Assembly: GCF_037055275.1 (NCBI RefSeq)
Contig: NZ_CP146343.1
Span: forward strand, 3,754,501-3,818,500
From: Pseudomonas sp. ML2-2023-3
GTDB lineage: Bacteria; Pseudomonadota; Gammaproteobacteria; Pseudomonadales; Pseudomonadaceae
Reading direction: 5' to 3'
DNA length: 64,000 nt
This document shows positions 1 to 64,000 of the stretch, one piece after another. Position 1 is the first letter of the stretch; the number at the start of each line of letters is the position of its first letter. The notes under the pieces are model-generated. The model was not told where the DNA came from. It searched no databases and worked only from the letters and a program-made list of their open reading frames with translations. The position numbers and the translations under genes were made by a program.

Positions 1-285
1 GGAGCCACTGGCCACGCGACTGCTGTCGAGCTTGACCCCAAGCATGGCAATCCCTTCCAGGCCAAAACCCACAGGCCCCGGGGTGTAACCGGAGCTGAAT
101 TTCAGAATAAAGCCCTGCGCCCATTCATCCACCTTGCTTTTGCCGGCGCTGTGGTCACGAAAATCACGATTGAAGTAGTAGTTGCGCAGCATCAAATCGG
201 CCTTCGCGCCGTCAAAAAACCCTTCATCCTGGGCCATTGCCGAGGCACACACCGACAACGACAGCAAACCTGTAAGCATCTTCAT
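1..285 (-). CDS. OprD-family outer membrane porin, N-terminal part (gene runs off the window start)
   Basis: Only the first 95 codons are present; the rest lies before position 1. The start ATG at 285-283 is preceded by GGAG about nine bases upstream. Residues 1-18 form a signal peptide ending AMA before QDEGF. The mature part carries LRNYYFNRDF, EWAQGF and GFGLEGIAMLGVKLDSS, the opening strands typical of OprD/OpdK porins, which take up small carboxylates. The same pattern occurs in the complete porin at 10347-11630. It lies 115 bases downstream of an aromatic-acid symporter gene on the same strand, so uptake of an aromatic acid is a reasonable inference; the substrate itself cannot be read from the sequence. 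Confidence 0.9.
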   Translation of the reverse strand, partial: MKMLTGLLSLSVCASAMAQDEGFFDGAKADLMLRNYYFNRDFRDHSAGKSKVDEWAQGFILKFSSGYTPGPVGFGLEGIAMLGVKLDSSRVASGS

Positions 286-365
286 TATTATTGTTCTCCG
301 ATTGTTGGGCGCAGCCGCTCCCCGCAGCTGATACAGCCCGCCCAGACAGATAGATAAGGGTATGC

Positions 366-382
366 GCCCGGCCAGGCCGGGC
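366..382. terminator. GC-rich hairpin between the symporter and porin genes
   Basis: Perfect 8-bp arms (GCCCGGCC and GGCCGGGC) around a single A lie just after the symporter stop at 401. No T-run follows on the minus strand, so it may be only a partial terminator or an mRNA-stabilising stem between two co-transcribed genes. Confidence 0.45.
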
Positions 383-400
383 ATTGATCAGAAGGTTGAA

Positions 401-1735
401 TCAGGCCTGGGCCAGCGCCGGCTGTGCCTGCGAAGGCGACGGTTTGAGCAGCAGCAAGCAACCGGCCGCGATCACGAACACGATGGCAAACACGCCATAC
501 AGGTGCAGGGGCTGCCAGCCGGCATCCAGCAGAAAACCGGCCACAATGGGCGACAGGATCGCGCCGATACGCCCAATGCCGATCCCCCAGCCCACGCCCG
601 TTGCTCGTACGGAAGCGTCATACACCACTGGCGACAATGCATAGAGCCCGGCAACGCAGCCATTGGAAAACAGCCCGATCAGCAATCCAAGCCCCAACGC
701 GGCCATGACCGAAGACCCAGAGCCGACAAACAGCACCAGCAAGCCCGCGGTAATCAGCATGAACAGCGACAGCACCCGGCTCAGCGGCCAGCGCGATGAC
801 AAGCCGCCGATCAGCGCCGCGCCAAAGATCCCGCCCACGCTCAACAGCACGCCGCCGGTAATGCCCTGTTGCGCCGAAAGCCCGGCCGACACCAGCAGTT
901 TTGGCGTCCAGCTCATCACAAAGTAAAAGCCGAACATCACCAGGAAGAACAACAGCCAGATCAGCAGCGTGGTGCGGCGCATGGCGGGCGCCAGAAGCTT
1001 GGTCAGGCCGGTACTGGCACCGGCCGGACTCACCACCGCAGCAGGCATCTGGTTCAAGGCTGGCTGACCCAGGCGTCGGGCCAGGCTATTGATACGTTGC
1101 AAGGCCGTGGCCGGGCGGCGCGCAAGCAAAAAGTCCAGCGACTCGGGCAGCCACAGCAACACCAGCGGGATCACCGCAAAGGTCACAACCCCGCCGAAGA
1201 CAAACACCGAACGCCAGCCCCAATGGGTCAACAACCAGACTGCCAGCAAACCGCCCAGGGTGGCACCCAGGGCATAGCCGGTGGATTGCAGACTCACTGC
1301 CAGGCCGCGCCAGCGCTTGCTGGCGTACTCGCTGGCAATCACGTTGCTGCTGGCCAGAATCCCGCCAATCCCCAGCCCCGTAAGCCCGCGCAGCAGCGCC
1401 AACTGCACCGGTGTCTGGCTCAACGCCGACAGCAGCATGCCCGTGCCGCTGACCACCAGGCACAACAGGATCAATGGGCGTCGACCGATGCGATCTGCCC
1501 AGGGGGCGAGAAACAGCGAACCCGCCGCCATGCCAAACAGCCCGGCACTGAGCAACATGCCGATTTGCGCCCCGCTCAGGCCCCACTCGGCCGACACAGA
1601 AGCCGCCGTGAACGCCATCACCAGCACATCAAAGCCATCGATCATGTTCAACACGATGCAGATCCCGATGGCGAGCCATTGAAACCGCACCATCGGACCG
1701 TTATCCACGCGAGCTTTCAGATCGATACCCATCAT
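401..1735 (-). CDS. MFS aromatic acid:H+ symporter (AAHS family, PcaK-like)
   Basis: A 444-residue major facilitator with 12 predicted membrane segments. The AAHS hallmark DGFD is in the first helix, and the loop between helices 2 and 3 reads GRRPL. Members import 4-hydroxybenzoate, protocatechuate, benzoate or vanillate with protons across the inner membrane. I chose the ATG at 1735 (MMGID) because family members begin this way and AGG lies upstream; an in-frame start at 1777 would add 14 uncharacteristic residues. It is followed by an OprD-type porin on the same strand, giving an outer/inner membrane uptake pair. A PcaR-like 15-bp box lies upstream at 2067-2081. The exact substrate is not determined. 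Confidence 0.88.
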   Translation of the reverse strand: MMGIDLKARVDNGPMVRFQWLAIGICIVLNMIDGFDVLVMAFTAASVSAEWGLSGAQIGMLLSAGLFGMAAGSLFLAPWADRIGRRPLILLCLVVSGTGMLLSALSQTPVQLALLRGLTGLGIGGILASSNVIASEYASKRWRGLAVSLQSTGYALGATLGGLLAVWLLTHWGWRSVFVFGGVVTFAVIPLVLLWLPESLDFLLARRPATALQRINSLARRLGQPALNQMPAAVVSPAGASTGLTKLLAPAMRRTTLLIWLLFFLVMFGFYFVMSWTPKLLVSAGLSAQQGITGGVLLSVGGIFGAALIGGLSSRWPLSRVLSLFMLITAGLLVLFVGSGSSVMAALGLGLLIGLFSNGCVAGLYALSPVVYDASVRATGVGWGIGIGRIGAILSPIVAGFLLDAGWQPLHLYGVFAIVFVIAAGCLLLLKPSPSQAQPALAQA

Positions 1736-2176
1736 TGCACCTGCCTGTCGCAAGCGACCCGGACAAGGCAAACGCAAAACACGGCAGTGCGCGCAGACAT
1801 AAAGCGGACAGAACCCTGACAGTTCCGTGCTCTGGATAAGCCTTTCATGACGAGACCCTTTTTTTGTAATTTTTATGGGCGACGGTCAGGAAGGAATCCA
1901 GCCATCGCCAGGGCGCTAGTCAACCCGTTAATGGATCCACAGGCAATATGAGGGATTGTCACAATCTCAAGAACCCCTGCCCTCAGATCCTGAAACCGGC
2001 GCAGAGATATAAATTTTTTCCTTTAAATACAACACTTTGAATTATAAAGACCCTCTAAACTTTAGCGTTCGATTATCGACCAATCTCGTAGCCAGAAATC
2101 ATGTCTGGCCACGAACCCAGTATTAGTCACTTGCAAATCGATTTATTGGATCCACTGAAGCAGTGCTTTCCGGGTA
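1736..2176. other. Intergenic region upstream of the symporter gene
   Basis: A 441-base AT-richer gap between the acyl-CoA dehydrogenase stop and the symporter start. The only structured element I see is the PcaR-like box at 2067-2081. No coding potential is apparent. The symporter promoter should be here. Confidence 0.6.
2067..2081 (-). promoter_or_regulatory. IclR-type (PcaR-like) operator candidate
   Basis: Read on the minus strand it is GGTCGATAATCGAAC, a 15-bp near-palindrome with one arm mismatch. It closely resembles the PcaR box of P. putida (GTTCGATAATCGCAC). It sits in the promoter region of the AAHS symporter. Two related boxes occur at 11734 and 46968. Confidence 0.5.
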
Positions 2177-3934
2177 TCACTCGACAAACGCCAGGCTCGC
2201 CTGTGCGCCACGAATGGAGGCGATTCGGTAGTCGGCTTCTGGCAATACATAGGCAAAAAAGAACTGCGCAGTTTGTAGCTTGCCGGCGCGTACAGGGTCG
2301 CTGTCGGGCAGCAAACGGGACACCCGCGCCCCTCGTACCCAGGCAAACCCCAGCAGGGCCACCCCGCACAACCGCAAAAAGTCCCCGGCAACCCGATAGG
2401 GATACTCGACCTCCTCGCCAGCGCGCTCACGAACTGCGCCCACCACCGCTTCAAGCTTGTCGCACAGTCGCTCCAGCTCAGTGCCAAAACCGCCACACTC
2501 CGAGGCCTCCAGGGCCAGCGCGGACTCCTGGCGCATCACCGCCAGCAACTCGGCAAACGCCCGGCCGTCATCACCCAGCACTTTGCGCAACAGCAAGTCA
2601 TTGGCCTGGATCTCGTTGCTGCCCTCATAAATCATCGCGATCCGGCTGTCGCGCAGGGTTTGCTCTATCGCGAACTCGCTGACATAGCCGTAACCGCCGA
2701 ACACCTGCAAAGCGTTGCTGGCCTGGCGAAACCCCTGGTCGGTGAAAAACGCCTTGATCACGGGCGTCAGCAGTTCTGCCAGTTGCAGGGCGCGCTGACG
2801 CTCGGTCGGGCTCTCTTGGTGCTCAGCCTCATCGAGCAGATGCGCCACCCAATAGCCCACGGCCCGCATCCCCTCGGTGCAGGCGCGCAACTCCAGCAAG
2901 GTGCGGCGCATGGCCGGATGAAAATGGATCGGGTCGGCGGCGTCGGCACTGACCCCGACAGGCCGCACCGGCGCACGCATCTGCTTGCGTTCCAGGGCAT
3001 AGTCGCGAGCGTTCTGCCACGCCGCTTCGGCGTGTCCCAGCCCCTGCAGACCCACGTGCAGCCGCGCCGAGTTCATCATCACGAACATCGCCGCCAGACC
3101 GCGATTGGCCTCGCCAATCAGCCAGCCTTGTGCCTGCTCGAACACCAGCGAACAGGTTGCGCTGCCCTTGATCCCCATCTTGTGTTCGATACCGTCGCAA
3201 CGCACGTTGTTGACCTGATGGTGGTCCAGCAGCTTGGGCACCAGAAACAGCGAAATGCCCCGGCTGCCAGCAGGCGCACCGGGCAGTCGTGCCAACACCA
3301 GATGCAGGATATTTGCGCTCAGGTCGTGTTCGCCGCCAGAGATAAACAGCTTGCTGCCGCTCACACGATAACTGCCGTCGTCTTGCGGTTCGGCACGACA
3401 GCGCAGCAGGCCGACGTCGCTGCCTGCCTGCGGCTCGGTCAGGCACATGGTGGGCAAGACTTCACCGCTGACAATCTGCGGCAAATAACGCGCCTTGATC
3501 CACTGCGGGGCATGGGCCTTGAGGCACAGGTAGGCACCATGGGCGATGCCGGTGTACATGGCCCAGCCATGATTGCTGGCATAGAGCATTTCCTGCAGCG
3601 CCGCGTCGAGCAGCTGCGGCAAGCCCTGCCCGCCGTAGGCCTCATCGCACGCCAGGGCTGACCACCCGCCTTCGGTGTAGGCGCGATACGCCTCGACAAA
3701 TCCGGCGGGCGTCGTCACCCGGCCCGCGTCGAAACTACATCCCTGGCGGTCGCCACTGCTGTTGATCGGCGCAAGCACCTGGGCGCTGAACCGCCCGGCT
3801 TCTTCAAGCACCTGGCGGGCCAGCGCCAGATCGAGGTCCTGGAAGCGCTCTGTTTGCGCCCAGGCCCGTGGGGCCTCAAGCCAGTGTTCAATCACAAATT
3901 GCATGTCGCGCAGCGGCGCCTGGTATTGCCACAT
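2177..3934 (-). CDS. Acyl-CoA dehydrogenase of the ferulate cluster
   Basis: A 585-residue FAD acyl-CoA dehydrogenase, longer than the 380-residue type because of a C-terminal extension as in the FadE5/AidB-like group. Visible are MCLTEPQAGSDVG (flavin/substrate region), SGSKLFISGGEHD in the middle domain, and IYEGSNEIQ near residue 435, whose Glu is the expected catalytic base. GAGG precedes the ATG. It starts 9 bases after the thiolase stop, so the two are co-transcribed. P. putida carries an equivalent gene beside aat and fcs. Main-line ferulate breakdown in Pseudomonas is non-beta-oxidative (Ech/Vdh), so the role is auxiliary, perhaps on side-chain-saturated phenylpropanoids (inference). 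Confidence 0.88.
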   Translation of the reverse strand: MWQYQAPLRDMQFVIEHWLEAPRAWAQTERFQDLDLALARQVLEEAGRFSAQVLAPINSSGDRQGCSFDAGRVTTPAGFVEAYRAYTEGGWSALACDEAYGGQGLPQLLDAALQEMLYASNHGWAMYTGIAHGAYLCLKAHAPQWIKARYLPQIVSGEVLPTMCLTEPQAGSDVGLLRCRAEPQDDGSYRVSGSKLFISGGEHDLSANILHLVLARLPGAPAGSRGISLFLVPKLLDHHQVNNVRCDGIEHKMGIKGSATCSLVFEQAQGWLIGEANRGLAAMFVMMNSARLHVGLQGLGHAEAAWQNARDYALERKQMRAPVRPVGVSADAADPIHFHPAMRRTLLELRACTEGMRAVGYWVAHLLDEAEHQESPTERQRALQLAELLTPVIKAFFTDQGFRQASNALQVFGGYGYVSEFAIEQTLRDSRIAMIYEGSNEIQANDLLLRKVLGDDGRAFAELLAVMRQESALALEASECGGFGTELERLCDKLEAVVGAVRERAGEEVEYPYRVAGDFLRLCGVALLGFAWVRGARVSRLLPDSDPVRAGKLQTAQFFFAYVLPEADYRIASIRGAQASLAFVE

Positions 3935-3943
3935 GGGAAAACC

Positions 3944-5185
3944 TCAAATCGTGGAAAAATGCGGATTCTCGATCAGTACCGCCATGCCCTGGCCACCCCC
4001 GACACACGCAGCGGCAATGCCATAACGCAGATTCTGCTCGCGCAGTTGCCGGGCCAGGGTCAGCACCAGGCGCAGGCCGGTGGCGGCCAGGGGATGCCCC
4101 AGGGCAATGGAGCCGCCACGGCAATTGAGCTTTTGCCGGTCCAGTTCCAGTGCCTGAGCCACCGCCAGAATCTGTGCGCCCTGCGCCTCGTTGATTTCAA
4201 ACAGATCAATCGCGTCCAGCGCCAAACCGCTGCGTTTGAGCAACAACTGAATCGCAGGCACAGGGCCGATACCCATCCGTTGTGGCTCAACACCGACCAC
4301 CGCCGTCGCCAGTAAATTGGCCAGGGCCGGCGGCCCCGCCGATGCACGGACGACCAGCGCGGCAGCAGCGCCATCCACCACTGCGCAACTGTTACCCGCC
4401 GTCTGCACACCCCCCGGGTGAATGGCCCCCAGCCTGGCCAGGGCCGCGGCGTCGGTGGAACGCGGATGACTGTCGAGGCTGACCGACTCACATCGACGCG
4501 GCAGGCTGATACCCCGCGGCTGGTAGCCTTCCAGCTCAAACACTTCATTGCGCAGGGTGACGATTTCATCCCCCTGCCAGCCGCTGGCCTGGGCGTGAAG
4601 TGCCTGCTGGTGACTATTGAGGGCATAGCCGTCCACGGCCTCACGGCTCAGGCCGTACTCCGTGGCCAGGTTTTCCGCCGTGGCGATCATGTCCACGCCG
4701 GGAGCCGGGTCGTACAGTGCTTCCCAGAGAAAATCCTTGAACTCGACCGGCGCCCCCAGGCGGAATCCACCGCGATGGGTGTAGGCGGCAATCGGGTTGC
4801 GGGACATGGACTCTGTGCCCACGCACAGCGCCAGTTCCATGCCGTCATGCAACTGCCCGGCAGCCTGGCGCAACAGTTCAAACCCTGTGGCGCAAATACG
4901 CTGCACCGCCAGGGCAGGCACCTGTTGCGCCACACCGCTGTAGAGGCCGATATGACGCGGCAACATGTACGCATCGAAGCTGGCCTGGGCCATTGAACCC
5001 GCCAGTACCGAGTCCACTGCCCCCCCGTCCAGCCCGGCACGGGCCAGCACTTCACGGGCGACCTTGATCCCCATGTCGATCGGTGAAACCTGGGCCAATA
5101 CCCCGCCCAGGTCGACCCACGGGGTACGAGCCGCCTCAAGAATGGCGACATCGGTGAATGCCGAGTACTGCCCCCCAGGGCTCAC
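3944..5185 (-). CDS. aat: Beta-ketothiolase (acetyl-CoA acetyltransferase) of the ferulate cluster
   Basis: A 413-residue thiolase. Visible are the nucleophile loop ICATGFELL, GNSCAVVDGAAA, NEAQGA, the GHPLAATG histidine loop and the C-terminal CVGGGQG cysteine loop, in normal order and spacing. I place the start at the GTG at 5185-5183, which overlaps the fcs stop (GTGA), implying translational coupling; the in-frame ATG at 5257 lies inside fcs and would add 24 residues unlike any thiolase. The gene follows fcs as in P. putida. It would act on a 3-oxoacyl-CoA if a beta-oxidative branch operates. GGS replaces the more usual GGG before ALGHP. Confidence 0.9.
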   Translation of the reverse strand: MSPGGQYSAFTDVAILEAARTPWVDLGGVLAQVSPIDMGIKVAREVLARAGLDGGAVDSVLAGSMAQASFDAYMLPRHIGLYSGVAQQVPALAVQRICATGFELLRQAAGQLHDGMELALCVGTESMSRNPIAAYTHRGGFRLGAPVEFKDFLWEALYDPAPGVDMIATAENLATEYGLSREAVDGYALNSHQQALHAQASGWQGDEIVTLRNEVFELEGYQPRGISLPRRCESVSLDSHPRSTDAAALARLGAIHPGGVQTAGNSCAVVDGAAAALVVRASAGPPALANLLATAVVGVEPQRMGIGPVPAIQLLLKRSGLALDAIDLFEINEAQGAQILAVAQALELDRQKLNCRGGSIALGHPLAATGLRLVLTLARQLREQNLRYGIAAACVGGGQGMAVLIENPHFSTI

Positions 5186-7065
5186 GACGGCTTGCCAGCA
5201 CGCAGGATCGAAGGCGCCTGCCCGCGATAAAGCGCCTCCACATGCGCCGCTCGCCATTGCAGCACTGCACGCTGATTGATCGAACCCTTGTCGGTGATTT
5301 CACCGCGATCGATCGACGCGGCCTCATCCTGCAGCGCGATCCATTCCAGGCGACTGGCATTGCCACTGGCCTGAAGATTGAGCCGCTGCAACCAGTCAGC
5401 AAACCACTGGCGCACCGGTTCACTGGCCAACACCTGCGCGTCGCTGGCGTCGGCAGGCAAGCCCGATAACTGTCGGCACTCGTACAGCCGGGCAAATACC
5501 AACGCACCAAGGCATTCGCGATCCGGCGCTGCGATCACCAGATCCTGAACATAGGGAGAACCTTCGAGTACGGCCCGGTTGCGCAGCGGCCCCACACTGA
5601 CAAACACCCCGGATGACAATTTGAAGTCCTCGGCCAGCCGCCCATCAAACATCAACCCCCATTGCGGGTTGCAAGGATCGGCCAGCTTGATGGCGTCACC
5701 GGAGCGGTAAAAGCCTTCATCGTCAAACGCCTCGGCACTCTGCTCGGGGGCGCGCCAGTAACCGGGCATGATGTGCGGGCCGCGAAAGCGCCCTTCCAGC
5801 TTGCCATCCACCGGTACCAGACGGACCTCACAGCCCGGCGCCGGCAGACCGATATAACCGGCCATCGACAACGGCCCGGTGGTGAAGGTGCATGAAGGCG
5901 AGGCTTCGGTCATGCCCAGCCCGGCCATCATCCAGATGCGTTCGCCACAGTGTTGCTCGGCAACCCGGTCGAGGCGGTCCCAGATACTTTGCGAAAGGCC
6001 CGCGGCGGCGAAAAAGAACAGTTTGATGCGGGCAAAAAAACGCTCGCGCAACTCGCTGTCGGTTTCCAGCGCCGTGACCAGTTCTTCCCAGCCTTTAGGC
6101 ACGGTGAGGTAGGCAGTAGGCGAGATTTCCTTGAGGTTGCGCAGGGTTTCGGCAAAGCCCTGAGCGGTTGGTTTACCGCCATCCAGGTACAGCGTACCGC
6201 CGTTGTAGAGGACGATCCCGAGGTTATGACTGCCGCCAAACGTGTGGTTCCAGGGCAACCAGTCCACCAGCACCGGGGGTTCTTCGGCAAAAACCGGAAA
6301 GGTCTGCAACAGCATTTGTTGATTGGCACAAAGCATGCGCTGGGTGGTAATCACCGCTTTGGGCAGCTTGGTCGAGCCTGAAGTGAAGAGAAATTTGGCG
6401 ATGCTGTCCGGGCCTGACGCCATGAACGCAGCCTGGGCCTCGGCGCCGCCCGGCTGCTCCAGCAAACTGGCAAAGCTCACCTGGGGCCGTCCCGCCATCT
6501 CGCCGCGTACCGCTACCAATGGCGTGTCTGAGGGCAATACCGCGCCCACGGCACGCTGATAAACCGCCGCGTCACTGACAAAGATCAGGCCCGGCTGCAA
6601 CAGGTCGCAGACATGGCGCAACTTGGCAAAATCCTGGGACAGCAACGAATAGGCAGGGGAAACAGGGCAGTAAGGAATACCGGCATACATTGCCCCCAAC
6701 GCCATCTGCAAATGCTCAATATCGTTGCCCGACAGGATCGCCAGCGGACGCTCTGCCCCCAGGCCATAGGCCAGCAGGCTTTGCGCAATGGCGCGAACGT
6801 CTTCCAGCATCTGGGCATAGCTGATGCGACGCCATTGGCCATCAGCGTCCCGTGCAGCGATAAAGGTGTGCCCGGGCCGGATCTGCGCCCAGTGCACCAG
6901 GCGATCAAGCAAACGTTCGGGCATCGGCTCCAGGGTTTCCAGGGAGCGCATGTGCAAGATGCCGCCGACCTCCAGCACTTCGACCGCCGGGTGACCGATG
7001 GCCACCTCGCGATAACGTGGCGCCGGTGTAGGGGACTTGGCCGGGGAATTGAATTCGAAACTCAC
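5182..7065 (-). CDS. fcs: Feruloyl-CoA synthetase
   Basis: ATP-dependent ligase that activates ferulate, p-coumarate or caffeate to the CoA thioester, the first cytoplasmic step. With the chosen start it is 627 residues, the usual length for Pseudomonas Fcs. The AMP-binding P-loop FTSGSTKLPK and the downstream region GLGMTEASPSC are visible. The start is probably the GTG at 7065, because the strong Shine-Dalgarno GGAGGAG lies six bases upstream of it; the in-frame ATG at 7080 overlaps that same GGAGGAG and ATG 7128 has no site. It is the third gene of ech-vdh-fcs-aat-acd and overlaps aat. Confidence 0.95.
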   Translation of the reverse strand: MSFEFNSPAKSPTPAPRYREVAIGHPAVEVLEVGGILHMRSLETLEPMPERLLDRLVHWAQIRPGHTFIAARDADGQWRRISYAQMLEDVRAIAQSLLAYGLGAERPLAILSGNDIEHLQMALGAMYAGIPYCPVSPAYSLLSQDFAKLRHVCDLLQPGLIFVSDAAVYQRAVGAVLPSDTPLVAVRGEMAGRPQVSFASLLEQPGGAEAQAAFMASGPDSIAKFLFTSGSTKLPKAVITTQRMLCANQQMLLQTFPVFAEEPPVLVDWLPWNHTFGGSHNLGIVLYNGGTLYLDGGKPTAQGFAETLRNLKEISPTAYLTVPKGWEELVTALETDSELRERFFARIKLFFFAAAGLSQSIWDRLDRVAEQHCGERIWMMAGLGMTEASPSCTFTTGPLSMAGYIGLPAPGCEVRLVPVDGKLEGRFRGPHIMPGYWRAPEQSAEAFDDEGFYRSGDAIKLADPCNPQWGLMFDGRLAEDFKLSSGVFVSVGPLRNRAVLEGSPYVQDLVIAAPDRECLGALVFARLYECRQLSGLPADASDAQVLASEPVRQWFADWLQRLNLQASGNASRLEWIALQDEAASIDRGEITDKGSINQRAVLQWRAAHVEALYRGQAPSILRAGKPS

Positions 7066-7162
7066 GTCATGCTCCTCCATCAAGGCATGCGCTGCCCGTC
7101 CGACACTTAAGCGGCATGGCGCAGGCATGGCTCCTTGTTATTGTTATGCCTTGTGCAGACGA

Positions 7163-8611
7163 TCAGATCGGGTAGTGGCGCGGCCCGTTCTGCAAGGTGA
7201 TCCAGCGCAACTGGGTGAATTGCTCGATCGACGCCTTGCCGCCAAAACTGCCGCAACCGCTGGACTTGACTCCACCAAAGGGCATTTGCGCTTCATCGTG
7301 GACCGTCGGGCCGTTGATATGGCAAATGCCCGATTCGACCCGCTGGGCCAGTGCCAGGGCACGCCCGGTGTCCCGACTGAAAATAGCCGCCGACAACCCG
7401 AACTCCGAATCGTTGGCCAGGCTCAGCAAGGCCTCATCGCCGTCCCCGCGCAGCAGCACGGCAACCGGGCCAAAGGACTCTTCGCGGTACAGGCGCATGC
7501 TCGGGGTCACGCCATCGAGCAACGCCGGTTGCATGATGCTGCCCTCGACCTGACCACCCACCACCAGCCGCGCGCCTTTGCCGACCGCATCGTCGATCAG
7601 TGCCTTGATCCGCACACCGGCGCTGGCATCCACCAGCGAGCCGAGTACCGAGTCGTCCGCCTGGGGATGACCGGCGCGCAAGGTGGCCACCTTGGTTGCC
7701 AGCTTGTCGATAAAGGCATCAGCCACCTTGTTGTCCACGATCAGCCGCTCGGTGGACATGCAGATCTGGCCCTGATTGAAGTAAGCGCCAAAGGCTGCGG
7801 CGTCGACTGCGGCGTCAAGGTCAGCGTCGTCCAGCACCAGAAACGGCGCCTTGCCCCCCAGTTCCAGAAGGGCCGGCTTGAGGTGACGGGCTGCCAGTTC
7901 GGCAACAATGCGCCCCACGTGGGTTGAGCCGGTAAAGTTGACCCGGCGCACCGCCGGATTGGCGATCAGTCGCTCTACAATCGCCGGTGCATCTGCCGGA
8001 GCATTGCTGATGACGTTGACCACGCCATCGCCCAGTCCCGCATCCTGCAACACCTGGCCAATCAACCGGTGAACGGCCGGGCTCAGCTCGGAAGCCTTGA
8101 GCACCACGGTGTTGCCGCACGCCAGCGGCATGGCCAGCGCACGTGTGGCAAGAATCACCGGGGCATTCCAGGGCGCGATGCCCAGGATCACGCCACAGGG
8201 TTGACGCAAGGCCATCGCAAAACTGCCGGGCACATCGGAAGGGATCACTTCGCCGTTGATCTGGGTGGTCATGGAGGCGGCCTCACGAAGCATGCCCGCC
8301 GCCAGCTTGACGTTGAACCCATACCAGTTGGCCATGGCCCCGGTTTCACCCGCCGCCTCGATAAACTCGCTCGCCCGTGCCTGCATCAACTCGGCAGCAG
8401 CGAGCAGCCGCGTACGCCGTTCATTGGGCGCCAGCGCAGCCCAGGCAGGAAAAGCAGCCTGAGCCGCGGCAACTGCGGCATCGGCATCTTCCAGGGTGGC
8501 GGCGGCCACGCGTGACACCACCTCACCCGTCACCGGGTTGCAGCGCTCGAACGTTCGGCCATCACGGGCCGGGCACGACTTTCCGCCGATGAGCAGGGGC
8601 ACGTCCAACAT
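7163..8611 (-). CDS. vdh: Vanillin dehydrogenase
   Basis: A 482-residue NAD(P)-dependent aldehyde dehydrogenase, the same length as P. putida Vdh. It oxidises vanillin, 4-hydroxybenzaldehyde or protocatechualdehyde released by Ech to the benzoate. Seen directly: the cofactor-fold loop APWNAP with Asn149, FTGSTHVG around 226-233, Glu250 in LELGGKAP (general base) and the nucleophile Cys284 in NQGQICMS. It lies between ech (72-base gap) and fcs (97-base gap) on the same strand, exactly the known ferulate gene order. Confidence 0.95.
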   Translation of the reverse strand: MLDVPLLIGGKSCPARDGRTFERCNPVTGEVVSRVAAATLEDADAAVAAAQAAFPAWAALAPNERRTRLLAAAELMQARASEFIEAAGETGAMANWYGFNVKLAAGMLREAASMTTQINGEVIPSDVPGSFAMALRQPCGVILGIAPWNAPVILATRALAMPLACGNTVVLKASELSPAVHRLIGQVLQDAGLGDGVVNVISNAPADAPAIVERLIANPAVRRVNFTGSTHVGRIVAELAARHLKPALLELGGKAPFLVLDDADLDAAVDAAAFGAYFNQGQICMSTERLIVDNKVADAFIDKLATKVATLRAGHPQADDSVLGSLVDASAGVRIKALIDDAVGKGARLVVGGQVEGSIMQPALLDGVTPSMRLYREESFGPVAVLLRGDGDEALLSLANDSEFGLSAAIFSRDTGRALALAQRVESGICHINGPTVHDEAQMPFGGVKSSGCGSFGGKASIEQFTQLRWITLQNGPRHYPI

Positions 8612-8683
8612 GGTGATTCCTCTTTATTGTCGTTATCGGGAATTCATTTACAGGGTGCGACCGGCGCACCCTGAACAGCGAGA

Positions 8684-9514
8684 TTAGCGCTTGTAGGCTT
8701 GCAGGCCCGGCTTGATGCTCTTGTCATCGAGGAATTGCTTCATGCCCTGCTCACGACCGCCTTCGGTGTCCAGCAGTCGCGACTGGTCGAGCTTGGCGTA
8801 CAGGTAATCTTCGTTCTGCTCCCAGGTCAGTTCGCGGCAGCGCTTGAAGCCATGCTTGGCCGCACGCAGAACAACCGGGTTTTTCTCCAGCAGGTTGCGC
8901 GCCAGTTCAATGGTGACTTCACGCAGCTGCGCCAGCGGCACGCTCTCATTGACCAGGCCCATCTCGGCGGCTTTACGCCCGTCGAAGGTCTTGCCGGTCA
9001 TGATGTAGTACAGCGACTGGCGGTGGCCTACGGTGTCTGCCATTGCCTTGCTGACCAGGTTGCCCGGTGGAATGCCCCAGTTGATTTCCGACAGGCCAAA
9101 CGTTGCCTCGTCGGCGCAGATGGCCAGGTCGCACGCCACCAGCGGGCTGAAACCGCCACCAAAGCACCAGCCATTGACCATGGCAATCGTTGGCTTGGCG
9201 TACATGCGCAGCAACTTCCATTGCCACTGCGACGCTTCACGGCGGATTTTCTCCTGAAGAATCTCGGGACCGGCGTCCACTTCGCGAAAGTACTCTTTCA
9301 AGTCCATGCCCGCCGTCCAGGCATCGCCCGCACCGGTCAACACCAACACGCCTGCCTGCGGGTCCTGCTCGAGGGTTTCCAGCACGTCGATCATTTCACG
9401 GTTCAGGGTCGGGCTCATGGCATTGCGTTTTTCCGGACGATTGAGAATCACCCAGGCGATGCTGTCTTCGATTTCGACTTTGACGGTTTTCCAGCGGCCT
9501 TCGTATTGGCTCAT
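8684..9514 (-). CDS. ech: Hydroxycinnamoyl-CoA hydratase-lyase
   Basis: A 276-residue crotonase-fold enzyme that hydrates feruloyl-CoA and then cleaves it to vanillin plus acetyl-CoA. The residue numbering matches the crystallised P. fluorescens enzyme: Met70 and Gly120 (oxyanion hole), Tyr75, Ser123, Glu143 and Tyr239 are all at the expected positions, so the lyase assignment is much firmer than a generic enoyl-CoA hydratase call. It is the first gene of the catabolic operon and is divergent from the MarR-type regulator; the 201-base gap between them should hold both promoters. Confidence 0.97.
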   Translation of the reverse strand: MSQYEGRWKTVKVEIEDSIAWVILNRPEKRNAMSPTLNREMIDVLETLEQDPQAGVLVLTGAGDAWTAGMDLKEYFREVDAGPEILQEKIRREASQWQWKLLRMYAKPTIAMVNGWCFGGGFSPLVACDLAICADEATFGLSEINWGIPPGNLVSKAMADTVGHRQSLYYIMTGKTFDGRKAAEMGLVNESVPLAQLREVTIELARNLLEKNPVVLRAAKHGFKRCRELTWEQNEDYLYAKLDQSRLLDTEGGREQGMKQFLDDKSIKPGLQAYKR

Positions 9515-9715
9515 AGCGATTGCTCTCTTGTTGTTCGCTTGAAGATGAGTAAAAACTAACCGGCAAAATTAGTTATGTCAATTAACCATTAATTAAATTA
9601 ACCAAATTTTTTGGCGGCAACCGCACGTAAAATAACGCAGCGGTGGCTATCAACCTTCAACCCCGGCAAACTAGATAGGTTTATTAACTTCATTCGAGCA
9701 AGGACCCCTCTATTT
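9515..9715. promoter_or_regulatory. Divergent ech/ferR control region
   Basis: An AT-rich stretch (about 9557-9615) contains overlapping TTAATTAA-like palindromic words and the dyad CCAAA-TTT-TTTGG at 9602-9614. MarR-type FerR repressors bind such AT-rich palindromes at the ech promoter and release on the CoA-thioester inducer. The exact operator cannot be fixed by eye. Confidence 0.5.
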
Positions 9716-10204
9716 ATGGCCAAGTCAGCCACCCCTGTCGTCGCCCAAGAGGCCCTGCCTGAAAGCCCGGACGTACAGGCCCCCCTGGACACCGCGCTGG
9801 ACGAACTGATCGGCTATGCCATGCGTCGCGCCCAGTTAAAGCTGTTCCAGAACCTGATCAGCCGACTGTCGGCCCATGACCTGCGCCCGGCGCAGTTTTC
9901 GGCAATGGCGATCATTGACCAGCATCCCGGCCTGATGCAGGCAGACCTGGCCCGTGCGCTGGCGATTGAGCCCCCGCAAGTGGTGCCATTGCTGAACAAA
10001 CTGGAGAGTCGGGCGTTGGCGGTACGGGTTCGTTGCAAACCCGACAAGCGCTCCTACGGCATCTTCCTGAGCAAGACCGGAGAAGCCCTGCTCAAAGAGC
10101 TCAAGGCCATCGCTGCCCAAAGCGACATCGACGCGACCTCGGCGCTGGATAGCGCCGAGCGTGAAGAACTGCTGCGCCTGCTGAAAAAGGTGTATCAGGA
10201 GTAA
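9716..10204 (+). CDS. ferR: MarR-family repressor of the ferulate operon
   Basis: A 162-residue winged-helix protein. The helix-turn-helix segment runs from LMQADLARALAIEP to VVPLLNKLESRAL, followed by a wing with KPDKRSYGIFLSKTG. FerR in Pseudomonas represses the hydroxycinnamate operon and is relieved by feruloyl-CoA. I use the ATG at 9716 with AAGGA upstream; an in-frame start at 9611 would add 35 residues in the presumed operator region. It is divergent from ech, the conserved position of ferR. Confidence 0.88.
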   Translation: MAKSATPVVAQEALPESPDVQAPLDTALDELIGYAMRRAQLKLFQNLISRLSAHDLRPAQFSAMAIIDQHPGLMQADLARALAIEPPQVVPLLNKLESRALAVRVRCKPDKRSYGIFLSKTGEALLKELKAIAAQSDIDATSALDSAEREELLRLLKKVYQE

Positions 10205-10346
10205 CCTGGCGCTGTAGCCACTGCGTAGCCGAACGCAGCCTCGCATGGCTCGTCAGCGACTACAGATTCGCCACCCTCTCCGTGTTGTAGTCGCTGACGA
10301 GTAGTACGAGGCTGCGATCGAGCGCGCAGCGGTCGCAAAACCGCCC
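10205..10346. repeat. REP-like palindromic element
   Basis: Inverted copies of a Pseudomonas extragenic repeat: CGTCAGCGACTACA at about 10252 and TGTAGTCGCTGACGAG at about 10285, followed by GAGGCTGCGATCGAGCGCGCA. The same family occurs at 14515-14862 and 43200-43330. It lies between the convergent ferR and porin genes and may act as a bidirectional terminator. Confidence 0.75.
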
Positions 10347-11630
10347 CTACCAGATCGGCAAGGTATAGATGGCCAGAAAGCGGGTCTGGTTTTCATCGCG
10401 AAAGGCCGCACCTGTCGGGAAGTCGTTTCGGTAAATAGACTTCCTCGCCAAAAGACCCAGGTTTTTCAGCGGCCCGCTCTGGATCACGTACCCCAGCTCC
10501 ATCTGAAACTCGCGCTCCTTGCGATCATCCGCATTCAAGGACGCCAGTTCGATATTGTCACCGCGCACATAACGCAACCGCCCTTTCAATCCCACCACCC
10601 CCACCGCCGTGAAGTCGTAGTCGTAAATGGCCTGCCAGGTGCGCTCCTTGGCATTGAGAAAGTCCGAACTCATGGTCATTTCGCTCATGCCCATCAACTC
10701 TGTACCCGAGATGTAAGGCGTCGCCGTATCACCGCTGGAGTGCATGTAGCCCACACTTAAACGATGCCCACCCAGCCGATAACCCAACAGCGCCGATGCG
10801 TTGATGTTGTCGACCTTGCCTGCTTTGGCACTGCCCGCCTCATCACTGAAAAAACTGCGCAGGTCGGTGGTCAGCACGCCGTCACCCAGGGGCAGGTCGT
10901 GCAGCAATGCCAGGGTGCTTTGCTTGTACAAATCCGCCACCTCGACATGGTAGGCGCGCACGCTCAGGTTCTTGTTGACCTGATAATCACCACCGCCGTA
11001 AGCCAGGTGCGAGGTTTCAGCCGAGCCCTTGAATCGGCCATTGGGGGACGCGATGGTCATGGCCTGGTAGTTGGTGGAGTCACGTTTGTTGATCGCGTCG
11101 ATATAACCGGTGTTGAAGGTCAGGCCGTCAATTTCTTTGGAGCTGACGGTGGTCCCGCGAAAGGTCTGGGGCAACAGCCGCGACGGGCTGGCAAAGGCAA
11201 ACGGCAGAAAAATCGACACATCACCGGTCTTGAGCGTGGTCTGGCTAAAACGCAGCTTGCCGGTGAAGGCCAGTCGCGAGTACTCATCCGCAGCCTGTTT
11301 GTCACTATTGACCGGCAGCAGTTCGGTGCCGCTGCGGTCAGGCGAAGAGTCCAGCTTGACCCCCAGCAGACCACGCACATCCAGCCCGAAACCGACCGTA
11401 CCTTCGGTAAAGCCCGACTCCATGTTGGCAATGAAGCCCTGGGCCCATTCCCGCGCTGCGGTCTTGGCGCCACCGTCCTTGTAATCACGGTCCATGTAGT
11501 AGTTGCGCAAGGTCAGGGTGCCGTGACTGTCTTCGATAAATCCCTGGGCCCAAACCGGGGTGCTGAACAGACACAGGGCAATGCACGAAAGCGGGAACAA
11601 GCGCAGGGCGCCTTGGTTGAGCGTATGCAT
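10347..11630 (-). CDS. OprD-family porin of the hydroxycinnamate cluster
   Basis: A 427-residue outer-membrane channel of the OprD/OpdK family. Residues 1-29 form a signal peptide ending in PVWA before QGF; the body is an alternating beta-strand pattern ending with IYTLPIW, an aromatic-terminated last strand. The shared blocks LRNYYMDRDYKDGG and VGFGLDVRGLLGVKLDSS match the partial porin at 1-285. I chose ATG 11630 because the signal peptide begins there; an in-frame start 40 codons upstream does not give one. It faces an AAHS transporter gene across a 299-base divergent region, so it probably admits hydroxycinnamates or related acids. Confidence 0.9.
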   Translation of the reverse strand: MHTLNQGALRLFPLSCIALCLFSTPVWAQGFIEDSHGTLTLRNYYMDRDYKDGGAKTAAREWAQGFIANMESGFTEGTVGFGLDVRGLLGVKLDSSPDRSGTELLPVNSDKQAADEYSRLAFTGKLRFSQTTLKTGDVSIFLPFAFASPSRLLPQTFRGTTVSSKEIDGLTFNTGYIDAINKRDSTNYQAMTIASPNGRFKGSAETSHLAYGGGDYQVNKNLSVRAYHVEVADLYKQSTLALLHDLPLGDGVLTTDLRSFFSDEAGSAKAGKVDNINASALLGYRLGGHRLSVGYMHSSGDTATPYISGTELMGMSEMTMSSDFLNAKERTWQAIYDYDFTAVGVVGLKGRLRYVRGDNIELASLNADDRKEREFQMELGYVIQSGPLKNLGLLARKSIYRNDFPTGAAFRDENQTRFLAIYTLPIW

Positions 11631-11929
11631 ATTGAATGTCCATTTATTGTTGTTTTTGACAGAACCAGAACGCTCTCTTGGCGTTTCCTGAGCCAGAGAA
11701 TGGAAACAAGTCAAAGCAACGTCAATCATAAATGACCGATAATCGAACATTATGTTTCTTATCTAGTTTTGATATTCACTGGCAGATACTGGCTAAAAGC
11801 CCGTCTTAAACACCTTAAATCTCATTTTGAAGCCAATAACAATCTCAGCTTCTTTTTTTAGTTATCTTTGTTAATCTTTATTTGGCTCGCAGAAAGCCCC
11901 CCCTACAAAAACAATAACGAGGTTCGTCC
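11631..11929. promoter_or_regulatory. Divergent porin/transporter promoter region
   Basis: A 299-base AT-rich gap with the PcaR-like box at 11734-11748. Both divergent genes encode uptake proteins, so shared control is likely. No reading frame in it looks coding. Confidence 0.55.
11734..11748 (+). promoter_or_regulatory. IclR-type (PcaR-like) operator candidate
   Basis: GACCGATAATCGAAC, a 15-bp imperfect palindrome (two arm mismatches) sharing the CGATAATCGAAC core with the boxes at 2067 and 46968. It lies between the divergent porin and transporter genes. Confidence 0.45.
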
Positions 11930-13150
11930 ATGAACACTCCACAGCATCGTTCGACGCTGACAATCGCTTTGTGCTTTATCGTTGCGCTTATCGAAGGGTT
12001 TGACCTGCAAGCCGCGGGCACTGCCGCCGCCGGCCTGCGTCAAACCTTTGCCCTGGACCCGAAAATGATGGGCTGGGTGTTCAGTGCCGGGATCATCGGC
12101 CTGCTGCCCGGTGCATTCTTCGGCGGCTGGATTGCCGATCGAATCGGCCGTAAAAAGATCCTCATCGGCGCGGTCATCCTGTTTGGCGTCTTCTCCCTGT
12201 TGACCGCCTATGTAGACAGCTACTCCCACTTGCTGCTGGTGCGATTCATGACGGGTCTTGGCCTGGGCGCTGCCCTGCCCAACCTGATCGCCCTGTGTGC
12301 CGAAGCGGTAGACGAACGCCGTCGTGGCACAGCGATCAGCATCATGTATTGCGGCGTGCCACTGGGCGGCGCATTGGCAGCGGTAGTGGCGATGTTCTCC
12401 CATGACCACTGGCAAACCACCTTTATCATCGGCGGGCTGGCCCCGTTGCTGGTAGTGCCCCTGATGATCATCCTGCTGCCCGAGTCCCGGGTTTTCCGCC
12501 AGGACGTCAGTCAGGCTTTGCGCGTGTCCACGGGCCAGGCACTGTTTGGTGAAGGTCGTGGCCGTTCGACCCTGGCGTTGTGGCTCAGTTACTTCTTTAC
12601 CCTGACCGTGATGTACATGCTGCTGAACTGGCTGCCCACGCTGCTGCTCGCCCAGGGCTTTACCAAACCGCAAGCGGGCATGGTGCAAATGCTGTTCAAC
12701 ATAGGCGGTGCTTTGGGCTCCTTGCTCGGTGGCCTGCTGCTGGACCGCTGCAACCCGATCAAGGTGGTTCTGGGCGTCTATGCCGGGCTACTGGCATCAC
12801 TGGCCGGGATCGGCTTTTCGGTAGGGATTGTGCCCGTGGCCACCGCAGGCTTTGCCGTGGGCCTGTTTGTCATGGCGGCGCAGCTGGTGCTGTATGCAAT
12901 GGCTCCGCCACTGTACCCGACCGCCGTACGGGCAACCGGCGTCGGCGCTGCGGTCGCTATCGGGCGCCTGGGTTCGGTTGCAGGTCCCTTGGCCGCAGGT
13001 CAGATCCTCGCCGCCGGGGCCGGAACGACCGGGGTGCTGCTGGCGACTTCACCGGGACTGGTCATTGCGGCATTGGCGGTCATCACGGTGATTACCCGCG
13101 CCCATCAAAGTGCGAGCCTGAAACCGGGATTTGTGGCCGCTGACCAGTAA
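11930..13150 (+). CDS. MFS aromatic acid transporter, hydroxycinnamate type (HcnK/HcaK-like)
   Basis: A 406-residue major facilitator with about 12 membrane segments. LIEGFDLQAAG in helix 1 is the AAHS signature, IADRIGRKKIL is the helix 2-3 loop motif, and PTAVRATGVG is the matching C-terminal half motif. It resembles the MhpT/HcaK branch for phenylpropanoid acids. Its position beside the ferulate operon, divergent from an OprD-type porin, supports import of hydroxycinnamates; that substrate is inferred from context. An AACGAGG stretch precedes the ATG. Confidence 0.85.
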   Translation: MNTPQHRSTLTIALCFIVALIEGFDLQAAGTAAAGLRQTFALDPKMMGWVFSAGIIGLLPGAFFGGWIADRIGRKKILIGAVILFGVFSLLTAYVDSYSHLLLVRFMTGLGLGAALPNLIALCAEAVDERRRGTAISIMYCGVPLGGALAAVVAMFSHDHWQTTFIIGGLAPLLVVPLMIILLPESRVFRQDVSQALRVSTGQALFGEGRGRSTLALWLSYFFTLTVMYMLLNWLPTLLLAQGFTKPQAGMVQMLFNIGGALGSLLGGLLLDRCNPIKVVLGVYAGLLASLAGIGFSVGIVPVATAGFAVGLFVMAAQLVLYAMAPPLYPTAVRATGVGAAVAIGRLGSVAGPLAAGQILAAGAGTTGVLLATSPGLVIAALAVITVITRAHQSASLKPGFVAADQ

Positions 13151-13209
13151 CCCAAGGCTGCGCTCTGTGGCTTGAAGCGTCTCGACAGCGTGTTTGTTTA
13201 GGTTCTGCC

Positions 13210-13243
13210 GATCTCAGGATTCAAAGGTTTGAATCCTGAGATC
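13210..13243. terminator. Perfect 16-bp inverted repeat
   Basis: Arms 13210-13225 and 13228-13243 are perfectly complementary with only a GG between them. No T-run follows. It lies 59 bases after the transporter stop and 67 bases before the next MFS gene, so it is either a rho-independent-like stem or a large operator. Confidence 0.5.
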
Positions 13244-13310
13244 AGGGGTTGTCTGTTATTAACGTTCGATGTGCCGCACAACAACACTCGAACTTCAGGG
13301 ACGACCCGCA

Positions 13311-14528
13311 ATGCCATCCACTCCCCCCCAACAGGCCAAGGGCGTCTTCGGGCTCTTCTGCCTCGCCAGTTACCTGCTGTCGTTGTCTTATGGCACCACT
13401 TTTTTACTGGCCATGATGCTCAGCGCCCACGGCGGCAGTGAGTCGCAGGCTGGCACGATCATCTCGGTCGCCATGCTGAGTACCTTCCTGGCAGTGATTT
13501 TTTCCGGCCACCTGACCGACCTGTTCGGCGCTCCCAGGGCCATAGCCTGTGGCTCCCTGCTGCTGGCCGCCGCCTGCCTGGGTTTCGCTACCTTGCCCGA
13601 TCATGGCACCGCGGTGCTGATCTTTGGCTTGCTGCTGGGGTTGGGCTGGGGAGTGTTTTACACCCTGGGGCCGATCGTCGTGGCCATGCTCATCGAGCCC
13701 GCGCAACGGGTGAAACACTTCGCCTTGCTCTCGGGCAGCATGATGACCGGCATCGGCACGGGCCCCTTGCTCGGTCGTGCAGCCCAGGCACTGGGTTACC
13801 CGGTGGAATCGGCGTTCCTGGTGGCGGCCGTTGCCAGCCTGCTGGGTGGCCTGATGTTTGTGGTCATCGGCCCAGGAATCAAGCGCCAGCACAGCACACC
13901 CGGCTCCGTCGCCCCCTGCAAAATCACGCCGCAGGCTGCTGCGCTGGTGCTGCGTTCCAAGGCCGTGTTCGCGATCATGATGGTTGGCCTGGGCGGCGCC
14001 ATCTTCGGAGGGTTGTCCAGTTTTCAAACCTCTTACGCGACACTCAACCAGCTGGACTATTCACTCTTCTTCCTGGGCTTCATGGGTGCCGCAATCACCT
14101 GTCGCCTGCTGATTGCGGGGTTGATTGTCAGGCGTGACCCCTATGTCATGTCCTGCTTGCTGACGGCCTTGATGGTGGTTTCGGTGTTGATGCTGATGTT
14201 CTTTGTCAGCTCCGGGTTCATCTATTTATTGGCAGCCATTGTGCTTGGGGTCGGCTACGGCCTGACGTACTCAGTAATCAACGGCCTGGCTGCCAACGAA
14301 GCACCTACCGGGCTGACGCCACAGTCGCTGGTGCTGTTCAGCCTGGCGTATTTTGTCGGGGTATTCGGTTTCCCCTGGCTGGCCGGGCAGATCATCGTTA
14401 ACTACGGAATGCACACCCTGCTCTGGATAATCCTGGGGATTGCCTTGTGCAACTGGTCCATTACCCTGGGCCGACTGGTGTGGCGACACCTGCAACGCGA
14501 TGTATCCGGCCCTCTACGTAGCAGTTGA
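13311..14528 (+). CDS. MFS transporter of unknown substrate
   Basis: A 405-residue protein with about 12 hydrophobic helices and the loop GHLTDLFGAPRAI between helices 2 and 3. The AAHS signature is absent, so it belongs to another MFS branch. I selected ATG 13311 (MPSTPPQQ), with AGGGA upstream, rather than the in-frame start 14 codons earlier. It is colinear with the previous transporter but separated from it by a strong dyad at 13210-13243. REP repeats follow directly. Its substrate cannot be deduced here. Confidence 0.82.
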   Translation: MPSTPPQQAKGVFGLFCLASYLLSLSYGTTFLLAMMLSAHGGSESQAGTIISVAMLSTFLAVIFSGHLTDLFGAPRAIACGSLLLAAACLGFATLPDHGTAVLIFGLLLGLGWGVFYTLGPIVVAMLIEPAQRVKHFALLSGSMMTGIGTGPLLGRAAQALGYPVESAFLVAAVASLLGGLMFVVIGPGIKRQHSTPGSVAPCKITPQAAALVLRSKAVFAIMMVGLGGAIFGGLSSFQTSYATLNQLDYSLFFLGFMGAAITCRLLIAGLIVRRDPYVMSCLLTALMVVSVLMLMFFVSSGFIYLLAAIVLGVGYGLTYSVINGLAANEAPTGLTPQSLVLFSLAYFVGVFGFPWLAGQIIVNYGMHTLLWIILGIALCNWSITLGRLVWRHLQRDVSGPLRSS

Positions 14529-14862
14529 CGAGTAGAACGAGGCTACGTTCGAGCGTGAAGCAGTCGCAAAACCGGTAAACGCGGTATCCCTGATTCACCG
14601 AGGAAGCTGACTTTACGACTGCTACGTCGCAGTGGTGCACCAAGACGATCGCAGCCTCGCACGGCTCGTCAGCGACTACAGTTCGCCACCTACCCCTTGT
14701 AGTCGCTGACGAGTAGAACGAGGCTGCGATCGAGCGCGAAGCGGTCGCAAAACCGGTAAACGCGGTATCCCTGATTCACCGAGGAAGCTGACTTTACGAC
14801 TGCTACGTCGCAGTGGCGCACCAAGACGATCGCAGCCTCGCACGGCTCGTCAGCGACTACAG
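14521..14862. repeat. Tandem duplication of a 181-bp REP-containing unit
   Basis: Two head-to-tail units with a 181-base offset. The core 14571-14681 repeats at 14752-14862 with one T/C difference. Each unit carries the GTAGTCGCTGACGAG-type half and its inverted CTCGTCAGCGACTAC half, so together they can fold into long hairpins. The unit belongs to the family at 10205-10346 and 43200-43330. It fills the 378-base gap between the convergent MFS and nikR genes, and I see no gene in it. Confidence 0.85.
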
Positions 14863-14906
14863 GTCGTGCGCAAGCCGCCACATAGTGCTTTTGGTACCCG
14901 GCCCGC

Positions 14907-15305
14907 CTAGCCCAACGGAATAATCTGCGCACTGCCATGCCGAACCCCACGCTCGGCCATCACATGACGCGTCAGCTCCGCCACCTCCCCCACCGTGCCC
15001 TTGAGCACCGAGACTTCCATGCACTTGCCCTGATCCAGGTGCACATGCAACGTCGACAGCGTCAGGTCATGGTGCTCATGAAAGGCCGTATTCAGACGCT
15101 TGGACAACTCACGCGTAGCGTGGTCATACACGTAGCTCAAGGTCGCGACACAGGCACTTTGAGGGTCACCCTGCTCCGGTTCCAGCAACCCGGCACGCAA
15201 TAAATCACGTATGGCCTCGGAGCGCCCCTGATAGCCGTGGGTGCCCACACGCGCATCAATGGCAGCCAACAAATCATCGTCCAGCGAAATAGTGACCCTC
15301 TGCAT
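14907..15305 (-). CDS. nikR: Nickel-responsive regulator NikR
   Basis: A 132-residue ribbon-helix-helix repressor. MQRVTISLDDDLL forms the DNA-binding ribbon and GYQGRSEAIRDLLR the helices; the C-terminal ACT-like domain has all four nickel ligands at E. coli numbering: His76, His87, His89 and Cys95. It represses the nickel importer when nickel is sufficient. The start at 15305 matches the family; an in-frame start 17 codons upstream overlaps the operator. It is divergent from nikABCDE with a 90-base intergenic region. Confidence 0.95.
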   Translation of the reverse strand: MQRVTISLDDDLLAAIDARVGTHGYQGRSEAIRDLLRAGLLEPEQGDPQSACVATLSYVYDHATRELSKRLNTAFHEHHDLTLSTLHVHLDQGKCMEVSVLKGTVGEVAELTRHVMAERGVRHGSAQIIPLG

Positions 15306-15321
15306 CCAATCAGCCTCGCAG

Positions 15322-15349
15322 TTATGAACTTTTGACATAGACTTCATAC
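15322..15349. promoter_or_regulatory. NikR operator
   Basis: TTATGA at 15322-15327 and TCATAC at 15344-15349 are separated by exactly 16 bases. The E. coli NikR site is GTATGA-N16-TCATAC, so there is one mismatch. It lies in the divergent nikR/nikA gap, where it can control both directions. Confidence 0.8.
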
Positions 15350-15395
15350 CCAGCATCTGATCAGGCCAATAGCCATCAATTGAGGGAGAAGCAGT

Positions 15396-16970
15396 GTGAA
15401 GCAGTCACGGACTAAAAAACAGCTGGCTTTATGGATGATTGGAGCCTGCCTGAGCGCAGGCATCTCGACTGCCTGGGCCGCCGCCCCGGCCCCCACGCTG
15501 ACCTATTCATGGCCGACCAATGCTGGTCCGCTGGACCCCCGAGGCTACTCGCCCAACCAGATGTATGCCCAGGCAATGGTCTATGAACCCCTGGTGCGGT
15601 ACACGGCACAGGGCACCCTGGAACCCTGGCTCGCAACTCACTGGACCGTGTCGCCGGACGGCAAGACCTACACCTTCACCCTGCGCGACAACGTAACCTT
15701 CAGTGATGGCAGCCCCTTCAACGCGAGTGCCGCCAAAACCAACCTTGATGCGGTGCTGGCCAACAGCAAACGCCACCAGTGGATGGAGCTGGTCTCCACC
15801 CTTGAGCGCGTCGAAGCGCCGGACGAGCACACGCTGGTGCTGGTGCTCAAACACCCTTATTACCCGACCCTGATGGAGCTGGCACAAGTGCGCCCGCTGC
15901 GGTTTGGCGCACCCGACGCCAAGCCGGGCACGCCGGTGGGCACCGGGCCTTGGGTGCTCGCCCAGACCCGGCGCGGCGAATACGACCGCTTCGACCGTAA
16001 CGAGCACTACTGGGGGCCAAAACCGGCCTATGACTCGGTCATGGTCAAGGTCATCTCCGACCCCGACAGCCGCGCCATCGCCCTGCAAACCGGAGAAATC
16101 GATCTGATCCAGGGCGCCGACGGCGAAATTTCGCCGGGCACTTTCGTACGCCTGCGCGATTCAGGCTTCAAAGCCGCCATTTCCGCACCACTGGCCACTC
16201 GCACCGTGGCAATGAACACTGGCCTGGCACCCACCAATGAACTGGCGGTGCGCCAGGCAATCAATCAGGCCGTTGACAAGGACACCATCATCGCCAAGGT
16301 GCTGCATGGCCAGGAACCCCGTGCCGATGCGCTGTTCGCCAGTAACATGCCGTACGCCGATCTTGGCCTCAAGGCTTTGCCCCATGACCCCGAGCAGGCG
16401 AAAAAAACCCTTGAGGCGGCTGGCTGGAAAGTCCCTGCGGGTAAACGCATTCGCGAGAAAGACGGCAAGCCACTGAGCACCGACCTGGTGTTTCTGGGCC
16501 CCAGCGCCCTGCAAAAAAATCTCGCTGAAATCATTCAGGGGGAGTTGGCCAAGGTCGGTATCGAGGTCAAGTTGCGCGCCGAAGAAGACGGCGCCCTGGT
16601 CCAGCGCCAGCGTGAAGGCAAGTTCGGCATGATTTTCGCCGACACCTGGGGCGCGCCCTATGACCCCCACTCATTTGTCAGCTCCATGCGCTACGCAGGC
16701 CACGCGGATTACATGGCCCAACGCGGCCTGCCGATGAAGGACGCCATCGACCATAAAATCGCCGAAGTCCTGGGCGAAACGGATGAAAGCAAGCGCGCCG
16801 AGGATTACCGCGAAATCCTCACCACCCTGCACGATCAGGCGGTGTACCTGCCGATCTCACACCTTACGGCCATCAGTGTCAGCGGCAACAACGTCGACAA
16901 CGTGCAATTCGGCAGCACGCTGTTTGACGTGCCGTTCGAGGTCATGCACCCAACCACAGGGAAGCCATAA
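15396..16970 (+). CDS. nikA: Nickel ABC transporter periplasmic binding protein
   Basis: A 524-residue family-5 solute-binding protein, the same length as E. coli NikA. Residues 1-29 are a signal peptide ending in AWAAA. The motif PYLTYSWP-like opening ([18 protein letters not shown]) and MVYEPLVRY are characteristic. It binds chelated nickel in the periplasm and delivers it to NikBC. The start is a GTG at 15396 with a GAGGGAG ribosome-binding site. nikB begins 2 bases after its stop. Regulation is expected through the NikR operator just upstream. Confidence 0.93.
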
Positions 16971-16972
16971 CC

Positions 16973-17914
16973 ATGCTGCGCTATATCATCCTGCGGCTTG
17001 TGCTGCTGATCCCGGTGCTGCTGGGGGTGTCGTTGATCGTCTTTGTCCTGCTGCACCTGGGCAACGGCGACCCGGCACTGGACTATCTGCGCCTGTCGCA
17101 GATCCCGCCCACCGACACCGCTCTGGCCGAGGCGCGCCATGCCCTTGGCCTTGACCGCCCCCTGCCCGAGCAATACCTCACCTGGCTGTGGAATGCCCTG
17201 CATCTCGATTTCGGCATTTCCTATATCACCGGGCGCCCGGTGCTCGACGACATCCTCTATTACCTGCCTGCTACCTTGCAGCTGGGTGGCCTGGCCCTGC
17301 TCACCACGCTGGTGATGAGCATTCCTCTGGGCCTGGCGGCTGCCCGCTGGAAAGGACGCTGGCCCGATCAGGTGGTGCGTTTCATCACCTTTATCGGCGT
17401 GTCGATGCCCAATTTCTGGCTGGCATTTCTGCTGATCGCCTTGTTCTCCCTGTGGCTGGGCTGGTTGCCACCGATGGGCCGGGGCAGCCCGCAGCATCTG
17501 CTGATGCCGGTCCTGGCCATTGCGCTGATGTCGATGTCGATCAACGCCCGCCTGCTGCGCGCCAGCCTGCTCGACGTGCGCCAGCATCGTCATGTGTTTT
17601 ACGCCCGGGCCCGTGGCCTCAATGAAAAACGGGTGTGGCGCGACCATATCCTGCGCAATGCCTGGATGCCGCTGGTGACCGCCACGGGCATGCATATCGG
17701 CGAGTTGCTGGGCGGTGCACTGGTGATCGAAACCATCTTCGCCTGGCCCGGTGTCGGGCGCTTCGCGGTCAGCGCGGTGCTCAATCGCGACTTTCCGGTG
17801 ATGCAGTGCTTCACCCTGCTGCTGACCACGCTGCTGGTGGTGTGCAATCTGGTGGTGGACATCTGCTACGCCTGGCTCGATCCACGTACGCGTCTGTCGG
17901 GGGTGATGGCATGA
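16973..17914 (+). CDS. nikB: Nickel ABC transporter permease NikB
   Basis: A 313-residue inner-membrane permease with six hydrophobic segments and the DppB-type fold. The EAA loop ([20 protein letters not shown]) that docks the ATPase is near residues 206-225. The downstream [18 protein letters not shown] motif is typical of NikB/DppB. It starts 2 bases after nikA and its stop overlaps nikC (ATGA), so the two are translationally coupled. Confidence 0.93.
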
Positions 17915-18756
17915 GCGCAATAGCTGCGGCTTATACCCGCAAAAAACACGGCCTGCGCATCGGTTACGTACTGGTGGCCCTGTTGCTGGTGATGGCGCTG
18001 CTCGGCCCCTGGCTGGCGCCTTACGACGCGACCCTGGTGAATCTGGACGACCGCCTGCTGCCCGCCAGCGCCAGCCATTGGCTGGGAACCGACCACCTGG
18101 GGCGCGACGTGCTCTCGCGCCTCATCGTCGGGACGCAACTGTCCCTGGGCAGCGTGGTGCTGGTGCTTGGGCTGGTGCTGGTGCTGGGCGTGGTCATTGG
18201 CGGTATCGCGGGCATCGTCGGCGGCAAGGTGGACATGTTCCTGATGCGTCTTTGCGACATGTTCCTGACCTTCCCTACTCTGGTGCTGGCGTTCTTTCTG
18301 ATTGCCTTGCTGGGCACCGGCCTGACCAACGTCATCATCGCGATCGCCCTGTCCCACTGGGCCTGGTATGCGCGAATGGTACGCGGCATGGTCCTGGCCC
18401 AGCGCAATCGCGACTATGTACTGGCTTCGCAACTGGCCGGTGCTTCACGCCTGACCCGCCTGCGCCAGCACGTGATGCCCAACGTCGTGGGGCAGTTGCT
18501 GGTCCTGGCGTCGATGGACATCGGCCATATGATGCTGCACGTCTCGGGCCTGTCCTTTCTCGGTCTGGGCGTCAGCCCGCCGACGCCTGAGTGGGGGGTG
18601 ATGATCAACGACGCCAAGGAGTTTATCTGGACCCAGCCGCAGCTCCTGCTCTGGCCCGGCCTGATGATCTTTATCTCGGTCATGGCCTTCAACCTGCTGG
18701 GCGATGCATTGCGTGACCGGCTCGACCCAAGCGTACTGGCGGAGATCAAGGAATGA
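17911..18756 (+). CDS. nikC: Nickel ABC transporter permease NikC
   Basis: A 281-residue permease of the DppC type. An N-terminal helix is followed by [16 protein letters not shown], the signature of this subfamily, and an EAA loop near [20 protein letters not shown]. It forms the channel with NikB. The ATG at 17911 overlaps the nikB stop by four bases; a longer in-frame extension upstream lies within nikB and is not plausible. Its stop overlaps nikD in the same way. Confidence 0.93.
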
Positions 18757-19526
18757 AGCACACATTGACCATTCGCGACCTGACCCTCAAGCACCAGCAA
18801 CGCACCCTGGTTGACCGGGTGGAACTGACCCTCAAGGCTGGCCAGGTGCATGCGCTGGTGGGCGCCAGCGGTTCCGGCAAGTCCCTGACCAGCCTGGGCA
18901 TCCTCGATTTATTGCCCCCCGGTGTCCACAGCAGCGGCGCAACCTTGCTGCTGGACGGGCGCCCGGTTGAAGCCACGCACTTGCGCGGCCGTGAAGTGGC
19001 GCTGGTGCTGCAAAACCCGCGCAGCGCCTTCAACCCGGTGCGCTCATTGCGCCAGCACGCACTCGAAACCCTGCAGACCCGTGGCCTGGGAGGCGCCGAG
19101 GCCGAGCGGCTGATCCAGACCACCTTGCACGAAGTGGGTTTGCACGATGATCAGCGGGTGCTCGACTCATTCGCCTTTCAACTGAGCGGCGGCATGCTGC
19201 AGCGGATGATGATTGCCCTGGCCCTGCTGGCCGACAGCCGTTTTTTGCTGGCCGACGAACCCACCAGCGATCTGGATGTTGTGGCCCAGGCCCGCTTTCT
19301 CGACCTGCTCGAGCGGCTGGTGGAACAACGCAACCTGGGCGTGCTGCTGATCACCCATGACATGGGCGTCGTCGCGCGCTGCGCCGACCGGGTGAGCGTC
19401 ATGGCCAACGGGCGGATTGTCGAGCATGCCGGTGTGCATGAGCTGTTCAACGCACCGCAAAGCAAGGAAGCGCGCACGCTGCTGGCGGCGCATCACTCAT
19501 TGACCCTGGAGGGCTGCGCGCCATGA
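18753..19526 (+). CDS. nikD: Nickel ABC transporter ATPase NikD
   Basis: A 257-residue ATPase. Walker A is GASGSGKSLT, the signature is LSGGMLQRMM, Walker B is FLLADEPTSDLD, and the switch histidine is in LLITHDMG. It powers nickel import together with NikE. Both ends overlap neighbours by four bases (ATGA), consistent with tight stoichiometric translation. Confidence 0.93.
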   Translation: MKHTLTIRDLTLKHQQRTLVDRVELTLKAGQVHALVGASGSGKSLTSLGILDLLPPGVHSSGATLLLDGRPVEATHLRGREVALVLQNPRSAFNPVRSLRQHALETLQTRGLGGAEAERLIQTTLHEVGLHDDQRVLDSFAFQLSGGMLQRMMIALALLADSRFLLADEPTSDLDVVAQARFLDLLERLVEQRNLGVLLITHDMGVVARCADRVSVMANGRIVEHAGVHELFNAPQSKEARTLLAAHHSLTLEGCAP

Positions 19527-20308
19527 GCTTTATTCAAGTACGCGACCTGAGTCACGGTTATACCGCTGGCGGTTTTTTCAGCAAACGGCATCGAGTGCAC
19601 GTGCTCGACGGATTGAATCTGGACCTGGAGCAAGGCCAGAGCCTTGGCCTGCTGGGGGGCAGCGGCAGCGGCAAAAGCACATTGGCGCGCCTGCTGATGG
19701 GCCTGGAAACCGCCGATCAGGGCAGCATCGTGTTCAATGGCCAGCCGCCGTTTTTGCAAAGCGTGCAGATGGTATTCCAGGACGCCCTCAGTGCCTTCAA
19801 CCCCCAGCGCAGCATTGGCTGGAGCATTGCCGAGCCTCTGCGCCATCTCAGCACAATGTCTACCGAGTCGTGCAAGGCCCGGGTTGAACACCTGTTGCAG
19901 CAGGTCCAGCTGGAGGCCCGGGACATCGACAAACTCCCCGCGCAACTGAGCGGCGGCCAACTGCAGCGCGCCGGGATTGCCCGGGCCATGGCGATCGGGC
20001 CTCAGCTGATTATTCTCGACGAGGCCCTGTCCAACCTTGATCGAGTGCTGCAAGTGCAGATTCTGGATTTGCTGGCACAAGTAAGGCGCGACTGCGGCAC
20101 GGGTTTTTTGCTGATTACCCATGACTTGAGCCTGGTGCAGCGCTTTTGCCAGCGAGTGGTGGTATTGGCCGAAGGCAAGCTGGTGGAGGACATGCCTGTT
20201 ACCCCGCAGATGCACTTTACCCACCCGGCAGCACGGACCTTGCAAGAAGCAGTGCTGCCGGCGATGCCGAGGGCGAGCAAAGTCTGTCGCGAGACGGCGA
20301 TTCTGTAG
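19523..20308 (+). CDS. nikE: Nickel ABC transporter ATPase NikE
   Basis: A 261-residue ATPase with Walker A GGSGSGKSTL, signature LSGGQLQRAG, Walker B LIILDEALSNLD and switch LLITHDLS. The Walker B sequence LDEALSNLD is the usual NikE variant (DEA rather than DEP). Last gene of the nik operon; a hairpin at 20314 follows immediately. Confidence 0.93.
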   Translation: MSFIQVRDLSHGYTAGGFFSKRHRVHVLDGLNLDLEQGQSLGLLGGSGSGKSTLARLLMGLETADQGSIVFNGQPPFLQSVQMVFQDALSAFNPQRSIGWSIAEPLRHLSTMSTESCKARVEHLLQQVQLEARDIDKLPAQLSGGQLQRAGIARAMAIGPQLIILDEALSNLDRVLQVQILDLLAQVRRDCGTGFLLITHDLSLVQRFCQRVVVLAEGKLVEDMPVTPQMHFTHPAARTLQEAVLPAMPRASKVCRETAIL

Positions 20309-20313
20309 CACTC

Positions 20314-20343
20314 CTGTGGGAGCGGGCTTGCTCGCTCCCACAG
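20314..20343. terminator. REP-type hairpin between convergent genes
   Basis: Arms CTGTGGGAGC (20314-20323) and GCTCCCACAG (20334-20343) with a 10-base loop; the common Pseudomonas GGGAGCGGGCTTGCTCGC element. It sits between nikE and the convergent binding-protein gene and can serve both as a terminator. Confidence 0.65.
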
Positions 20344-20371
20344 TGATGATGAAGCTCTGGTTTTGTGAGGC

Positions 20372-21472
20372 TCACGTCCCGCTTTTAACCTTGCTCCATA
20401 CCCGTGTCCGTACCCGCTCAAGTTTCAGGGGCAGCGGCTCAAGCGGGAACAGCGTCTGCATGACGTCCTTGCCGGGGTAAATTTCCGGGTTGTCACGGAT
20501 TTTTTCGTCTATCAGCGCCCTGGAATCCTGATTGGCATTGGGGTATTTGAGGTAGGTCGAGGTCTGCGCAATCACCTGCGGGCGCAGCATGTAGTTGATG
20601 AATGCCAGGCCCTGCTGCGGGTTGGGCGCGTCCTTGAGCAAGACCATGCTTTCGACCCAGATCGGCGCACCTTCGCGAGGAATGCTGTAACGGATGTTTC
20701 GCCCATTGCCGGCCACTTGGGAGGCGGTCTTGGCGTCCTGCACCCCGCCTGCCCAACCCACCACCACACACACGTTGCCATTGGCCAGGTCCGTGATGAA
20801 TTTGGACGAGTCAAAGTAGCGAATGTAAGGCCGCAGCGTCAGCAGCAAGGCCTCGGCCTTCTGGTAGTCCTGGGGGTTGGTGCTGTTGTAGGGCAGCCCC
20901 AGGTAATGCAGGGCGATAGGGATGATTTCACTGGGAGCGTCCAGCATCGCCACGCCACACTGGCTGAGCTTGCTCAGGTTCTCGGGCTTGAAGATCAGGT
21001 CCCAGGAATCGACCGGCGCATCCGCCCCAAGCACGGCCCTGACCTTGTCGACGTCATAGCCCACCCCCGTGGTGCCCCACAGGTAAGGCACGGCGTAGCG
21101 ATTACCCGGATCGTTACTCTGCATCTTGGCCAGGATGTCCGGGTCCAGGTGTGAGCGATTGGGCAACTGCGCGGGGTCCAGCTCCTTGAGCACCCCGGCC
21201 TTGATCAGGTTGGGCAGCAGATCCCCGGTGGCGACGACAACGTCATAGCCACTGCGCCCGGCCATCAGCTTGCTTTGCATCACATCGCTGTTATCGAACA
21301 CGTCGTACATCGAGCCGATTCCACTTTCGGCCTTAAAGTTTTTCATCGTGTCGGGGGCAATAAAGTCGTACCAGTTGTAGATGTTCACCTGCTGTTCCGC
21401 CGCAACCGCGCTCGCGAGGCTGCAACTCAACACCGCGGCCAGGGCCAGGCGCATACCGTTTTTATTATTCAT
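20372..21472 (-). CDS. Polyamine-type ABC substrate-binding protein (PotF/SpuD family)
   Basis: A 366-residue periplasmic protein with a signal peptide (residues 1-25, ending AVAA). VNIYNWYDFIAPDT, YDVVVATGDLLPNLIKAG and GVAMLDAPSEIIPIALHYLGL are hallmarks of PotF-type putrescine/spermidine receptors. It starts 2 bases after the stop of the amidase gene, so it is the second gene of that operon. No ATPase or permease genes adjoin it, so it is an orphan receptor in this window. A second protein of the same length and family is encoded at 26311-27411. The ligand is undetermined; not all PotF-like proteins bind polyamines. Confidence 0.88.
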   Translation of the reverse strand: MNNKNGMRLALAAVLSCSLASAVAAEQQVNIYNWYDFIAPDTMKNFKAESGIGSMYDVFDNSDVMQSKLMAGRSGYDVVVATGDLLPNLIKAGVLKELDPAQLPNRSHLDPDILAKMQSNDPGNRYAVPYLWGTTGVGYDVDKVRAVLGADAPVDSWDLIFKPENLSKLSQCGVAMLDAPSEIIPIALHYLGLPYNSTNPQDYQKAEALLLTLRPYIRYFDSSKFITDLANGNVCVVVGWAGGVQDAKTASQVAGNGRNIRYSIPREGAPIWVESMVLLKDAPNPQQGLAFINYMLRPQVIAQTSTYLKYPNANQDSRALIDEKIRDNPEIYPGKDVMQTLFPLEPLPLKLERVRTRVWSKVKSGT

Positions 21473-21474
21473 GT

Positions 21475-22293
21475 TCAGGCTCCGATCAACAGTTCGCGAC
21501 GACCGTCTGCATGTTCGAGCTGTGTGCCCGACAGCAACAAACGGCGATCCTTGAGGTAGTCGTAATCACGGCGGGCAGCCTTCAGCTGATCAAAATCCAG
21601 CGCCACCACCTGGCGATTTTCTTCGCGCCCGGCTTCAACCAGCACCCGCCCAAACGGGTCGACCGCCATGCTGCCACCCGCAAACACCAGCCCGTCGTCC
21701 CCTGCCCCTACGCGGTTGACCATCACGGCGAATGCCTGGTTTTCCTGGGCGCGGGCCATGATTGCCGTGCGGTGCACAGGGCCATAGGGATCCATGTTGC
21801 CGTTGGTGACGATGATCAGTTCGGCCCCCAGTTGCGCCAGGGCCCGGCTGGTTTCCGGCAGTTCAATGTCGTAACAGATCAGCAGGCCAATCCGAACGCC
21901 CTGCCACACAACGGTGGTAAAACGGTCGCCAGGGCAGAAGTCGCCACGTTCCGACGGCCAAAGATGGGTCTTGCGGTAGTGCAGCGCGATCCCCTCGGGC
22001 GTCACCAGTACCGAGGTGTTGTAGAACGTGCCCTCATGGACCTCGGCAATCCCGACCACCACACCGACACCACGCTCCCGTACGGCCTGCAACACAGCGT
22101 GCAGAGTCGGACCGTCCAGGGGCTCGGCCACCTGCGCCAGCTGTTGGCCGCCGACAAATCCGGTCAGGTGGGTCTCTGGAAACACCAGCAAATCCGTATC
22201 GCCAGCGCAGGTGGCGATGGCATTCAATGTGCGCGACAGGTTATAAGCGGTGTCGCCGTCACGGCCAGCCAGTTGCACCATTTCAATGTTCAT
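21475..22293 (-). CDS. Carbon-nitrogen hydrolase (nitrilase superfamily amidase)
   Basis: A 272-residue cytoplasmic enzyme with the full catalytic triad: Glu40 (FPETHLTGF), Lys108 (YRKTHLW) and Cys140 (LLICYDIELPE). The superfamily hydrolyses amides, N-carbamoyl amines or nitriles. I chose ATG 22293 with AGGA seven bases upstream; the earlier in-frame start would run through the divergent promoter. It is the first gene of an operon with the PotF-like receptor and faces a LuxR-type regulator. Together these suggest use of an amide-linked amine or peptide (inference). Confidence 0.88.
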   Translation of the reverse strand: MNIEMVQLAGRDGDTAYNLSRTLNAIATCAGDTDLLVFPETHLTGFVGGQQLAQVAEPLDGPTLHAVLQAVRERGVGVVVGIAEVHEGTFYNTSVLVTPEGIALHYRKTHLWPSERGDFCPGDRFTTVVWQGVRIGLLICYDIELPETSRALAQLGAELIIVTNGNMDPYGPVHRTAIMARAQENQAFAVMVNRVGAGDDGLVFAGGSMAVDPFGRVLVEAGREENRQVVALDFDQLKAARRDYDYLKDRRLLLSGTQLEHADGRRELLIGA

Positions 22294-22364
22294 CTCAGGT
22301 CCTTTTACCCAGGGATGAGCCGAGTATGGTGCGCGGCACAGCGCCTTTAAATGACTTCGATGGG

Positions 22365-22385
22365 GTAACACCCAATGGGTAGTGA
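22365..22385 (+). promoter_or_regulatory. Shared 21-bp motif, copy 1
   Basis: GTAAC-N7-GGGTAGTGA. The identical 14 fixed bases with the same 7-base spacer recur on the minus strand at 26294-26314. It lies in the amidase/LuxR divergent region and overlaps the first possible ATG of the regulator, which suggests a regulator-binding site. Confidence 0.55.
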
Positions 22386-23169
22386 GATGAATCTGACGTT
22401 GCAGGATGTGGCTTGGCATGACGCAGTGGGCCGGGTGATCGAAACCCTCGACCAGCCCAATTTCTGGACGGCGCTGGTGCGTTTGCTGGGCCGCTATGTG
22501 CCCGTGGACAACTGGGTGGTGCTGATCTACAGCGCGGGAAAACCGCAGGTCCTGGCCGAATCCCCCGGCGAAGACGGCGGTATGGATTCACTGTTCCAGG
22601 ATTATCTCAAGGGCCTGTACCTGCTGGACCCGTTCTACATTGCCAACCGCGAATCACCGAAAAGCGGGCTGTTCCGGCTGCAGGACGTGGCCCCGGAATG
22701 CTTTGAACAGACCGATTACTACCAGCGCTACTTCCGCCTGAATATCGTCACCGACGAGGTGCATATCAATGTGCAACTCGACAATGAACGAACCCTGAGC
22801 CTGTCACTGGGCAGCCAGTGCCGGTTCAGCCTGGAACAGACCGCATTGCTGGGGCTGGTACAGCCTTGGGTGGCCGCACTGATGCGCCAGCGCCTGGTGT
22901 TCGAGCGCGAACCCAGGGAGGCAGCAGAGCTGACACCCAACTGGCAAAGCCGCCTGGAAACCGCTACCGAGCAGTTGAGTACACCCTTGACCGCACGGGA
23001 AATGGAGGTGGGGCTATTGCTGCTAAGCGGCTGTTCGAACAAGGAAGTTGCCCGAAAACTGGCGATTTCCGCAGAGACGGTGAAGGTGCATCGCAAGCAC
23101 ATGTACAGCAAGCTGGGAATCAAGTCACAGTCCGAACTGTTCTCGCTGTTTTTACAGGCGCAGGAATAA
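22375..23169 (+). CDS. LuxR-family transcriptional regulator
   Basis: A 264-residue regulator. The C-terminal quarter is a GerE/LuxR helix-turn-helix: LTAREMEVGLLLLSG, NKEVARKLAISAETVKVHRKHMYSKLG. The N-terminal 190 residues form an effector domain without a recognisable receiver or acyl-homoserine-lactone signature. The start is uncertain: ATG 22375 overlaps the 21-bp motif, and ATG 22387 would remove four residues. It is divergent from the amidase/receptor operon and followed by a secreted dipeptidase gene, so it is likely the local regulator. Confidence 0.85.
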   Translation: MGSEMNLTLQDVAWHDAVGRVIETLDQPNFWTALVRLLGRYVPVDNWVVLIYSAGKPQVLAESPGEDGGMDSLFQDYLKGLYLLDPFYIANRESPKSGLFRLQDVAPECFEQTDYYQRYFRLNIVTDEVHINVQLDNERTLSLSLGSQCRFSLEQTALLGLVQPWVAALMRQRLVFEREPREAAELTPNWQSRLETATEQLSTPLTAREMEVGLLLLSGCSNKEVARKLAISAETVKVHRKHMYSKLGIKSQSELFSLFLQAQE

Positions 23170-23271
23170 AAAGCACCTACCGTTGCACTTCCTTGCAGTG
23201 TAAGTTTGGAAATGTTTTGTTTCATTTGCCTCCATTTCCACCCCACTGCCCGCAAAGGAATGCCCCACACC

Positions 23272-25011
23272 ATGCACTTTCCACTTAAACACCTGGCCGC
23301 CGCGACATTGATGATGGCCAGCCTTGCGGCGTTCAGCACCGCTGCCCACGCCACCATCACCCCGCAACAGAGCGCGACCATCCTCAAGACCTTCAGTGAA
23401 ACCCCGGTCACTGACTTCAGGCATTTTCTGGGTGCGCTGGCCAAGAGCGACCTTGCCAGGGCCGACAACCTGCAGCCGACCCTCAACGCCTTTCTCGACA
23501 ACAAGGCATTGACCCCTGAGCAACAGAACGAAATCTATCGTCTGCTGGGCCTCTACACGCGGTTGAAATACGGCAAGGAGGCCACCCAGACCCTGCGAGA
23601 GCTGGTTGCCATCCCGACCGTCAACCTGGACGGCGTGCCCCAGTACGAGAACCCGCAATTCATCAAGATCGCCGACAAGATCAAGGGCCTTGCCCAGGCC
23701 TTCGACCTGAACTTTCGCAATGTCGACAACCGCGTCTATGAAGTCACCCTGCAAGGCAGTGGCGATGAAGTGGTCGGTATTCACGCCCACGCCGACGTGG
23801 TGCCGGTAACCCCGGAAAACTGGGTGCTCAAGGACGGCACAAAACTCGATCCCTTCAAGGTCACCCTGATTGGCGATCGCATGTACGGTCGTGGCACCGA
23901 GGATGACAAAAACGGCATCGTGGTGGCGATGTACGCCATGAAAGTGATCAAGGAGGAGAAGTTGCCGCTGGCCAGAAACTTCAAGCTGCTGATCGACACC
24001 ACCGAGGAAACCTCCGGTGACGCCATCCCCTATTACTTCGAAAACAACCCGGTCCCCAACTACAACCTGGCGCTGGATGGCGGCTACCCCGTAGTGATCG
24101 CCGAGAAAGGCTACGGCACGGTCATGGCCACATTTGCGCGGCGTAACGCCGAGGGTCAGGGCGCGGAAATCATCTCGCTCACGGGCGGCATGGCAACCAA
24201 TCAGATCCCGTCGACCTCGGTCGCCACCCTGGTCACGGACACGCCTGAAGAGCTGGCCGCAACGTTGAATAAAGCCGGTGCCGACTACGCCAGGCGCAAT
24301 GGCGGGAATTTCGAAGTGAGCGCCAAGGTGGTCGGCAAGGATGTCGTGCTGACCGTCACGGGGGTGTCTGCCCACTCCTCAGAGCCCGAGTCCGGGGTCA
24401 ATCCGGTGGCAAGGATGCTGGACTTCATCAGCAGCATTGATGGCCAGGTCGCCCTCAAGCACAACCACATTACCGATGCCGCCCACTATGGCGCCGAGAA
24501 CTGGGGCCTGGACTACGAAGGTGGCAAGTTGGGGATTGGTTTTGCCGACGGGTTCATGGGACCGCTGACCACGTCACTGACGTTTGTCGGGCTGGATGAC
24601 AAGGCCCTCAAGCTTGCCGTGAACCTGCGCGTGCCCAAGGGCAAGTCCCCGCAGGTGCTCAAGGAGCAGATTGCCGGGAAGCTGGATGCCTGGAGCAAGA
24701 GCAAGCAGGTGGCGGTGACGTTTGACTACACCATCGCCGAACCGATGTACCGCAACCCGGAGGGTGAATGGGTCAAGGCGCTGCTGGCCGTAGCCAGCGA
24801 AAACCTCGGCATGGAACACACCTTCGGCACCTCGGCGGGTGCGACATCGGTCCATGAACTGCCCAATGGCGTGCAGTTCGGTCTGGCCATGCCCAACGTC
24901 AAGTACACCGGCCATACCGACAACGAGTTCAAGACGGTCGAGCAGTTCATGCTGGACTTGCAGATCGTCACCGAAATGATGGCTCGCGTCGGGCAATTGC
25001 CGAAGCTCTGA
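23272..25011 (+). CDS. Secreted M20-family dipeptidase
   Basis: A 579-residue metallopeptidase. Residues 1-27 form a signal peptide ending in AAHA, so it works in the periplasm. GIHAHADVVPV and the downstream GRGTEDDKNG carry the first metal ligands, DTTEETSGD has the catalytic Glu pair, and DGGYP follows; these resemble the PepV/Xaa-His branch of M20. ATG 23272 is favoured because AAGGA lies at proper distance; ATG 23260 sits on top of that site. It follows the LuxR-type gene by 102 bases and is closed by a strong inverted repeat. Its likely job is to release amino acids from small peptides. Confidence 0.87.
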   Translation: MHFPLKHLAAATLMMASLAAFSTAAHATITPQQSATILKTFSETPVTDFRHFLGALAKSDLARADNLQPTLNAFLDNKALTPEQQNEIYRLLGLYTRLKYGKEATQTLRELVAIPTVNLDGVPQYENPQFIKIADKIKGLAQAFDLNFRNVDNRVYEVTLQGSGDEVVGIHAHADVVPVTPENWVLKDGTKLDPFKVTLIGDRMYGRGTEDDKNGIVVAMYAMKVIKEEKLPLARNFKLLIDTTEETSGDAIPYYFENNPVPNYNLALDGGYPVVIAEKGYGTVMATFARRNAEGQGAEIISLTGGMATNQIPSTSVATLVTDTPEELAATLNKAGADYARRNGGNFEVSAKVVGKDVVLTVTGVSAHSSEPESGVNPVARMLDFISSIDGQVALKHNHITDAAHYGAENWGLDYEGGKLGIGFADGFMGPLTTSLTFVGLDDKALKLAVNLRVPKGKSPQVLKEQIAGKLDAWSKSKQVAVTFDYTIAEPMYRNPEGEWVKALLAVASENLGMEHTFGTSAGATSVHELPNGVQFGLAMPNVKYTGHTDNEFKTVEQFMLDLQIVTEMMARVGQLPKL

Positions 25012-25032
25012 ACCAATATCCCGCCCCCGGCC

Positions 25033-25116
25033 GTAGTCGCTGCCGAGGCACGAAGGCTGCGATTTGCGATGTATATCGCTAAAGGCTCGCAGCCTTCGTG
25101 CCTCGGCAGCGACTAC
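25033..25116. repeat. Perfect 30-bp inverted repeat (paired REP elements)
   Basis: Arms 25033-25062 and 25087-25116 are perfectly complementary over 30 bases with a 24-base loop. It lies between the convergent dipeptidase and P1-peptidase genes and is probably a bidirectional terminator. Its outer word GTAGTCGCTGCCGAGG is a variant of the GTAGTCGCTGACGAG family elsewhere in the window. Confidence 0.85.
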
Positions 25117-25120
25117 AGGC

Positions 25121-26221
25121 TCAAGGTGCTTTCCAGCCCACCTGCCTGAGCGCCGCCAGCAATCGCTCAGGCTTGAGCGCCAGCACCGTATGGCCACAGC
25201 CTGTCAGGTCATCGGCGCCCAGCATGGCATTGAGAATGGCTTCTTCTACCGCATCGGCCGCTGCCACGAACAGCGGCGAGATGTAGTCGTTGTTGACCAT
25301 CTGCAACGCCGTTGTCGGCTCACCCGGATGACCGAAGTTGGCCGCTGGCAAGTTCTGGTTGCCCACCGCAAAGGCAATGAAGATATCGCCGCTGGAGTCC
25401 TCGGTTCCTCCCCCCACCCGCGCCAACCCGACACTGGCACGCTGTGCAAGACGGGTGCACTGATGGGGCAACAAGGGCGCGTCGGTGGCAAGGGTAATCA
25501 CGATCGACCCCATGCCCGGCACGCCGACATTGACCCCGCTTTTGAAGGGCGATGGCACGTCATCCAGCACCGTGCCGACCGGGTAGCCGCCCACCCGCAA
25601 GGCTTCACGCACGCCGTAGTTGGCCTGCACCAGCGCCCCTACCGTCCAGCCCCCCTGCTCCGGGCTCAATACCCGTGATGACGTGCCGATCCCGCCCTTG
25701 AATTCGTGGCAGATCATTCCGGTACCGCCCCCGACGTTGCCCTCTGCCACAGGCCCGGACTCGGCCGCTTGCAGGGCAAGTTGCAGATGCTCGGCAGTCA
25801 CGTGCTGGCCCCAGATATCGTTCAACGTTCCGTCGTAGGTCTCCAGCACCACGGGCATGCACCAGTAGGTATGTTGCTTGCCCATCTCCCGCTCGGCAGC
25901 TACCAGCGCATCGCGAACCACGCCAACACTGTGGGTGTTGGTGTAGGCAATGGGCGAGGTCAGCAAGCCCGCCTCCCGGATCCACTCCAGCCCCGTGGCG
26001 TCACCGTTGCCGTTGAGCACATGCACGCCTGCAAAACACGGCTGCAAATGGGTGGCTCCGGCCCGGGGCTCAATCACGGTGACACCGGAATGGATGGAAA
26101 CCCCATCGGTTTCAACATTGAGCGTGTGATGCCCCACTCGCACACCCGGTACGTCGGTGATGGCGTTGTACACGCCCGGGGTACCTGAACCGATAGTGAT
26201 GCCAAGCTCTCGGATACGCAT
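25121..26221 (-). CDS. P1 (S58, DmpA-type) aminopeptidase
   Basis: A 366-residue N-terminal-nucleophile hydrolase. It opens with TDVPGVRVGHHT and contains GNVGGGTGMICHEFKGGIGTSSR; the autocleavage site is Gly238-Ser239 in GMGSIVITLATDAPL, where Ser239 becomes the catalytic N-terminus of the small subunit. DmpA/BapA enzymes cleave D-amino acid amides, L-aminopeptides or beta-peptides. It is 89 bases downstream of the second PotF-like receptor on the same strand, with the 21-bp motif between them, and is the fourth hydrolase or receptor of this peptide/amide group. Confidence 0.88.
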   Translation of the reverse strand: MRIRELGITIGSGTPGVYNAITDVPGVRVGHHTLNVETDGVSIHSGVTVIEPRAGATHLQPCFAGVHVLNGNGDATGLEWIREAGLLTSPIAYTNTHSVGVVRDALVAAEREMGKQHTYWCMPVVLETYDGTLNDIWGQHVTAEHLQLALQAAESGPVAEGNVGGGTGMICHEFKGGIGTSSRVLSPEQGGWTVGALVQANYGVREALRVGGYPVGTVLDDVPSPFKSGVNVGVPGMGSIVITLATDAPLLPHQCTRLAQRASVGLARVGGGTEDSSGDIFIAFAVGNQNLPAANFGHPGEPTTALQMVNNDYISPLFVAAADAVEEAILNAMLGADDLTGCGHTVLALKPERLLAALRQVGWKAP

Positions 26222-26293
26222 GGTGCTGTTCTCGTCGTTCGATTAAGTGCCCCCAGTTTAGGAACCCGGCAGGCACTTGACGATAACCCCCAT

Positions 26294-26314
26294 TCACTAC
26301 CCCAGAGGGGTTAC
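26294..26314 (-). promoter_or_regulatory. Shared 21-bp motif, copy 2
   Basis: Minus-strand GTAAC-N7-GGGTAGTGA, the same fixed bases and spacer as at 22365-22385. It straddles the receptor stop codon and lies 73-93 bases upstream of the P1-peptidase start. The core ACCCC-AGA-GGGGT is a short palindrome. Confidence 0.55.
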
Positions 26315-27411
26315 TTGTCCGACTTGATACTGGTCCAGACCCGGGTGCGCACCCGTTCCATTTTCTGCGGCAGCGGCTGCACCACATACAGGGATTCCAA
26401 CGCCTCGCTGGTTGGGGTCAGGTTCGGATTGGCGGTGATGTCCTTGTTGATCAGCGCCAGGGAGTCCTTGTTGGCATTGGGGTAGCCAAGGAAATCACTG
26501 ATCCCGGCAATGACCTTGGGCTCCAGCAGGTGGTTAAGGAACTCGTGGGCCTCTTCGACATTTTTCGCGCTTTTAGGGATGGCGAAGGTGTCAAACCAGA
26601 TCGGCGCGCCCTCTTTGGGCAAGCGCCAGTCGACCACGACACCGTTACCCGACTCTTTGGCGCGATTGCCGAACTGGTAGAAACTGCCCGAATAACCGAT
26701 GGCCACGCAGATGTCGCCATTGGCGATATCGGTCATGTACTTGGCCGAGTTGAAGTAGGTCACGTAGGGGCGGATCTTGAGCATCAGCTCCTTGGCTTTT
26801 TCATAATCGGCCGGGTTCTGGCTGTTGGGGTCCAGTCCCAGATAATGCAGCGCCAACGGCAGGATTTCCGAGGGTGAATCGAGCATCGCCACGCCGCAGG
26901 ATTTCAGCTTGGCCATGTTTTCGGGCTTGAACACCAGATCCCAGCTGTCCACCGGTGCATTCTCGCCCAGCGCGGCCTTGACCTTGGCCGGGTTGAAGCC
27001 GATCAGCACCGTGCCGTACATGTAAGGCACCGCGTACTGGTTGCCAGGGTCATTGGTGTCCAGCAACTTGAGCAGGGCCGGGTCCTGGTGCTGCCAGTTG
27101 GGCAGCTTGGACTTGTCCAGTTTCTGAAACACTCCCGCCTTGATCTGGGTATCGAGAAACTGATTGGACGGCACCACCAGGTCATACCCCGAGTTGCCGG
27201 TCAGCAGCTTGGCTTCAAGGGCTTCATTGGTGTCGAAAGAATCCCAGGTCACCTTGATGCCCGTCTGTTTGGCGAAGTCCTTGGGAACGGACGGCAGGAT
27301 ATAGTCCGCCCAGTTGTAAACCCGCAACTCGCGCTGTTCGGCATGTACGCTGGTGGCCAGCAGCGTGAGCCCACAGACAGTGGCGCCCAGTAAGCATTTC
27401 AGAGTGTCCAT
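26311..27411 (-). CDS. Polyamine-type ABC substrate-binding protein (PotF/SpuD family), second copy
   Basis: A 366-residue periplasmic receptor with a signal peptide (1-24, ending VHA). LRVYNWADYILPSVPKDF, YDLVVPSNQFLDTQIKAG, APVDSWDLVFKPENM and CGVAMLDSPSEILPLALHYLGL define the PotF family. It is clearly paralogous to the protein at 20372-21472, sharing the last residues ERVRTRVWxxxKS. Like that one it has no adjoining transporter subunits. It is transcribed towards the P1 peptidase. The ligand is not determinable by reading. Confidence 0.88.
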   Translation of the reverse strand: MDTLKCLLGATVCGLTLLATSVHAEQRELRVYNWADYILPSVPKDFAKQTGIKVTWDSFDTNEALEAKLLTGNSGYDLVVPSNQFLDTQIKAGVFQKLDKSKLPNWQHQDPALLKLLDTNDPGNQYAVPYMYGTVLIGFNPAKVKAALGENAPVDSWDLVFKPENMAKLKSCGVAMLDSPSEILPLALHYLGLDPNSQNPADYEKAKELMLKIRPYVTYFNSAKYMTDIANGDICVAIGYSGSFYQFGNRAKESGNGVVVDWRLPKEGAPIWFDTFAIPKSAKNVEEAHEFLNHLLEPKVIAGISDFLGYPNANKDSLALINKDITANPNLTPTSEALESLYVVQPLPQKMERVRTRVWTSIKSDK

Positions 27412-27782
27412 GGATCAGTTCCCCAGGTTCGGCGTGAGATCGATAGTTGTTATGTTCTGTACACGGCAGAGGCCTTTAGAAGGCCGAGGGTAAGGACGAA
27501 AGGATTTGTTGTTATTTGAGTGGTGGGGTTGATTCTTGCCGACAGCCAGAACCGATCACAGAGGGAGGCAGGCCAAAAGGGGATTTATATGGCCATTGTA
27601 CGTGTCCGATTCTATGTCCGGGACGCAGATTCAGGGGCTAGCGCAAGACCTGCAGGAGCTGGCTTGCCTGCGATGCTGAGGACGCGGTCTTTCAGCCGTA
27701 CCGCGTAGATGCCATCGCGAGCAAGCCCGCTCCCACAGGTATTTGTGCCAGACAGTGAATGCGGCCGACGCGGTCTGTCAGG
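27412..27782. other. Intergenic region with degenerate REP elements
   Basis: A 371-base gap. The half nearest the flavoprotein gene (about 27640-27745) contains GAGCAAGCCCGCTCCCACAGG and an imperfect partner, a common Pseudomonas palindromic repeat. The other half should hold the receptor promoter. The short open frames here have no ribosome-binding site or family resemblance, so I call no gene. Confidence 0.6.
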
Positions 27783-29207
27783 TCAAAACTCTATAGCCAA
27801 CCGATTGGCCAATGCCTTGGCTTGTAGTGCAACGTCGGTCACCGCAGTGCTTTCCCACCACATGCCACGCAACGGCGGGCCCATCGCAAACAGCCTTTGT
27901 CCCGGCTCGCCGTCGGCATTCAAAACCGCTCCGCCCGCGTCGGCGGCAATGCCCAGCCCCAGGTTGCCGGGCCGTATCAACCCACGCTGCAGCAGTTGCC
28001 GGGGCAAGGCTTTATCCACCCGGCGCCAGTCGTACTCGATGCCGGTGGAGTTGATCAGCCCATCCCCTTGCACCCACACCGCTTCAGTTTGCCCACGGTA
28101 ACGCAGACGAATTTGAAGGCCGGCACTGTCTACACCTTGCAGGGACGCGGCACGCACCGTCAGCCGACCTTCCTTGAGCAGCCGTTCCAGCAAGGCATTG
28201 CCCTGGGGCGGCGAACGATGGTGATGGCTTTCCCACCAGGGCCGGGCATGCCGCACAAATTGACGGCGCTGTGCATCACTGGCCTGGCTCCAAAGCCTTG
28301 GAATGTGCACCCGGACAGTGTCCAGCGGCGCCTGCCAGTCGATACCCTGCGCCTGCGCCAGCGCACATTGACGACGCAGTTCGCGTAGCAACTGCAAGGG
28401 GCTGCGCAGCTCCGGCGACAGGCTCAGAAAATCCTCCCAGGCGGGCGGCTGACGGCGCACATGGGGCAACAGGCCGTGACGCGAATACACGTCGATCGGC
28501 CCGCGATGACCCGCCTGGTCAAGGGATTCCAGGGCATCGATCATGGTCAGCCCCGAGCCGATGATCAGCACCCGGGCATCCGTCGGCAGTGCTCGCAATG
28601 CTTCGACATTCCACGGGTCCAGTGCCGCGGCGTTAAGGCCGCTGGACTCGCGCTGGGCCGTACGGGCCGCCGGGAACATGCCGGTTGCCAATACGGCCAC
28701 TGCGCCCTGCCACCGGGCCCCCTCCTTGAGCGTGACCCTCACGCCGTGCTCCAGGGTTTGCAGGTCGATCACTTCATCGCGCACATGGGTCAGGCTGGAG
28801 CCATTCGCCTCGCCGATGATCAGTGCCTGCGCCAGACGCTGCTGGGCATACACACCGAACAGCCCGCGGGGCGGGAACAATTCGCTGGCCGGTAGATCCT
28901 GGGCACCCGACTCCGGCCAGCCGCCGTCATCAAGGTGGGCCTGCAACCAACGTGTCAGGTCATCGGCATCATCGGGCTCGATGCTCATGCGCGCTGCATT
29001 ACCGTTCAGGGTATGCCCCAGTTCGGTGGCGCTGTAAGCCTCGCCCCGGCCCAGCTCGGGCCTGGGCTCCACCAGCACGATGCGCCGGGCGCCGGGTAAG
29101 CGCAGCAGTTGCATGGCTAACAAGGTGCCGCTCAGGCCACCGCCCACAATCAATACATCGGCCTCACGGATGGCAGGAGTTGCCTGTCCGGTTTGCGGCT
29201 CACTCAT
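27783..29207 (-). CDS. FAD/NAD(P)-binding oxidoreductase
   Basis: A 474-residue flavoprotein. The N-terminal dinucleotide motif VLIVGGGLSGTLLAMQLL binds FAD, and a second one at about residue 210, VLIIGSGLTMIDALESL, binds NAD(P)H. The layout matches the FAD-NAD(P)-binding (HI0933-unlike, PF13454-type) family whose members are mostly uncharacterised. It is 94 bases downstream of the NtaA-type monooxygenase on the same strand. A role as its partner reductase is possible, though such monooxygenases normally use a small FMN reductase. Confidence 0.8.
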   Translation of the reverse strand: MSEPQTGQATPAIREADVLIVGGGLSGTLLAMQLLRLPGARRIVLVEPRPELGRGEAYSATELGHTLNGNAARMSIEPDDADDLTRWLQAHLDDGGWPESGAQDLPASELFPPRGLFGVYAQQRLAQALIIGEANGSSLTHVRDEVIDLQTLEHGVRVTLKEGARWQGAVAVLATGMFPAARTAQRESSGLNAAALDPWNVEALRALPTDARVLIIGSGLTMIDALESLDQAGHRGPIDVYSRHGLLPHVRRQPPAWEDFLSLSPELRSPLQLLRELRRQCALAQAQGIDWQAPLDTVRVHIPRLWSQASDAQRRQFVRHARPWWESHHHRSPPQGNALLERLLKEGRLTVRAASLQGVDSAGLQIRLRYRGQTEAVWVQGDGLINSTGIEYDWRRVDKALPRQLLQRGLIRPGNLGLGIAADAGGAVLNADGEPGQRLFAMGPPLRGMWWESTAVTDVALQAKALANRLAIEF

Positions 29208-29301
29208 GGTTACTCACTCGTTCTTGAAGTTATTAAGCGCTGAACGCAGGATCGATCACCCATGCTGCGTTCAGCTCACCCGCTGTGTCCAGCGCCGGGC
29301 T

Positions 29302-30702
29302 TCAGGCCCGTTGTTTTTCCTGGGCCCGATTAAGCTCGCCCAGGTTGCGATAGCCCGCCCCCGGGTGTCCTTCAGCCAGGCGGGGACCTTCGCCAAACAA
29401 CTTCTCGCGCAGGGTGCCCGGGGCGTACTCCTTCTTGTACACACCGCGCTTTTGCAGCTCAGGCACCAGCAAATCCACGGCATCGATAAAGGTCTCATGG
29501 GTCACCGCATAAGCCAGGTTGAAGCCGTCCACATCAGTCTCGGCCACCCACTCTTCGAGCAGGTCAGCCACGGTTTCAGGGCTGCCGACAAACAGCGGGC
29601 CGAAACCGCCGATGCCCACCCAGTCCGCCAGCGCATTGGGGGTCCAGAGGGTGTTCGGATCGGCCGTGGAGAAGGTTTCGACGGCGGACTGGATCGCATT
29701 GGTGTGCACGTGCTTGAGGGGCTCGTCGGGCTTGAACTGGCTGAAATCGATCCCGGTCCAGCCACTGATCAAGGCCATTGCACCTTCGTAGCTGACATAG
29801 CTTTTGTATTCTTCGAACTTGGCCTTGGCCAGTGCATCGGTCTCGCCGAGGATCACGGTCTGCAGGTTGAAAATCAGAATTTTCGAGGGGTCGCGCCCCG
29901 CCTCGGCGACACGTCGACGAATATCGGCGACGGTTTTTTTCAGCAGCACCTTGGACGGCGCGGCCACAAACACACACTCGGCCTGCTCGGCTGCGAACTG
30001 CTTGCCCCGGCTGGAGGCGCCAGCCTGATAGAGCACCGGCGTACGCTGCGGCGAGGGTTCGCACAGGTGGATGCCCGGAACCTGGAAATGTTTGCCGTCG
30101 TGGCGGATTTCATGGATTTTGCTCGGGTCACTGAACACCCGCCGTTCACGGTCACGCAGGATGGCGCCCTCTTCCCAACTGCCTTCCCACAGCTTGTAGC
30201 AAACCTCCAGATACTCCTGGGCATAGTCATAGCGGGCATCGTGCTCGGTCAGGGTTTGCTGGCCGATGTTCTTGGCACCGCTTTCAAGGTAGGAGGTGAC
30301 AATGTTCCAGCCCGCGCGGCCCTTGGTCAGGTGGTCAAGCGTCGACAGGCGCCGGGCAAAGGGGTACGGATGCTCGAACGACAACGACGCGGTCAGGCCA
30401 AACCCCAGGTGCTCCGTCACCAGGGCCATTGGCGGGATCAATTGCAGCGGATCATTGACCGGCACCTGTGCGCCCTGGCGGATCGCCGCATCGCCATTGC
30501 CGCGATACACGTCATAGATCCCCAGCACATCGGCGATAAACAGCCCGTCAAACTTGCCACGCTCCAGGATCCTGGCCAGGTCGGTCCAGTATTCAAGATC
30601 CTTGTACTGCCACGAGCGGTCACGGGGATGGGCCCACAGGCCCGGGGACTGATGGCCGACGCAGTTCATGTCGAAGGCATTCAAACGGATTTCACGGGAC
30701 AT
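29302..30702 (-). CDS. Flavin-dependent monooxygenase, NtaA/SnaA/DszA family
   Basis: A 466-residue luciferase-like enzyme that needs reduced FMN from a partner. The family shows here as FDMNCVGHQSPGLWAHP near the start, the block GRAGWNIVTSYLESGAKNIG and PVLYQAGASSRGKQFAAEQAECVFV. Relatives oxidise nitrilotriacetate, pristinamycin, dibenzothiophene sulfone or dimethyl sulfide. The ATG at 30702 has AGGAG seven bases upstream; a much longer frame upstream covers a REP element and is not credible. It faces a DszC/SfnB-like gene across 319 bases. The substrate is unknown. Confidence 0.87.
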   Translation of the reverse strand: MSREIRLNAFDMNCVGHQSPGLWAHPRDRSWQYKDLEYWTDLARILERGKFDGLFIADVLGIYDVYRGNGDAAIRQGAQVPVNDPLQLIPPMALVTEHLGFGLTASLSFEHPYPFARRLSTLDHLTKGRAGWNIVTSYLESGAKNIGQQTLTEHDARYDYAQEYLEVCYKLWEGSWEEGAILRDRERRVFSDPSKIHEIRHDGKHFQVPGIHLCEPSPQRTPVLYQAGASSRGKQFAAEQAECVFVAAPSKVLLKKTVADIRRRVAEAGRDPSKILIFNLQTVILGETDALAKAKFEEYKSYVSYEGAMALISGWTGIDFSQFKPDEPLKHVHTNAIQSAVETFSTADPNTLWTPNALADWVGIGGFGPLFVGSPETVADLLEEWVAETDVDGFNLAYAVTHETFIDAVDLLVPELQKRGVYKKEYAPGTLREKLFGEGPRLAEGHPGAGYRNLGELNRAQEKQRA

Positions 30703-31021
30703 CGAATTGCTCCTGACGCTACACATTGCAGGCGCTGTTGCACAGGCCGTGCCGGTTCTACGCCTGCTCTGCGGGAGCGGGCCTGGTCGAGATACGGGCG
30801 CCGCGATCCTTGAGTTAAACCGCGGCGATACCCCCGCGAGCAAGCCCGCTCCCACAGGGGTATTCGTGAGGGTGGCTGTGCTGTTTTCGTACACCTTGGC
30901 TTTTAACTGTTGGCCAGCAGTCAGTTGGCTTGAGCGAATCCCAGGCTTTGCGGGCTTGTCGCCAACGGCACAAACCATGCAATCCCCCATGACAGGAATC
31001 TTCCATTTCAGGAGAACTGCC
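30703..31021. other. Divergent promoter region with a REP element
   Basis: A 319-base gap between two divergent monooxygenase genes. About 30769-30860 holds a palindromic pair (GCGGGAGCGGGC and GCCCGCTCCCAC). Promoters for both genes must flank it. I see no recognisable operator. Confidence 0.6.
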
Positions 31022-32248
31022 ATGACCGCTTCACCTCTGTCCGCGGGTACCGACTACGAGACCCTGGCCAATCGCTTTCGTCCCTTGTTCCGCAAAATCG
31101 CCGCCGGCAATGTTGAACGCGAACACGCTCGCGAGCTGCCCTACGAGCCCATTCGCTGGTTGAAACAGGCCGGTTTTGGCGCAATCAGAGTGCCCGTCGA
31201 GTATGGCGGTGCCGGTGCGTCCATCGGTCAATTGTTCCAGTTGCTGATCGAGCTGGCCGAAGCCGACTCCAACATTCCACAATCACTGCGCGGCCATTTT
31301 GCGTTTGTCGAAGACCGCCTCAATGCACCTCCTGGCCCGTTACGCGGGGCCTGGTTCGCACGCTTTGTGGCAGGTGAACTGGTAGGCAATGGCTGGACCG
31401 AGGTCGGCGCGGTCAAACTGGGGGAAATCCTCACCAAAATCACCCCCCACGGTGAGAACTACCTGCTCAACGGGGCCAAGTACTACAGCACCGGCAGTAT
31501 CTTTGCCGACTGGATCGATGTGTACGCCCAACGCTCCGACAACGGCGCCGACGTGATTGCGCTGGTGCATGCAAGTCATCCCGGCGTGACCCAGAGCGAT
31601 GATTGGGACGGCTTCGGGCAGCGCACCACCGGCAGCGGCACCTCGCAGTATGTGGATGTCCCCCTGAGCGCCGAACACGTGATTCCCTTCGAGACGCGGT
31701 TTAAATACCAGACGGCGTTTTATCAATTGGTGCTGCTGGCCGTACTGGCGGGCATTGGCCGTGCCGTGGAACGGGATATTGCCCAAGAGGTTCGCGAGCG
31801 CAAACGGGTGTTCAGCCACGGCAATGCCGACACCGCCAGTGGCGACGCCCAGATCCTGCAGGTGGTCGGGCAGATATCGGCCCAGGTGTATGCGGCCGAA
31901 GCGGCTACCCTGCGCTCGGCGGAACCTCTGCAACGGGCCTATGTAGCGCGACTGGCCCAGGACACAGACGCCGAGCGCCAGGCCAACATCGATGCCGAAA
32001 TCGAGACGTCAAAAGCTCAGGTCGTGGTGTCGGAGTTGATCCTGCGGGCGACCAGCGATCTGTTCAACGCCCTGGGGGCTTCAGGGGTCAGTGTGAGCAA
32101 GGCGCTGGATCGCCATTGGCGCAATGCCCGCACGGCAGCCTCCCACAACCCGTGGATATACAAGGCACGGATAGTCGGTGACTGGGCCGTCAACGGGACT
32201 GAGCCACTGTATGTGTGGCAGATCGGCAATAGCCTCAAGGCCGGATAG
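31022..32248 (+). CDS. Acyl-CoA dehydrogenase-fold flavin monooxygenase (DszC/SfnB type)
   Basis: A 408-residue protein with the acyl-CoA dehydrogenase fold. The segments PVEYGGAGASIGQLFQLL and LNGAKYYSTGSIFADW are present, but the catalytic Glu motif YEGT of true acyl-CoA dehydrogenases is absent. The C-terminus SHNPWIYKARIVGDW is typical of DszC/SfnB-like monooxygenases of organosulfur metabolism. AGGAG precedes the ATG at 31022. Its stop is one base from the stop of the convergent permease gene. It is probably co-regulated with the divergent NtaA-type enzyme for one organic sulfur or nitrogen compound (inference). Confidence 0.85.
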   Translation: MTASPLSAGTDYETLANRFRPLFRKIAAGNVEREHARELPYEPIRWLKQAGFGAIRVPVEYGGAGASIGQLFQLLIELAEADSNIPQSLRGHFAFVEDRLNAPPGPLRGAWFARFVAGELVGNGWTEVGAVKLGEILTKITPHGENYLLNGAKYYSTGSIFADWIDVYAQRSDNGADVIALVHASHPGVTQSDDWDGFGQRTTGSGTSQYVDVPLSAEHVIPFETRFKYQTAFYQLVLLAVLAGIGRAVERDIAQEVRERKRVFSHGNADTASGDAQILQVVGQISAQVYAAEAATLRSAEPLQRAYVARLAQDTDAERQANIDAEIETSKAQVVVSELILRATSDLFNALGASGVSVSKALDRHWRNARTAASHNPWIYKARIVGDWAVNGTEPLYVWQIGNSLKAG

Positions 32249-32249
32249 A

Positions 32250-33233
32250 TCACGACGAGTGCCCCAACTGCAGGCGGCGGCTGGCGAAACTGAACGCCAG
32301 CACCAGCAAAATCAGCGCGCCGGTCGCCACCTGCTGCCAATAGAAGTTCCAGCCAATCAGCAACAGACCATTGGCAATCACATTGATGAACAACACCCCC
32401 AGCAACGTGCTGGGGATGTTGGCGCGCCCGGTTCGGCTCAGGGTGGTGCCCATGAACACCGCTCCAATGGCATTGATCAAGAACGCATTGCCCGACATCG
32501 GCACGTAGGCGTTGACCGTGGAACTGAGCACAATCCCGGCGACGGCACAGGCCAGCGCACTGGCGATAAACACCTTGAGGCTGATCACGCGGATCGACAG
32601 CCCCGAGTAGCGCGCCAGTTGCACCTGGGTGCCAACCGCCAGGATTTCTCGCCCCAGTCGCCCTCGGGCCAGTATCACCCCGTACCCCACCGCCACGCCC
32701 AGTACTAGCCACAACGGTAGCGGCACCCCCAGCCACGTCATACCGGTGAGCCCCGGCAAAACACTCTGCGCAATGTAGATCGGCTGCCCCCCTTCAGACA
32801 GTAATTGCTGAACGCTGATGCCGATAAACAACGTACCCAGGGTTGCCAGAAACGGCGTAATGCCAAGACCTGCGATCAGCCCCGCATTGAAGCCGCCCAC
32901 CAGCACCCCGGCGAGCAAGGCTGCGGGTATCGCAATGGCCAGGCCATGACCGCCATTAAGCACCACCACAAAGGCCAGGCTGGCGAAGTCCAGCGCCGTG
33001 CCCACCGACAAGTCGATCCCCCCTGCCGCCACCGCCCAGGTCATGCCGATGGCAATTATCGCCAGCAGCACAAAATTGTTCAGCAGCAGGCTGCTCAGGT
33101 TGCCGAGGGTCAAGAACCCCGGCGCTGTCGCCGCGAAAAACCCAACGATCACGACGATCAATAGCGGCAGGATCCCCCGCAATGCGCGGGATAAAAACAG
33201 CGTAGACACGGGCGTTGCAGCGAGCGTGGTCAT
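32250..33233 (-). CDS. Rbs-type ABC transporter permease, second subunit
   Basis: A 327-residue BPD-transp-2 family permease with about 9-10 hydrophobic helices. GGIDLSVGTALDFASL and GITPFLATLGTLFIG are the conserved RbsC motifs. It overlaps the preceding permease by four bases and is the last gene of the importer operon. Sugars are the usual cargo, but the context of flavin monooxygenases leaves the substrate open. Confidence 0.87.
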   Translation of the reverse strand: MTTLAATPVSTLFLSRALRGILPLLIVVIVGFFAATAPGFLTLGNLSSLLLNNFVLLAIIAIGMTWAVAAGGIDLSVGTALDFASLAFVVVLNGGHGLAIAIPAALLAGVLVGGFNAGLIAGLGITPFLATLGTLFIGISVQQLLSEGGQPIYIAQSVLPGLTGMTWLGVPLPLWLVLGVAVGYGVILARGRLGREILAVGTQVQLARYSGLSIRVISLKVFIASALACAVAGIVLSSTVNAYVPMSGNAFLINAIGAVFMGTTLSRTGRANIPSTLLGVLFINVIANGLLLIGWNFYWQQVATGALILLVLAFSFASRRLQLGHSS

Positions 33234-34225
33234 TGTCCGCCCTCCTCTGTGCGCAAGGCGCTGGACATGGCCACCACCACTAAAATAAGGACCCCCTGCA
33301 CACCATTGACCCAGAAGCTGGCGATGTTCAGCAGTTGGAAACCGTTAATCAAAAAACCCAGCAACAGCGTCGCCAACAACGTGCCGGGGATGTTCGCCAC
33401 CAGCCGCCTTGAAAACACCACCCCCAGAAAAGCGATGGCCACGACCGAGAGCAGCATTTCCCCGGAACCCGTGGTGCTGCCGCTGAAATACGCGGCCGAG
33501 CAAAAGGCGGCAATGGCGGCGCACAGCCCCGCGATCAGGTAACTGGAAAACACGTAGCGGCCCACCCCCAACCCGGCGGCCCGTGCCGCCTCGGGGTATT
33601 CGCCTACCGCGTACAAACGCAATCCATAAGGACTGTGCTGAATCAGCAGGCCCAGCAACAACGCCACACCCAGCAGCACCCAGGCCAGCGCAGGCACCTG
33701 CAGCCACTCGCCATTGGCCAGGGTGTCCAGCAACGCCGAATCGGTGGGCAACACGCTGTTCTGGGTCAGTACCAGCTCCAGCCCGGCAATCAGGTTCATG
33801 CTCGCCAGGGTTGCGAGCAGTGGCGGCAGGCGCAGCACCACCACGGTAAAACCGTTCAGGGCACCGACGGCCAGCCCGCAGAGCAAGGTCAGGCCAATAG
33901 CCTCCCCGGCCTGCAGTCCCGCGTTGTTCAGGCTGCTGTAGACCGCCGCACACAGGCCCAGATTGGCCGCCAGGGACAGATCGAGACCGCCCGAAACAAC
34001 GTTGGAACCACCGCCGATCACCACGCAGGTGAGGCCAAAGGCGAGGATGCCCAGGATCGCCGACTGGGCAAACACGTTGGCAATGTTGCCCGGGCTGAGA
34101 AAGTCGGGTGCGCTGACCGCGAACACCGCCAGAATCAGCAGGAACGCCAGCAGTGAACCCCGGCGCAGCACCAGCAGGCCCAGCCTGCGCACTAAAGGCC
34201 GGGCGAGGATTTCAGACGAAGGCAT
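33230..34225 (-). CDS. Rbs-type ABC transporter permease, first subunit
   Basis: A 331-residue permease of the same family. GGLDLSLAANLGLCAAV and LPPLLATLASMNLIAGL correspond to the conserved RbsC motifs. The ATG at 34225 lies inside the end of the ATPase gene (14-base overlap); an earlier in-frame start would overlap by 134 bases. It probably forms a heterodimer with the product of 32250-33233. Confidence 0.87.
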   Translation of the reverse strand: MPSSEILARPLVRRLGLLVLRRGSLLAFLLILAVFAVSAPDFLSPGNIANVFAQSAILGILAFGLTCVVIGGGSNVVSGGLDLSLAANLGLCAAVYSSLNNAGLQAGEAIGLTLLCGLAVGALNGFTVVVLRLPPLLATLASMNLIAGLELVLTQNSVLPTDSALLDTLANGEWLQVPALAWVLLGVALLLGLLIQHSPYGLRLYAVGEYPEAARAAGLGVGRYVFSSYLIAGLCAAIAAFCSAAYFSGSTTGSGEMLLSVVAIAFLGVVFSRRLVANIPGTLLATLLLGFLINGFQLLNIASFWVNGVQGVLILVVVAMSSALRTEEGGQ

Positions 34226-35756
34226 GTTCAGGCTCCCGCTCGGAAGAAAGGCACGGGGCGGACAACTCACGGGCCCCTGTGGCGCAGGCCAGCAAACGGT
34301 CGCTGTCGACCTGGCGTGCATCGAACTCACCGGCCAGGGCCCCACGGTGCATCACCAGAATCCGGTCGGTAATACCCATCAGCTCCGGCAAGTCCGAGGA
34401 CAGCACCAGCACTGCCGCGCCTTGCTGGGCAAGGCGGCCGATCAGGCGATAGATCTCGACCTTGGCCCCGATGTCGACCCCCACACTGGGCTCGTCAAGC
34501 AGGTACACCGCGCAGCCGCGACCCAGCCATTTACCCAGTGCGACTTTTTGCTGATTGCCGCCACTCAGTTGCCGGACCGGGGCGTCGCGGCCCGCAGTCT
34601 TGATACCCAGTTCAGCGATCAGTCGTTCGCTTTCCCGGGCCTCGGCCGCGGGGTTCATCAGCCCCCAGCGGCTGAACCGCGAAAGCCCGGCCAGGGTCAG
34701 GTTTTCAAGCACTGACAGCAGCGGCGCTACCCCGTGGCTGCGGCGTTCTTCAGGAACCAGCGCAATGCCTTTGCGAACGGCGTCGCGGGGGGACTTGAGG
34801 CGCACAAGGCGCCCCTGCAAGTGCACACTGCCACGGTCGGGCTGCACCAGGCCGAACAGGCTTTTAAGCAGTTCCTTGGCACCGGACCCCACCAGTCCGG
34901 TCAGCCCCAGCACCTCGCCCCGGCGCAGGCTCACATTGATGTCGTGATACGCAGAACCAAAACCCAAACCCTTGAGTTCAAGCACCACCTCACCCGGCTT
35001 GACCACATCTTTGGGGTACATCTCGCCGACGTCGCGATTGACCATCAGCCGGGCAATCTGCGTGGTCGAGGTGGTACGCGGATCGACCACCGCCACGGCC
35101 CGACCATTGCGCAGCACCGTAACCTGATCGCACAGGCTTTCGATTTCCTGCAGGTAGTGAGAGATATACACAATCGTCAGGCCTTGATCGCGCAAACGAC
35201 GAATGATTGCCAACAGCTGATCGACTTCGCGCTTGACCAGGGACACGCTGGGTTCGTCGAACACCAGTATTTTGGGCTTGGCCAGCAAGGCCCGGGTAAT
35301 TTGCAGAATCTGACGCTGCGCACTGTCCAGCTCGCTGACGAGTGCGCCCGCCGGGAACTCCAGATCAAAGTACTCACGTAACAGCCGTGCCGCCTCACGG
35401 TCCTGGGCGCGGCGCCGGACAAAAGGGCCGCACCTGAGTTCATGACCAAAGAACAGCGCTTCACCCACGGTAAAACGGGCGGGCAACAGACGCTCCTGAT
35501 GAATGAAATGTACGCCCAAGGCCTCGACCTGACGCGGACTCAACGCAGTAAAGGGCTGCCCGTCGATCGCCAGGGTGCCGCTGTCGGCCCGGTGGATGCC
35601 AGCCAGTACCTTGATCAGGGTCGATTTGCCGGCGCCGTTCTCACCCACCAGGCCGTGAATCGAGCCGCGCTCGACCCACAGGTCTACGCCGTCCAGCGCC
35701 TGGGTAGGCCCGAAGCGCTTGGCGATACCCTGCAGATGCAGCGCGGGGGGAGTCAC
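34212..35756 (-). CDS. Rbs/Mgl-type ABC transporter ATPase with two nucleotide-binding domains
   Basis: A 514-residue fused double ATPase. The first half has Walker A GENGAGKSTLIK and Walker B ILVFDEPS. The second half has a degenerate Walker A (GLVGSGAKELLK), as is normal for RbsA/MglA, then LSGGNQQKVALGKWL and VYLLDEPSVGVD. Its start overlaps the receptor gene stop (ATGA), so the order is receptor, ATPase, permease, permease. Confidence 0.9.
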   Translation of the reverse strand: MTPPALHLQGIAKRFGPTQALDGVDLWVERGSIHGLVGENGAGKSTLIKVLAGIHRADSGTLAIDGQPFTALSPRQVEALGVHFIHQERLLPARFTVGEALFFGHELRCGPFVRRRAQDREAARLLREYFDLEFPAGALVSELDSAQRQILQITRALLAKPKILVFDEPSVSLVKREVDQLLAIIRRLRDQGLTIVYISHYLQEIESLCDQVTVLRNGRAVAVVDPRTTSTTQIARLMVNRDVGEMYPKDVVKPGEVVLELKGLGFGSAYHDINVSLRRGEVLGLTGLVGSGAKELLKSLFGLVQPDRGSVHLQGRLVRLKSPRDAVRKGIALVPEERRSHGVAPLLSVLENLTLAGLSRFSRWGLMNPAAEARESERLIAELGIKTAGRDAPVRQLSGGNQQKVALGKWLGRGCAVYLLDEPSVGVDIGAKVEIYRLIGRLAQQGAAVLVLSSDLPELMGITDRILVMHRGALAGEFDARQVDSDRLLACATGARELSAPCLSSEREPEHAFV

Positions 35757-36757
35757 TGGTCGCCTCGCAGACGTTGCACCTGCTCAAGGTTGGCCGCGGT
35801 AGTGAGCAACGTCGGCACCTGGGTTTCCTTGGGCAAGTCATGCTGCCCGGCCAGATAGCGCGCCACATTCTGCACGGCGGTTTTACCGATCAGTGCCGGT
35901 TGCTGGGCCACCACTGCGCCCACCGGTGAGTCCTCGCGCTTAAGCAGCTCAAGCACTTCAGGCGTGCCGTCGACACCATAGGTTTTGATCTCCGTGCGCC
36001 CGGCGTCCACCAGCGCCTTGCTGGCGCCCAGTTGGGGAATATCCCAGGCGGACCAGATCGCGGTGACGCTGCCCTTGGGGTATTTGTTGAGCAGCGCGCT
36101 GACCTGGCTGTAGGCATCCTGCACGGTGTTGGGGATCACATCCCGCAGTTCGGGGTCGATGATGTTGAGCTCAGGATGATCCTTGAGGGCCAGCTTGAGC
36201 TGGTCATAACGGATCGCGCACACCGGCACGCCATAGAAACCGTTGAACACCAGAATATTGCCCTTGCCACCGCTGTCTGCCACCAGTTGCCCGGCCAGGT
36301 TTTTACCCGTGGCGACATTGTCCGAAGTGGTGTTGTTGAGGCTGTATTGCGAGGGTGCGTCGATAGTGAACAGCGGTATACCGGCTTTGCTGATGCGCTT
36401 GAGCCACGGGTCAATCACACTCAGGGTGCCCAGGGTCTGGATCACGGCATCCGGCTTTTGCGTCACCACCGTCTGCAGTTGCGTCACCAGATTTTTATCA
36501 TTGCGCCCGGCATCCAGGGTGATCGGCGTGCCGCCAAGGCGCTTGACCTCCTCGACCTGCGCTTCAAAGGCTTTCACATCGAAATAATGACTGGTGCCCG
36601 TCATGCTGATGGCGATGCGTTTGCCGGCCAGCGAAGGGACATCGCTGTCATCGGCGCTGGCCAGTGTCGCAAGCCCTGTACTGACGACGGCCAGGGTCAG
36701 GGCTTGCCAGAGTCGGCTACGACGAATGAGCGGTTTGTTCGAAGCGGTTGCAGGCAT
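35753..36757 (-). CDS. Periplasmic binding protein of the Rbs-type importer
   Basis: A 334-residue periplasmic-binding protein of the RbsB type (Peripla_BP_4). A signal sequence spans roughly residues 1-35, ending TLASA. The mature part has ISMTGTSHYFDVKAFEAQVEE, VVTQKPDAVIQTLGT and the hinge-side region SAWDIPQLGASKAL. It is the first gene of a four-gene operon. SYFD-type residues differ from classic ribose receptors, so ribose is not implied. Confidence 0.87.
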   Translation of the reverse strand: MPATASNKPLIRRSRLWQALTLAVVSTGLATLASADDSDVPSLAGKRIAISMTGTSHYFDVKAFEAQVEEVKRLGGTPITLDAGRNDKNLVTQLQTVVTQKPDAVIQTLGTLSVIDPWLKRISKAGIPLFTIDAPSQYSLNNTTSDNVATGKNLAGQLVADSGGKGNILVFNGFYGVPVCAIRYDQLKLALKDHPELNIIDPELRDVIPNTVQDAYSQVSALLNKYPKGSVTAIWSAWDIPQLGASKALVDAGRTEIKTYGVDGTPEVLELLKREDSPVGAVVAQQPALIGKTAVQNVARYLAGQHDLPKETQVPTLLTTAANLEQVQRLRGDQ

Positions 36758-36899
36758 GGGTGTGGTTCCTGAAGTGTTTTTTCAGGAACATTGCACAGAC
36801 CATGCCGCTGTATCGATTCACCTTGCGGGCCCGGATTCAGGGCTCGTCCGGGGGGGATTACCCGCCTCCGGAGTGCCCGGATTCACGCCTGGGTGTTGC

Positions 36900-37844
36900 T
36901 CAACTGTTGCTGGACGAACAATTTTCCTGCAACGCCCGCGGGCGATGGCTGCGCAACTCGGCTGCCGGGGCGGCGGCCTGCTGCAGCTGGAAGTCGAAGG
37001 CAAGTTCGGCATATCGCCCCGTCACATCACGGGCGCCATCGTCGCGAAACTGCACTTCGCCCACCAGACCTTCACGGGTGGCATAGGCAAAGTCGTCCCA
37101 CAGGTACTTGTCGCCCGACAGGTTGATCTGGGTCGTCAGGTGCCGATGGCCGGGGGCCGAGATAAAGAAGTGCACATGGGCCGGACGCTGGCCGTGGCGC
37201 CCCAGCAGATCCAGGCATTCCTGGGTCGGCCCCTGTGGATCGCAGCCGTAGCCCGATGGCACGATACTGCGGGCGCGATAGCGACCTTCGGCATCCGTGA
37301 TGATGCGCCGACGCAGGTTGTACTCAGACTGGCTCTGGTCAAAAAACGAATAGGTGCCCTTGGTGTTGGCGTGCCACAGGTCGACCGTGGCGCCAGCCAG
37401 CGGCTTGCCCTGGGTGTCGAACACCCGGCCTTCGAGGAACATCACAGTGGCGACACCCTCTTCACTGCCGTCGTCCATCCGCGCGTGCCCTTCGGACAGC
37501 GGCGCACCGGCCACGTACAGCGGGCCTTCGATGGTGCGAGGCGTGCCGCCGACCTGACCGGCCTGCTCATCCTTGGCGTCCTGCAACAGGTCGATAAAGT
37601 GCTCGATGCCCAGGCCTGCTACCAACAGACCGGCTTCCGAGCGGCCGCCCAGACGGTTGAGGTAGTCCACGGACTTCCAGAATTCGTCCTCGGTGATTTC
37701 AAGGTCTTCGATGATTTTTGCGCTGTCCTGCAGCACTCGCAGGATGATGCTTTTGAGACGCGGACTGCCATTGTCGCTGCCAAAGCCGGCGGCTTCTTTG
37801 AAGAAGCTCTGGATACCGTCAGTGTGGGATATTTTCACGGTCAT
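36900..37844 (-). CDS. catA: Catechol 1,2-dioxygenase
   Basis: A 314-residue non-haem Fe(III) intradiol dioxygenase that cleaves catechol to cis,cis-muconate. The iron ligands are visible: Tyr165 (GTYSFF), Tyr199 (PSGYGC), His223 and His225 (PAHVHFF). The N-terminus MTVKISHTDGIQ matches P. putida CatA; ATG 37844 has AAGGTGAG upstream, while a GTG three codons earlier overlaps that site. It is the last gene of benABCD-catBCA. The C-terminus RSHRPRALQE is conserved and is followed by a short serine-rich tail. Confidence 0.96.
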   Translation of the reverse strand: MTVKISHTDGIQSFFKEAAGFGSDNGSPRLKSIILRVLQDSAKIIEDLEITEDEFWKSVDYLNRLGGRSEAGLLVAGLGIEHFIDLLQDAKDEQAGQVGGTPRTIEGPLYVAGAPLSEGHARMDDGSEEGVATVMFLEGRVFDTQGKPLAGATVDLWHANTKGTYSFFDQSQSEYNLRRRIITDAEGRYRARSIVPSGYGCDPQGPTQECLDLLGRHGQRPAHVHFFISAPGHRHLTTQINLSGDKYLWDDFAYATREGLVGEVQFRDDGARDVTGRYAELAFDFQLQQAAAPAAELRSHRPRALQENCSSSNS

Positions 37845-37886
37845 GGGGCTCACCTTATCTTGTTCTTGTGCGAGGGAATGAAAGGG

Positions 37887-38177
37887 TTAGCGGTCGTCGT
37901 CATGGATCGAAGACGGGTGGCGGCACAGCCCTTCGATCTCGATATCCATGTAGGGGAAGAGCGGCAATTGCAGCAGCGTGTCGTGCAAGGCCTCGACGCT
38001 GGCCACGTCAAATACGCTGTAGTTGGCGTAGTGCCCGGCAATGCGCCACAGGTGGCGCCACTTGCCTTCCTGTTGCAGGCGCTGGGCCAGTTCCTTTTCG
38101 TCGGCCTTGAGCGTCGCGGCCTTGGCCGGGTCCATGTCGAGTGGCAGGTTCACGGTCATTTTTACGTGGAAAAGCAT
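37887..38177 (-). CDS. catC: Muconolactone delta-isomerase
   Basis: A 96-residue protein, the exact size of Pseudomonas CatC. It isomerises muconolactone to 3-oxoadipate enol-lactone. MLFHVKMTVNLP, GKWRHLWRIAGHYANYSVFDV and LCRHPSSIH are diagnostic. It lies between catB (50-base gap) and catA (42-base gap). Confidence 0.96.
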   Translation of the reverse strand: MLFHVKMTVNLPLDMDPAKAATLKADEKELAQRLQQEGKWRHLWRIAGHYANYSVFDVASVEALHDTLLQLPLFPYMDIEIEGLCRHPSSIHDDDR

Positions 38178-38227
38178 GGGGGGGGGCTCCTTGAAAATCA
38201 TTAATGCGGGTTTGGAAAGGACAAGTG

Positions 38228-39346
38228 TCAGCGGCTGAAGCGCGCCAAGCGTTCTTCGTCCAGCATCAGGCCCAGACCCGGGGTACGCGGAATGTGCAGC
38301 TCAAAATCCCGGTACTGGGGCGCCTCGGTCACGATGTCTTCGGTCAAAAGCAACGGCCCGAACAGTTCTGTGCCCCAGGTCAGTTGCTTGAGGGTGAGGA
38401 ACGCATGGGCTGATGCCAGCGTGCCCACCGAACCTTCAAGCATGGTGCCGCCGTACAGGGCGATACCCGCAGCTTCGGCGATGTGCGCAGTACGCAGCAC
38501 GGCGCGAGGGCCGCCGTTTTTGGCGATCTTGAGGGCGAATACGCTGGCCGCGCCGTCTGCCGCAAGGCTAAAGGCGTCTTCGACACTTTCGATGGACTCG
38601 TCGGCCATGATCGGCGCCGGACTGCGCTGGTTCAGGCGCACCTGGCCCGAGCGGTTGACCCGTGAAATCGGCTGTTCAATCAGGTCGATACCGTTGTCAC
38701 CCAGCACCTGGCAGCCCCGGATGGCCTGGGATTCGTCCCAGTACTGGTTGACGTCGACGCGCACGCTGGCCCGGTCGCCCAGGGCCTTTTTAATGGCGAG
38801 CACATGCTTGAGGTCTTGCTCCAGCGGGTTGGCCCCAATCTTGAGCTTGAAGATCCGGTGACGGCGCACATCCAGCATCTGCTCGGCTTCGGCGATATCC
38901 CGGGCGGTGTCGCCACTGGCCAGGGTCCAGGCCACTTCCAGGCTGTCACGTACCCGACCGCCCAGCAGCTCGCTGACCGGCAGCCCCAGGCGCTTGCCCT
39001 GAGCGTCCAGCAACGCGCTTTCGATCCCGGACTTGGCAAACGTATTGCCTTTGGCAATCTTGTCCAGGGTCTGCATGGCGGCATTGATATTGTCCGCAGG
39101 CTTGCCCACCAGCATTGGCGCGAGGTGCGCATCAATGTTGGCCTTGATGCTTTCCGGGCTCTCGTACCCGTAGGCCAGGCCGCCGATGGTGGTGGCTTCG
39201 CCGATACCTTCGATGCCGTCGCTGCAACGCAGGCGCAGGATCACCAGGGTCTGCTTGCGCATGGTATGCATCGCCAGCGTGTGCGGGCGGATGGTGGGCA
39301 GGTCGACGATCAGGGTCGTCAGGCTTTCAATCAGGACTTGGTTCAT
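38228..39346 (-). CDS. catB: cis,cis-Muconate cycloisomerase
   Basis: A 372-residue enolase-superfamily enzyme that lactonises muconate. Residue numbering agrees with P. putida MLE: Lys167 and Lys169 (KLKIGA), Asp198, Glu224 and Asp249 (Mn ligands) and Lys273 (ALKIAKNGG). It starts only 35 bases after benD, with no room for a separate CatR-type promoter, so it is transcribed with the ben genes. Confidence 0.96.
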   Translation of the reverse strand: MNQVLIESLTTLIVDLPTIRPHTLAMHTMRKQTLVILRLRCSDGIEGIGEATTIGGLAYGYESPESIKANIDAHLAPMLVGKPADNINAAMQTLDKIAKGNTFAKSGIESALLDAQGKRLGLPVSELLGGRVRDSLEVAWTLASGDTARDIAEAEQMLDVRRHRIFKLKIGANPLEQDLKHVLAIKKALGDRASVRVDVNQYWDESQAIRGCQVLGDNGIDLIEQPISRVNRSGQVRLNQRSPAPIMADESIESVEDAFSLAADGAASVFALKIAKNGGPRAVLRTAHIAEAAGIALYGGTMLEGSVGTLASAHAFLTLKQLTWGTELFGPLLLTEDIVTEAPQYRDFELHIPRTPGLGLMLDEERLARFSR

Positions 39347-39381
39347 TTCAGTCTTCCCGTCAGGTACTTGATACCGGCCCT

Positions 39382-40143
39382 TCAGCCGAGGTCGCCGCCG
39401 CCGACCGGCAGGGTTACGCCGGTGATATAGGAGGCTTCGTCGCTGGCCAGAAACAGGATCGCGCCGACCTGCTCATCGAGGCTGGCGTAGCGTTTCATCA
39501 AACTGCTGTCCAGGGTCTGGTCGACGATTTGCTGGTACCAGACTTTCTCGTCCGGGGTTTGCTCGGCGTCATTGCGCGCAATACGTCGCGGCGGTGCCTC
39601 GGTGCCCCCCGGTGCGGTGGCATTCACCCGAATACCGCGCCCGGCGTTCTCGAACGCCAGGCAGGCAGTCAGTGCATTCACTCCGCCCTTGGCCGCGCCG
39701 TAAGGCACGCGGTTGACACTGCGGGTGGCGATTGAAGACACATTGACGATTGCGCCACGGCCCTGTTCCAGCATGTAGGGCAGCGCCGCATGGCAGCACC
39801 ACAGGGTGGGGAACAACGAGCGGCGCACTTCAGCCTCGATTTCTTCGACCTGATAGTGCTCGAACGGCTTGGCCCAGATGGTGCCGCCCACGTTATTGAT
39901 CAGCACATCGAGACGGCCAAAGGTTTTTACCGCCTCAGCCATCACCCGAGCGCAGTCGGTGTACTGTTCAAGGTCGGCCGTCAGGGTGAGCACGCCCTCG
40001 CCCTGCAGCTCGAAAACCAGTTCAGAACGATCCACCGCAATGACCTGCGCGCCTTCGGCCAGCAAGCGTTCACACACACGGCGTCCGATGCCTTGGGCTG
40101 CGCCGGTAACCAGCACGACCTTGTTGTCGAATCTGTTGTTCAT
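39382..40143 (-). CDS. benD: Benzoate cis-diol dehydrogenase (1,6-dihydroxycyclohexa-2,4-diene-1-carboxylate dehydrogenase)
   Basis: A 253-residue short-chain dehydrogenase. TGAAQGIGRRV binds NAD, NNVGG follows, and the active-site pair is in VPYGAAKGG. It converts the benzoate diol to catechol plus CO2. I use ATG 40143; the longer in-frame start overlaps benC. It is the fourth gene of the operon. Confidence 0.95.
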   Translation of the reverse strand: MNNRFDNKVVLVTGAAQGIGRRVCERLLAEGAQVIAVDRSELVFELQGEGVLTLTADLEQYTDCARVMAEAVKTFGRLDVLINNVGGTIWAKPFEHYQVEEIEAEVRRSLFPTLWCCHAALPYMLEQGRGAIVNVSSIATRSVNRVPYGAAKGGVNALTACLAFENAGRGIRVNATAPGGTEAPPRRIARNDAEQTPDEKVWYQQIVDQTLDSSLMKRYASLDEQVGAILFLASDEASYITGVTLPVGGGDLG

Positions 40144-40165
40144 GGCAACCTCGGTTAAAAAGGAA

Positions 40166-41176
40166 TCAAGCGGCAGCGGCGAATTTTTCGTAGTAGAAAT
40201 TGGCCGGTGTAATGCCTTGCTCACGGATGTAGAGGTTGACTGCCTCCACCATCGGCGGCGGGCCGCACAGGTACACGTCGACATCGCCCTGGTTCAGATG
40301 GCATGGCTCGATATGCTGGGTGACGTAGCCCTTGAGCGGATGCTGACTCTGCGGGTTGGCCACGCAGGCACTGAAGCTGAAGTTGGCAATGCGGGCGCTC
40401 AGGGCCTGCAGGCGGTCCATTTCAACCAGATCAAAGTCGTTGCTCACGCCATAGATCAGATGCACCGGGTGCGGGCTGCCCTGCTCGGCGATTTTTTCCA
40501 GCATTGCGGTAAACGGTGCCAGCCCCGTGCCTCCGGCCAGCAGCAACAGCGGGCGCTGGATCTGGCGCAAATAGAAGCTGCCCAGCGGCCCGGCCAGGGT
40601 CATGCTGTCGCCCGCCTTGGCAATCCCGGTCAAGAAGCTGCTCATCAATCCGCCGGGCACATTGCGAATCAGGAAACTGACCTCGCCATCCTTTTGCAGC
40701 GTGCTGAAGGAGTAAGCCCGCGACTGGTCGCTGCCCGGTACATTCAAGTTGACGTATTGACCCGGCAAGAAGGCCAGGCTGCTCAGGGACTCGCCCTTGA
40801 TCGACAGCGCAATGGTGCTCTCGGACAGCTGGCGCACATCGCTGATGCTCGCTTCAAAACTGGCCTGCTGGGTCTTGCACACTGTCGAAGAAGCGGGCAC
40901 ACGCAATACGCAGTCGCTGGCAGCACGCATCTGGCAGGTCAGCACGTAGCCCTGCTCGACTTCATCTTCACTCAGCGCGTCTTCGATGTAGTCGTCGCCC
41001 AGCTCGTAGCGCCCGGCTTCGGCAAAGCACTTGCAGGTACCGCAGGCACCGTCGCGGCAGTCCAGCGGGATATTGATGCCCTGGCGGTAAGCCGCATCGG
41101 CGACGGTTTCCTGGCTGTTGGCTTCGATAAAACGGGTAACGCCGTCTTCGAAATTGAGCGCAATTTGAAAGCTCAT
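40166..41176 (-). CDS. benC: Benzoate 1,2-dioxygenase electron-transfer component (ferredoxin reductase)
   Basis: A 336-residue protein. The N-terminal plant-type [2Fe-2S] ferredoxin has the cluster cysteines in CRDGACGTC with a distal LTC; FAD-binding RAYSFST and NAD-binding LLLAGGTGLAPF and CGPPPMV follow. It passes electrons from NADH to BenAB. The start is ATG 41176. Confidence 0.96.
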   Translation of the reverse strand: MSFQIALNFEDGVTRFIEANSQETVADAAYRQGINIPLDCRDGACGTCKCFAEAGRYELGDDYIEDALSEDEVEQGYVLTCQMRAASDCVLRVPASSTVCKTQQASFEASISDVRQLSESTIALSIKGESLSSLAFLPGQYVNLNVPGSDQSRAYSFSTLQKDGEVSFLIRNVPGGLMSSFLTGIAKAGDSMTLAGPLGSFYLRQIQRPLLLLAGGTGLAPFTAMLEKIAEQGSPHPVHLIYGVSNDFDLVEMDRLQALSARIANFSFSACVANPQSQHPLKGYVTQHIEPCHLNQGDVDVYLCGPPPMVEAVNLYIREQGITPANFYYEKFAAAA

Positions 41177-41246
41177 AATGTACCTCGCAGGCGATGCCGG
41201 GCCGCAGGTGCCCGCAGGCACCTTCAGGCACGCATCACAGCGTTGA

Positions 41247-41735
41247 TCAGATGTGGTAGATGTCGATGACCTGACGCACGTAGTCGTTCTTGAGCACTAC
41301 TTTCTTGGCCTTGATCAGCGGCTGGGGGCCGCGCAGGTCGAGGGTGTAAAAGCTGGTGCCGAAGTAGCTGTCGGTGGTCTTGTAGCGAAAGCTCAGGGTG
41401 TGCCAGTTGAATCGCACTTGGCACAGCCCGTCGGCCTCGTCGACGATCTCGATATTGCTCAGGTTGTGGGAGGTGCGGGTGTCGGGCATGGTCGCACTGG
41501 AGCGCTCAGTCTTGATCCGGAACACCCGGTCTTCCAGGCCGCCACGGCTGCCGTACCAGATCAGCGAAATTTCGCTTTGCGGGTCTTCGGTCAGGGTGTC
41601 GTTGTCGTCCCAGCACGGCATCCAGAAACTCGCATCGGCGGCGTACAGCTCCAGCCATTGATCCCACTGGCCGTCGTCCAGGTAACGCGCTTCGCGATAC
41701 AGAAATTCGCACACCATTCCATAGAGGCTGTTCAT
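41247..41735 (-). CDS. benB: Benzoate 1,2-dioxygenase small (beta) subunit
   Basis: A 162-residue ring-hydroxylating dioxygenase beta subunit. [25 protein letters not shown] and the C-terminal [14 protein letters not shown] are typical. It stabilises the alpha-beta hexamer. The start at 41735 overlaps benA by four bases. Confidence 0.96.
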
Positions 41736-43090
41736 TGCACGGCCTCCACGGGGATCAGCCCAGGCTCGCACGCCGTGGCCTTGAGCATGGTTTCCTGCCA
41801 GTACTTGTGTTGCAGCACAAACAGGCCTTCATCTTCGGTACGAACGCCGGACAGCAAGGGCTTGAGGTCGATTTCACGGGCACCGGCATCGGCACCTTCG
41901 ACCCAGTGCTCGGCACCGCGAGACATATCGTTCCAGCCGCGACCTGCGCCGTAACCGGTCTGGCAGGAGCGGAACTCTTCCAGGTCATCCGGGGTGGCCA
42001 TGCCGCTGACGTTGAAGAAGTCTTCGTACTGGCGAATACGCTTGGTGCGCGCTTCACTGCTTTCGCCCTTGGGGGCGATGCAGTAAATGGTGATCTCGGT
42101 CTTGTCGACCGAGATGGGCCTGGCGATGCGGATTTGCGAGCTGAACTGATCCATCAGGTAGACGTTGGGATACAGGCACAGGTTGCGCGAGTTATCGATC
42201 ATCCAGTCGGCGCGGGCCTGGCCGAAGTCCCGTGACAGCTCGTCGCGGCGCTCGTAGGCCGGGCGATCCTGGGGGTTGGCCCAGCGGGTCCAGAGCAGCA
42301 AATGGCCGTGGTCGAACGAGTAGAAACCGCCACCGCTCTTGGCCCAGCTACCGGCGCTCATGGTTTTGATTTCTTCACCGGCTTCACGCAGGGTGCGCTG
42401 GTTTTGCGTGGCGGCGTAGTTCCAGTGCACGGAGCTGACGTGGTAGCCATCGGCGCCGTTTTCAGCGGCGAGTTTCCAGTTGCCTTCGTAGATATAGGAA
42501 CTGGCGCCGCGCAGTACTTCCAGGCCATCGGCGGACTGGTCGACGATCATGTCGATGATCTTGGCCGACTCACCCAGGTGTTCGGCCAGGGATTTGACGT
42601 CAGGGTTGAGACTGCCAAACAGAAAGCCGCGATAGGACTCGAAACGGGCAACTTTGGTCAGGTCGTGGGAACCTTCGCAGTTGAAACCTTCGGGGTAGCC
42701 GGCCGCGCTCGGGTCCTTGACCTTGAGCAGCTTGCCGCTGTTGTTGAAGGTCCAGCCGTGGAACGGGCAGGTGTAGCTGGCACGATTGCCGGTCTTGTGC
42801 CGGCACAGCATGGCGCCGCGATGGCTGCAGGCATTGAGGAAAGCGTTGAGCTCACCGGCCTTGTTGCGCGCGATAAAAATCGGCTGGCGCCCAATGGTGG
42901 TGGTCAGAAAGTCGTTAACGTTGGGGATCTGGCTCTCGTGGGCGAGGTAGATCCAGTTGCCCTCGAAGATGTGGGTCATTTCAAGTTCGAAGAGATCAGG
43001 GTCGGTAAACATCTCGCGCTTGCAGCGGTAGACGCCCTTGTCCTTGTCTTCTTCAAGCATGGCATTCAAGTAATCGATTCCCAGGGACAT
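41732..43090 (-). CDS. benA: Benzoate 1,2-dioxygenase large (alpha) subunit
   Basis: A 452-residue catalytic subunit. The Rieske centre reads C-x-H-x17-C-x2-H (CSHRG ... CPFHGW) near residues 96-118, and the mononuclear iron site lies in [13 protein letters not shown] (about residues 210-222). It dihydroxylates benzoate to the cis-diol. It is the first gene of the seven-gene ben-cat run, downstream of a BenR-type promoter at 43127-43189. Confidence 0.97.
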
Positions 43091-43126
43091 GGCCAGGGCC
43101 TCCGTTGTTATTGTTCAGGCCTGGTC

Positions 43127-43189
43127 AGGTTAGGGAGTCGATTCGAGAAGCAATATCCGTTTACTGCGGATCGTTATCCGATTAGTGCG
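43127..43189 (-). promoter_or_regulatory. BenR-dependent benA promoter
   Basis: On the minus strand two direct repeats CGCA-N6-GGATA occupy 43175-43189 and 43154-43168, separated by six bases (21-bp period). The XylS/BenR half-site is TGCA-N6-GGNTA, so each has one mismatch. A -10-like TAACCT (43132-43127) begins 21 bases after the proximal repeat, the same geometry as the TOL Pm promoter. It lies 37 bases upstream of benA. Confidence 0.78.
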
Positions 43190-43199
43190 CAGAGCTCTG

Positions 43200-43330
43200 T
43201 CACTACGTAGCCGCTGACGAGCTCCGCGAGGCTGCGATCGGGCACGCAGCGACCGCAAAACCATTCAATCCGATGCTTCAGATGCACCGCGATCATGCCG
43301 ATCGCAGCCTTCGTTCCTCGTCAGCGACTT
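43200..43330. repeat. REP-like palindromic pair
   Basis: GTAGCCGCTGACGAGCTCC and the inverted CCTCGTCAGCGAC about 110 bases away, with GAGGCTGCGATCGGGC-type inner words. Same family as 10205-10346 and 14521-14862. It lies just upstream of the benA promoter. Confidence 0.7.
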
Positions 43331-43454
43331 GTTTGTTGGCGCTAAAACGTTTTGTGCAAGGCTCTGTGGCGTCTGCGATGCATTTTGCTTTTGCTGGAGC
43401 CACACGTATGTCCAGACGACGCGAATGCCCATCACAGAAGGCCGAACGCAGGTG

Positions 43455-43536
43455 CTGTTATGGGGGTGGCGCGGCAGGACGCCGCGCCAGCCGCGATGGG
43501 CCATGGATGGCCCGTCGCGGCGTGCCCCCATGACAG
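43455..43536. repeat. Cloverleaf-like palindromic element
   Basis: An outer 12-bp stem (43455-43466 with 43525-43536, one mismatch) encloses two hairpins: 43468-43488 (8-bp perfect arms) and 43491-43520 (14-bp arms, one mismatch). The whole can fold as a three-way junction. Related palindromic words (GGGCCATCCATGGCCC) recur near 45704. Confidence 0.65.
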
Positions 43537-43622
43537 TGCCGGAGTGAGGGAACCACCGAGCCTGGGCGAGGCGGCCGAATGGTAGGGCAAGCCTTTTTGG
43601 TTACTTTTTCGGCGTTTGGAAA

Positions 43623-45453
43623 ATCGGCATAGGGGACGGCCATCTGGCCGCGCCCCTGCCACACCACCCGGCATGCGGGTCCGCACCGGGCGGTTCGAGA
43701 AGTTGAGGTCAGCAGAGTCGAGGTAGACCCAACCGGTCGGACCACGCCACCGTAAGCACTCCATGGATCAGACCGACACTGTTGTGCTAGAACCTGTGGC
43801 TGTTGCTGGCTATCGCCGCTGCCAAGTCAGGTCCTGCTCCAAGTTTGCGTAGCTCACGGTACGTCCTCCTTCCGGTTCTCCATTGTTTGAGCTGGATAGC
43901 CCTGAGTCGTCGGCGGATCCATTCATCGAACCGGTGCCAGAGGCGAGGCGTTTGCGATAAACCGAAGTACGCTTTCCAACCCAGCAGGTACAGTCTCAGA
44001 CCTTCCACCACCTGCGACATGCTTCGTCCTCCATTACGAGAAGTCAGCTGACGGATGCGGCTTTTGAACGCCTGTAGCGCTTTGCTTGCCACCCAGCGTT
44101 TGACCTCGCCTTGAGCAGACAGCCAAAAGCCGTAGCCCAGAAACTTGCGGCCAAACGCACTGGCAATCGCACTCTTGCTCTCGTTCACTTGCAGTCTAAG
44201 TCGATCATAAAGGCGACGGAGCACTGCCATTACCCGTTGACCGGCCTTCAGGCTGCGTACGTAAACGTTCGCATCGTCCGCGTACCTGACGAAGCAATGG
44301 CCTCGTCGCTCCAGCTCCTTGTCCACCTCGTCCAGCAATACATTGGCCAGTAATGGTGAGAGTGGGCCGCCTTGCGGCGTCCCTCGTTTACTGGCTACCA
44401 CTATGCCGTCGATCAACGTCCCGCTGTTCAGGTAGGCCCGGACCAGACGCAGAACGCCTCGGTCGGTTACCCTTCTGCTCAGTCGAGCGATCAACAGGTC
44501 ATGATCAACGCGATCAAAGAACTGCTCCAGATCAACGTCCACCACAGTGTCCCGCCCCGAATCAATATATTGCTGCGCTGCCAATACCGCTTGATGAGCG
44601 CTGCGACCGGGACGAAAACCATAGCTATGATCACTGAATACCGGGTCCAACAGAGGCTGCAAAACTTGTAATAGCGCCTGTTGAATCAATCTGTCCGTCA
44701 CCGTTGGGATGCCCAGCTTGCGCTCGCCTCCGTCGGGTTTGGGAATCAGAACTCTACGCACCGGACTTGGCCGGTACGTTCCCGCCAGCAACTGCGCCCG
44801 TATCACGGGCCAGGCCGTTAACAGATGCTCGACCGTCTCATCGATCCCAAGACCGTCGACGCCCGCAGCACCTTTATTTGACCGGACTCGCTTGAGCGCT
44901 AATTGCAGGTTTTCTCTGGTCAGGGCTTCTTGCAGAAGTCCTGACCCCATGTGGTTCGGGTCATGACGCGGACCGCCGGCTTCATCGCTGGACGCTTCGC
45001 GTCGGGTTTCACCCGTCGCAGCTCCGTCCCGCCCCGGTTTCCCGGGCATCTGATGCAAGGCCTGCTGTATCGCCATGGTGAACCTCACTCCTTCTCGTTT
45101 GGCCCTTCACTGCAACGAAGCTACTACGGCCTCTGCTGACTTCTCGCTCCGGCTTGCGCCGTCGCCCTTTCAGGCATGAGGCGAGATCTCCCCAGGTAAG
45201 AACGCCATCCTTCACCGCACAACCGCCGCATTTACATCCCCGGTGCTTTGGCCACAAGAGCTTCGCAGTCACTTGCCTGCTCGCCCTGACCAGAGATGCC
45301 TCAGATGCGGTTTGTGTACCTCGGCTCGCGGTTTATGCTCCACGCTTCCTTCCCACACTTGGTCACCCTCATGCAGTTGCGCTTCGCTTCATTCGCTGTG
45401 GCCAGCTCAAGAGAGGACTTTCACCTCTAGGATGGCGCCCATGCTGGGCGCAC
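43623..45453 (-). mobile_element. Group II intron (complete, about 1.83 kb)
   Basis: The 5' end on the minus strand, GTGCGCCCAGCATGGGCG, starts at 45453 and fits the GUGYG rule and the IIC-like domain I opening. The 3' end at about 43623 follows a domain V hairpin (about 43661-43696, arms ACCGCCCGG and CCGGGTGGT) and a domain VI stem ending CCCCTATGCCGAT. An intact reverse transcriptase/maturase gene is inside. The flanks join to a palindromic repeat of which an uninterrupted relative exists at 45597-45660. The exact 3' base is inferred from the family pattern. Confidence 0.85.
43787..45076 (-). CDS. ltrA: Group II intron reverse transcriptase/maturase
   Basis: A 429-residue intron-encoded protein. 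Reverse transcriptase blocks are intact: KRVRSNKGAAGVDG, YGFRPGRSAHQAV, VDVDLEQFFDRVDHDLL, GTPQGGPLSPLLANVLL and the catalytic FVRYADDANVYV. The C-terminal maturase domain includes LRLYLLGWKAYFGL and the tail ends without an HNH endonuclease, as in class C-type introns. It promotes splicing and retromobility. ATG 45076 was chosen over a GTG four codons upstream that overlaps GAAGGAG. Confidence 0.93.
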   Translation of the reverse strand: MAIQQALHQMPGKPGRDGAATGETRREASSDEAGGPRHDPNHMGSGLLQEALTRENLQLALKRVRSNKGAAGVDGLGIDETVEHLLTAWPVIRAQLLAGTYRPSPVRRVLIPKPDGGERKLGIPTVTDRLIQQALLQVLQPLLDPVFSDHSYGFRPGRSAHQAVLAAQQYIDSGRDTVVDVDLEQFFDRVDHDLLIARLSRRVTDRGVLRLVRAYLNSGTLIDGIVVASKRGTPQGGPLSPLLANVLLDEVDKELERRGHCFVRYADDANVYVRSLKAGQRVMAVLRRLYDRLRLQVNESKSAIASAFGRKFLGYGFWLSAQGEVKRWVASKALQAFKSRIRQLTSRNGGRSMSQVVEGLRLYLLGWKAYFGLSQTPRLWHRFDEWIRRRLRAIQLKQWRTGRRTYRELRKLGAGPDLAAAIASNSHRF

Positions 45454-45904
45454 AAGTGACACGCCGTAAGGGCGGAACCCGAGAAAGTCGTGACATATCG
45501 AATGGATATGTACTCGACATAGGTGCGGGCGCATCGCAAAACAACTGTCACACGGGGTACATATCCAGCATTCGCGGTTAACTGAAACGATGGTTTCGCC
45601 CTTACGGCGAGTCCCTTTTGTCAAACAGCCACAAAAGGAACCAAAAAGGCCTTGCCCTGGCGTACGGCCCTCGCTCCGGCCCTGCTCCGTGGGCACGCCG
45701 TGACGGGCCATCCATGGCCCAACACGGCTCTCCCGGCATCCATGCCGGTCGACCCACTACGCAGAACCTCCTCTCGGCCTCCCGAAGGGCAGGCAGATCA
45801 AAAACCAGTGCAAAAACAAGATCAACTGCCCGCCGAGGCGGCCTACAGGCCGACCTTTTTAGCGAAGCACATTTCTCTGAACAGGCCGGCTGGCAACAGA
45901 GTAT
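45454..45904. repeat. Palindromic repeats between intron and benR
   Basis: CGCCGTAAGGGCG at 45462-45474 is inverted as CGCCCTTACGGCG at 45597-45609. The second copy continues into a stem (CCTTTTGT ... ACAAAAGG, about 45613-45639) and the palindromes GGGCCATCCATGGCCC and CCGGCATCCATGCCGG (about 45704-45750). The first copy is the one interrupted by the intron. I see no credible gene in the 451 bases. Confidence 0.7.
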
Positions 45905-46873
45905 CTACAGGGCGACGCAATGCCGGCGCTTGAAGGTGCTCGAAGGCAGCTCGCCAAACTGCAAACGGTAGCTTTCGGAAAAACGGCCCAAGTGCATAAA
46001 GCCGTAATCGAGCGCCAGTTCCGTGAGGCTGCGTACCGTGCAGCTCGGGTCGTTCAGGCAGGCGTGGATACGCTCGAGCTTGCGCTGGCGGATGTATTGC
46101 AGGGGGGTAACGCCCAACTGGCGTTCAAACAGGGTGTAGAGCGAGCGCGGACTCATGTGCGCCTGTGCGGCCAGGTCTTCACCGCTCAGGTCCTGCTTCA
46201 GGTTGCGTTCGATGTAGTCGAGGATGCGCTCGATACTGGCACTGGCAGAGGCCAGGTTTTCACGGCTGATGTTGGTCTGCATCAGCGTCAGCAACTTGCT
46301 GCCGATAATCTGCGTGTAGTGCTCCTGCACCCGCAGCAGCGGGTCGCTGGCCTCGGACTCCTGGCATACCATGCCCAGCAAGCCGAGAAAGCCTTCCAGC
46401 TCATCGAGCCTATAGTGATTGCGCATAAAGCGCACACCACCCGCAGGTCGCCGCCAGCGCTGATCGTCACACACCGATTCAAGCAAGCTGGCCGGTATTT
46501 TAAGGATGAATTTTTCGCAATCCTGGGAGTACGTCAGGTCGACCGGGTCGTCGGGATTGATCAGCAACAGCTCGCCCGGCACCAGATGGTGCTCACGGGT
46601 CGGGCCACGCCACAGGCAATTGCCGCTCAACAGGACCTGCAGGTGGAAGATGGTCTCCAGCGCAGGTGACGTCACGCGGACACTGCCGCCGTAACTGATG
46701 CGGCACAGGTCAAGTTCGGCGAATTTTCGGTGATTGAGGCTCGCCAGGGGGCGTGTGGTTCTGGAAAGGCCAATACAGTGCTGACCCACATGCAGGTTCA
46801 CGTAATCGGATACGGCATGGGGGTCCGCGTGTCGGAACACGCTACTGCGTTCACTCAGCAGGCGGCTATCCAT
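45905..46873 (-). CDS. benR: AraC/XylS-family activator of benzoate catabolism
   Basis: A 322-residue regulator, close to XylS (321). Landmarks shared with XylS are HADPHAVSDYVN, LDLCRISYGGSVRV, GNCLWRG, GELLLINPDD and the double helix-turn-helix ending in MSPRSLYTLFERQLG and LALDYGFMHLGRFSESYRLQFGELPS. BenR binds benzoate and activates the benA promoter. ATG 46873 matches the XylS N-terminus; in-frame ATGs at 46897 and 46936 would add 8 or 21 residues and no start has a good ribosome-binding site. It is on the same strand as benA, which begins 2.8 kb downstream beyond the intron. Confidence 0.92.
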   Translation of the reverse strand: MDSRLLSERSSVFRHADPHAVSDYVNLHVGQHCIGLSRTTRPLASLNHRKFAELDLCRISYGGSVRVTSPALETIFHLQVLLSGNCLWRGPTREHHLVPGELLLINPDDPVDLTYSQDCEKFILKIPASLLESVCDDQRWRRPAGGVRFMRNHYRLDELEGFLGLLGMVCQESEASDPLLRVQEHYTQIIGSKLLTLMQTNISRENLASASASIERILDYIERNLKQDLSGEDLAAQAHMSPRSLYTLFERQLGVTPLQYIRQRKLERIHACLNDPSCTVRSLTELALDYGFMHLGRFSESYRLQFGELPSSTFKRRHCVAL

Positions 46874-46967
46874 CGGCAAGGTACTCGGTGTTGTCATTTT
46901 TATGGGTGTCACGTACGCCAGAGTAGGCCCGCTCATGGGTGCAGATCAATTGGACCCTTGGCCAATG

Positions 46968-46982
46968 TTCGATAATCGAACG
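46968..46982. promoter_or_regulatory. Perfect IclR-type (PcaR-like) palindrome
   Basis: GTTCGATAATCGAAC, 7-bp arms around a central A, between the divergent benR and amidohydrolase genes, 81 bases before the latter. It differs by one base from the P. putida PcaR box. Confidence 0.6.
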
Positions 46983-47063
46983 GTTTTAGCCAGCCGGTCG
47001 AACCACTCCGATGGGTGACGACATACCCTGTGCGGCCCAAAAACAACAAACAAGAGAAGCTCA

Positions 47064-48398
47064 ATGCTTGCCCGTCTACGCCCTGCCCCTCTGTACCTCG
47101 CGCTATTGAGCGCACTGACTGCCACCGCCAGCCAGGCCGCGGACCTGAGCTGGGTCGATCCCGCCGTCGATTCGGTCAACGCCCAGGTCATCTCGCTGCG
47201 CCATACCCTTCACCAGAACCCCGAAATGGGCAATCAGGAGTTCAAGACCGCTGCATTGGTCGCCGAACAGCTCAAGAGCCTGGGTTTGCAGGTGCGCACC
47301 CAAGTGGGCAAGACGGGGGTGGTGGCCGTGCTCAAGGGCGGACTCCCCGGCCCGGTGATGGCCCTGCGCGCCGACATGGACGCACTGCCTGTCAAGGAGA
47401 TGACCGGCCTGCCGTACGCCAGCACGGCCACCGGTACCCGCCTGGGCAAAACCGTTCCGGTCATGCACGCCTGCGGCCATGACACCCATACCGCCATGCT
47501 GGTGGGCGCAGCCCGAGTACTGGCCGAACACCGTGATCAGGTCGCGGGCACGGTCGTATTTCTGTTCCAGCCCGCAGAAGAAGGCGCGGCGGACGTGGAC
47601 GAGTTCGAGTCCGATGCCTTGATTGGCGCCCAGGCCATGATCCGCGACGGTGCACTGGACTCGCCCAAGGTCGAAACCATCTTCGGCGTGCACGTGATGG
47701 CGGGTTATCCCACCGGCCACCTGTATTACAAGGCCGGTACCGTACTCAACAGCAGCGACGGCTTTCGCATCATCGTCAAGGGCAAGCAGACCCACGGCTC
47801 GGCGCCCTGGAGCGGAGTTGACCCCGTGGTGGCCAGTGCAGGCATCATCAACGGCCTGCAGACCCTGGTCAGCCGGCGCGCCGACCTGACCCAGGGGATG
47901 GGGGTGATCAGCGTCGGCACCGTCAATGCAGGTTCGGCGGCCAACATCATTCCAGAGACCGTGGAAATGACCGGCACCATCCGCAGCAACAGCGCGGCGG
48001 TGCGCGACACCCTGCTGAAAAAAATGCCGCCGCTGGTGCAAGGCATTGCCAGCGCCTATGAGACCGAAGCCAACCTGTTGCTGGTCAACCATGCGCCGGT
48101 CACCACCAACGACCCGCAACTGACGGCGGCCATGGTCCCGGCGCTTGAACTCGCAGCGCCCGGCAAGGTGCAACGGCTGGAGGCATCCCTGTCGCCCAGC
48201 GAAGACTTCTCGTACTACGCCGAGAAAGTGCCGGGGCTGTTCGTCTTCCTGGGGGCCACGCCTGAAGACCAGGACATGAGCAAAGTGGCGAATAACCACA
48301 GCCCCTACTTCACCGCCGATGACCAAACCCTGGCCACGGGCGTAAAGGCCCATGTGCAGTTTGTGATGAATTATCCGGGGCGGGTGCGCAGCCTCTAG
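47064..48398 (+). CDS. Secreted M20D amidohydrolase (HipO/AbgA-like)
   Basis: A 444-residue metallohydrolase. Residues 1-25 form a signal peptide ending in SQA, so it should act in the periplasm, whereas most hippurate hydrolases are cytoplasmic. Motifs are MALRADMDALPV, MHACGHDTHTAM (Cys and His metal ligands), QPAEEGAADVDE (catalytic Glu) and ANIIPETVEMTGTIRS. The family removes N-acyl groups from amino acids, hippurate or p-aminobenzoyl-glutamate. It is divergent from benR, which suggests that it releases benzoate from N-benzoyl amino acids (inference). An unremarkable AGAGAAG site precedes the ATG. Confidence 0.87.
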   Translation: MLARLRPAPLYLALLSALTATASQAADLSWVDPAVDSVNAQVISLRHTLHQNPEMGNQEFKTAALVAEQLKSLGLQVRTQVGKTGVVAVLKGGLPGPVMALRADMDALPVKEMTGLPYASTATGTRLGKTVPVMHACGHDTHTAMLVGAARVLAEHRDQVAGTVVFLFQPAEEGAADVDEFESDALIGAQAMIRDGALDSPKVETIFGVHVMAGYPTGHLYYKAGTVLNSSDGFRIIVKGKQTHGSAPWSGVDPVVASAGIINGLQTLVSRRADLTQGMGVISVGTVNAGSAANIIPETVEMTGTIRSNSAAVRDTLLKKMPPLVQGIASAYETEANLLLVNHAPVTTNDPQLTAAMVPALELAAPGKVQRLEASLSPSEDFSYYAEKVPGLFVFLGATPEDQDMSKVANNHSPYFTADDQTLATGVKAHVQFVMNYPGRVRSL

Positions 48399-48982
48399 CT
48401 TGATTCTGCAGGCGCTTCAACGCGCCGGCTCACCCCACCTGATCTAACCCCAGGCAGCCCGTCGCCCAGCGAAACATCGCGGCGCGGGCTGCGTGTGCCC
48501 GGGCTTGACGGGATGACCGGCATGCTGAAAAACGACCCGTCAGTCACATATGTAGTGCGCAAAAATAATCACTACATATGTATTGACGACACGATTTTCC
48601 CCCAGCATTATGCAGACGTCTTCCCCACCGGAAGCGCTGGAAAGGGTTGTTGCAAGCATGTCCGACGAGCTGTCGGGCTGTTCCGGGATAGGTACTGCCC
48701 ACAAGGCAGAATTGATGAAGCTGACCTGGCTTGATCGTCCGCGTCAAAGACGACAGAGGCTAGCGAAACGTCCTCAAGAAGCTTGTGGCTGATGCGTCAT
48801 GTCACCCTGGCATCCTGGTTCACGCTGATCTCCCTCGCTTTACGCTCTTTATGTAGTGCCGGGTTTTACGACTACATATGACGAACTCAAGACAGATCTG
48901 CTTTAGATGGACACTACGTAGCGCTGCAGGTGCAGTTGCGCGAATCAATTAGACAGATCAACGAGTGGTCAAGGAGTTAGCT
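48399..48982. other. Intergenic region with repeated ACTACATATG motif
   Basis: A 584-base gap. ACATATGTAGTG (48546-48557) and CACTACATATGT (48570-48581) form a perfect 12-bp inverted repeat; TATGTAGT (48850-48857) and ACTACATA (48871-48878) form a second one 270 bases on. Directly after the first is a promoter-like TTGACG. Frames between them (for example 48610-48792) have no recognisable family, so I call no gene. Confidence 0.55.
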
Positions 48983-49312
48983 ATGAACCTGAATAACCAA
49001 CCGACTGTTAACGAGCTGGCTCGACTCTTCGCCGCCCAGAAAGACACGCTGAACGATCACATTCTGTGGATCAGTGACGCCGGTGATGTTCGTATCGATG
49101 CAGTGACTTCGTGCAAGGAAGAAACCAGTTTCGAGGAGGACCGTCCACAGATGCGAGCCCACCTCAAAATGTACCGCCGTGGCCAAGGCTACGTGGGCAA
49201 GAAGGCTGCCGCCGATAGCGACTACATGGCGCGCATCCTGCAAACCTTGACCCTGACCTGGGAAAAGGCTCAAACAGAGCCTGCACTGGTCAAAGTTAAC
49301 AGCTACAGCTGA
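48983..49312 (+). CDS. Small conserved-type hypothetical protein
   Basis: A 109-residue acidic protein with a good AAGGAG ribosome-binding site seven bases before ATG 48983 and a clean terminator after it, so it is a real gene. No signal peptide or membrane segment. The C-terminal part (ARILQTLTLTWEKAQ) is likely helical. I do not recognise a functional domain. It is convergent with etfA. The start three codons into a longer frame (48965, GTG) lacks a proper site. Confidence 0.7.
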   Translation: MNLNNQPTVNELARLFAAQKDTLNDHILWISDAGDVRIDAVTSCKEETSFEEDRPQMRAHLKMYRRGQGYVGKKAAADSDYMARILQTLTLTWEKAQTEPALVKVNSYS

Positions 49313-49328
49313 TAACCCCTGCTGTACC

Positions 49329-49362
49329 AAAAAGCCCCCGGACAATCTCCGGGGGCTTTTTT
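49329..49362. terminator. Bidirectional rho-independent terminator
   Basis: AGCCCCCGGA (49333-49342) pairs with TCCGGGGGCT (49348-49357) around a 5-base loop. A-run before and T-run after make it work in both directions, for the hypothetical gene and for etfA. Confidence 0.92.
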
Positions 49363-49381
49363 GCATCTCTCACCTCTGGGG

Positions 49382-50326
49382 TCAGATTGCCTGTTCCAGT
49401 TCAGGCACAGCTTCGAACAAGTCCGCTACCAGGCCGTAATCGGCCACCTGGAAGATCGGTGCTTCTTCGTCCTTGTTGATCGCAACGATCACCTTGGAGT
49501 CTTTCATGCCGGCCAGATGCTGGATAGCGCCGGAAATGCCCACCGCGATGTACAGCTGTGGCGCAACGATTTTGCCGGTCTGGCCGACCTGCATGTCGTT
49601 AGGCACAAAACCTGCGTCCACTGCTGCGCGGGAAGCCCCCACACCGGCGCCGAGTTTGTCCGCCAGCGAATATAGATGCTTGAAGTTGTCGCCGTTCTGC
49701 ATGCCGCGACCGCCCGAAACGACGATTTTGGCTGCGGTCAGCTCAGGACGGTCCGACTTGGCCAGTTCTTCACCCACGAACGACGAAGTCCCTGCATCGT
49801 GAACCGCTGCAATCGCTTCAACCGCTGCCGAACCACCTTCTGCAGCCACCGGGTCGAAACCGGTCGCACGTACGGTGATCACTTTTACCGGCGCAGTGGA
49901 CTGCACGGTAGCAATGGCGTTACCGGCATAGATCGGGCGCGTGAAGGTGTCAGCGCTGATGACCGAAACGATCTCGGAGATCTGATCCACGTCCAACTGC
50001 GCAGCAACGCGCGGCAGGATGTTTTTGCCGTTGGAGGTAGCAGCCGCCAGGATGTGGCTGTAACCGGCCCCCCCACCCACTTGAACAAGAGCAGCGACAA
50101 GAGGCGCCACGTTTTCAGGCAACTGATGGGCGTAAGCCGCGTTGTCGGCGACCAGCACTTTAGCCACGCCAGCGATTTTAGCGGCGGCTTCGGCTACTGC
50201 GCCAATGCCCTGGCCTGCAACCAGAACGTGGATGTCGCCACCGATTTTAGCGGCAGCAGCCACGGTATTCAGCGTGGCCGGGGCCAGTGCTTTGCCGTCG
50301 TGTTCTGCGATTACGAGGATAGTCAT
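49382..50326 (-). CDS. etfA: Electron transfer flavoprotein alpha subunit
   Basis: A 314-residue FAD-binding subunit. The C-terminal FAD domain shows [58 protein letters not shown] and [15 protein letters not shown] accepts electrons from acyl-CoA dehydrogenases and passes them to ETF:quinone oxidoreductase. It starts 16 bases after etfB. No ETF-QO gene is in the window; in other pseudomonads that gene usually lies next to etfBA. Confidence 0.95.
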
Positions 50327-50342
50327 GATTCGGCTCTCCAAT

Positions 50343-51092
50343 TCAAAGCACCTTCGCTTCGTTTTTCAGTTTCTCGACCAGTTCAGCCACCGACTTGACC
50401 TTGATACCCGCGCTGCGAGCAGCCGGTGCTTCAACTTTCAGGGTCTTGTTGGTCGAAGCTGTCGAAACGCCCAACGCATCTGGCGTCAGCACTTCAAGCG
50501 GCTTCTTTTTGGCCTTCATGATGTTTGGCAGGGACGCATAACGCGGCTCGTTCAAACGCAGGTCAGTGGTGATGATCGCCGGCAAGCTCAGCGAAACAGT
50601 TTGCGCACCGCCGTCTACTTCACGGGTCACTGCAACCTTGTCGCCTGCCACTTCAACTTTGGAAGCGAAGGTGCCCTGACCGAAACCGGTCAGCGCGGCC
50701 AGCATCTGGCCAGTCTGGTTGTTGTCGCTGTCGATGGCCTGTTTGCCCAGGATCACCAGCTGAGGCTGTTCCTTGTCGACAACGGCCTTGAGCAGCTTGG
50801 CCACGGCCAGCGAGGTCAGATCTTCGGCGGACTCGACGAGAATGGCGCGATCTGCACCCAGTGCCAGCGCGGTACGCAGCTGTTCCTGAGCAGTGGTCGG
50901 GCCGATGGATACGACGACGATTTCAGTCGCAACACCTTTTTCTTTCAGGCGTACGGCTTCTTCCACAGCGATTTCGCAGAAGGGGTTCATCGACATCTTG
51001 ACGTTGGCGAGGTCAACGCCGGAGTTGTCCGCCTTGACGCGAACTTTAACGTTGTAATCGACCACGCGCTTGATACAGGCCAGCACCTTCAT
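50343..51092 (-). CDS. etfB: Electron transfer flavoprotein beta subunit
   Basis: A 249-residue AMP-binding subunit. [19 protein letters not shown] at the start, and [25 protein letters not shown] and [17 protein letters not shown] (the ETF recognition loop region), are classic. An AGGGAG site precedes ATG 51092. It lies 75 bases after the permease stop on the same strand, downstream of an acyl-CoA dehydrogenase gene, so a functional link to that enzyme is plausible. Confidence 0.95.
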
Positions 51093-51167
51093 AGTTTCTC
51101 CCTCTATGGCTACAGGAACAGTGCCGACAAAAAACAGCACTGCGTACCTGTGTTGATTGGAAAGCCC

Positions 51168-52595
51168 TTAAACCGTTGCGGGTTCGACGGGCAAAATCAG
51201 TTGATCCGGCACCGACTGCCCCGACGTGCGTGCCACGAAGTAATACACCAGCGCTGGCAGCGTCAGGCCGATGATCCACGAGATATCAGTCCCGCCCAGT
51301 TGTTCCACCAGAGGCCCGGTATAGAAGCTGGTAGCAATAAACGGCAATTGAACCACCACCCCAAAGGCGTACACCAGAATACCGCGCAGGTTCCAGCGCC
51401 CGTATCGGCCATTCGGGTTAGACAAGGCAGGCACGTCGTAGCGCTCTTTGCTGATCAGGTAGAAGTCCACCAGGTTGATCGCGCTCCACGGAGTGAAAAA
51501 CGCCAGCAAAAACAGGATAAATGCCGAGAAGTCCTTGAGAAACGAATGCTGCCCCAGTAACGCCAGTGCGGTGGCAAAGCCCACCATCAGCAGGATGTAA
51601 AACAGGCGCAAGGGTTTGGAGATGTCGTGGTTACCGCGAAAGCCGCTGACAATGGTCGCCAACGACATGAAACTGCCGTAGGCATTGAGCGTGGTGATGG
51701 TTACCTTGCCGAACACCACGCAGAAATACAGCAGCGCCGCCATTGCACCGCTCGCGCCCATACCAACGATGTACGACACCTCATGCCCGGCAAACTTGCT
51801 CCCTGCCAGCGCCGCCACGAACACACCGAAGACCATCGAGATTTGCGAGCCGACGACCGAGCCCAACCCTACCGCCAAAAAGGTTTTCAACGAAGAGGTG
51901 TTCGATGGCAAGTAGCGCGAGTAGTCCGCTACATAAGGCCCGAAGGCAATCTGCCAGGAGGCGGACAACGAAATCGCCAGTAAAAAACTGCTCAGCGAAA
52001 AGTGTTTATTACTGAGTAGCAGGCCAATGTCGTTTTGTGAAATCAAGGTGTAGAACAGGTAGAAAAACGCCAACACCCCGACCACGCTCGCCACGCGTCC
52101 GATCATATGAATGGTGCGATACCCCAGAACGGTCAGCAGCACGATCAGCGCCGCAAAAATCAAAATCCCCCACGAATCGCTCACCCCGACCAGTTGCCCG
52201 ACCGCCTGCCCGGCCAGTACCGAACCGCTGGCTGAAAAGCCCACATACATCAGGCACACCAGCACAATCGGGATCACGGCGCCGTAGACACCGAACTGCA
52301 CCCGGCTGGAGATCATCTGTGGCAATCCCAGTTTTGGGCCCTGCGCTGCGTGCAACGCCATGATGGTGCCACCCAGCACTTGGCCGATCAGCAGGCCGAT
52401 CAACGACCAGAACACATCGCCGCCCAGCACCACGGCCAGGGCCCCGGTGACGATCGCGGTCACTTGCAGGTTGGCCCCGAACCACAGGGTGAACTGACTG
52501 AACAGGCGCCCGTGGCGCTCCGACTCAGGGATGTAATCAATAGAGCGTTGTTCGACCAGTGAGGCCCGTTGTGAATCCTGGTTGTGCGTGGACAT
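51168..52595 (-). CDS. NCS1-family permease (cytosine/purine/hydantoin type)
   Basis: A 475-residue nucleobase:cation symporter-1 protein with about 12 helices. FSQFTLWFGANLQVTAIVTGALAV and the block QIAFGPYVADYSRYLPS are NCS1 signatures. The family takes up cytosine, purines, allantoin and 5-substituted hydantoins, all small nitrogen rings; histidine-utilisation loci in Pseudomonas often carry such a permease. ATG 52595 has AAGGA upstream. Its place between an acyl-CoA dehydrogenase gene and etfB, in a run starting with hutC-hutU, makes an imidazole acid such as urocanate or imidazolepropionate a candidate substrate (inference). Confidence 0.86.
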   Translation of the reverse strand: MSTHNQDSQRASLVEQRSIDYIPESERHGRLFSQFTLWFGANLQVTAIVTGALAVVLGGDVFWSLIGLLIGQVLGGTIMALHAAQGPKLGLPQMISSRVQFGVYGAVIPIVLVCLMYVGFSASGSVLAGQAVGQLVGVSDSWGILIFAALIVLLTVLGYRTIHMIGRVASVVGVLAFFYLFYTLISQNDIGLLLSNKHFSLSSFLLAISLSASWQIAFGPYVADYSRYLPSNTSSLKTFLAVGLGSVVGSQISMVFGVFVAALAGSKFAGHEVSYIVGMGASGAMAALLYFCVVFGKVTITTLNAYGSFMSLATIVSGFRGNHDISKPLRLFYILLMVGFATALALLGQHSFLKDFSAFILFLLAFFTPWSAINLVDFYLISKERYDVPALSNPNGRYGRWNLRGILVYAFGVVVQLPFIATSFYTGPLVEQLGGTDISWIIGLTLPALVYYFVARTSGQSVPDQLILPVEPATV

Positions 52596-52693
52596 AAGCA
52601 GTTCCTTCAGGCTGGCACCCAAGGTGCGCCGTGTTGTTTTGGGAAAGACTTTTCCAATCCTTGACCGAACCTCAGTGCATCCATGCAACAACG

Positions 52694-52717
52694 GGCAGGC
52701 TCTATTACGAACCTGCC
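52694..52717. terminator. Small hairpin after the acyl-CoA dehydrogenase gene
   Basis: GGCAGG and CCTGCC around a 12-base loop, 10 bases beyond the dehydrogenase stop. There is no T-run, so it may only attenuate read-through into the permease gene. Confidence 0.35.
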
Positions 52718-52726
52718 GCAAACCGA

Positions 52727-53869
52727 TTATTTGGCTGCGTCGAGCAAGGCGCGGGAGATGATGATTTTCTGCACCTCGGAAGTGCCTTCAAAAATCCGCA
52801 AAATCCGTGCATCACGCACGTAACGCTCCAACGGCAAGTCCCGGCTGTAACCATATCCGCCGTGCAATTGCAGAGCGGCATCGGTGATAAACCCGGCACA
52901 CTCGGCGGCGACCAGTTTGGCGGTGGCCGAGTCCAGGCTGAAGCGCTCGCCGCTGTCACGCCGCGCGGCAGCTTTCATGGTCAACATGCGTGCGCTTTCA
53001 AGCTGTGCGTACATGTCTGCCAGCCGCCATTGGGTACCTTGATAAGCCGCCAGCGGCTTGGGCCCGATCTGACGTTCGCGCACCCAACTCAGGCTGGCTT
53101 GCAGTGCGGCATTGGCAATGCCAAGCGACATGGCCGCCACTTCCACCCGTCCGCGATCCAGCACCGCCATTGCCGTGTTGAAGCCCTGACCCTCAACACC
53201 GAGCAGCGCCGACTCCGGCAGCCAGCAGTCCAGCGACAGCTCATAGATGGTACTGCCACGCAGGCCCATGGTTTTTTCCGGGCTTGAGAAGCTGATACCC
53301 GCCGTTCCACGGGGCACTATAAATGCACTGATGCCTTTATGACCGGCGTCTGGGTCCGTCTTGACATAGAGGACGATGAAATCCGCTTCCTTGGCATTGG
53401 TGATGTAGTGCTTGCTGCCCCGCACACGCCAGCCGCCCTCTTCTCGCACTGCGCGGCTGCGCATGTCGGCCGGATTGGAACCCGCCGCAGGTTCAGTCAG
53501 GGCAAACGCTGCCAGCAACTCGCCGCTGGCCGCCCGTGGCAACCATTCCTGCTTTTGTTCTTCTGTACCGCCAAGCAGGATCGAGTCAGTGGCCAAAAAG
53601 TGCGCGGTCATGGCCGATGCCGTGGATGCACAGGCGCCCGCCACCGCTTCTACCACACGGCTCATGGCAAGACTGCCGATGCCCAGGCCGCCATATTCTT
53701 CTGGCAGGTTAATGCCCATGCAGCCCAAATCCCCCAGGGCCCTGATGCTCGCCAGACAGAAGGTTTCCGTTTCGTCGTAGTGCTGGGCCAGTGGTTGAAT
53801 GACCTCGCGGGCGACTTGTTCGGCACTGTCGATCACTGCCAATTCTTCTGCAGTCATTTCGAAGTTCAT
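52727..53869 (-). CDS. Acyl-CoA dehydrogenase of the hutU-linked cluster
   Basis: A 380-residue enzyme of the short/medium-chain type. LTEPAAGSNPADM and VRGSKHYITNAKEADFIVL line the flavin and substrate site. The catalytic base is Glu361 in IFEGTSEVQ, and LHGGYGYSRDLPLERYVRDARI is intact, so it should be an active alpha,beta-dehydrogenase that reduces ETF. The ATG at 53869 overlaps the CoA-transferase stop (ATGA). Its partners CoA-transferase, ETF and urocanase suggest oxidation of a propionyl-CoA side chain on an imidazole ring; this is inferred from context only. Confidence 0.9.
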   Translation of the reverse strand: MNFEMTAEELAVIDSAEQVAREVIQPLAQHYDETETFCLASIRALGDLGCMGINLPEEYGGLGIGSLAMSRVVEAVAGACASTASAMTAHFLATDSILLGGTEEQKQEWLPRAASGELLAAFALTEPAAGSNPADMRSRAVREEGGWRVRGSKHYITNAKEADFIVLYVKTDPDAGHKGISAFIVPRGTAGISFSSPEKTMGLRGSTIYELSLDCWLPESALLGVEGQGFNTAMAVLDRGRVEVAAMSLGIANAALQASLSWVRERQIGPKPLAAYQGTQWRLADMYAQLESARMLTMKAAARRDSGERFSLDSATAKLVAAECAGFITDAALQLHGGYGYSRDLPLERYVRDARILRIFEGTSEVQKIIISRALLDAAK

Positions 53870-55026
53870 GCGTGTGCTCCTGCTTTGTTCAAGCCAAATG
53901 CGGCGTTGTCTGCGCCCAAACGTGGGGCAATGGTGGACGCGTGGGGTTTGTGGCCGTTGAAGAACACCGGTTGCGGTACCAGCGGCAGCGCTGCGCCCTC
54001 TGGCTGAAACTGCAACTGGCGGACGCGGGCGTGTTCGCTGCCTGCGGCTTCGGCCAGATCCCACACTGGAGAGGACGGCACACCAGCATCGAGCAGGCCA
54101 TCGCACAAGTGCTCAACGCTGTGTTGCGCGGTCCAGGATTCAATGGTGGCGCGTAACGCAGGCTCGTTCAGGGTGCGCTGAGTGTCATTGATAAAACGCG
54201 CATCCGTCGCCAGCTCCGGTTGGCCCATGCACTGGCACAAACGTTCAAACAAGCGATTGCTCGCCACCGCAATTACCACCAGGCCATCCGCTGCACGGTA
54301 TGTGTCGAAAGGCGTCGATACCGGGTGCCGATTACCGACCAGCCCGGGCGCCACACCGTTGGCGTAAAGGTTGGACAAGCCCGTCACTTGCAGGCTGAAC
54401 AACACGTCAAACATGGCCACATCGATGTACTGCGCCCCCGGCGCATGCCGTTCGCGGGCAAACAGTGCCGAGCTGATTGCCCAGGCGGCATAGACGCCAG
54501 CGCACAGATCACCGATGGCCTCACCGCTGCGAGTCGGGCCGGTCGCGGCAAAGCCGGTCACACTCATCAGGCCGGACATGGCCTGCGCCACGATGTCGTA
54601 GGCTGGACGCCTGGACAGCGGGCCTTCCTGGCCAAAGCCGGAAATACTGGCGTAGATCAGGCGCGGGTTGTGCTGCTTGAGGCTATCGAAATCGATGCCC
54701 AGGCGCTGAGTGACACCGGGGCGGAAGTTCTCCACCACTACATCGGCATCGGCTACCAGCTCATAGAAGCGCTGACGGTCCGCAGGGTTTTTAAAATCGA
54801 TTTCAACGCTTCGCTTGCCGCGGTTTATCAAGCCGAAGTAAACACTTTCACCGTCCAGGAACGGCCCCAGATGACGGGCATCATCGCCCTCCTCGGGTAC
54901 TTCAAACTTGATGACATCGGCCCCCAGGTCAGCGAGCATCGCGGTGCAATGCGGTCCGGCCAGTACGCGGCTGATGTCCAGCACACGAACGCCTTGCAGT
55001 TGTTGGGTAAACGGACTGTTGTTCAT
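53866..55026 (-). CDS. Class III (CaiB/BaiF-type) CoA-transferase
   Basis: A 386-residue family III CoA-transferase. RVLDISRVLAGPHCTAMLADLGADVIKFE at the start, NRGKRSVEID, NFRPG and RPAYDIVAQAMSGLMSVTG are typical; Asp173 in GDLCAGVYA aligns with the catalytic Asp that forms the acyl-anhydride. Such enzymes move CoA between two carboxylic acids without ATP. Translationally coupled to the dehydrogenase. 139 bases separate it from hutU, including a REP half-site at about 55130-55150. Confidence 0.9.
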   Translation of the reverse strand: MNNSPFTQQLQGVRVLDISRVLAGPHCTAMLADLGADVIKFEVPEEGDDARHLGPFLDGESVYFGLINRGKRSVEIDFKNPADRQRFYELVADADVVVENFRPGVTQRLGIDFDSLKQHNPRLIYASISGFGQEGPLSRRPAYDIVAQAMSGLMSVTGFAATGPTRSGEAIGDLCAGVYAAWAISSALFARERHAPGAQYIDVAMFDVLFSLQVTGLSNLYANGVAPGLVGNRHPVSTPFDTYRAADGLVVIAVASNRLFERLCQCMGQPELATDARFINDTQRTLNEPALRATIESWTAQHSVEHLCDGLLDAGVPSSPVWDLAEAAGSEHARVRQLQFQPEGAALPLVPQPVFFNGHKPHASTIAPRLGADNAAFGLNKAGAHA

Positions 55027-55165
55027 GCTCACACCCTCTAGATATCCGCAAACAAACCCGTCCTGTGTCGCCGGGCCTGCCTGCAATTGAATCGCCTCGT
55101 ATCGCCTGAAGCACCGAGGCGTCAGCATCGAGCAAGCCCGCTCCCACAGGATTCGTACCCGTGGG

Positions 55166-56842
55166 TCAGCCGTTAATCATCGGCAGGTTCAGGCCCTGCT
55201 CGTTCGCACAGTCGATGGCGATGTCATAACCCGCATCCGCGTGGCGCATCACGCCGGTTGCCGGATCGTTGTGCAGGACACGGGCGATGCGCTCAGCCGC
55301 TTCGTCGGTACCGTCACACACGATCACCATCCCCGAATGCTGCGAGAAGCCCATGCCTACGCCGCCGCCGTGGTGCAACGACACCCAGGTCGCGCCGCTC
55401 GCGGTATTGAGCAAAGCGTTGAGCAATGGCCAGTCGGACACAGCGTCCGAGCCGTCTTTCATTGACTCGGTTTCGCGGTTCGGGCTCGATACCGACCCAG
55501 AGTCCAGGTGGTCGCGGCCGATCACGATCGGGGCTTTCAGCTCGCCACTGCGGACCATTTCGTTGAAGGCCAGGCCCAGCTTGGCGCGTTGACCCAGGCC
55601 TACCCAGCAGATACGGGCCGGCAGACCCTGGAAGCTGATGCGCTCGCGGGCCATGTCCAGCCAGTTGTGCAGGTGCGCGTCGTCGGCAATCAGTTCCTTG
55701 ACCTTGGCGTCGGTTTTGTAGATGTCTTCGGCATCACCCGACAGCGCGACCCAACGGAACGGGCCTACACCACGGCAGAACAATGGGCGGATATAAGCCG
55801 GTACAAAGCCCGGGAAGTCGAAGGCGTTTTCTACGCCTACTTCTTTTGCCATCTGACGAATGTTGTTGCCGTAGTCGAAGGTCGGCACGCCCGCTTTCTG
55901 GAAGGCCAGCATGGCTTCAACGTGCTCGCCCATCGAGGCTTTGGCGGCTTTGACCACGGCTGCCGGATCGGTCACGGCGCGGTCGCGGTACTGCTCCCAG
56001 GTCCAGCCTTTAGGCAGGTAGCCGTTCAGTGGATCGTGGGCGCTGGTCTGGTCAGTGACCATGTCCGGGCGTACACCACGACGAACCATTTCTGGCAGCA
56101 ACTCAGCGGCGTTCCCGCACAGGGCGATGGAAATTGCTTTGCCTTCGGCGGTGTATTTGGCGATACGGGCCAGCGCGTCATCCAGGTCCGCGGCTTGCTC
56201 GTCGACATAGCGAGTGGCCAGGCGGAAATCGATGCGGCTTTGCTGGCATTCGATGTTCAGCGAGCAGGCACCGGCCAGGGTGGCGGCCAGAGGCTGGGCA
56301 CCGCCCATGCCGCCCAAACCGGCCGTCAGCACCCATTTACCGACCAGGCTGCCGTTGTAGTGCTGGCGACCGGCCTCGACGAAGGTTTCGTAGGTGCCCT
56401 GGACGATGCCCTGGCTGCCGATGTAGATCCAGCTGCCGGCGGTCATCTGGCCGTACATGGCCAGGCCTTTGGCGTCGAGTTCGTTGAAGTGCTCCCACGT
56501 GGCCCAGTGCGGCACCAGGTTGGAGTTGGCGATCAGGACCCGTGGCGCGTTGCTGTGGGTTTTGAACACGCCGACCGGCTTGCCCGATTGCACCAGCAGG
56601 GTTTCGTCGTCGTTGAGGTTGGTCAGGCTTTCGACGATTTTGTCGTAGCACTCCCAGTTACGCGCTGCCCGTCCAATACCGCCATACACCACCAGCTCGG
56701 TCGGGTTCTCGGCCACTTGCGGGTCGAGGTTGTTCATCAACATCCGCAGCGGCGCTTCGGTCATCCAGCTTTTAGCAGTGAGCTGGGTGCCACGGGCGGC
56801 GCGGATTTCACCATCACGGTGACGGGTGTGAGCAGTGGTCAT
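55166..56842 (-). CDS. hutU: Urocanate hydratase (urocanase)
   Basis: A 558-residue enzyme, the normal Pseudomonas length, that converts urocanate to 4-imidazolone-5-propionate with tightly bound NAD as an electrophile. The NAD region [24 protein letters not shown] and [24 protein letters not shown] (with the active-site Cys near the end) are intact. ATG 56842 with AAGGA upstream is preferred to an ATG six codons earlier. It lacks the usual hutH/hutI/hutG neighbours. A HutC-type operator lies 69 bases upstream. Confidence 0.96.
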
Positions 56843-57160
56843 GGGGCAGTCCTTCATCAAATGGCATCAACGTCATACGGTGAAGTGCGATAGGTGCGCA
56901 CTTATACCAACCTGTATGTACAAGTGAATGCAAGTGAAGGGCCAACACGCAAACACCCGCGCGCGAAAAGGTGTCTGAATCGATATAAATATTATTTAAA
57001 TCAATTAGTTAAAAAACTTACGTTTTTTAATGAAAGAACATCACGCACGGAAAAGCTGCAAAAAAAGTGCCGCAACTTTGTGCATAAACAGGCGGGAAGG
57101 TAACAAATACGCACCAAAAGTAACGCGAGTAACACATCGTTACCCGCTACGAGGGGCCAC
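56843..57160. other. hutU leader region
   Basis: A 318-base gap between hutC and hutU holding the HutC operator at 56911-56924. Positions 56980-57040 are markedly AT-rich and contain the small hairpin AAAAAAC-TTAC-GTTTTTT (57011-57028), possibly the hutC terminator. No coding potential seen. Confidence 0.6.
56911..56924. promoter_or_regulatory. HutC operator candidate
   Basis: CCTGTATGTACAAG, one base from the perfect palindrome CTTGTA-TG-TACAAG; HutC repressors bind CTTGTAT-type palindromes and release on urocanate. It is 69 bases before the hutU ATG. Confidence 0.7.
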
Positions 57161-57913
57161 TCAGTTGCCGCACTGACCCTGCAGGCGATAGCGCGTTCCC
57201 GGGTACACCAGCCGGGCGCACCCCACCATCCCTTGAGCCGCCCAGGTGCGGCGGCGAATCAGCAGGCACGGCTCGTTTCGCTTGACGTGCAACAGGCGAC
57301 ACTCTGCAGATTTTGCATGGATCGCTTCCACCACATGCTCGCCGCCGGTCAATGGCGCTAGGTTCATCAGGTAGGCATAGGCCGTGGTGCGAGTGAAATC
57401 CTGCTGCAAGTACTCAGGGGCAATCTCGGCATTCACGTAGCGCTCTTCAATTTGCACGGGCACTTCGTTTTCGTAATGCACCATCACCGAGTGAAAGAAC
57501 CGCTTGATGCCGTCCAGGGCGAACGGCATGACAGGCGTGACCTTGGCCGGGACCTCTTCGAGCACGATGACTTCACAGCGATGCACGTGGCCACGGTCAG
57601 CGATTTCCTGGGCAATGTTATGGATTTCGAATAACGCCGCATTGCCTTTGGGCACCGCAACAAACGTCCCCACCCCTTGCATGCGCACCAGCAGCCCTTC
57701 GATTGTCAGTTCACGCAGTGCGCGGTTGATCGTCATGCGACTCACGCCCAACAGGGCAAGCAACTCACTCTCGGAGGGCAGCTTGGAGTTGGGCAGCCAG
57801 GCACCTGAACGAATTTTTTGCGCAATGGCCTGCTTTACGCGCGCGTACAGCGGCGCAGGACTCTCGATGGAAAATGACTCAAGGGATGAATTGTCATCGA
57901 CTGACTTAGACAC
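57161..57913 (-). CDS. hutC: GntR-family histidine-utilisation repressor
   Basis: A 250-residue HutC-subfamily regulator. The winged helix covers roughly residues 20-90 (PLYARVKQAIAQKIRSGAW, LPSESELLALLGVSRMTINRALREL, RMQGVGTFVA) and a UTRA effector domain follows (ERYVNAEIAPEYL, RRRTWAAQGMV). I choose the GTG at 57913 because AGGAG lies just upstream and the length then fits HutC; a longer frame upstream is not homologous. It represses hut genes and responds to urocanate. Confidence 0.92.
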   Translation of the reverse strand: MSKSVDDNSSLESFSIESPAPLYARVKQAIAQKIRSGAWLPNSKLPSESELLALLGVSRMTINRALRELTIEGLLVRMQGVGTFVAVPKGNAALFEIHNIAQEIADRGHVHRCEVIVLEEVPAKVTPVMPFALDGIKRFFHSVMVHYENEVPVQIEERYVNAEIAPEYLQQDFTRTTAYAYLMNLAPLTGGEHVVEAIHAKSAECRLLHVKRNEPCLLIRRRTWAAQGMVGCARLVYPGTRYRLQGQCGN

Positions 57914-58047
57914 AACGACTCCTGTTCGTGGGGGTGGGCATGCCAGGGGGGCTTGATCAGTTTGCACGCCGTGAGCAAACGGATTGAAAACACACCCTCG
58001 TGCGCCGGAGCAGTTTACGCGCAGCGTGAGCGAAGCAAAACGGGCGT

Positions 58048-58752
58048 TTAACGCGGCATGTAATCGCGCTGCCAGCGGCGCGGGATTCTCAACGAAAGCA
58101 GCCCGAGGACGGCGGCAAAACCGGCACTGAAGAGCATGGCCTTGAGCCCGAACTGTGCCTCCAGCAGTGCGCCCATGACCGCGCCCAGCAGCATTCCCGT
58201 CCATGGCACCAACTGCACGCGCCAGCCACTGCGACGCTCGCCCAGCACCCATCGGCCAAGGCCCCGGCCAAAACGTGACAACGCCCCGGTTACATAGGTC
58301 AGGCCCACCGGCAGTCCATTGACCTGTTCCACCGCCGCATTGAGCATGCCCATGGCCACAATGGCGGCCAGCAACGCCGGCACTTGGGTGGCGAACGGCA
58401 GTAGTGCCGCTGTGCACAGCAGACCCGCAATCACCAGCATCAACGGCAGTGCGCGCCGCCCTCCCCAGCGCGCCAGCAAAACCCCCAGGGCGTTGCCGAC
58501 AATAAACGCCAGCACCGCGAATAACAGGCGCACCACCAGGCTCAAGTCGCCCTCGCCAATGGCTACCGCCAGGCGGGTGGTGTTACCGCTCATGAATGAA
58601 ACGAAATCACCGGTGGCCAGAAAGCCAATGGCGTCAGTCATGCCCGCCAGCACCGACAGGCTGGCAACCATTGCCAGCCCCACTCGCCCGCGCCAGGCAC
58701 GAACACGCAGATGCACGGGATTGCTCGGTTTTCTGAGGGGGGCTGGAAGCAT
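58048..58752 (-). CDS. DUF1275 (YoaK-like) membrane protein
   Basis: A 234-residue inner-membrane protein with about six hydrophobic segments. SVLAGMTDAIGFLATGDFVSFMSGNTTRLAV and NGLPVGLTYVTGALSRFGRGLGR are the family's conserved blocks. Function is unknown across the family. It stands alone: hutC is upstream-facing on the same strand 134 bases away, and a 259-base gap without recognisable features separates it from the phosphatase gene. Confidence 0.85.
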   Translation of the reverse strand: MLPAPLRKPSNPVHLRVRAWRGRVGLAMVASLSVLAGMTDAIGFLATGDFVSFMSGNTTRLAVAIGEGDLSLVVRLLFAVLAFIVGNALGVLLARWGGRRALPLMLVIAGLLCTAALLPFATQVPALLAAIVAMGMLNAAVEQVNGLPVGLTYVTGALSRFGRGLGRWVLGERRSGWRVQLVPWTGMLLGAVMGALLEAQFGLKAMLFSAGFAAVLGLLSLRIPRRWQRDYMPR

Positions 58753-59011
58753 GGTGTAAGCCTCTGAAGAGTGACTCGACTAAAGAGAGAACGATTTTGT
58801 CATACAAAAAAGCCACCATAGCACTCGACCTGTAGGACCATTCCCAATCTAGCGCAGGTAAAATCGAACCAAATTTGAAAATGGCATCTAATGATTGCTT
58901 GGAACAAGGATGAGAAACACAGGTTGTGTAGTAATGACAGGGATAAACACACGCGCGATGTGCTCGATGTGCCAGGCCAGTCAGCCTTAATGCTGTATGT
59001 AGAAGAGCCCC

Positions 59012-59686
59012 ATGACTCAGTCTGTTTGGAATAAATTCCGACTCAAAACCTACGCACTGGCGGCAGCCCCGCTGTTACTGATTGCAGGCGCCGTGACGCT
59101 GGCCGTGCATGCAGATGATGTGTTTGCCCAGCCGGTTGATGGCGTACAAACCCTGGTATTTATGCGTCACGCCGAAAAACCGGCCGACGGCCTTGGCCAG
59201 CTCACCTGCCAGGGACTTAACCGCGCAATTGATCTGGCCACCCTGCTGCCGCAACGCTATGGCAAGGCCGACTACGTGTTTGCCGCCAACCCTTCACGGC
59301 AAGTGGAAGAAGGCGCTGATGACGATGCCTACAGCTACGTGCGCCCGATGATGACCATCAACCCCAGCGCCATCAAACTGGGCTTGCCGATCAATCTGGA
59401 GTACTCAGCCAACGACACCCGCGCACTGGCCAAGGAACTGACCGACGACCAGTATCACAACTCCACCATCTACACCGCGTGGTCGCACGGCTATTTGCCG
59501 GAGCTGATCAACAACGTCGCCAGCCAGGCCCTGGGCAAGAAGACTTCACTGACCGAAGACTGGCCCGGCAGTGATTTCGACTCGTTGTACGTGCTGACCC
59601 TGACCTGGAAAGATGGCAAGGCCACCCTGCTCAGTCGCGCCGAAAAACAGGACCTCAACAATGGGGCTCATACCTGCCCTAGCTGA
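59012..59686 (+). CDS. Secreted/anchored histidine phosphatase family protein
   Basis: A 224-residue protein with an N-terminal hydrophobic segment at about residues 13-33, so it is exported or membrane-anchored. FMRHAEKP is the phosphohistidine motif (RHxEK) of the phosphoglycerate-mutase-like family, and the later WSHGYLPELI can supply the second active-site histidine. The C-terminal end has two cysteines at most, unlike acid phytases. The substrate is unknown. It ends 16 bases from the convergent EamA gene. Confidence 0.8.
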   Translation: MTQSVWNKFRLKTYALAAAPLLLIAGAVTLAVHADDVFAQPVDGVQTLVFMRHAEKPADGLGQLTCQGLNRAIDLATLLPQRYGKADYVFAANPSRQVEEGADDDAYSYVRPMMTINPSAIKLGLPINLEYSANDTRALAKELTDDQYHNSTIYTAWSHGYLPELINNVASQALGKKTSLTEDWPGSDFDSLYVLTLTWKDGKATLLSRAEKQDLNNGAHTCPS

Positions 59687-59702
59687 TTGGCCCGCACATG
59701 GA

Positions 59703-60641
59703 TCACGGCGCGAGCATTGTCCGCGCCGGGGCATGGCGGCGCACCGCCCAACTCACGCCCCCAAGCAGCAATACAACCGCCACGGCTTCGGTCAAAGTCG
59801 GCCAGCGCTGCAAGTAAACAAAGCCATAGAACAACGCAAACACCGTTTCGAACACAATCAACTGCCCGCTCAGGGTCAGCGGCAGGCGGCGGGACGAAGC
59901 ATTCCACATGCGATTGCCAAACCATGAACCGAGCACCGCACACGCCAGATTAACCATCCAGAACATCTGCCAGCGCTGATCACTGACCTCGACCGTCACT
60001 GCGTCCAGGGACAGTACATGGGCCATACCCCAGATCATCAGACCCAGCACACCCGTGGTGACGCCCCACAGTGTCGACCACTCACCACTGTCAAACTGGC
60101 TGTGTTTCAAATAACGCGCATTCTCGATCGCAAACCAGCTCCAGCACAGCAAGGCGCCGAGCCCGCACAGCACGCCCAGAACCTTGTCCCCCAGCGGCTG
60201 CTGCGAAGTGCCGCCGAACAAGGCTTCAAGATTGATGCAAAGCACGCCGCCCAGCACCAGAAGCAGCGGCCAGGCCAGCCTCGCCAGTGGCACCGCTCCG
60301 GCATCGCGGCGCCCCAGCCAGGTAATGCTCAGGGGCAACACCCCCACAATCAGAGAGGCGGCCGCAATGCCTACCCACTGAATCGATGCCGCCAGCAGCA
60401 TGTAGTAAACCAGGTTGCCCAGCAGTGCGAACTTGACCAGTGTGAGCACATCGCGCCGGGTGAGCTGGCCCAGCAAACGCCGCGCATGGGGCAGCAACAA
60501 AAGCAGCGATACGGCCCCGTACACAATAAAACGCCCGCAGCTGAGCAACAGCGGGCTGAATTCCGGCAACAGCTTGGGCACCAGAAACACCAGCCCCCAC
60601 ACTGCCCCTGCCATGCCTGCATAGACTATTCCGCGCTTCAT
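59703..60641 (-). CDS. EamA/DMT-family transporter
   Basis: A 312-residue drug/metabolite-type carrier with ten predicted helices in two EamA repeats; VWGLVFLVPKLLPEFSPLLLSCGRFIVYG begins the first. Such proteins usually export amino acids or metabolites. It is divergent from the LysR-type gene across 269 bases, so that regulator may control it. Confidence 0.83.
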   Translation of the reverse strand: MKRGIVYAGMAGAVWGLVFLVPKLLPEFSPLLLSCGRFIVYGAVSLLLLLPHARRLLGQLTRRDVLTLVKFALLGNLVYYMLLAASIQWVGIAAASLIVGVLPLSITWLGRRDAGAVPLARLAWPLLLVLGGVLCINLEALFGGTSQQPLGDKVLGVLCGLGALLCWSWFAIENARYLKHSQFDSGEWSTLWGVTTGVLGLMIWGMAHVLSLDAVTVEVSDQRWQMFWMVNLACAVLGSWFGNRMWNASSRRLPLTLSGQLIVFETVFALFYGFVYLQRWPTLTEAVAVVLLLGGVSWAVRRHAPARTMLAP

Positions 60642-60910
60642 TCAACACTCTCAAACAGTTCAGTATCGAGTGAGCGTAAGCGGCCCTGCGATTTGTCACA
60701 AAAGATCATTTGGCATGCTGGTATTCCGTGCAGGAATGCCTTATACCGTCACCCCGCGGCAGGATAGCCGTGCCGGACAGGTATCCGGTCGGCCAGCAAA
60801 ACCAGATTCTCAGCAGCTACAGGGCCTGAAGGAAACTTCAACTGTGGGAGGGTTGACTGGCAACAGAGTAACTACAGCATTTGCGCGGCATTCCAGTGAC
60901 GAGAGGCAAC

Positions 60911-61849
60911 ATGAATCGCTATTCGAAAAACCTGCCACCTCTGGACAGCCTGATCACCTTCGAAGCGGTCGCACGCAATGGCAGCTTTACCCGTGCGGCA
61001 AGCGAGCTGTGCTTGACCCAAAGCGCGATCAGCAAACAAATCCGGGCCCTGGAAGACAACCTCAAACTGACCTTGTTTGAACGCCAGGCGCGGGGCATTT
61101 GCCTGACGCAGGCCGGAGCAAGTCTGCTCAGCGAAGTCACTACTCTGCTTGAACGCCTGCTGCACGGCGTCAACCGGATCAAGACGGCCCATGCCCCCAA
61201 CTCGGTCACGGTGCTCTGCACCCATGCCGTGGCGCAGTTCTGGCTGTTTGGGCGATTGCTCGCGTTCAATACCGAGCATCCGTCCATCACGGTGAATATT
61301 CACGCCAGCAACGACATCCACGAATCCAGCGTCGCAGATTACGATTTCACGATTTTATACGGCGCCGGTCACTGGTCATCCCTGAATGCTGAGCCATTGT
61401 TTGCCGAAAGGGTCTACCCTGTTGCCCGACCTGATTTGAAATTGAACCGCGTCAATGAGCCCTCAGACCTTCAGGACTTGCCCCTGATTGAACTGGACGC
61501 CTCGCAATGGAACTGCATGGACTGGCGCGACTGGTTCGCGCATTTCGGCCTGGAGCACAAGCCCGATGCGAAGCGGCCGACCTTCAATCAGGTCACCCTC
61601 GCCTATCAGGCAATCGTGCAAGGCATGGGCGTGGGGCTGGGATGGGACTTTATGGTCAAGGACAAAATCGACAAGGGCGAACTGCGCCGCGTGGGTCCAT
61701 TTGAATTTTTCAGCTCTAACGCGGACTATCTGGCGCACTCTCGCCATAAAACGCTGTCAGATGCAGCACTAACTTTCCAGCGCTGGCTGCTCGACGACGC
61801 CCGGCGCGAACACTCTCCACATTGCCAAGAGCTCAAGGTACACCCATGA
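60911..61849 (+). CDS. LysR-family transcriptional regulator
   Basis: A 312-residue LysR-type regulator. The N-terminal winged helix reads LDSLITFEAVARNGSFTRAASELCLTQSAISKQIRALE; the effector domain follows and resembles the GcvA branch (LPLIELDASQWNCMDW). ATG 60911 has AGAGG close upstream; a TTG ten codons earlier is less likely. The stop overlaps the lipoprotein start by four bases. Candidate targets are the divergent EamA gene and itself. Confidence 0.9.
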   Translation: MNRYSKNLPPLDSLITFEAVARNGSFTRAASELCLTQSAISKQIRALEDNLKLTLFERQARGICLTQAGASLLSEVTTLLERLLHGVNRIKTAHAPNSVTVLCTHAVAQFWLFGRLLAFNTEHPSITVNIHASNDIHESSVADYDFTILYGAGHWSSLNAEPLFAERVYPVARPDLKLNRVNEPSDLQDLPLIELDASQWNCMDWRDWFAHFGLEHKPDAKRPTFNQVTLAYQAIVQGMGVGLGWDFMVKDKIDKGELRRVGPFEFFSSNADYLAHSRHKTLSDAALTFQRWLLDDARREHSPHCQELKVHP

Positions 61850-62067
61850 AAATCAACGCTATCGGTTTACCCCTGCTTGTGGTTGCCTTGCTGGGACTGG
61901 CAGGTTGCGCGACCCCGAGCGTTGTAACCCTGCAAAACGGCACGCAGTACCTGACCAAAGACCTGCCAAAGACCACGAACAAGGACGGTCTCTATGAGTT
62001 TGTGGACATTGCAGGCAAACACATCAAAGTCAGGGCAGCGGATGTCTCGACAATCAAGTCTGATTGA
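61846..62067 (+). CDS. Small YgdI/YgdR-type lipoprotein
   Basis: A 73-residue lipoprotein. The lipobox LAGC puts the lipidated Cys at about residue 21, followed by a DUF903-type beta domain (VTLQNGTQYLTKDLP, EFVDIAGKHIKVRAADV). Function is unknown in the family. The ATG overlaps the LysR stop (ATGA), so it is translated from the same message. Confidence 0.87.
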   Translation: MKINAIGLPLLVVALLGLAGCATPSVVTLQNGTQYLTKDLPKTTNKDGLYEFVDIAGKHIKVRAADVSTIKSD

Positions 62068-62095
62068 AGGTTAGCGCCAGGTACCAGGCCAGCCG

Positions 62096-63388
62096 TCACC
62101 CATGCAAGGCATCCAGCAACCGGTAGTAGCTGATGCCCGCTGCCACGTACAAACGCTGCAAGCTATGAAAGGGAATTCTGCGAATCGGCGTCACCGGGAA
62201 CGGGAAGTCATCGCTGGTTCCCAAGATGCGGGCCGCGAGGTGTTTGCCCAGGGTGGTAGACATCGCAATGCCGCGCCCGTTGTAGCCCATCAGGATTGAC
62301 AGGCCCGGTTGCGGTTCGTGCAGTTGCGGCAGCACGCTGTGGTTGAGTGCCACGCGACCGCTCCAGCGGTACTCAATCGCAACGCCTGCCAACTGCGGGA
62401 ACACGTTGATCAGCGAGCGCTCCAGATGCGCCCAGTCTTCGTTGCGGCCCGGCTCGGAAAACGGCCCACGGCCACCCAACAGCACTCGCCCTTGAGCATC
62501 CTGCTTGAAGTACAGCAACAGGCGCCGTGCATCCGAACACACTTCTCCACCCGGCAAAATCGTTTTGCGCAGTTCCGGCGAGAGCGGTCGAGTCGCGATC
62601 ATAAAGCTGTTGGCCGCCAGCACGGTTTGCCGCAAACCGGGCCATAAACCATCGGTATAGCCATTGGTGGCCAACACCACCCGCTCGGCCGTCACGGTGT
62701 GACCTTGTGCAGTGCTCAGTTGCCACTGCGTACCGATGCGCCGCAAATCGGTCACCCGGCTATCGCTGTGAATCATCGCCCCACGGCCCAACGCCGACCG
62801 GGCCAGTCCACGGGCATAATTGAGCGGGTGCAGGCTCCCGGCACGAGGGTCAACCCAGCCGCCCACATAGTTTTGCGTGCCGATGCGCTGGCAAACGGCA
62901 TTGCCGTCCAGCAACTCAGCAGCCACACCACGCTGCTGCCATTGCCGGGCGCGGTGCTCCAGGGTTTTCATCGTGGCACTGGAGTACGCGGGTTGAATCC
63001 AGCCCTTGCGTGTTGCATCGCAGGCGATGCCGTACTCACGAACCAGCGAAAACACTTCGTCAGCCGCCCCGCCGCACGCCTCGATAATCTTTTCACCGCG
63101 CGCCGCGCCAAAACGTTCGATCAACTGGTCAGGATCGTATTTGAGCCCGGGAATCACCTGCCCGCCGTTGCGCCCCGAAGCACCCCAGCCAGGCTCTCCT
63201 GCATCCAGCACGCACACGCTGACACCCGACTCGGCCAGGCGCAGTGCAGTCACAAGCCCCGTGTACCCGGCGCCGACAATTGCCACGTCCACCCGCTTGT
63301 TTTGCGCGAGTGGCTGGGTCATCGCAGCGGTGCGAGCCGTGGCGGACCAGAGCGAAGGCGGCAAGGTGAGTTTCGACGTTGCTTTCAT
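62096..63388 (-). CDS. FAD-dependent oxidase (PuuB/OrdL-like, DAO family)
   Basis: A 430-residue flavoenzyme. DVAIVGAGYTGLVTALRLAESG near residue 34 binds FAD, GWGASGRNGGQ is the DAO-family signature, and LSILMGYNGRGIAMSTTLGK is the C-terminal substrate/FAD closing motif. PuuB-type enzymes oxidise gamma-glutamylputrescine or related amines. Its ATG overlaps the stop of the ABC permease gene, so it is co-transcribed with an amino-acid importer; the substrate is probably what that importer brings in. Confidence 0.86.
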   Translation of the reverse strand: MKATSKLTLPPSLWSATARTAAMTQPLAQNKRVDVAIVGAGYTGLVTALRLAESGVSVCVLDAGEPGWGASGRNGGQVIPGLKYDPDQLIERFGAARGEKIIEACGGAADEVFSLVREYGIACDATRKGWIQPAYSSATMKTLEHRARQWQQRGVAAELLDGNAVCQRIGTQNYVGGWVDPRAGSLHPLNYARGLARSALGRGAMIHSDSRVTDLRRIGTQWQLSTAQGHTVTAERVVLATNGYTDGLWPGLRQTVLAANSFMIATRPLSPELRKTILPGGEVCSDARRLLLYFKQDAQGRVLLGGRGPFSEPGRNEDWAHLERSLINVFPQLAGVAIEYRWSGRVALNHSVLPQLHEPQPGLSILMGYNGRGIAMSTTLGKHLAARILGTSDDFPFPVTPIRRIPFHSLQRLYVAAGISYYRLLDALHG

Positions 63389-64000
63389 GTACGCCTCCGC
63401 AGCGCAAAACGGCCTTCCAGACGACGCAAGCCATAAGACAGCGGCAAACTCATCGACAGATAGAGCAAGGCAACCAGGGTGTAGACCGTCATGTTTTCAA
63501 AGGTCGAGGAAGCGATCAGTTGCCCTTGGCGCGTCATCTCGGCCACGGTGATGGTCGACACCAGCGAGGAGTCCTTGAGCATCATTACCAGCGTGTTGCC
63601 ATAGGGCGGCAAGGCAATGCGAAACGCCTGGGGCAGCACAATGCGGCGCATGATCATCAGGCCACGCATGCCAAAGGATTCGGCGGCCTCGATCTGGCCA
63701 ATGTCGATGGCCTGAATCCCGGCCCGGAAGTTCTCGGCCTGATAGGCCGAATAGGCAATCCCCAGACCAATCACACCGGCCTGCATGGCGCTGAGCTGGA
63801 TGCCGAAGTCGGGCAAGACAAAATAGATGTAGAACAGTTGCACGATGATCGGCAACCCGCGAATCACATTGACCACGCCAATGGCGAACAATGCGATGGC
63901 GCGGATTTTTGAAACCATCATCAGCGCGAACATCAGGCCAATCACTGAACTGAGCAGGAACGAACCCGCCGTGACCTGCACAGTGACCACTGCCCCTTTG
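63385..64000 (-). CDS. Polar amino acid ABC transporter permease, HisM/GlnP type (cut by window end)
   Basis: The C-terminal ~204 residues of a permease; the start lies beyond 64000. The frame is open to the edge. The EAA loop AAESFGMRGLMIMRRIVLPQAF and the helix segment VNVIRGLPIIVQLFYIYFVLP (RGxP motif) identify the HisMQ family. It overlaps the downstream oxidase gene by four bases. Confidence 0.9.
   Translation of the reverse strand, partial: KGAVVTVQVTAGSFLLSSVIGLMFALMMVSKIRAIALFAIGVVNVIRGLPIIVQLFYIYFVLPDFGIQLSAMQAGVIGLGIAYSAYQAENFRAGIQAIDIGQIEAAESFGMRGLMIMRRIVLPQAFRIALPPYGNTLVMMLKDSSLVSTITVAEMTRQGQLIASSTFENMTVYTLVALLYLSMSLPLSYGLRRLEGRFALRRRT

Follow-up and report, generated by a model that had tools for sequence, protein, structure and literature searches.

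The window analysed here, a stretch of 64,000 nucleotides (64 kb) from a Pseudomonas genome of the psychrophila/fragi group, raises the question of which acid would be handled by a CoA-transferase and an acyl-CoA dehydrogenase (ACAD) encoded next to a second urocanase, in a genome that holds a complete hut operon at a separate site (near C1:0.37 Mb; the window lies at 3.8 Mb). Our answer, to which we give a probability of roughly 0.85 on sequence comparison, is that the cluster would convert imidazolepropionate (dihydrourocanate) to urocanate as a HutC-controlled side entry to histidine catabolism. Excerpts of published work describe imidazolepropionate as a metabolite of gut microbes and link it to insulin resistance, type 2 diabetes and heart failure. 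Synthesis of the compound by UrdA is known at gene level, as given in an excerpt of PMC13320830; no genes for bacterial imidazolepropionate oxidation were named in the literature among the matches listed. If true, the proposal would mean that an imidazolepropionate sink can be tracked by a genetic marker and assigned to a pair of enzymes, and Citrobacter and Providencia genomes also carry the module. It would also explain, in genetic terms open to testing, why bacteria were long ago reported to grow on imidazolylpropionate; such growth was reportedly described by Coote and Hassall in 1973, the organism being Comamonas testosteroni, and no Comamonas was present among the 79 loci listed of 211 relatives.

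Gene layout

The seven genes that the sequence-only reading had named as hutC, hutU, CoA-transferase, ACAD, NCS1 permease and etfBA were found on one (minus) strand at the coordinates it gave (Table 1), and the overlap that it had noted between the CaiB-type transferase gene and the ACAD gene measures 4 bp. The genes that it reported as missing from the cluster (hutH, hutI, hutG and hutD) are indeed missing there and were located in the complete hut operon of the same genome.

Table 1. Positions of the module features in the window, with the supporting profile or motif.
Feature	Position	Strand	Evidence
hutC2 (GntR/UTRA repressor, HutC paralogue)	57161..57913	-	TIGR02018 285.7 bits, cut-off 220
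Sigma-54 type promoter element GG-N10-GC	56930..56943	-	7 bp before HutC operator
HutC operator TGTA-N2-TACA (predicted)	56913..56922	-	Consensus as in an excerpt of PMC12977541
hutU2, urocanate hydratase	55166..56842	-	TIGR01228 1016.8 bits, cut-off 375
Class III (CaiB/BaiF) CoA-transferase, proposed imidazolepropionate CoA-transferase	53866..55026	-	PF02515 380.5 bits
Acyl-CoA dehydrogenase (ACAD), proposed imidazolepropionyl-CoA dehydrogenase	52727..53869	-	N-terminal, middle and C-terminal ACAD Pfam domains
NCS1 permease	51168..52595	-	PF02133
etfB	50343..51092	-	PF01012
etfA	49382..50326	-	PF01012 and PF00766

Transferase and dehydrogenase

The transferase was assigned to the class III family, PF02515 spanning the whole protein, and the Asp of its PAYD stretch, which we take to be the catalytic Asp of class III CoA-transferases, aligns with YfdE. 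It scored below every NCBIfam cut-off, including that of the L-carnitine CoA-transferase CaiB equivalog (113 of 413 bits), and among solved and modelled proteins it comes nearest to YfdE-type, oxalate, succinate-glutarate and succinyl-CoA:mesaconate transferases. The ACAD (380 residues from an ATG start) was identified as an acyl-CoA dehydrogenase by its three ACAD domains and the catalytic Glu; it is intact as first read, Glu361 lying within FEGTSEVQ, opposite YEGTSEVQ in the alignment to the acyl-CoA dehydrogenase 5ol2, the best match of known structure. It also scored below every NCBIfam cut-off; the top models for ACAD and ETF were the acryloyl-CoA reductase subunits, far under cut-off (379/640, 153/600 and 116/475 bits), and the acryloyl-CoA reductase AcrC equivalog was missed by the ACAD with 379.2 of 640 bits. 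The core of the module is this transferase-dehydrogenase pair under a HutC operator, and hutU, permease and ETF are optional parts, since several strains lack a second hutU (P. fragi D12 carries the module without one), and at L010, L019 and L022 the module has neither hutU nor permease. For the CaiB tree we selected 38 rows from the loci collected.

Resident gene copies in the module

HutU2 and the canonical hutU of the same genome are identical to 99.6% in protein and 95.1% in DNA, and HutU2 matches the solved urocanases 2v7g/1uwl over almost its full length and was classed as urocanate hydratase by TIGR01228. Thiourocanate hydratase models were missed (693.8 of 930 and 709 of 880 bits), and a role of HutU2 as an ergothioneine/thiourocanate hydratase was ruled out because the thio models stayed under cut-off. 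At fourfold sites, the two hutU copies of one genome are in several genomes more alike than copies of one type compared between species, which argues that the module HutU has been kept as a urocanase; exceptions are P. fluorescens PS723 and P. sp. ok272, whose two copies show no marked closeness to each other (52/278 and 90/276), and in Citrobacter, Providencia and Ignatzschineria the two copies have diverged to 75–86% protein identity.

HutC2 shares 59% identity with the genome's canonical HutC, including the unchanged stretch SRMTINRALRE, and passes TIGR02018; its predicted effector is urocanate. By its sequence the NCS1 permease is a paralogue of the hut-operon NCS1 gene that follows hutU: it is 73–77% identical to the NCS1 gene right after the canonical hutU in four other Pseudomonas hut operons, and in a fifth genome (G205) the NCS1 gene after hutU is present only as an internally deleted remnant. 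The module etfB and etfA are 97.6% and 94.6% identical, respectively, to the copies adjoining the ETF-quinone oxidoreductase (ETF-QO) gene of the genome, of which there is one copy, away from the module. Reference proteins were cut from open reading frames, and some carry a few extra residues ahead of the likely start. The cluster has the look of a catabolic module that gathers spare resident hut and ETF gene copies round a two-gene core.

Promoter and operator

Ahead of hutU lies a GG-N10-GC promoter element of the sigma-54 type, followed after 7 bp by the dyad TGTANNTACA, which occurs once in the 64 kb, immediately before hutU (0.08 per 64 kb expected from shuffles). The dyad has the form TGTA-N2-TACA, the consensus for HutC operators as given in an excerpt of PMC12977541. 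The same layout of element, 7 bp and operator recurs at the promoter of the canonical hutU, both in this genome and in other Pseudomonas. Across the module loci, the operator was present ahead of 29 of 34 testable ones, counted within 350 bp (a limit chosen after the Providencia sites had shown at ~300–320 bp), and lacking in 5/34; 3 other sites were found in 660 kb. It stands 7 bp behind the sigma-54 element in 16/16 operator-bearing Pseudomonas loci, and the sigma-54 element was found in 0/13 operator-bearing loci outside Pseudomonas. By this operator and its canonical-hutU spacing, the module is assigned to the HutC regulon, on predicted binding.

Linkage across genomes

Hut genes were found at 46 of 48 orthologous transferase loci and an ACAD gene at 48/48, where the 48 orthologues are L005–L051 and L059 of the 79 listed loci, many of them close kin and not independent; both hut-less loci are contigs starting <150 bp before CaiB. 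Identities in the locus survey are those of the best tblastn segment. For comparison within the genus, 199 Pseudomonas genomes were sampled, 5 of which hold a transferase orthologue (85–100% identity; next best 44%), and hut genes adjoin the orthologue at 5/5 loci versus 0/25 paralogue loci with the same ~1.5-kb flanks, the 25 being the best-scoring paralogues, a subset. Of 398 evenly sampled Pseudomonadota genomes, 9 have a close transferase, this genome included, with an adjoining ACAD gene in 9/9 and hut genes within ~8 kb in 7/9; at the other 2/9 loci no hut gene lay within ~8 kb. A sample of 295 Enterobacterales genomes (E <= 1e-120) gave a match in its own centre genome alone, and one of 369 genomes of the same class (E <= 1e-95) in its centre G000 alone, so that the module is rare and patchy at these limits.

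The pair is embedded in the hut operon of P. schmalbachii (L026), P. panipatensis (L027), Paracoccus alcaliphilus and Paracoccus aminophilus, with overlapping gene ends in Paracoccus, and hutH, hutI and hutU were above cut-off in 22/22 module genomes searched (our selection from the loci collected). Chance adjacency was ruled out on the counts for the orthologous loci, the genus and phylum samples and the operator counts, with the single dyad before hutU in the window. The sequence-only reading would have been refuted, by its own account, had the pair stood beside hutU in this strain alone; the genome comparison instead found hut linkage in several lineages and did not refute it.

More distant loci were also inspected. 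L053, L055, L056 and L057 have no clear further hut context, save hutU by the Bosea locus (L056) and a HutC-like gene at L057. Some relatives of the pair, in Gemmobacter and Mesorhizobium, have as neighbours a ring-hydroxylating dioxygenase, a FAD oxidoreductase and an aminotransferase, the last being hisC-like in Mesorhizobium.

Direction of the reaction

In Pragia, Citrobacter, Providencia, Wohlfahrtiimonas and Ignatzschineria the ETF-QO gene comes after etfA, and 7/7 such gammaproteobacterial genomes have one ETF-QO match, located at the module; the E. coli control gave none. An oxidative direction is indicated by this placement of the sole ETF-QO of seven other gammaproteobacterial genomes, and with ETF and ETF-QO available the module was grouped with respiratory (oxidative) ACAD systems.

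Proposed pathway

Conversion of imidazolepropionate to urocanate is supported as the only substrate logic found that would account for the following features together: the pair under a HutC/sigma-54 promoter, beside or inside hut operons, a near-identical second urocanase, a hut-type permease, and ETF with ETF-QO where there is no other. The comparison thus sides with the earlier proposal, in which imidazolepropionate is the likely substrate. Hut linkage alone does not tell imidazolepropionate from a substituted imidazole acid, and the cluster holds no CoA ligase to account for priming. Gene order, families, promoter architecture, cross-lineage hut linkage, module ETF-QO and the duplicated HutU, permease and ETF were read from the sequence; we infer the substrate, the CoA donor, the exchange step, the HutC2 effector and the permease cargo as follows. 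The NCS1 permease would import imidazolepropionate, and perhaps urocanate too. The class III transferase would load CoA onto imidazolepropionate, and the ACAD would form the alpha,beta double bond of urocanoyl-CoA, two electrons passing from ACAD via ETF and ETF-QO to the quinone pool. Free urocanate would be released as the transferase moves CoA from urocanoyl-CoA to the next imidazolepropionate, or to another acid, and HutU (module or canonical copy), then HutI, HutF and HutG, would take it to glutamate. Urocanate would relieve HutC repression of the sigma-54 promoter, so that the product would induce the module.

More tentatively, at somewhat less than even odds, the module may be one branch of a CoA-dependent arm of histidine-type catabolism, unrecognised so far and under HutC-type control. 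Here imidazolepropionate would be oxidised to urocanate; in a rhizobial branch, urocanate from a HutH-like lyase would be activated by a related transferase and beta-oxidised by enoyl-CoA hydratase and 3-hydroxyacyl-CoA dehydrogenase; and in Oceanobacillus and Mesorhizobium imidazolelactate and imidazolepyruvate would enter as well, through a hisC-type aminotransferase with a hydroxyacid dehydrogenase or oxidase.

Alternative explanations

Two alternatives are compatible with conversion of imidazolepropionate to urocanate and alter its details. An external CoA donor (succinyl-CoA or acetyl-CoA) might be used each turn, urocanoyl-CoA being freed through a thioesterase or an exchange with the donor's acid, with no hand-over to imidazolepropionate. 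The nearest relatives of the transferase point that way; against it, the module genes examined include no recognisable thioesterase or ligase, and class III CoA-transferases natively exchange CoA between two acids. We consider this variant somewhat unlikely. Rather less likely is a benefit in clearance and not in nutrition. Imidazolepropionate inhibits urocanase, and the same chemistry could remove what arrives from neighbours or side reactions; the HutC-type operator, by which the module is probably switched on together with the hut pathway, would suit this, and an extra hutU would likewise ease inhibition, whereas the permease, ETF and ETF-QO present at many loci speak for uptake and use as an energy source.

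The other two alternatives change the reaction itself. The same chemistry might act mainly on a modified 3-(imidazolyl)propionate (e.g. N-methylated or 2-thio). The dioxygenase, aminotransferase and FAD oxidoreductase genes beside the Gemmobacter and Mesorhizobium relatives suggest that relatives of the pair may serve a wider imidazole acid catabolism, but the module urocanase is near-identical to the canonical one and failed the thiourocanate models, strains without a second hutU must rely on the canonical enzyme, and no demethylase or desulfurase was found among the module genes of the loci examined, which makes a modified acid improbable. We give very little credence to a module running in reverse, as CaiA and acryloyl-CoA reductases do, with urocanate turned via urocanoyl-CoA into imidazolepropionate as an electron sink: the top-scoring NCBIfam models of ACAD and ETF would fit, all far under cut-off, but ETF-QO lies at the module in genomes without another, a urocanase is in the same operon at most loci, and the hosts searched have complete hut pathways. 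A reductive role was rejected on the ETF-QO data.

Relation to known systems

Several known systems come close to the proposed module. The E. coli carnitine genes CaiTABCDE/FixABCX encode a class III CoA-transferase, an ACAD-fold enzyme, a transporter and ETF acting reductively and anaerobically with FixCX. The module resembles this set in that transferase, ACAD-fold enzyme, transporter and ETF would act on one small acid via CoA exchange, and differs in having ETF-QO in several hosts, a product feeding HutU and a HutC operator; the CaiB and CaiA models were far under cut-off at the module (CaiA 170 of 540 bits). Clostridium sporogenes FldA/AcdA/EtfAB, by which phenyl and indolyl acids are reduced after a dehydratase step, likewise interconvert a 3-arylacrylate and a 3-arylpropionate using CoA-transferase, ACAD and ETF, whereas the module is predicted to handle an imidazole ring and to run oxidatively. 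With the hut pathway (HutH, HutU, HutI, HutF/HutG, HutC) the module shares paralogous HutU, HutC, operator, sigma-54 promoter and permease, and it would add a CoA-dependent entry upstream of urocanate that skips HutH. The urocanate reductase UrdA acts without CoA. It works on the same redox couple of urocanate and imidazolepropionate and, unlike the module, is a flavin-dependent reductase running in the opposite direction, according to excerpts of PMC10882135 and PMC13320830.

The cluster and its genome

The observations on which the sequence-only reading rested (seven genes on one strand, a gene for a class III CoA-transferase (CaiB, the transferase) overlapping that for an acyl-CoA dehydrogenase (ACAD, the dehydrogenase), and an intact Glu361) were all borne out when the window was re-examined. 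The module transferase matches the one in P. psychrophila DSM 17535 (L005) at 100% identity. A complete canonical hut operon (hutG, hutI, ProY-like permease, hutH, hutU, hutD, hutC, hutF) is located near C1:0.37 Mb of the same 5.4 Mb genome, and the window cluster is therefore a side module, distinct from the hut operon proper. Matches to hutH, hutI and hutU above curated cut-offs were present in 22/22 module genomes searched. The module is flanked by genes for an AraC-type regulator and a divergent M20 amidohydrolase, likewise in two close relatives (L005, L006); a small plus-strand ORF stops just short of it and is followed by a GC-rich, terminator-like hairpin with a T run, identified by eye.

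Coordinates of features in the window and in the loci compared (L numbers)
Feature	Sequence	Position
AraC-type regulator, M20 amidohydrolase	window	45905-48398
Plus-strand ORF, 109 aa	window	48983-49312
Terminator-like hairpin	window	~49332-49361
Module etfBA	window	49382-51092
hutU, module copy (hutU2)	window	55166-56842
hutU, other copy	L003	14618-16315
NCS1 remnant of G205	L170	2396-2688
Same remnant	L133	3283-3575
Fragmented Providencia stuartii locus	L059	9001-10153
Oceanobacillus polygoni hut cluster	L052	3400-17224
Rhizobial plasmid cluster	L116	6399-10864
Rhizobial plasmid cluster	L118	6422-10887
Rhizobial plasmid cluster	L120	1895-11616
Mesorhizobium/Gemmobacter plasmid cluster	L117	3713-16333
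Mesorhizobium/Gemmobacter plasmid cluster	L115	3085-10341

Linkage of the transferase and dehydrogenase to hut genes

The association of this gene pair with hut genes, seen in the window, held in a genome search: 79 transferase loci were fetched, of which 48 (L005-L051, L059) share about 63% identity or more in their best segment, count as orthologous and span Pseudomonas, Providencia, Citrobacter, Pragia, Wohlfahrtiimonas and Ignatzschineria. The dehydrogenase was present in 48/48 and at least one hut gene in 46/48; the two loci lacking hut genes (L020, L031) have under 150 bp of sequence ahead of the transferase. Gene order was hutU-CaiB-ACAD-NCS1-hutI-hutG in P. schmalbachii (L026) and P. 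panipatensis (L027), and hutI-hutH-hutG-CaiB-ACAD-hutU, with CaiB overlapping its neighbours, on plasmids of Paracoccus alcaliphilus and P. aminophilus, whose transferases form a separate clade in the transferase tree. Three minimal loci (L010, L019, L022) keep, among the genes probed, hutC2 (the module hutC), CaiB and ACAD alone, which points to CaiB-ACAD as the functional core. Matches to the transferase and to hutU are fragmented in Providencia stuartii NCTC11800, through gene decay or sequencing errors.

In a control sample, 5/199 Pseudomonas genomes carried an orthologue (85-100% identity; next best 44%), adjoined by hut genes in 5/5, and none of the 25 best-scoring paralogue loci (L089-L113) had hut genes within flanks of roughly 1.5 kb. 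Among 398 evenly sampled Pseudomonadota genomes, nine had the transferase at E <= 1e-95, with ACAD adjacent in 9/9 and hut genes within a flank of about 8 kb in 7/9, including this genome, and none within that flank in L162 and L166.

Regulation

HutC targets TGTA-N2-TACA and its P. aeruginosa footprint overlaps the hutU sigma-54 site (PMC12977541). This operator occurs once in the window (0.08 expected; at least one in 8/100 shuffles), 70 bp ahead of the hutU2 ATG. The window and the 48 orthologous loci were surveyed, and after removal of 15 without upstream DNA, 29/34 testable loci carried an operator no more than 350 bp from their first gene (none within that distance at L028, L043, L048, L049 and L059); the other 660 kb of these loci held three such sites, two of them inside the L026 and L027 hut operons. 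Where hutU is missing, the operator precedes the transferase in 6/7 testable loci (L007, L010, L019, L022, L034, L036; not L048). A sigma-54 element, GG-N10-GC, lies exactly 7 bp ahead of the operator in 16/16 operator-bearing Pseudomonas loci, a layout also found at canonical hutU in this and other genomes; the 13 operator-bearing loci of other genera lack this layout.

Origin of the module genes

To judge from the comparisons, the module is assembled from spare copies of resident genes. HutU2 and HutU are 99.6% identical as proteins, with DNA that aligns without gaps over 1663 bp, from near codon 5 through the stop, at 95.1% identity, and HutC2 is 59% identical to HutC of the same genome. 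Module etfBA duplicates the pair adjoining this genome's one ETF-quinone oxidoreductase (ETF-QO) gene (92% DNA identity; EtfA 94.6%, EtfB 97.6%); EtfA-type genes number three in total. In other fetched Pseudomonas modules etfB or etfA is scarce (L005-L009, L017, L036). The NCS1 permease shares 73-77% identity with the product of a gene directly after canonical hutU in four other Pseudomonas genomes (L126, L129/L171, L131/L169, L148), and an internally deleted remnant lies between hutU and hutH in a fifth, G205; no NCS1 gene lies among the canonical hut genes of this genome. In P. aeruginosa HutTu, which transports urocanate, is PA5099, a number that falls between those of hutH (PA5098) and hutU (PA5100) (PMC12977541, PMC12772324); from position, our guess is that the NCS1 gene is its counterpart. 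Two parts, the transferase and the dehydrogenase, had no close hut or housekeeping counterpart noticed in this genome, the paralogue search covering the former (next transferase 41% identical).

Fourfold-site differences between the hutU copies within a genome were 10/293 in P. arcuscaelestis, 16/293 in P. moorei, 22/287 in P. boanensis and 43/288 in P. umsongensis, and 58-106 of about 285 sites differed between species for hutU of the same type in 29/30 comparisons, the remaining one being PS723 versus ok272 module copies (38/284). In this genome the copies differ at 52/295 sites, versus 89/299 when its canonical copy is compared with the canonical copy in P. fragi; in PS723 (52/278) and ok272 (90/276) the effect is not clearly shown. 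These counts suggest concerted evolution of the copies in several Pseudomonas, with gene conversion or re-duplication of hutU recurring in several lineages. Copies so homogenised should retain one substrate, urocanate. The copies of Citrobacter, Providencia and Ignatzschineria have drifted apart, to 75-86% protein identity. Several draft contigs stop inside hutU, as expected of an assembly-breaking repeat.

Proposed pathway

Transferase, dehydrogenase, urocanase and ETF jointly fit a route in which imidazolepropionate would be converted to imidazolepropionyl-CoA, urocanoyl-CoA, urocanate and imidazolonepropionate. From the chemistry of class III CoA-transferases, urocanoyl-CoA would exchange its CoA with incoming imidazolepropionate and free urocanate, the simplest route that needs neither ligase nor thioesterase. 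ETF-QO (PF05187, PF21162) is encoded directly after etfA in Pragia, Citrobacter, Providencia, Wohlfahrtiimonas and Ignatzschineria, with one PF05187 match each in 7/7 such genomes searched, at a position agreeing with the module; this placement is what an oxidative, quinone-linked dehydrogenase would need. The window has no ETF-QO gene, the single copy lying elsewhere in this genome. The loop of transferase, dehydrogenase and ETF is known in kind; the predicted substrate, the HutC operator and the place in histidine catabolism are new. No description of the module was found among the matches listed in the literature searched, which included few subscription journals, and prior publication is possible.

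Related clusters in other bacteria

Transferases of Neorhizobium, Agrobacterium and Rhizobium are sister to the gammaproteobacterial clade, with weak support (88/73). Their neighbours are an ammonia-lyase, enoyl-CoA hydratase, 3-hydroxyacyl-CoA dehydrogenase and regulators of HutC or UTRA type; no gene close by carries an acyl-CoA dehydrogenase annotation. The ammonia-lyase is HutH-like in the two clusters scanned (L116, L120; 504 bits, just under the hutH cut-off of 539). These clusters possibly serve CoA-dependent beta-oxidation of urocanate via urocanoyl-CoA, and agree with a transferase family using imidazole C3 acids.

The Oceanobacillus cluster (L052) reads hutU-hutI-arginase family-CaiB-ACAD-symporter-ORF-hutH-aminotransferase-hydroxyacid dehydrogenase. 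Its aminotransferase is hisC-type (above the TIGR01141 cut-off) and its dehydrogenase a D-2-hydroxyacid dehydrogenase; these could be for imidazolepyruvate and imidazolelactate. On Mesorhizobium and Gemmobacter plasmids CaiB-ACAD occurs with a ring-hydroxylating dioxygenase, an aminotransferase and an FAD oxidoreductase, the latter two hisC-like and GlcD-like in Mesorhizobium, where HutC is also present in the cluster.
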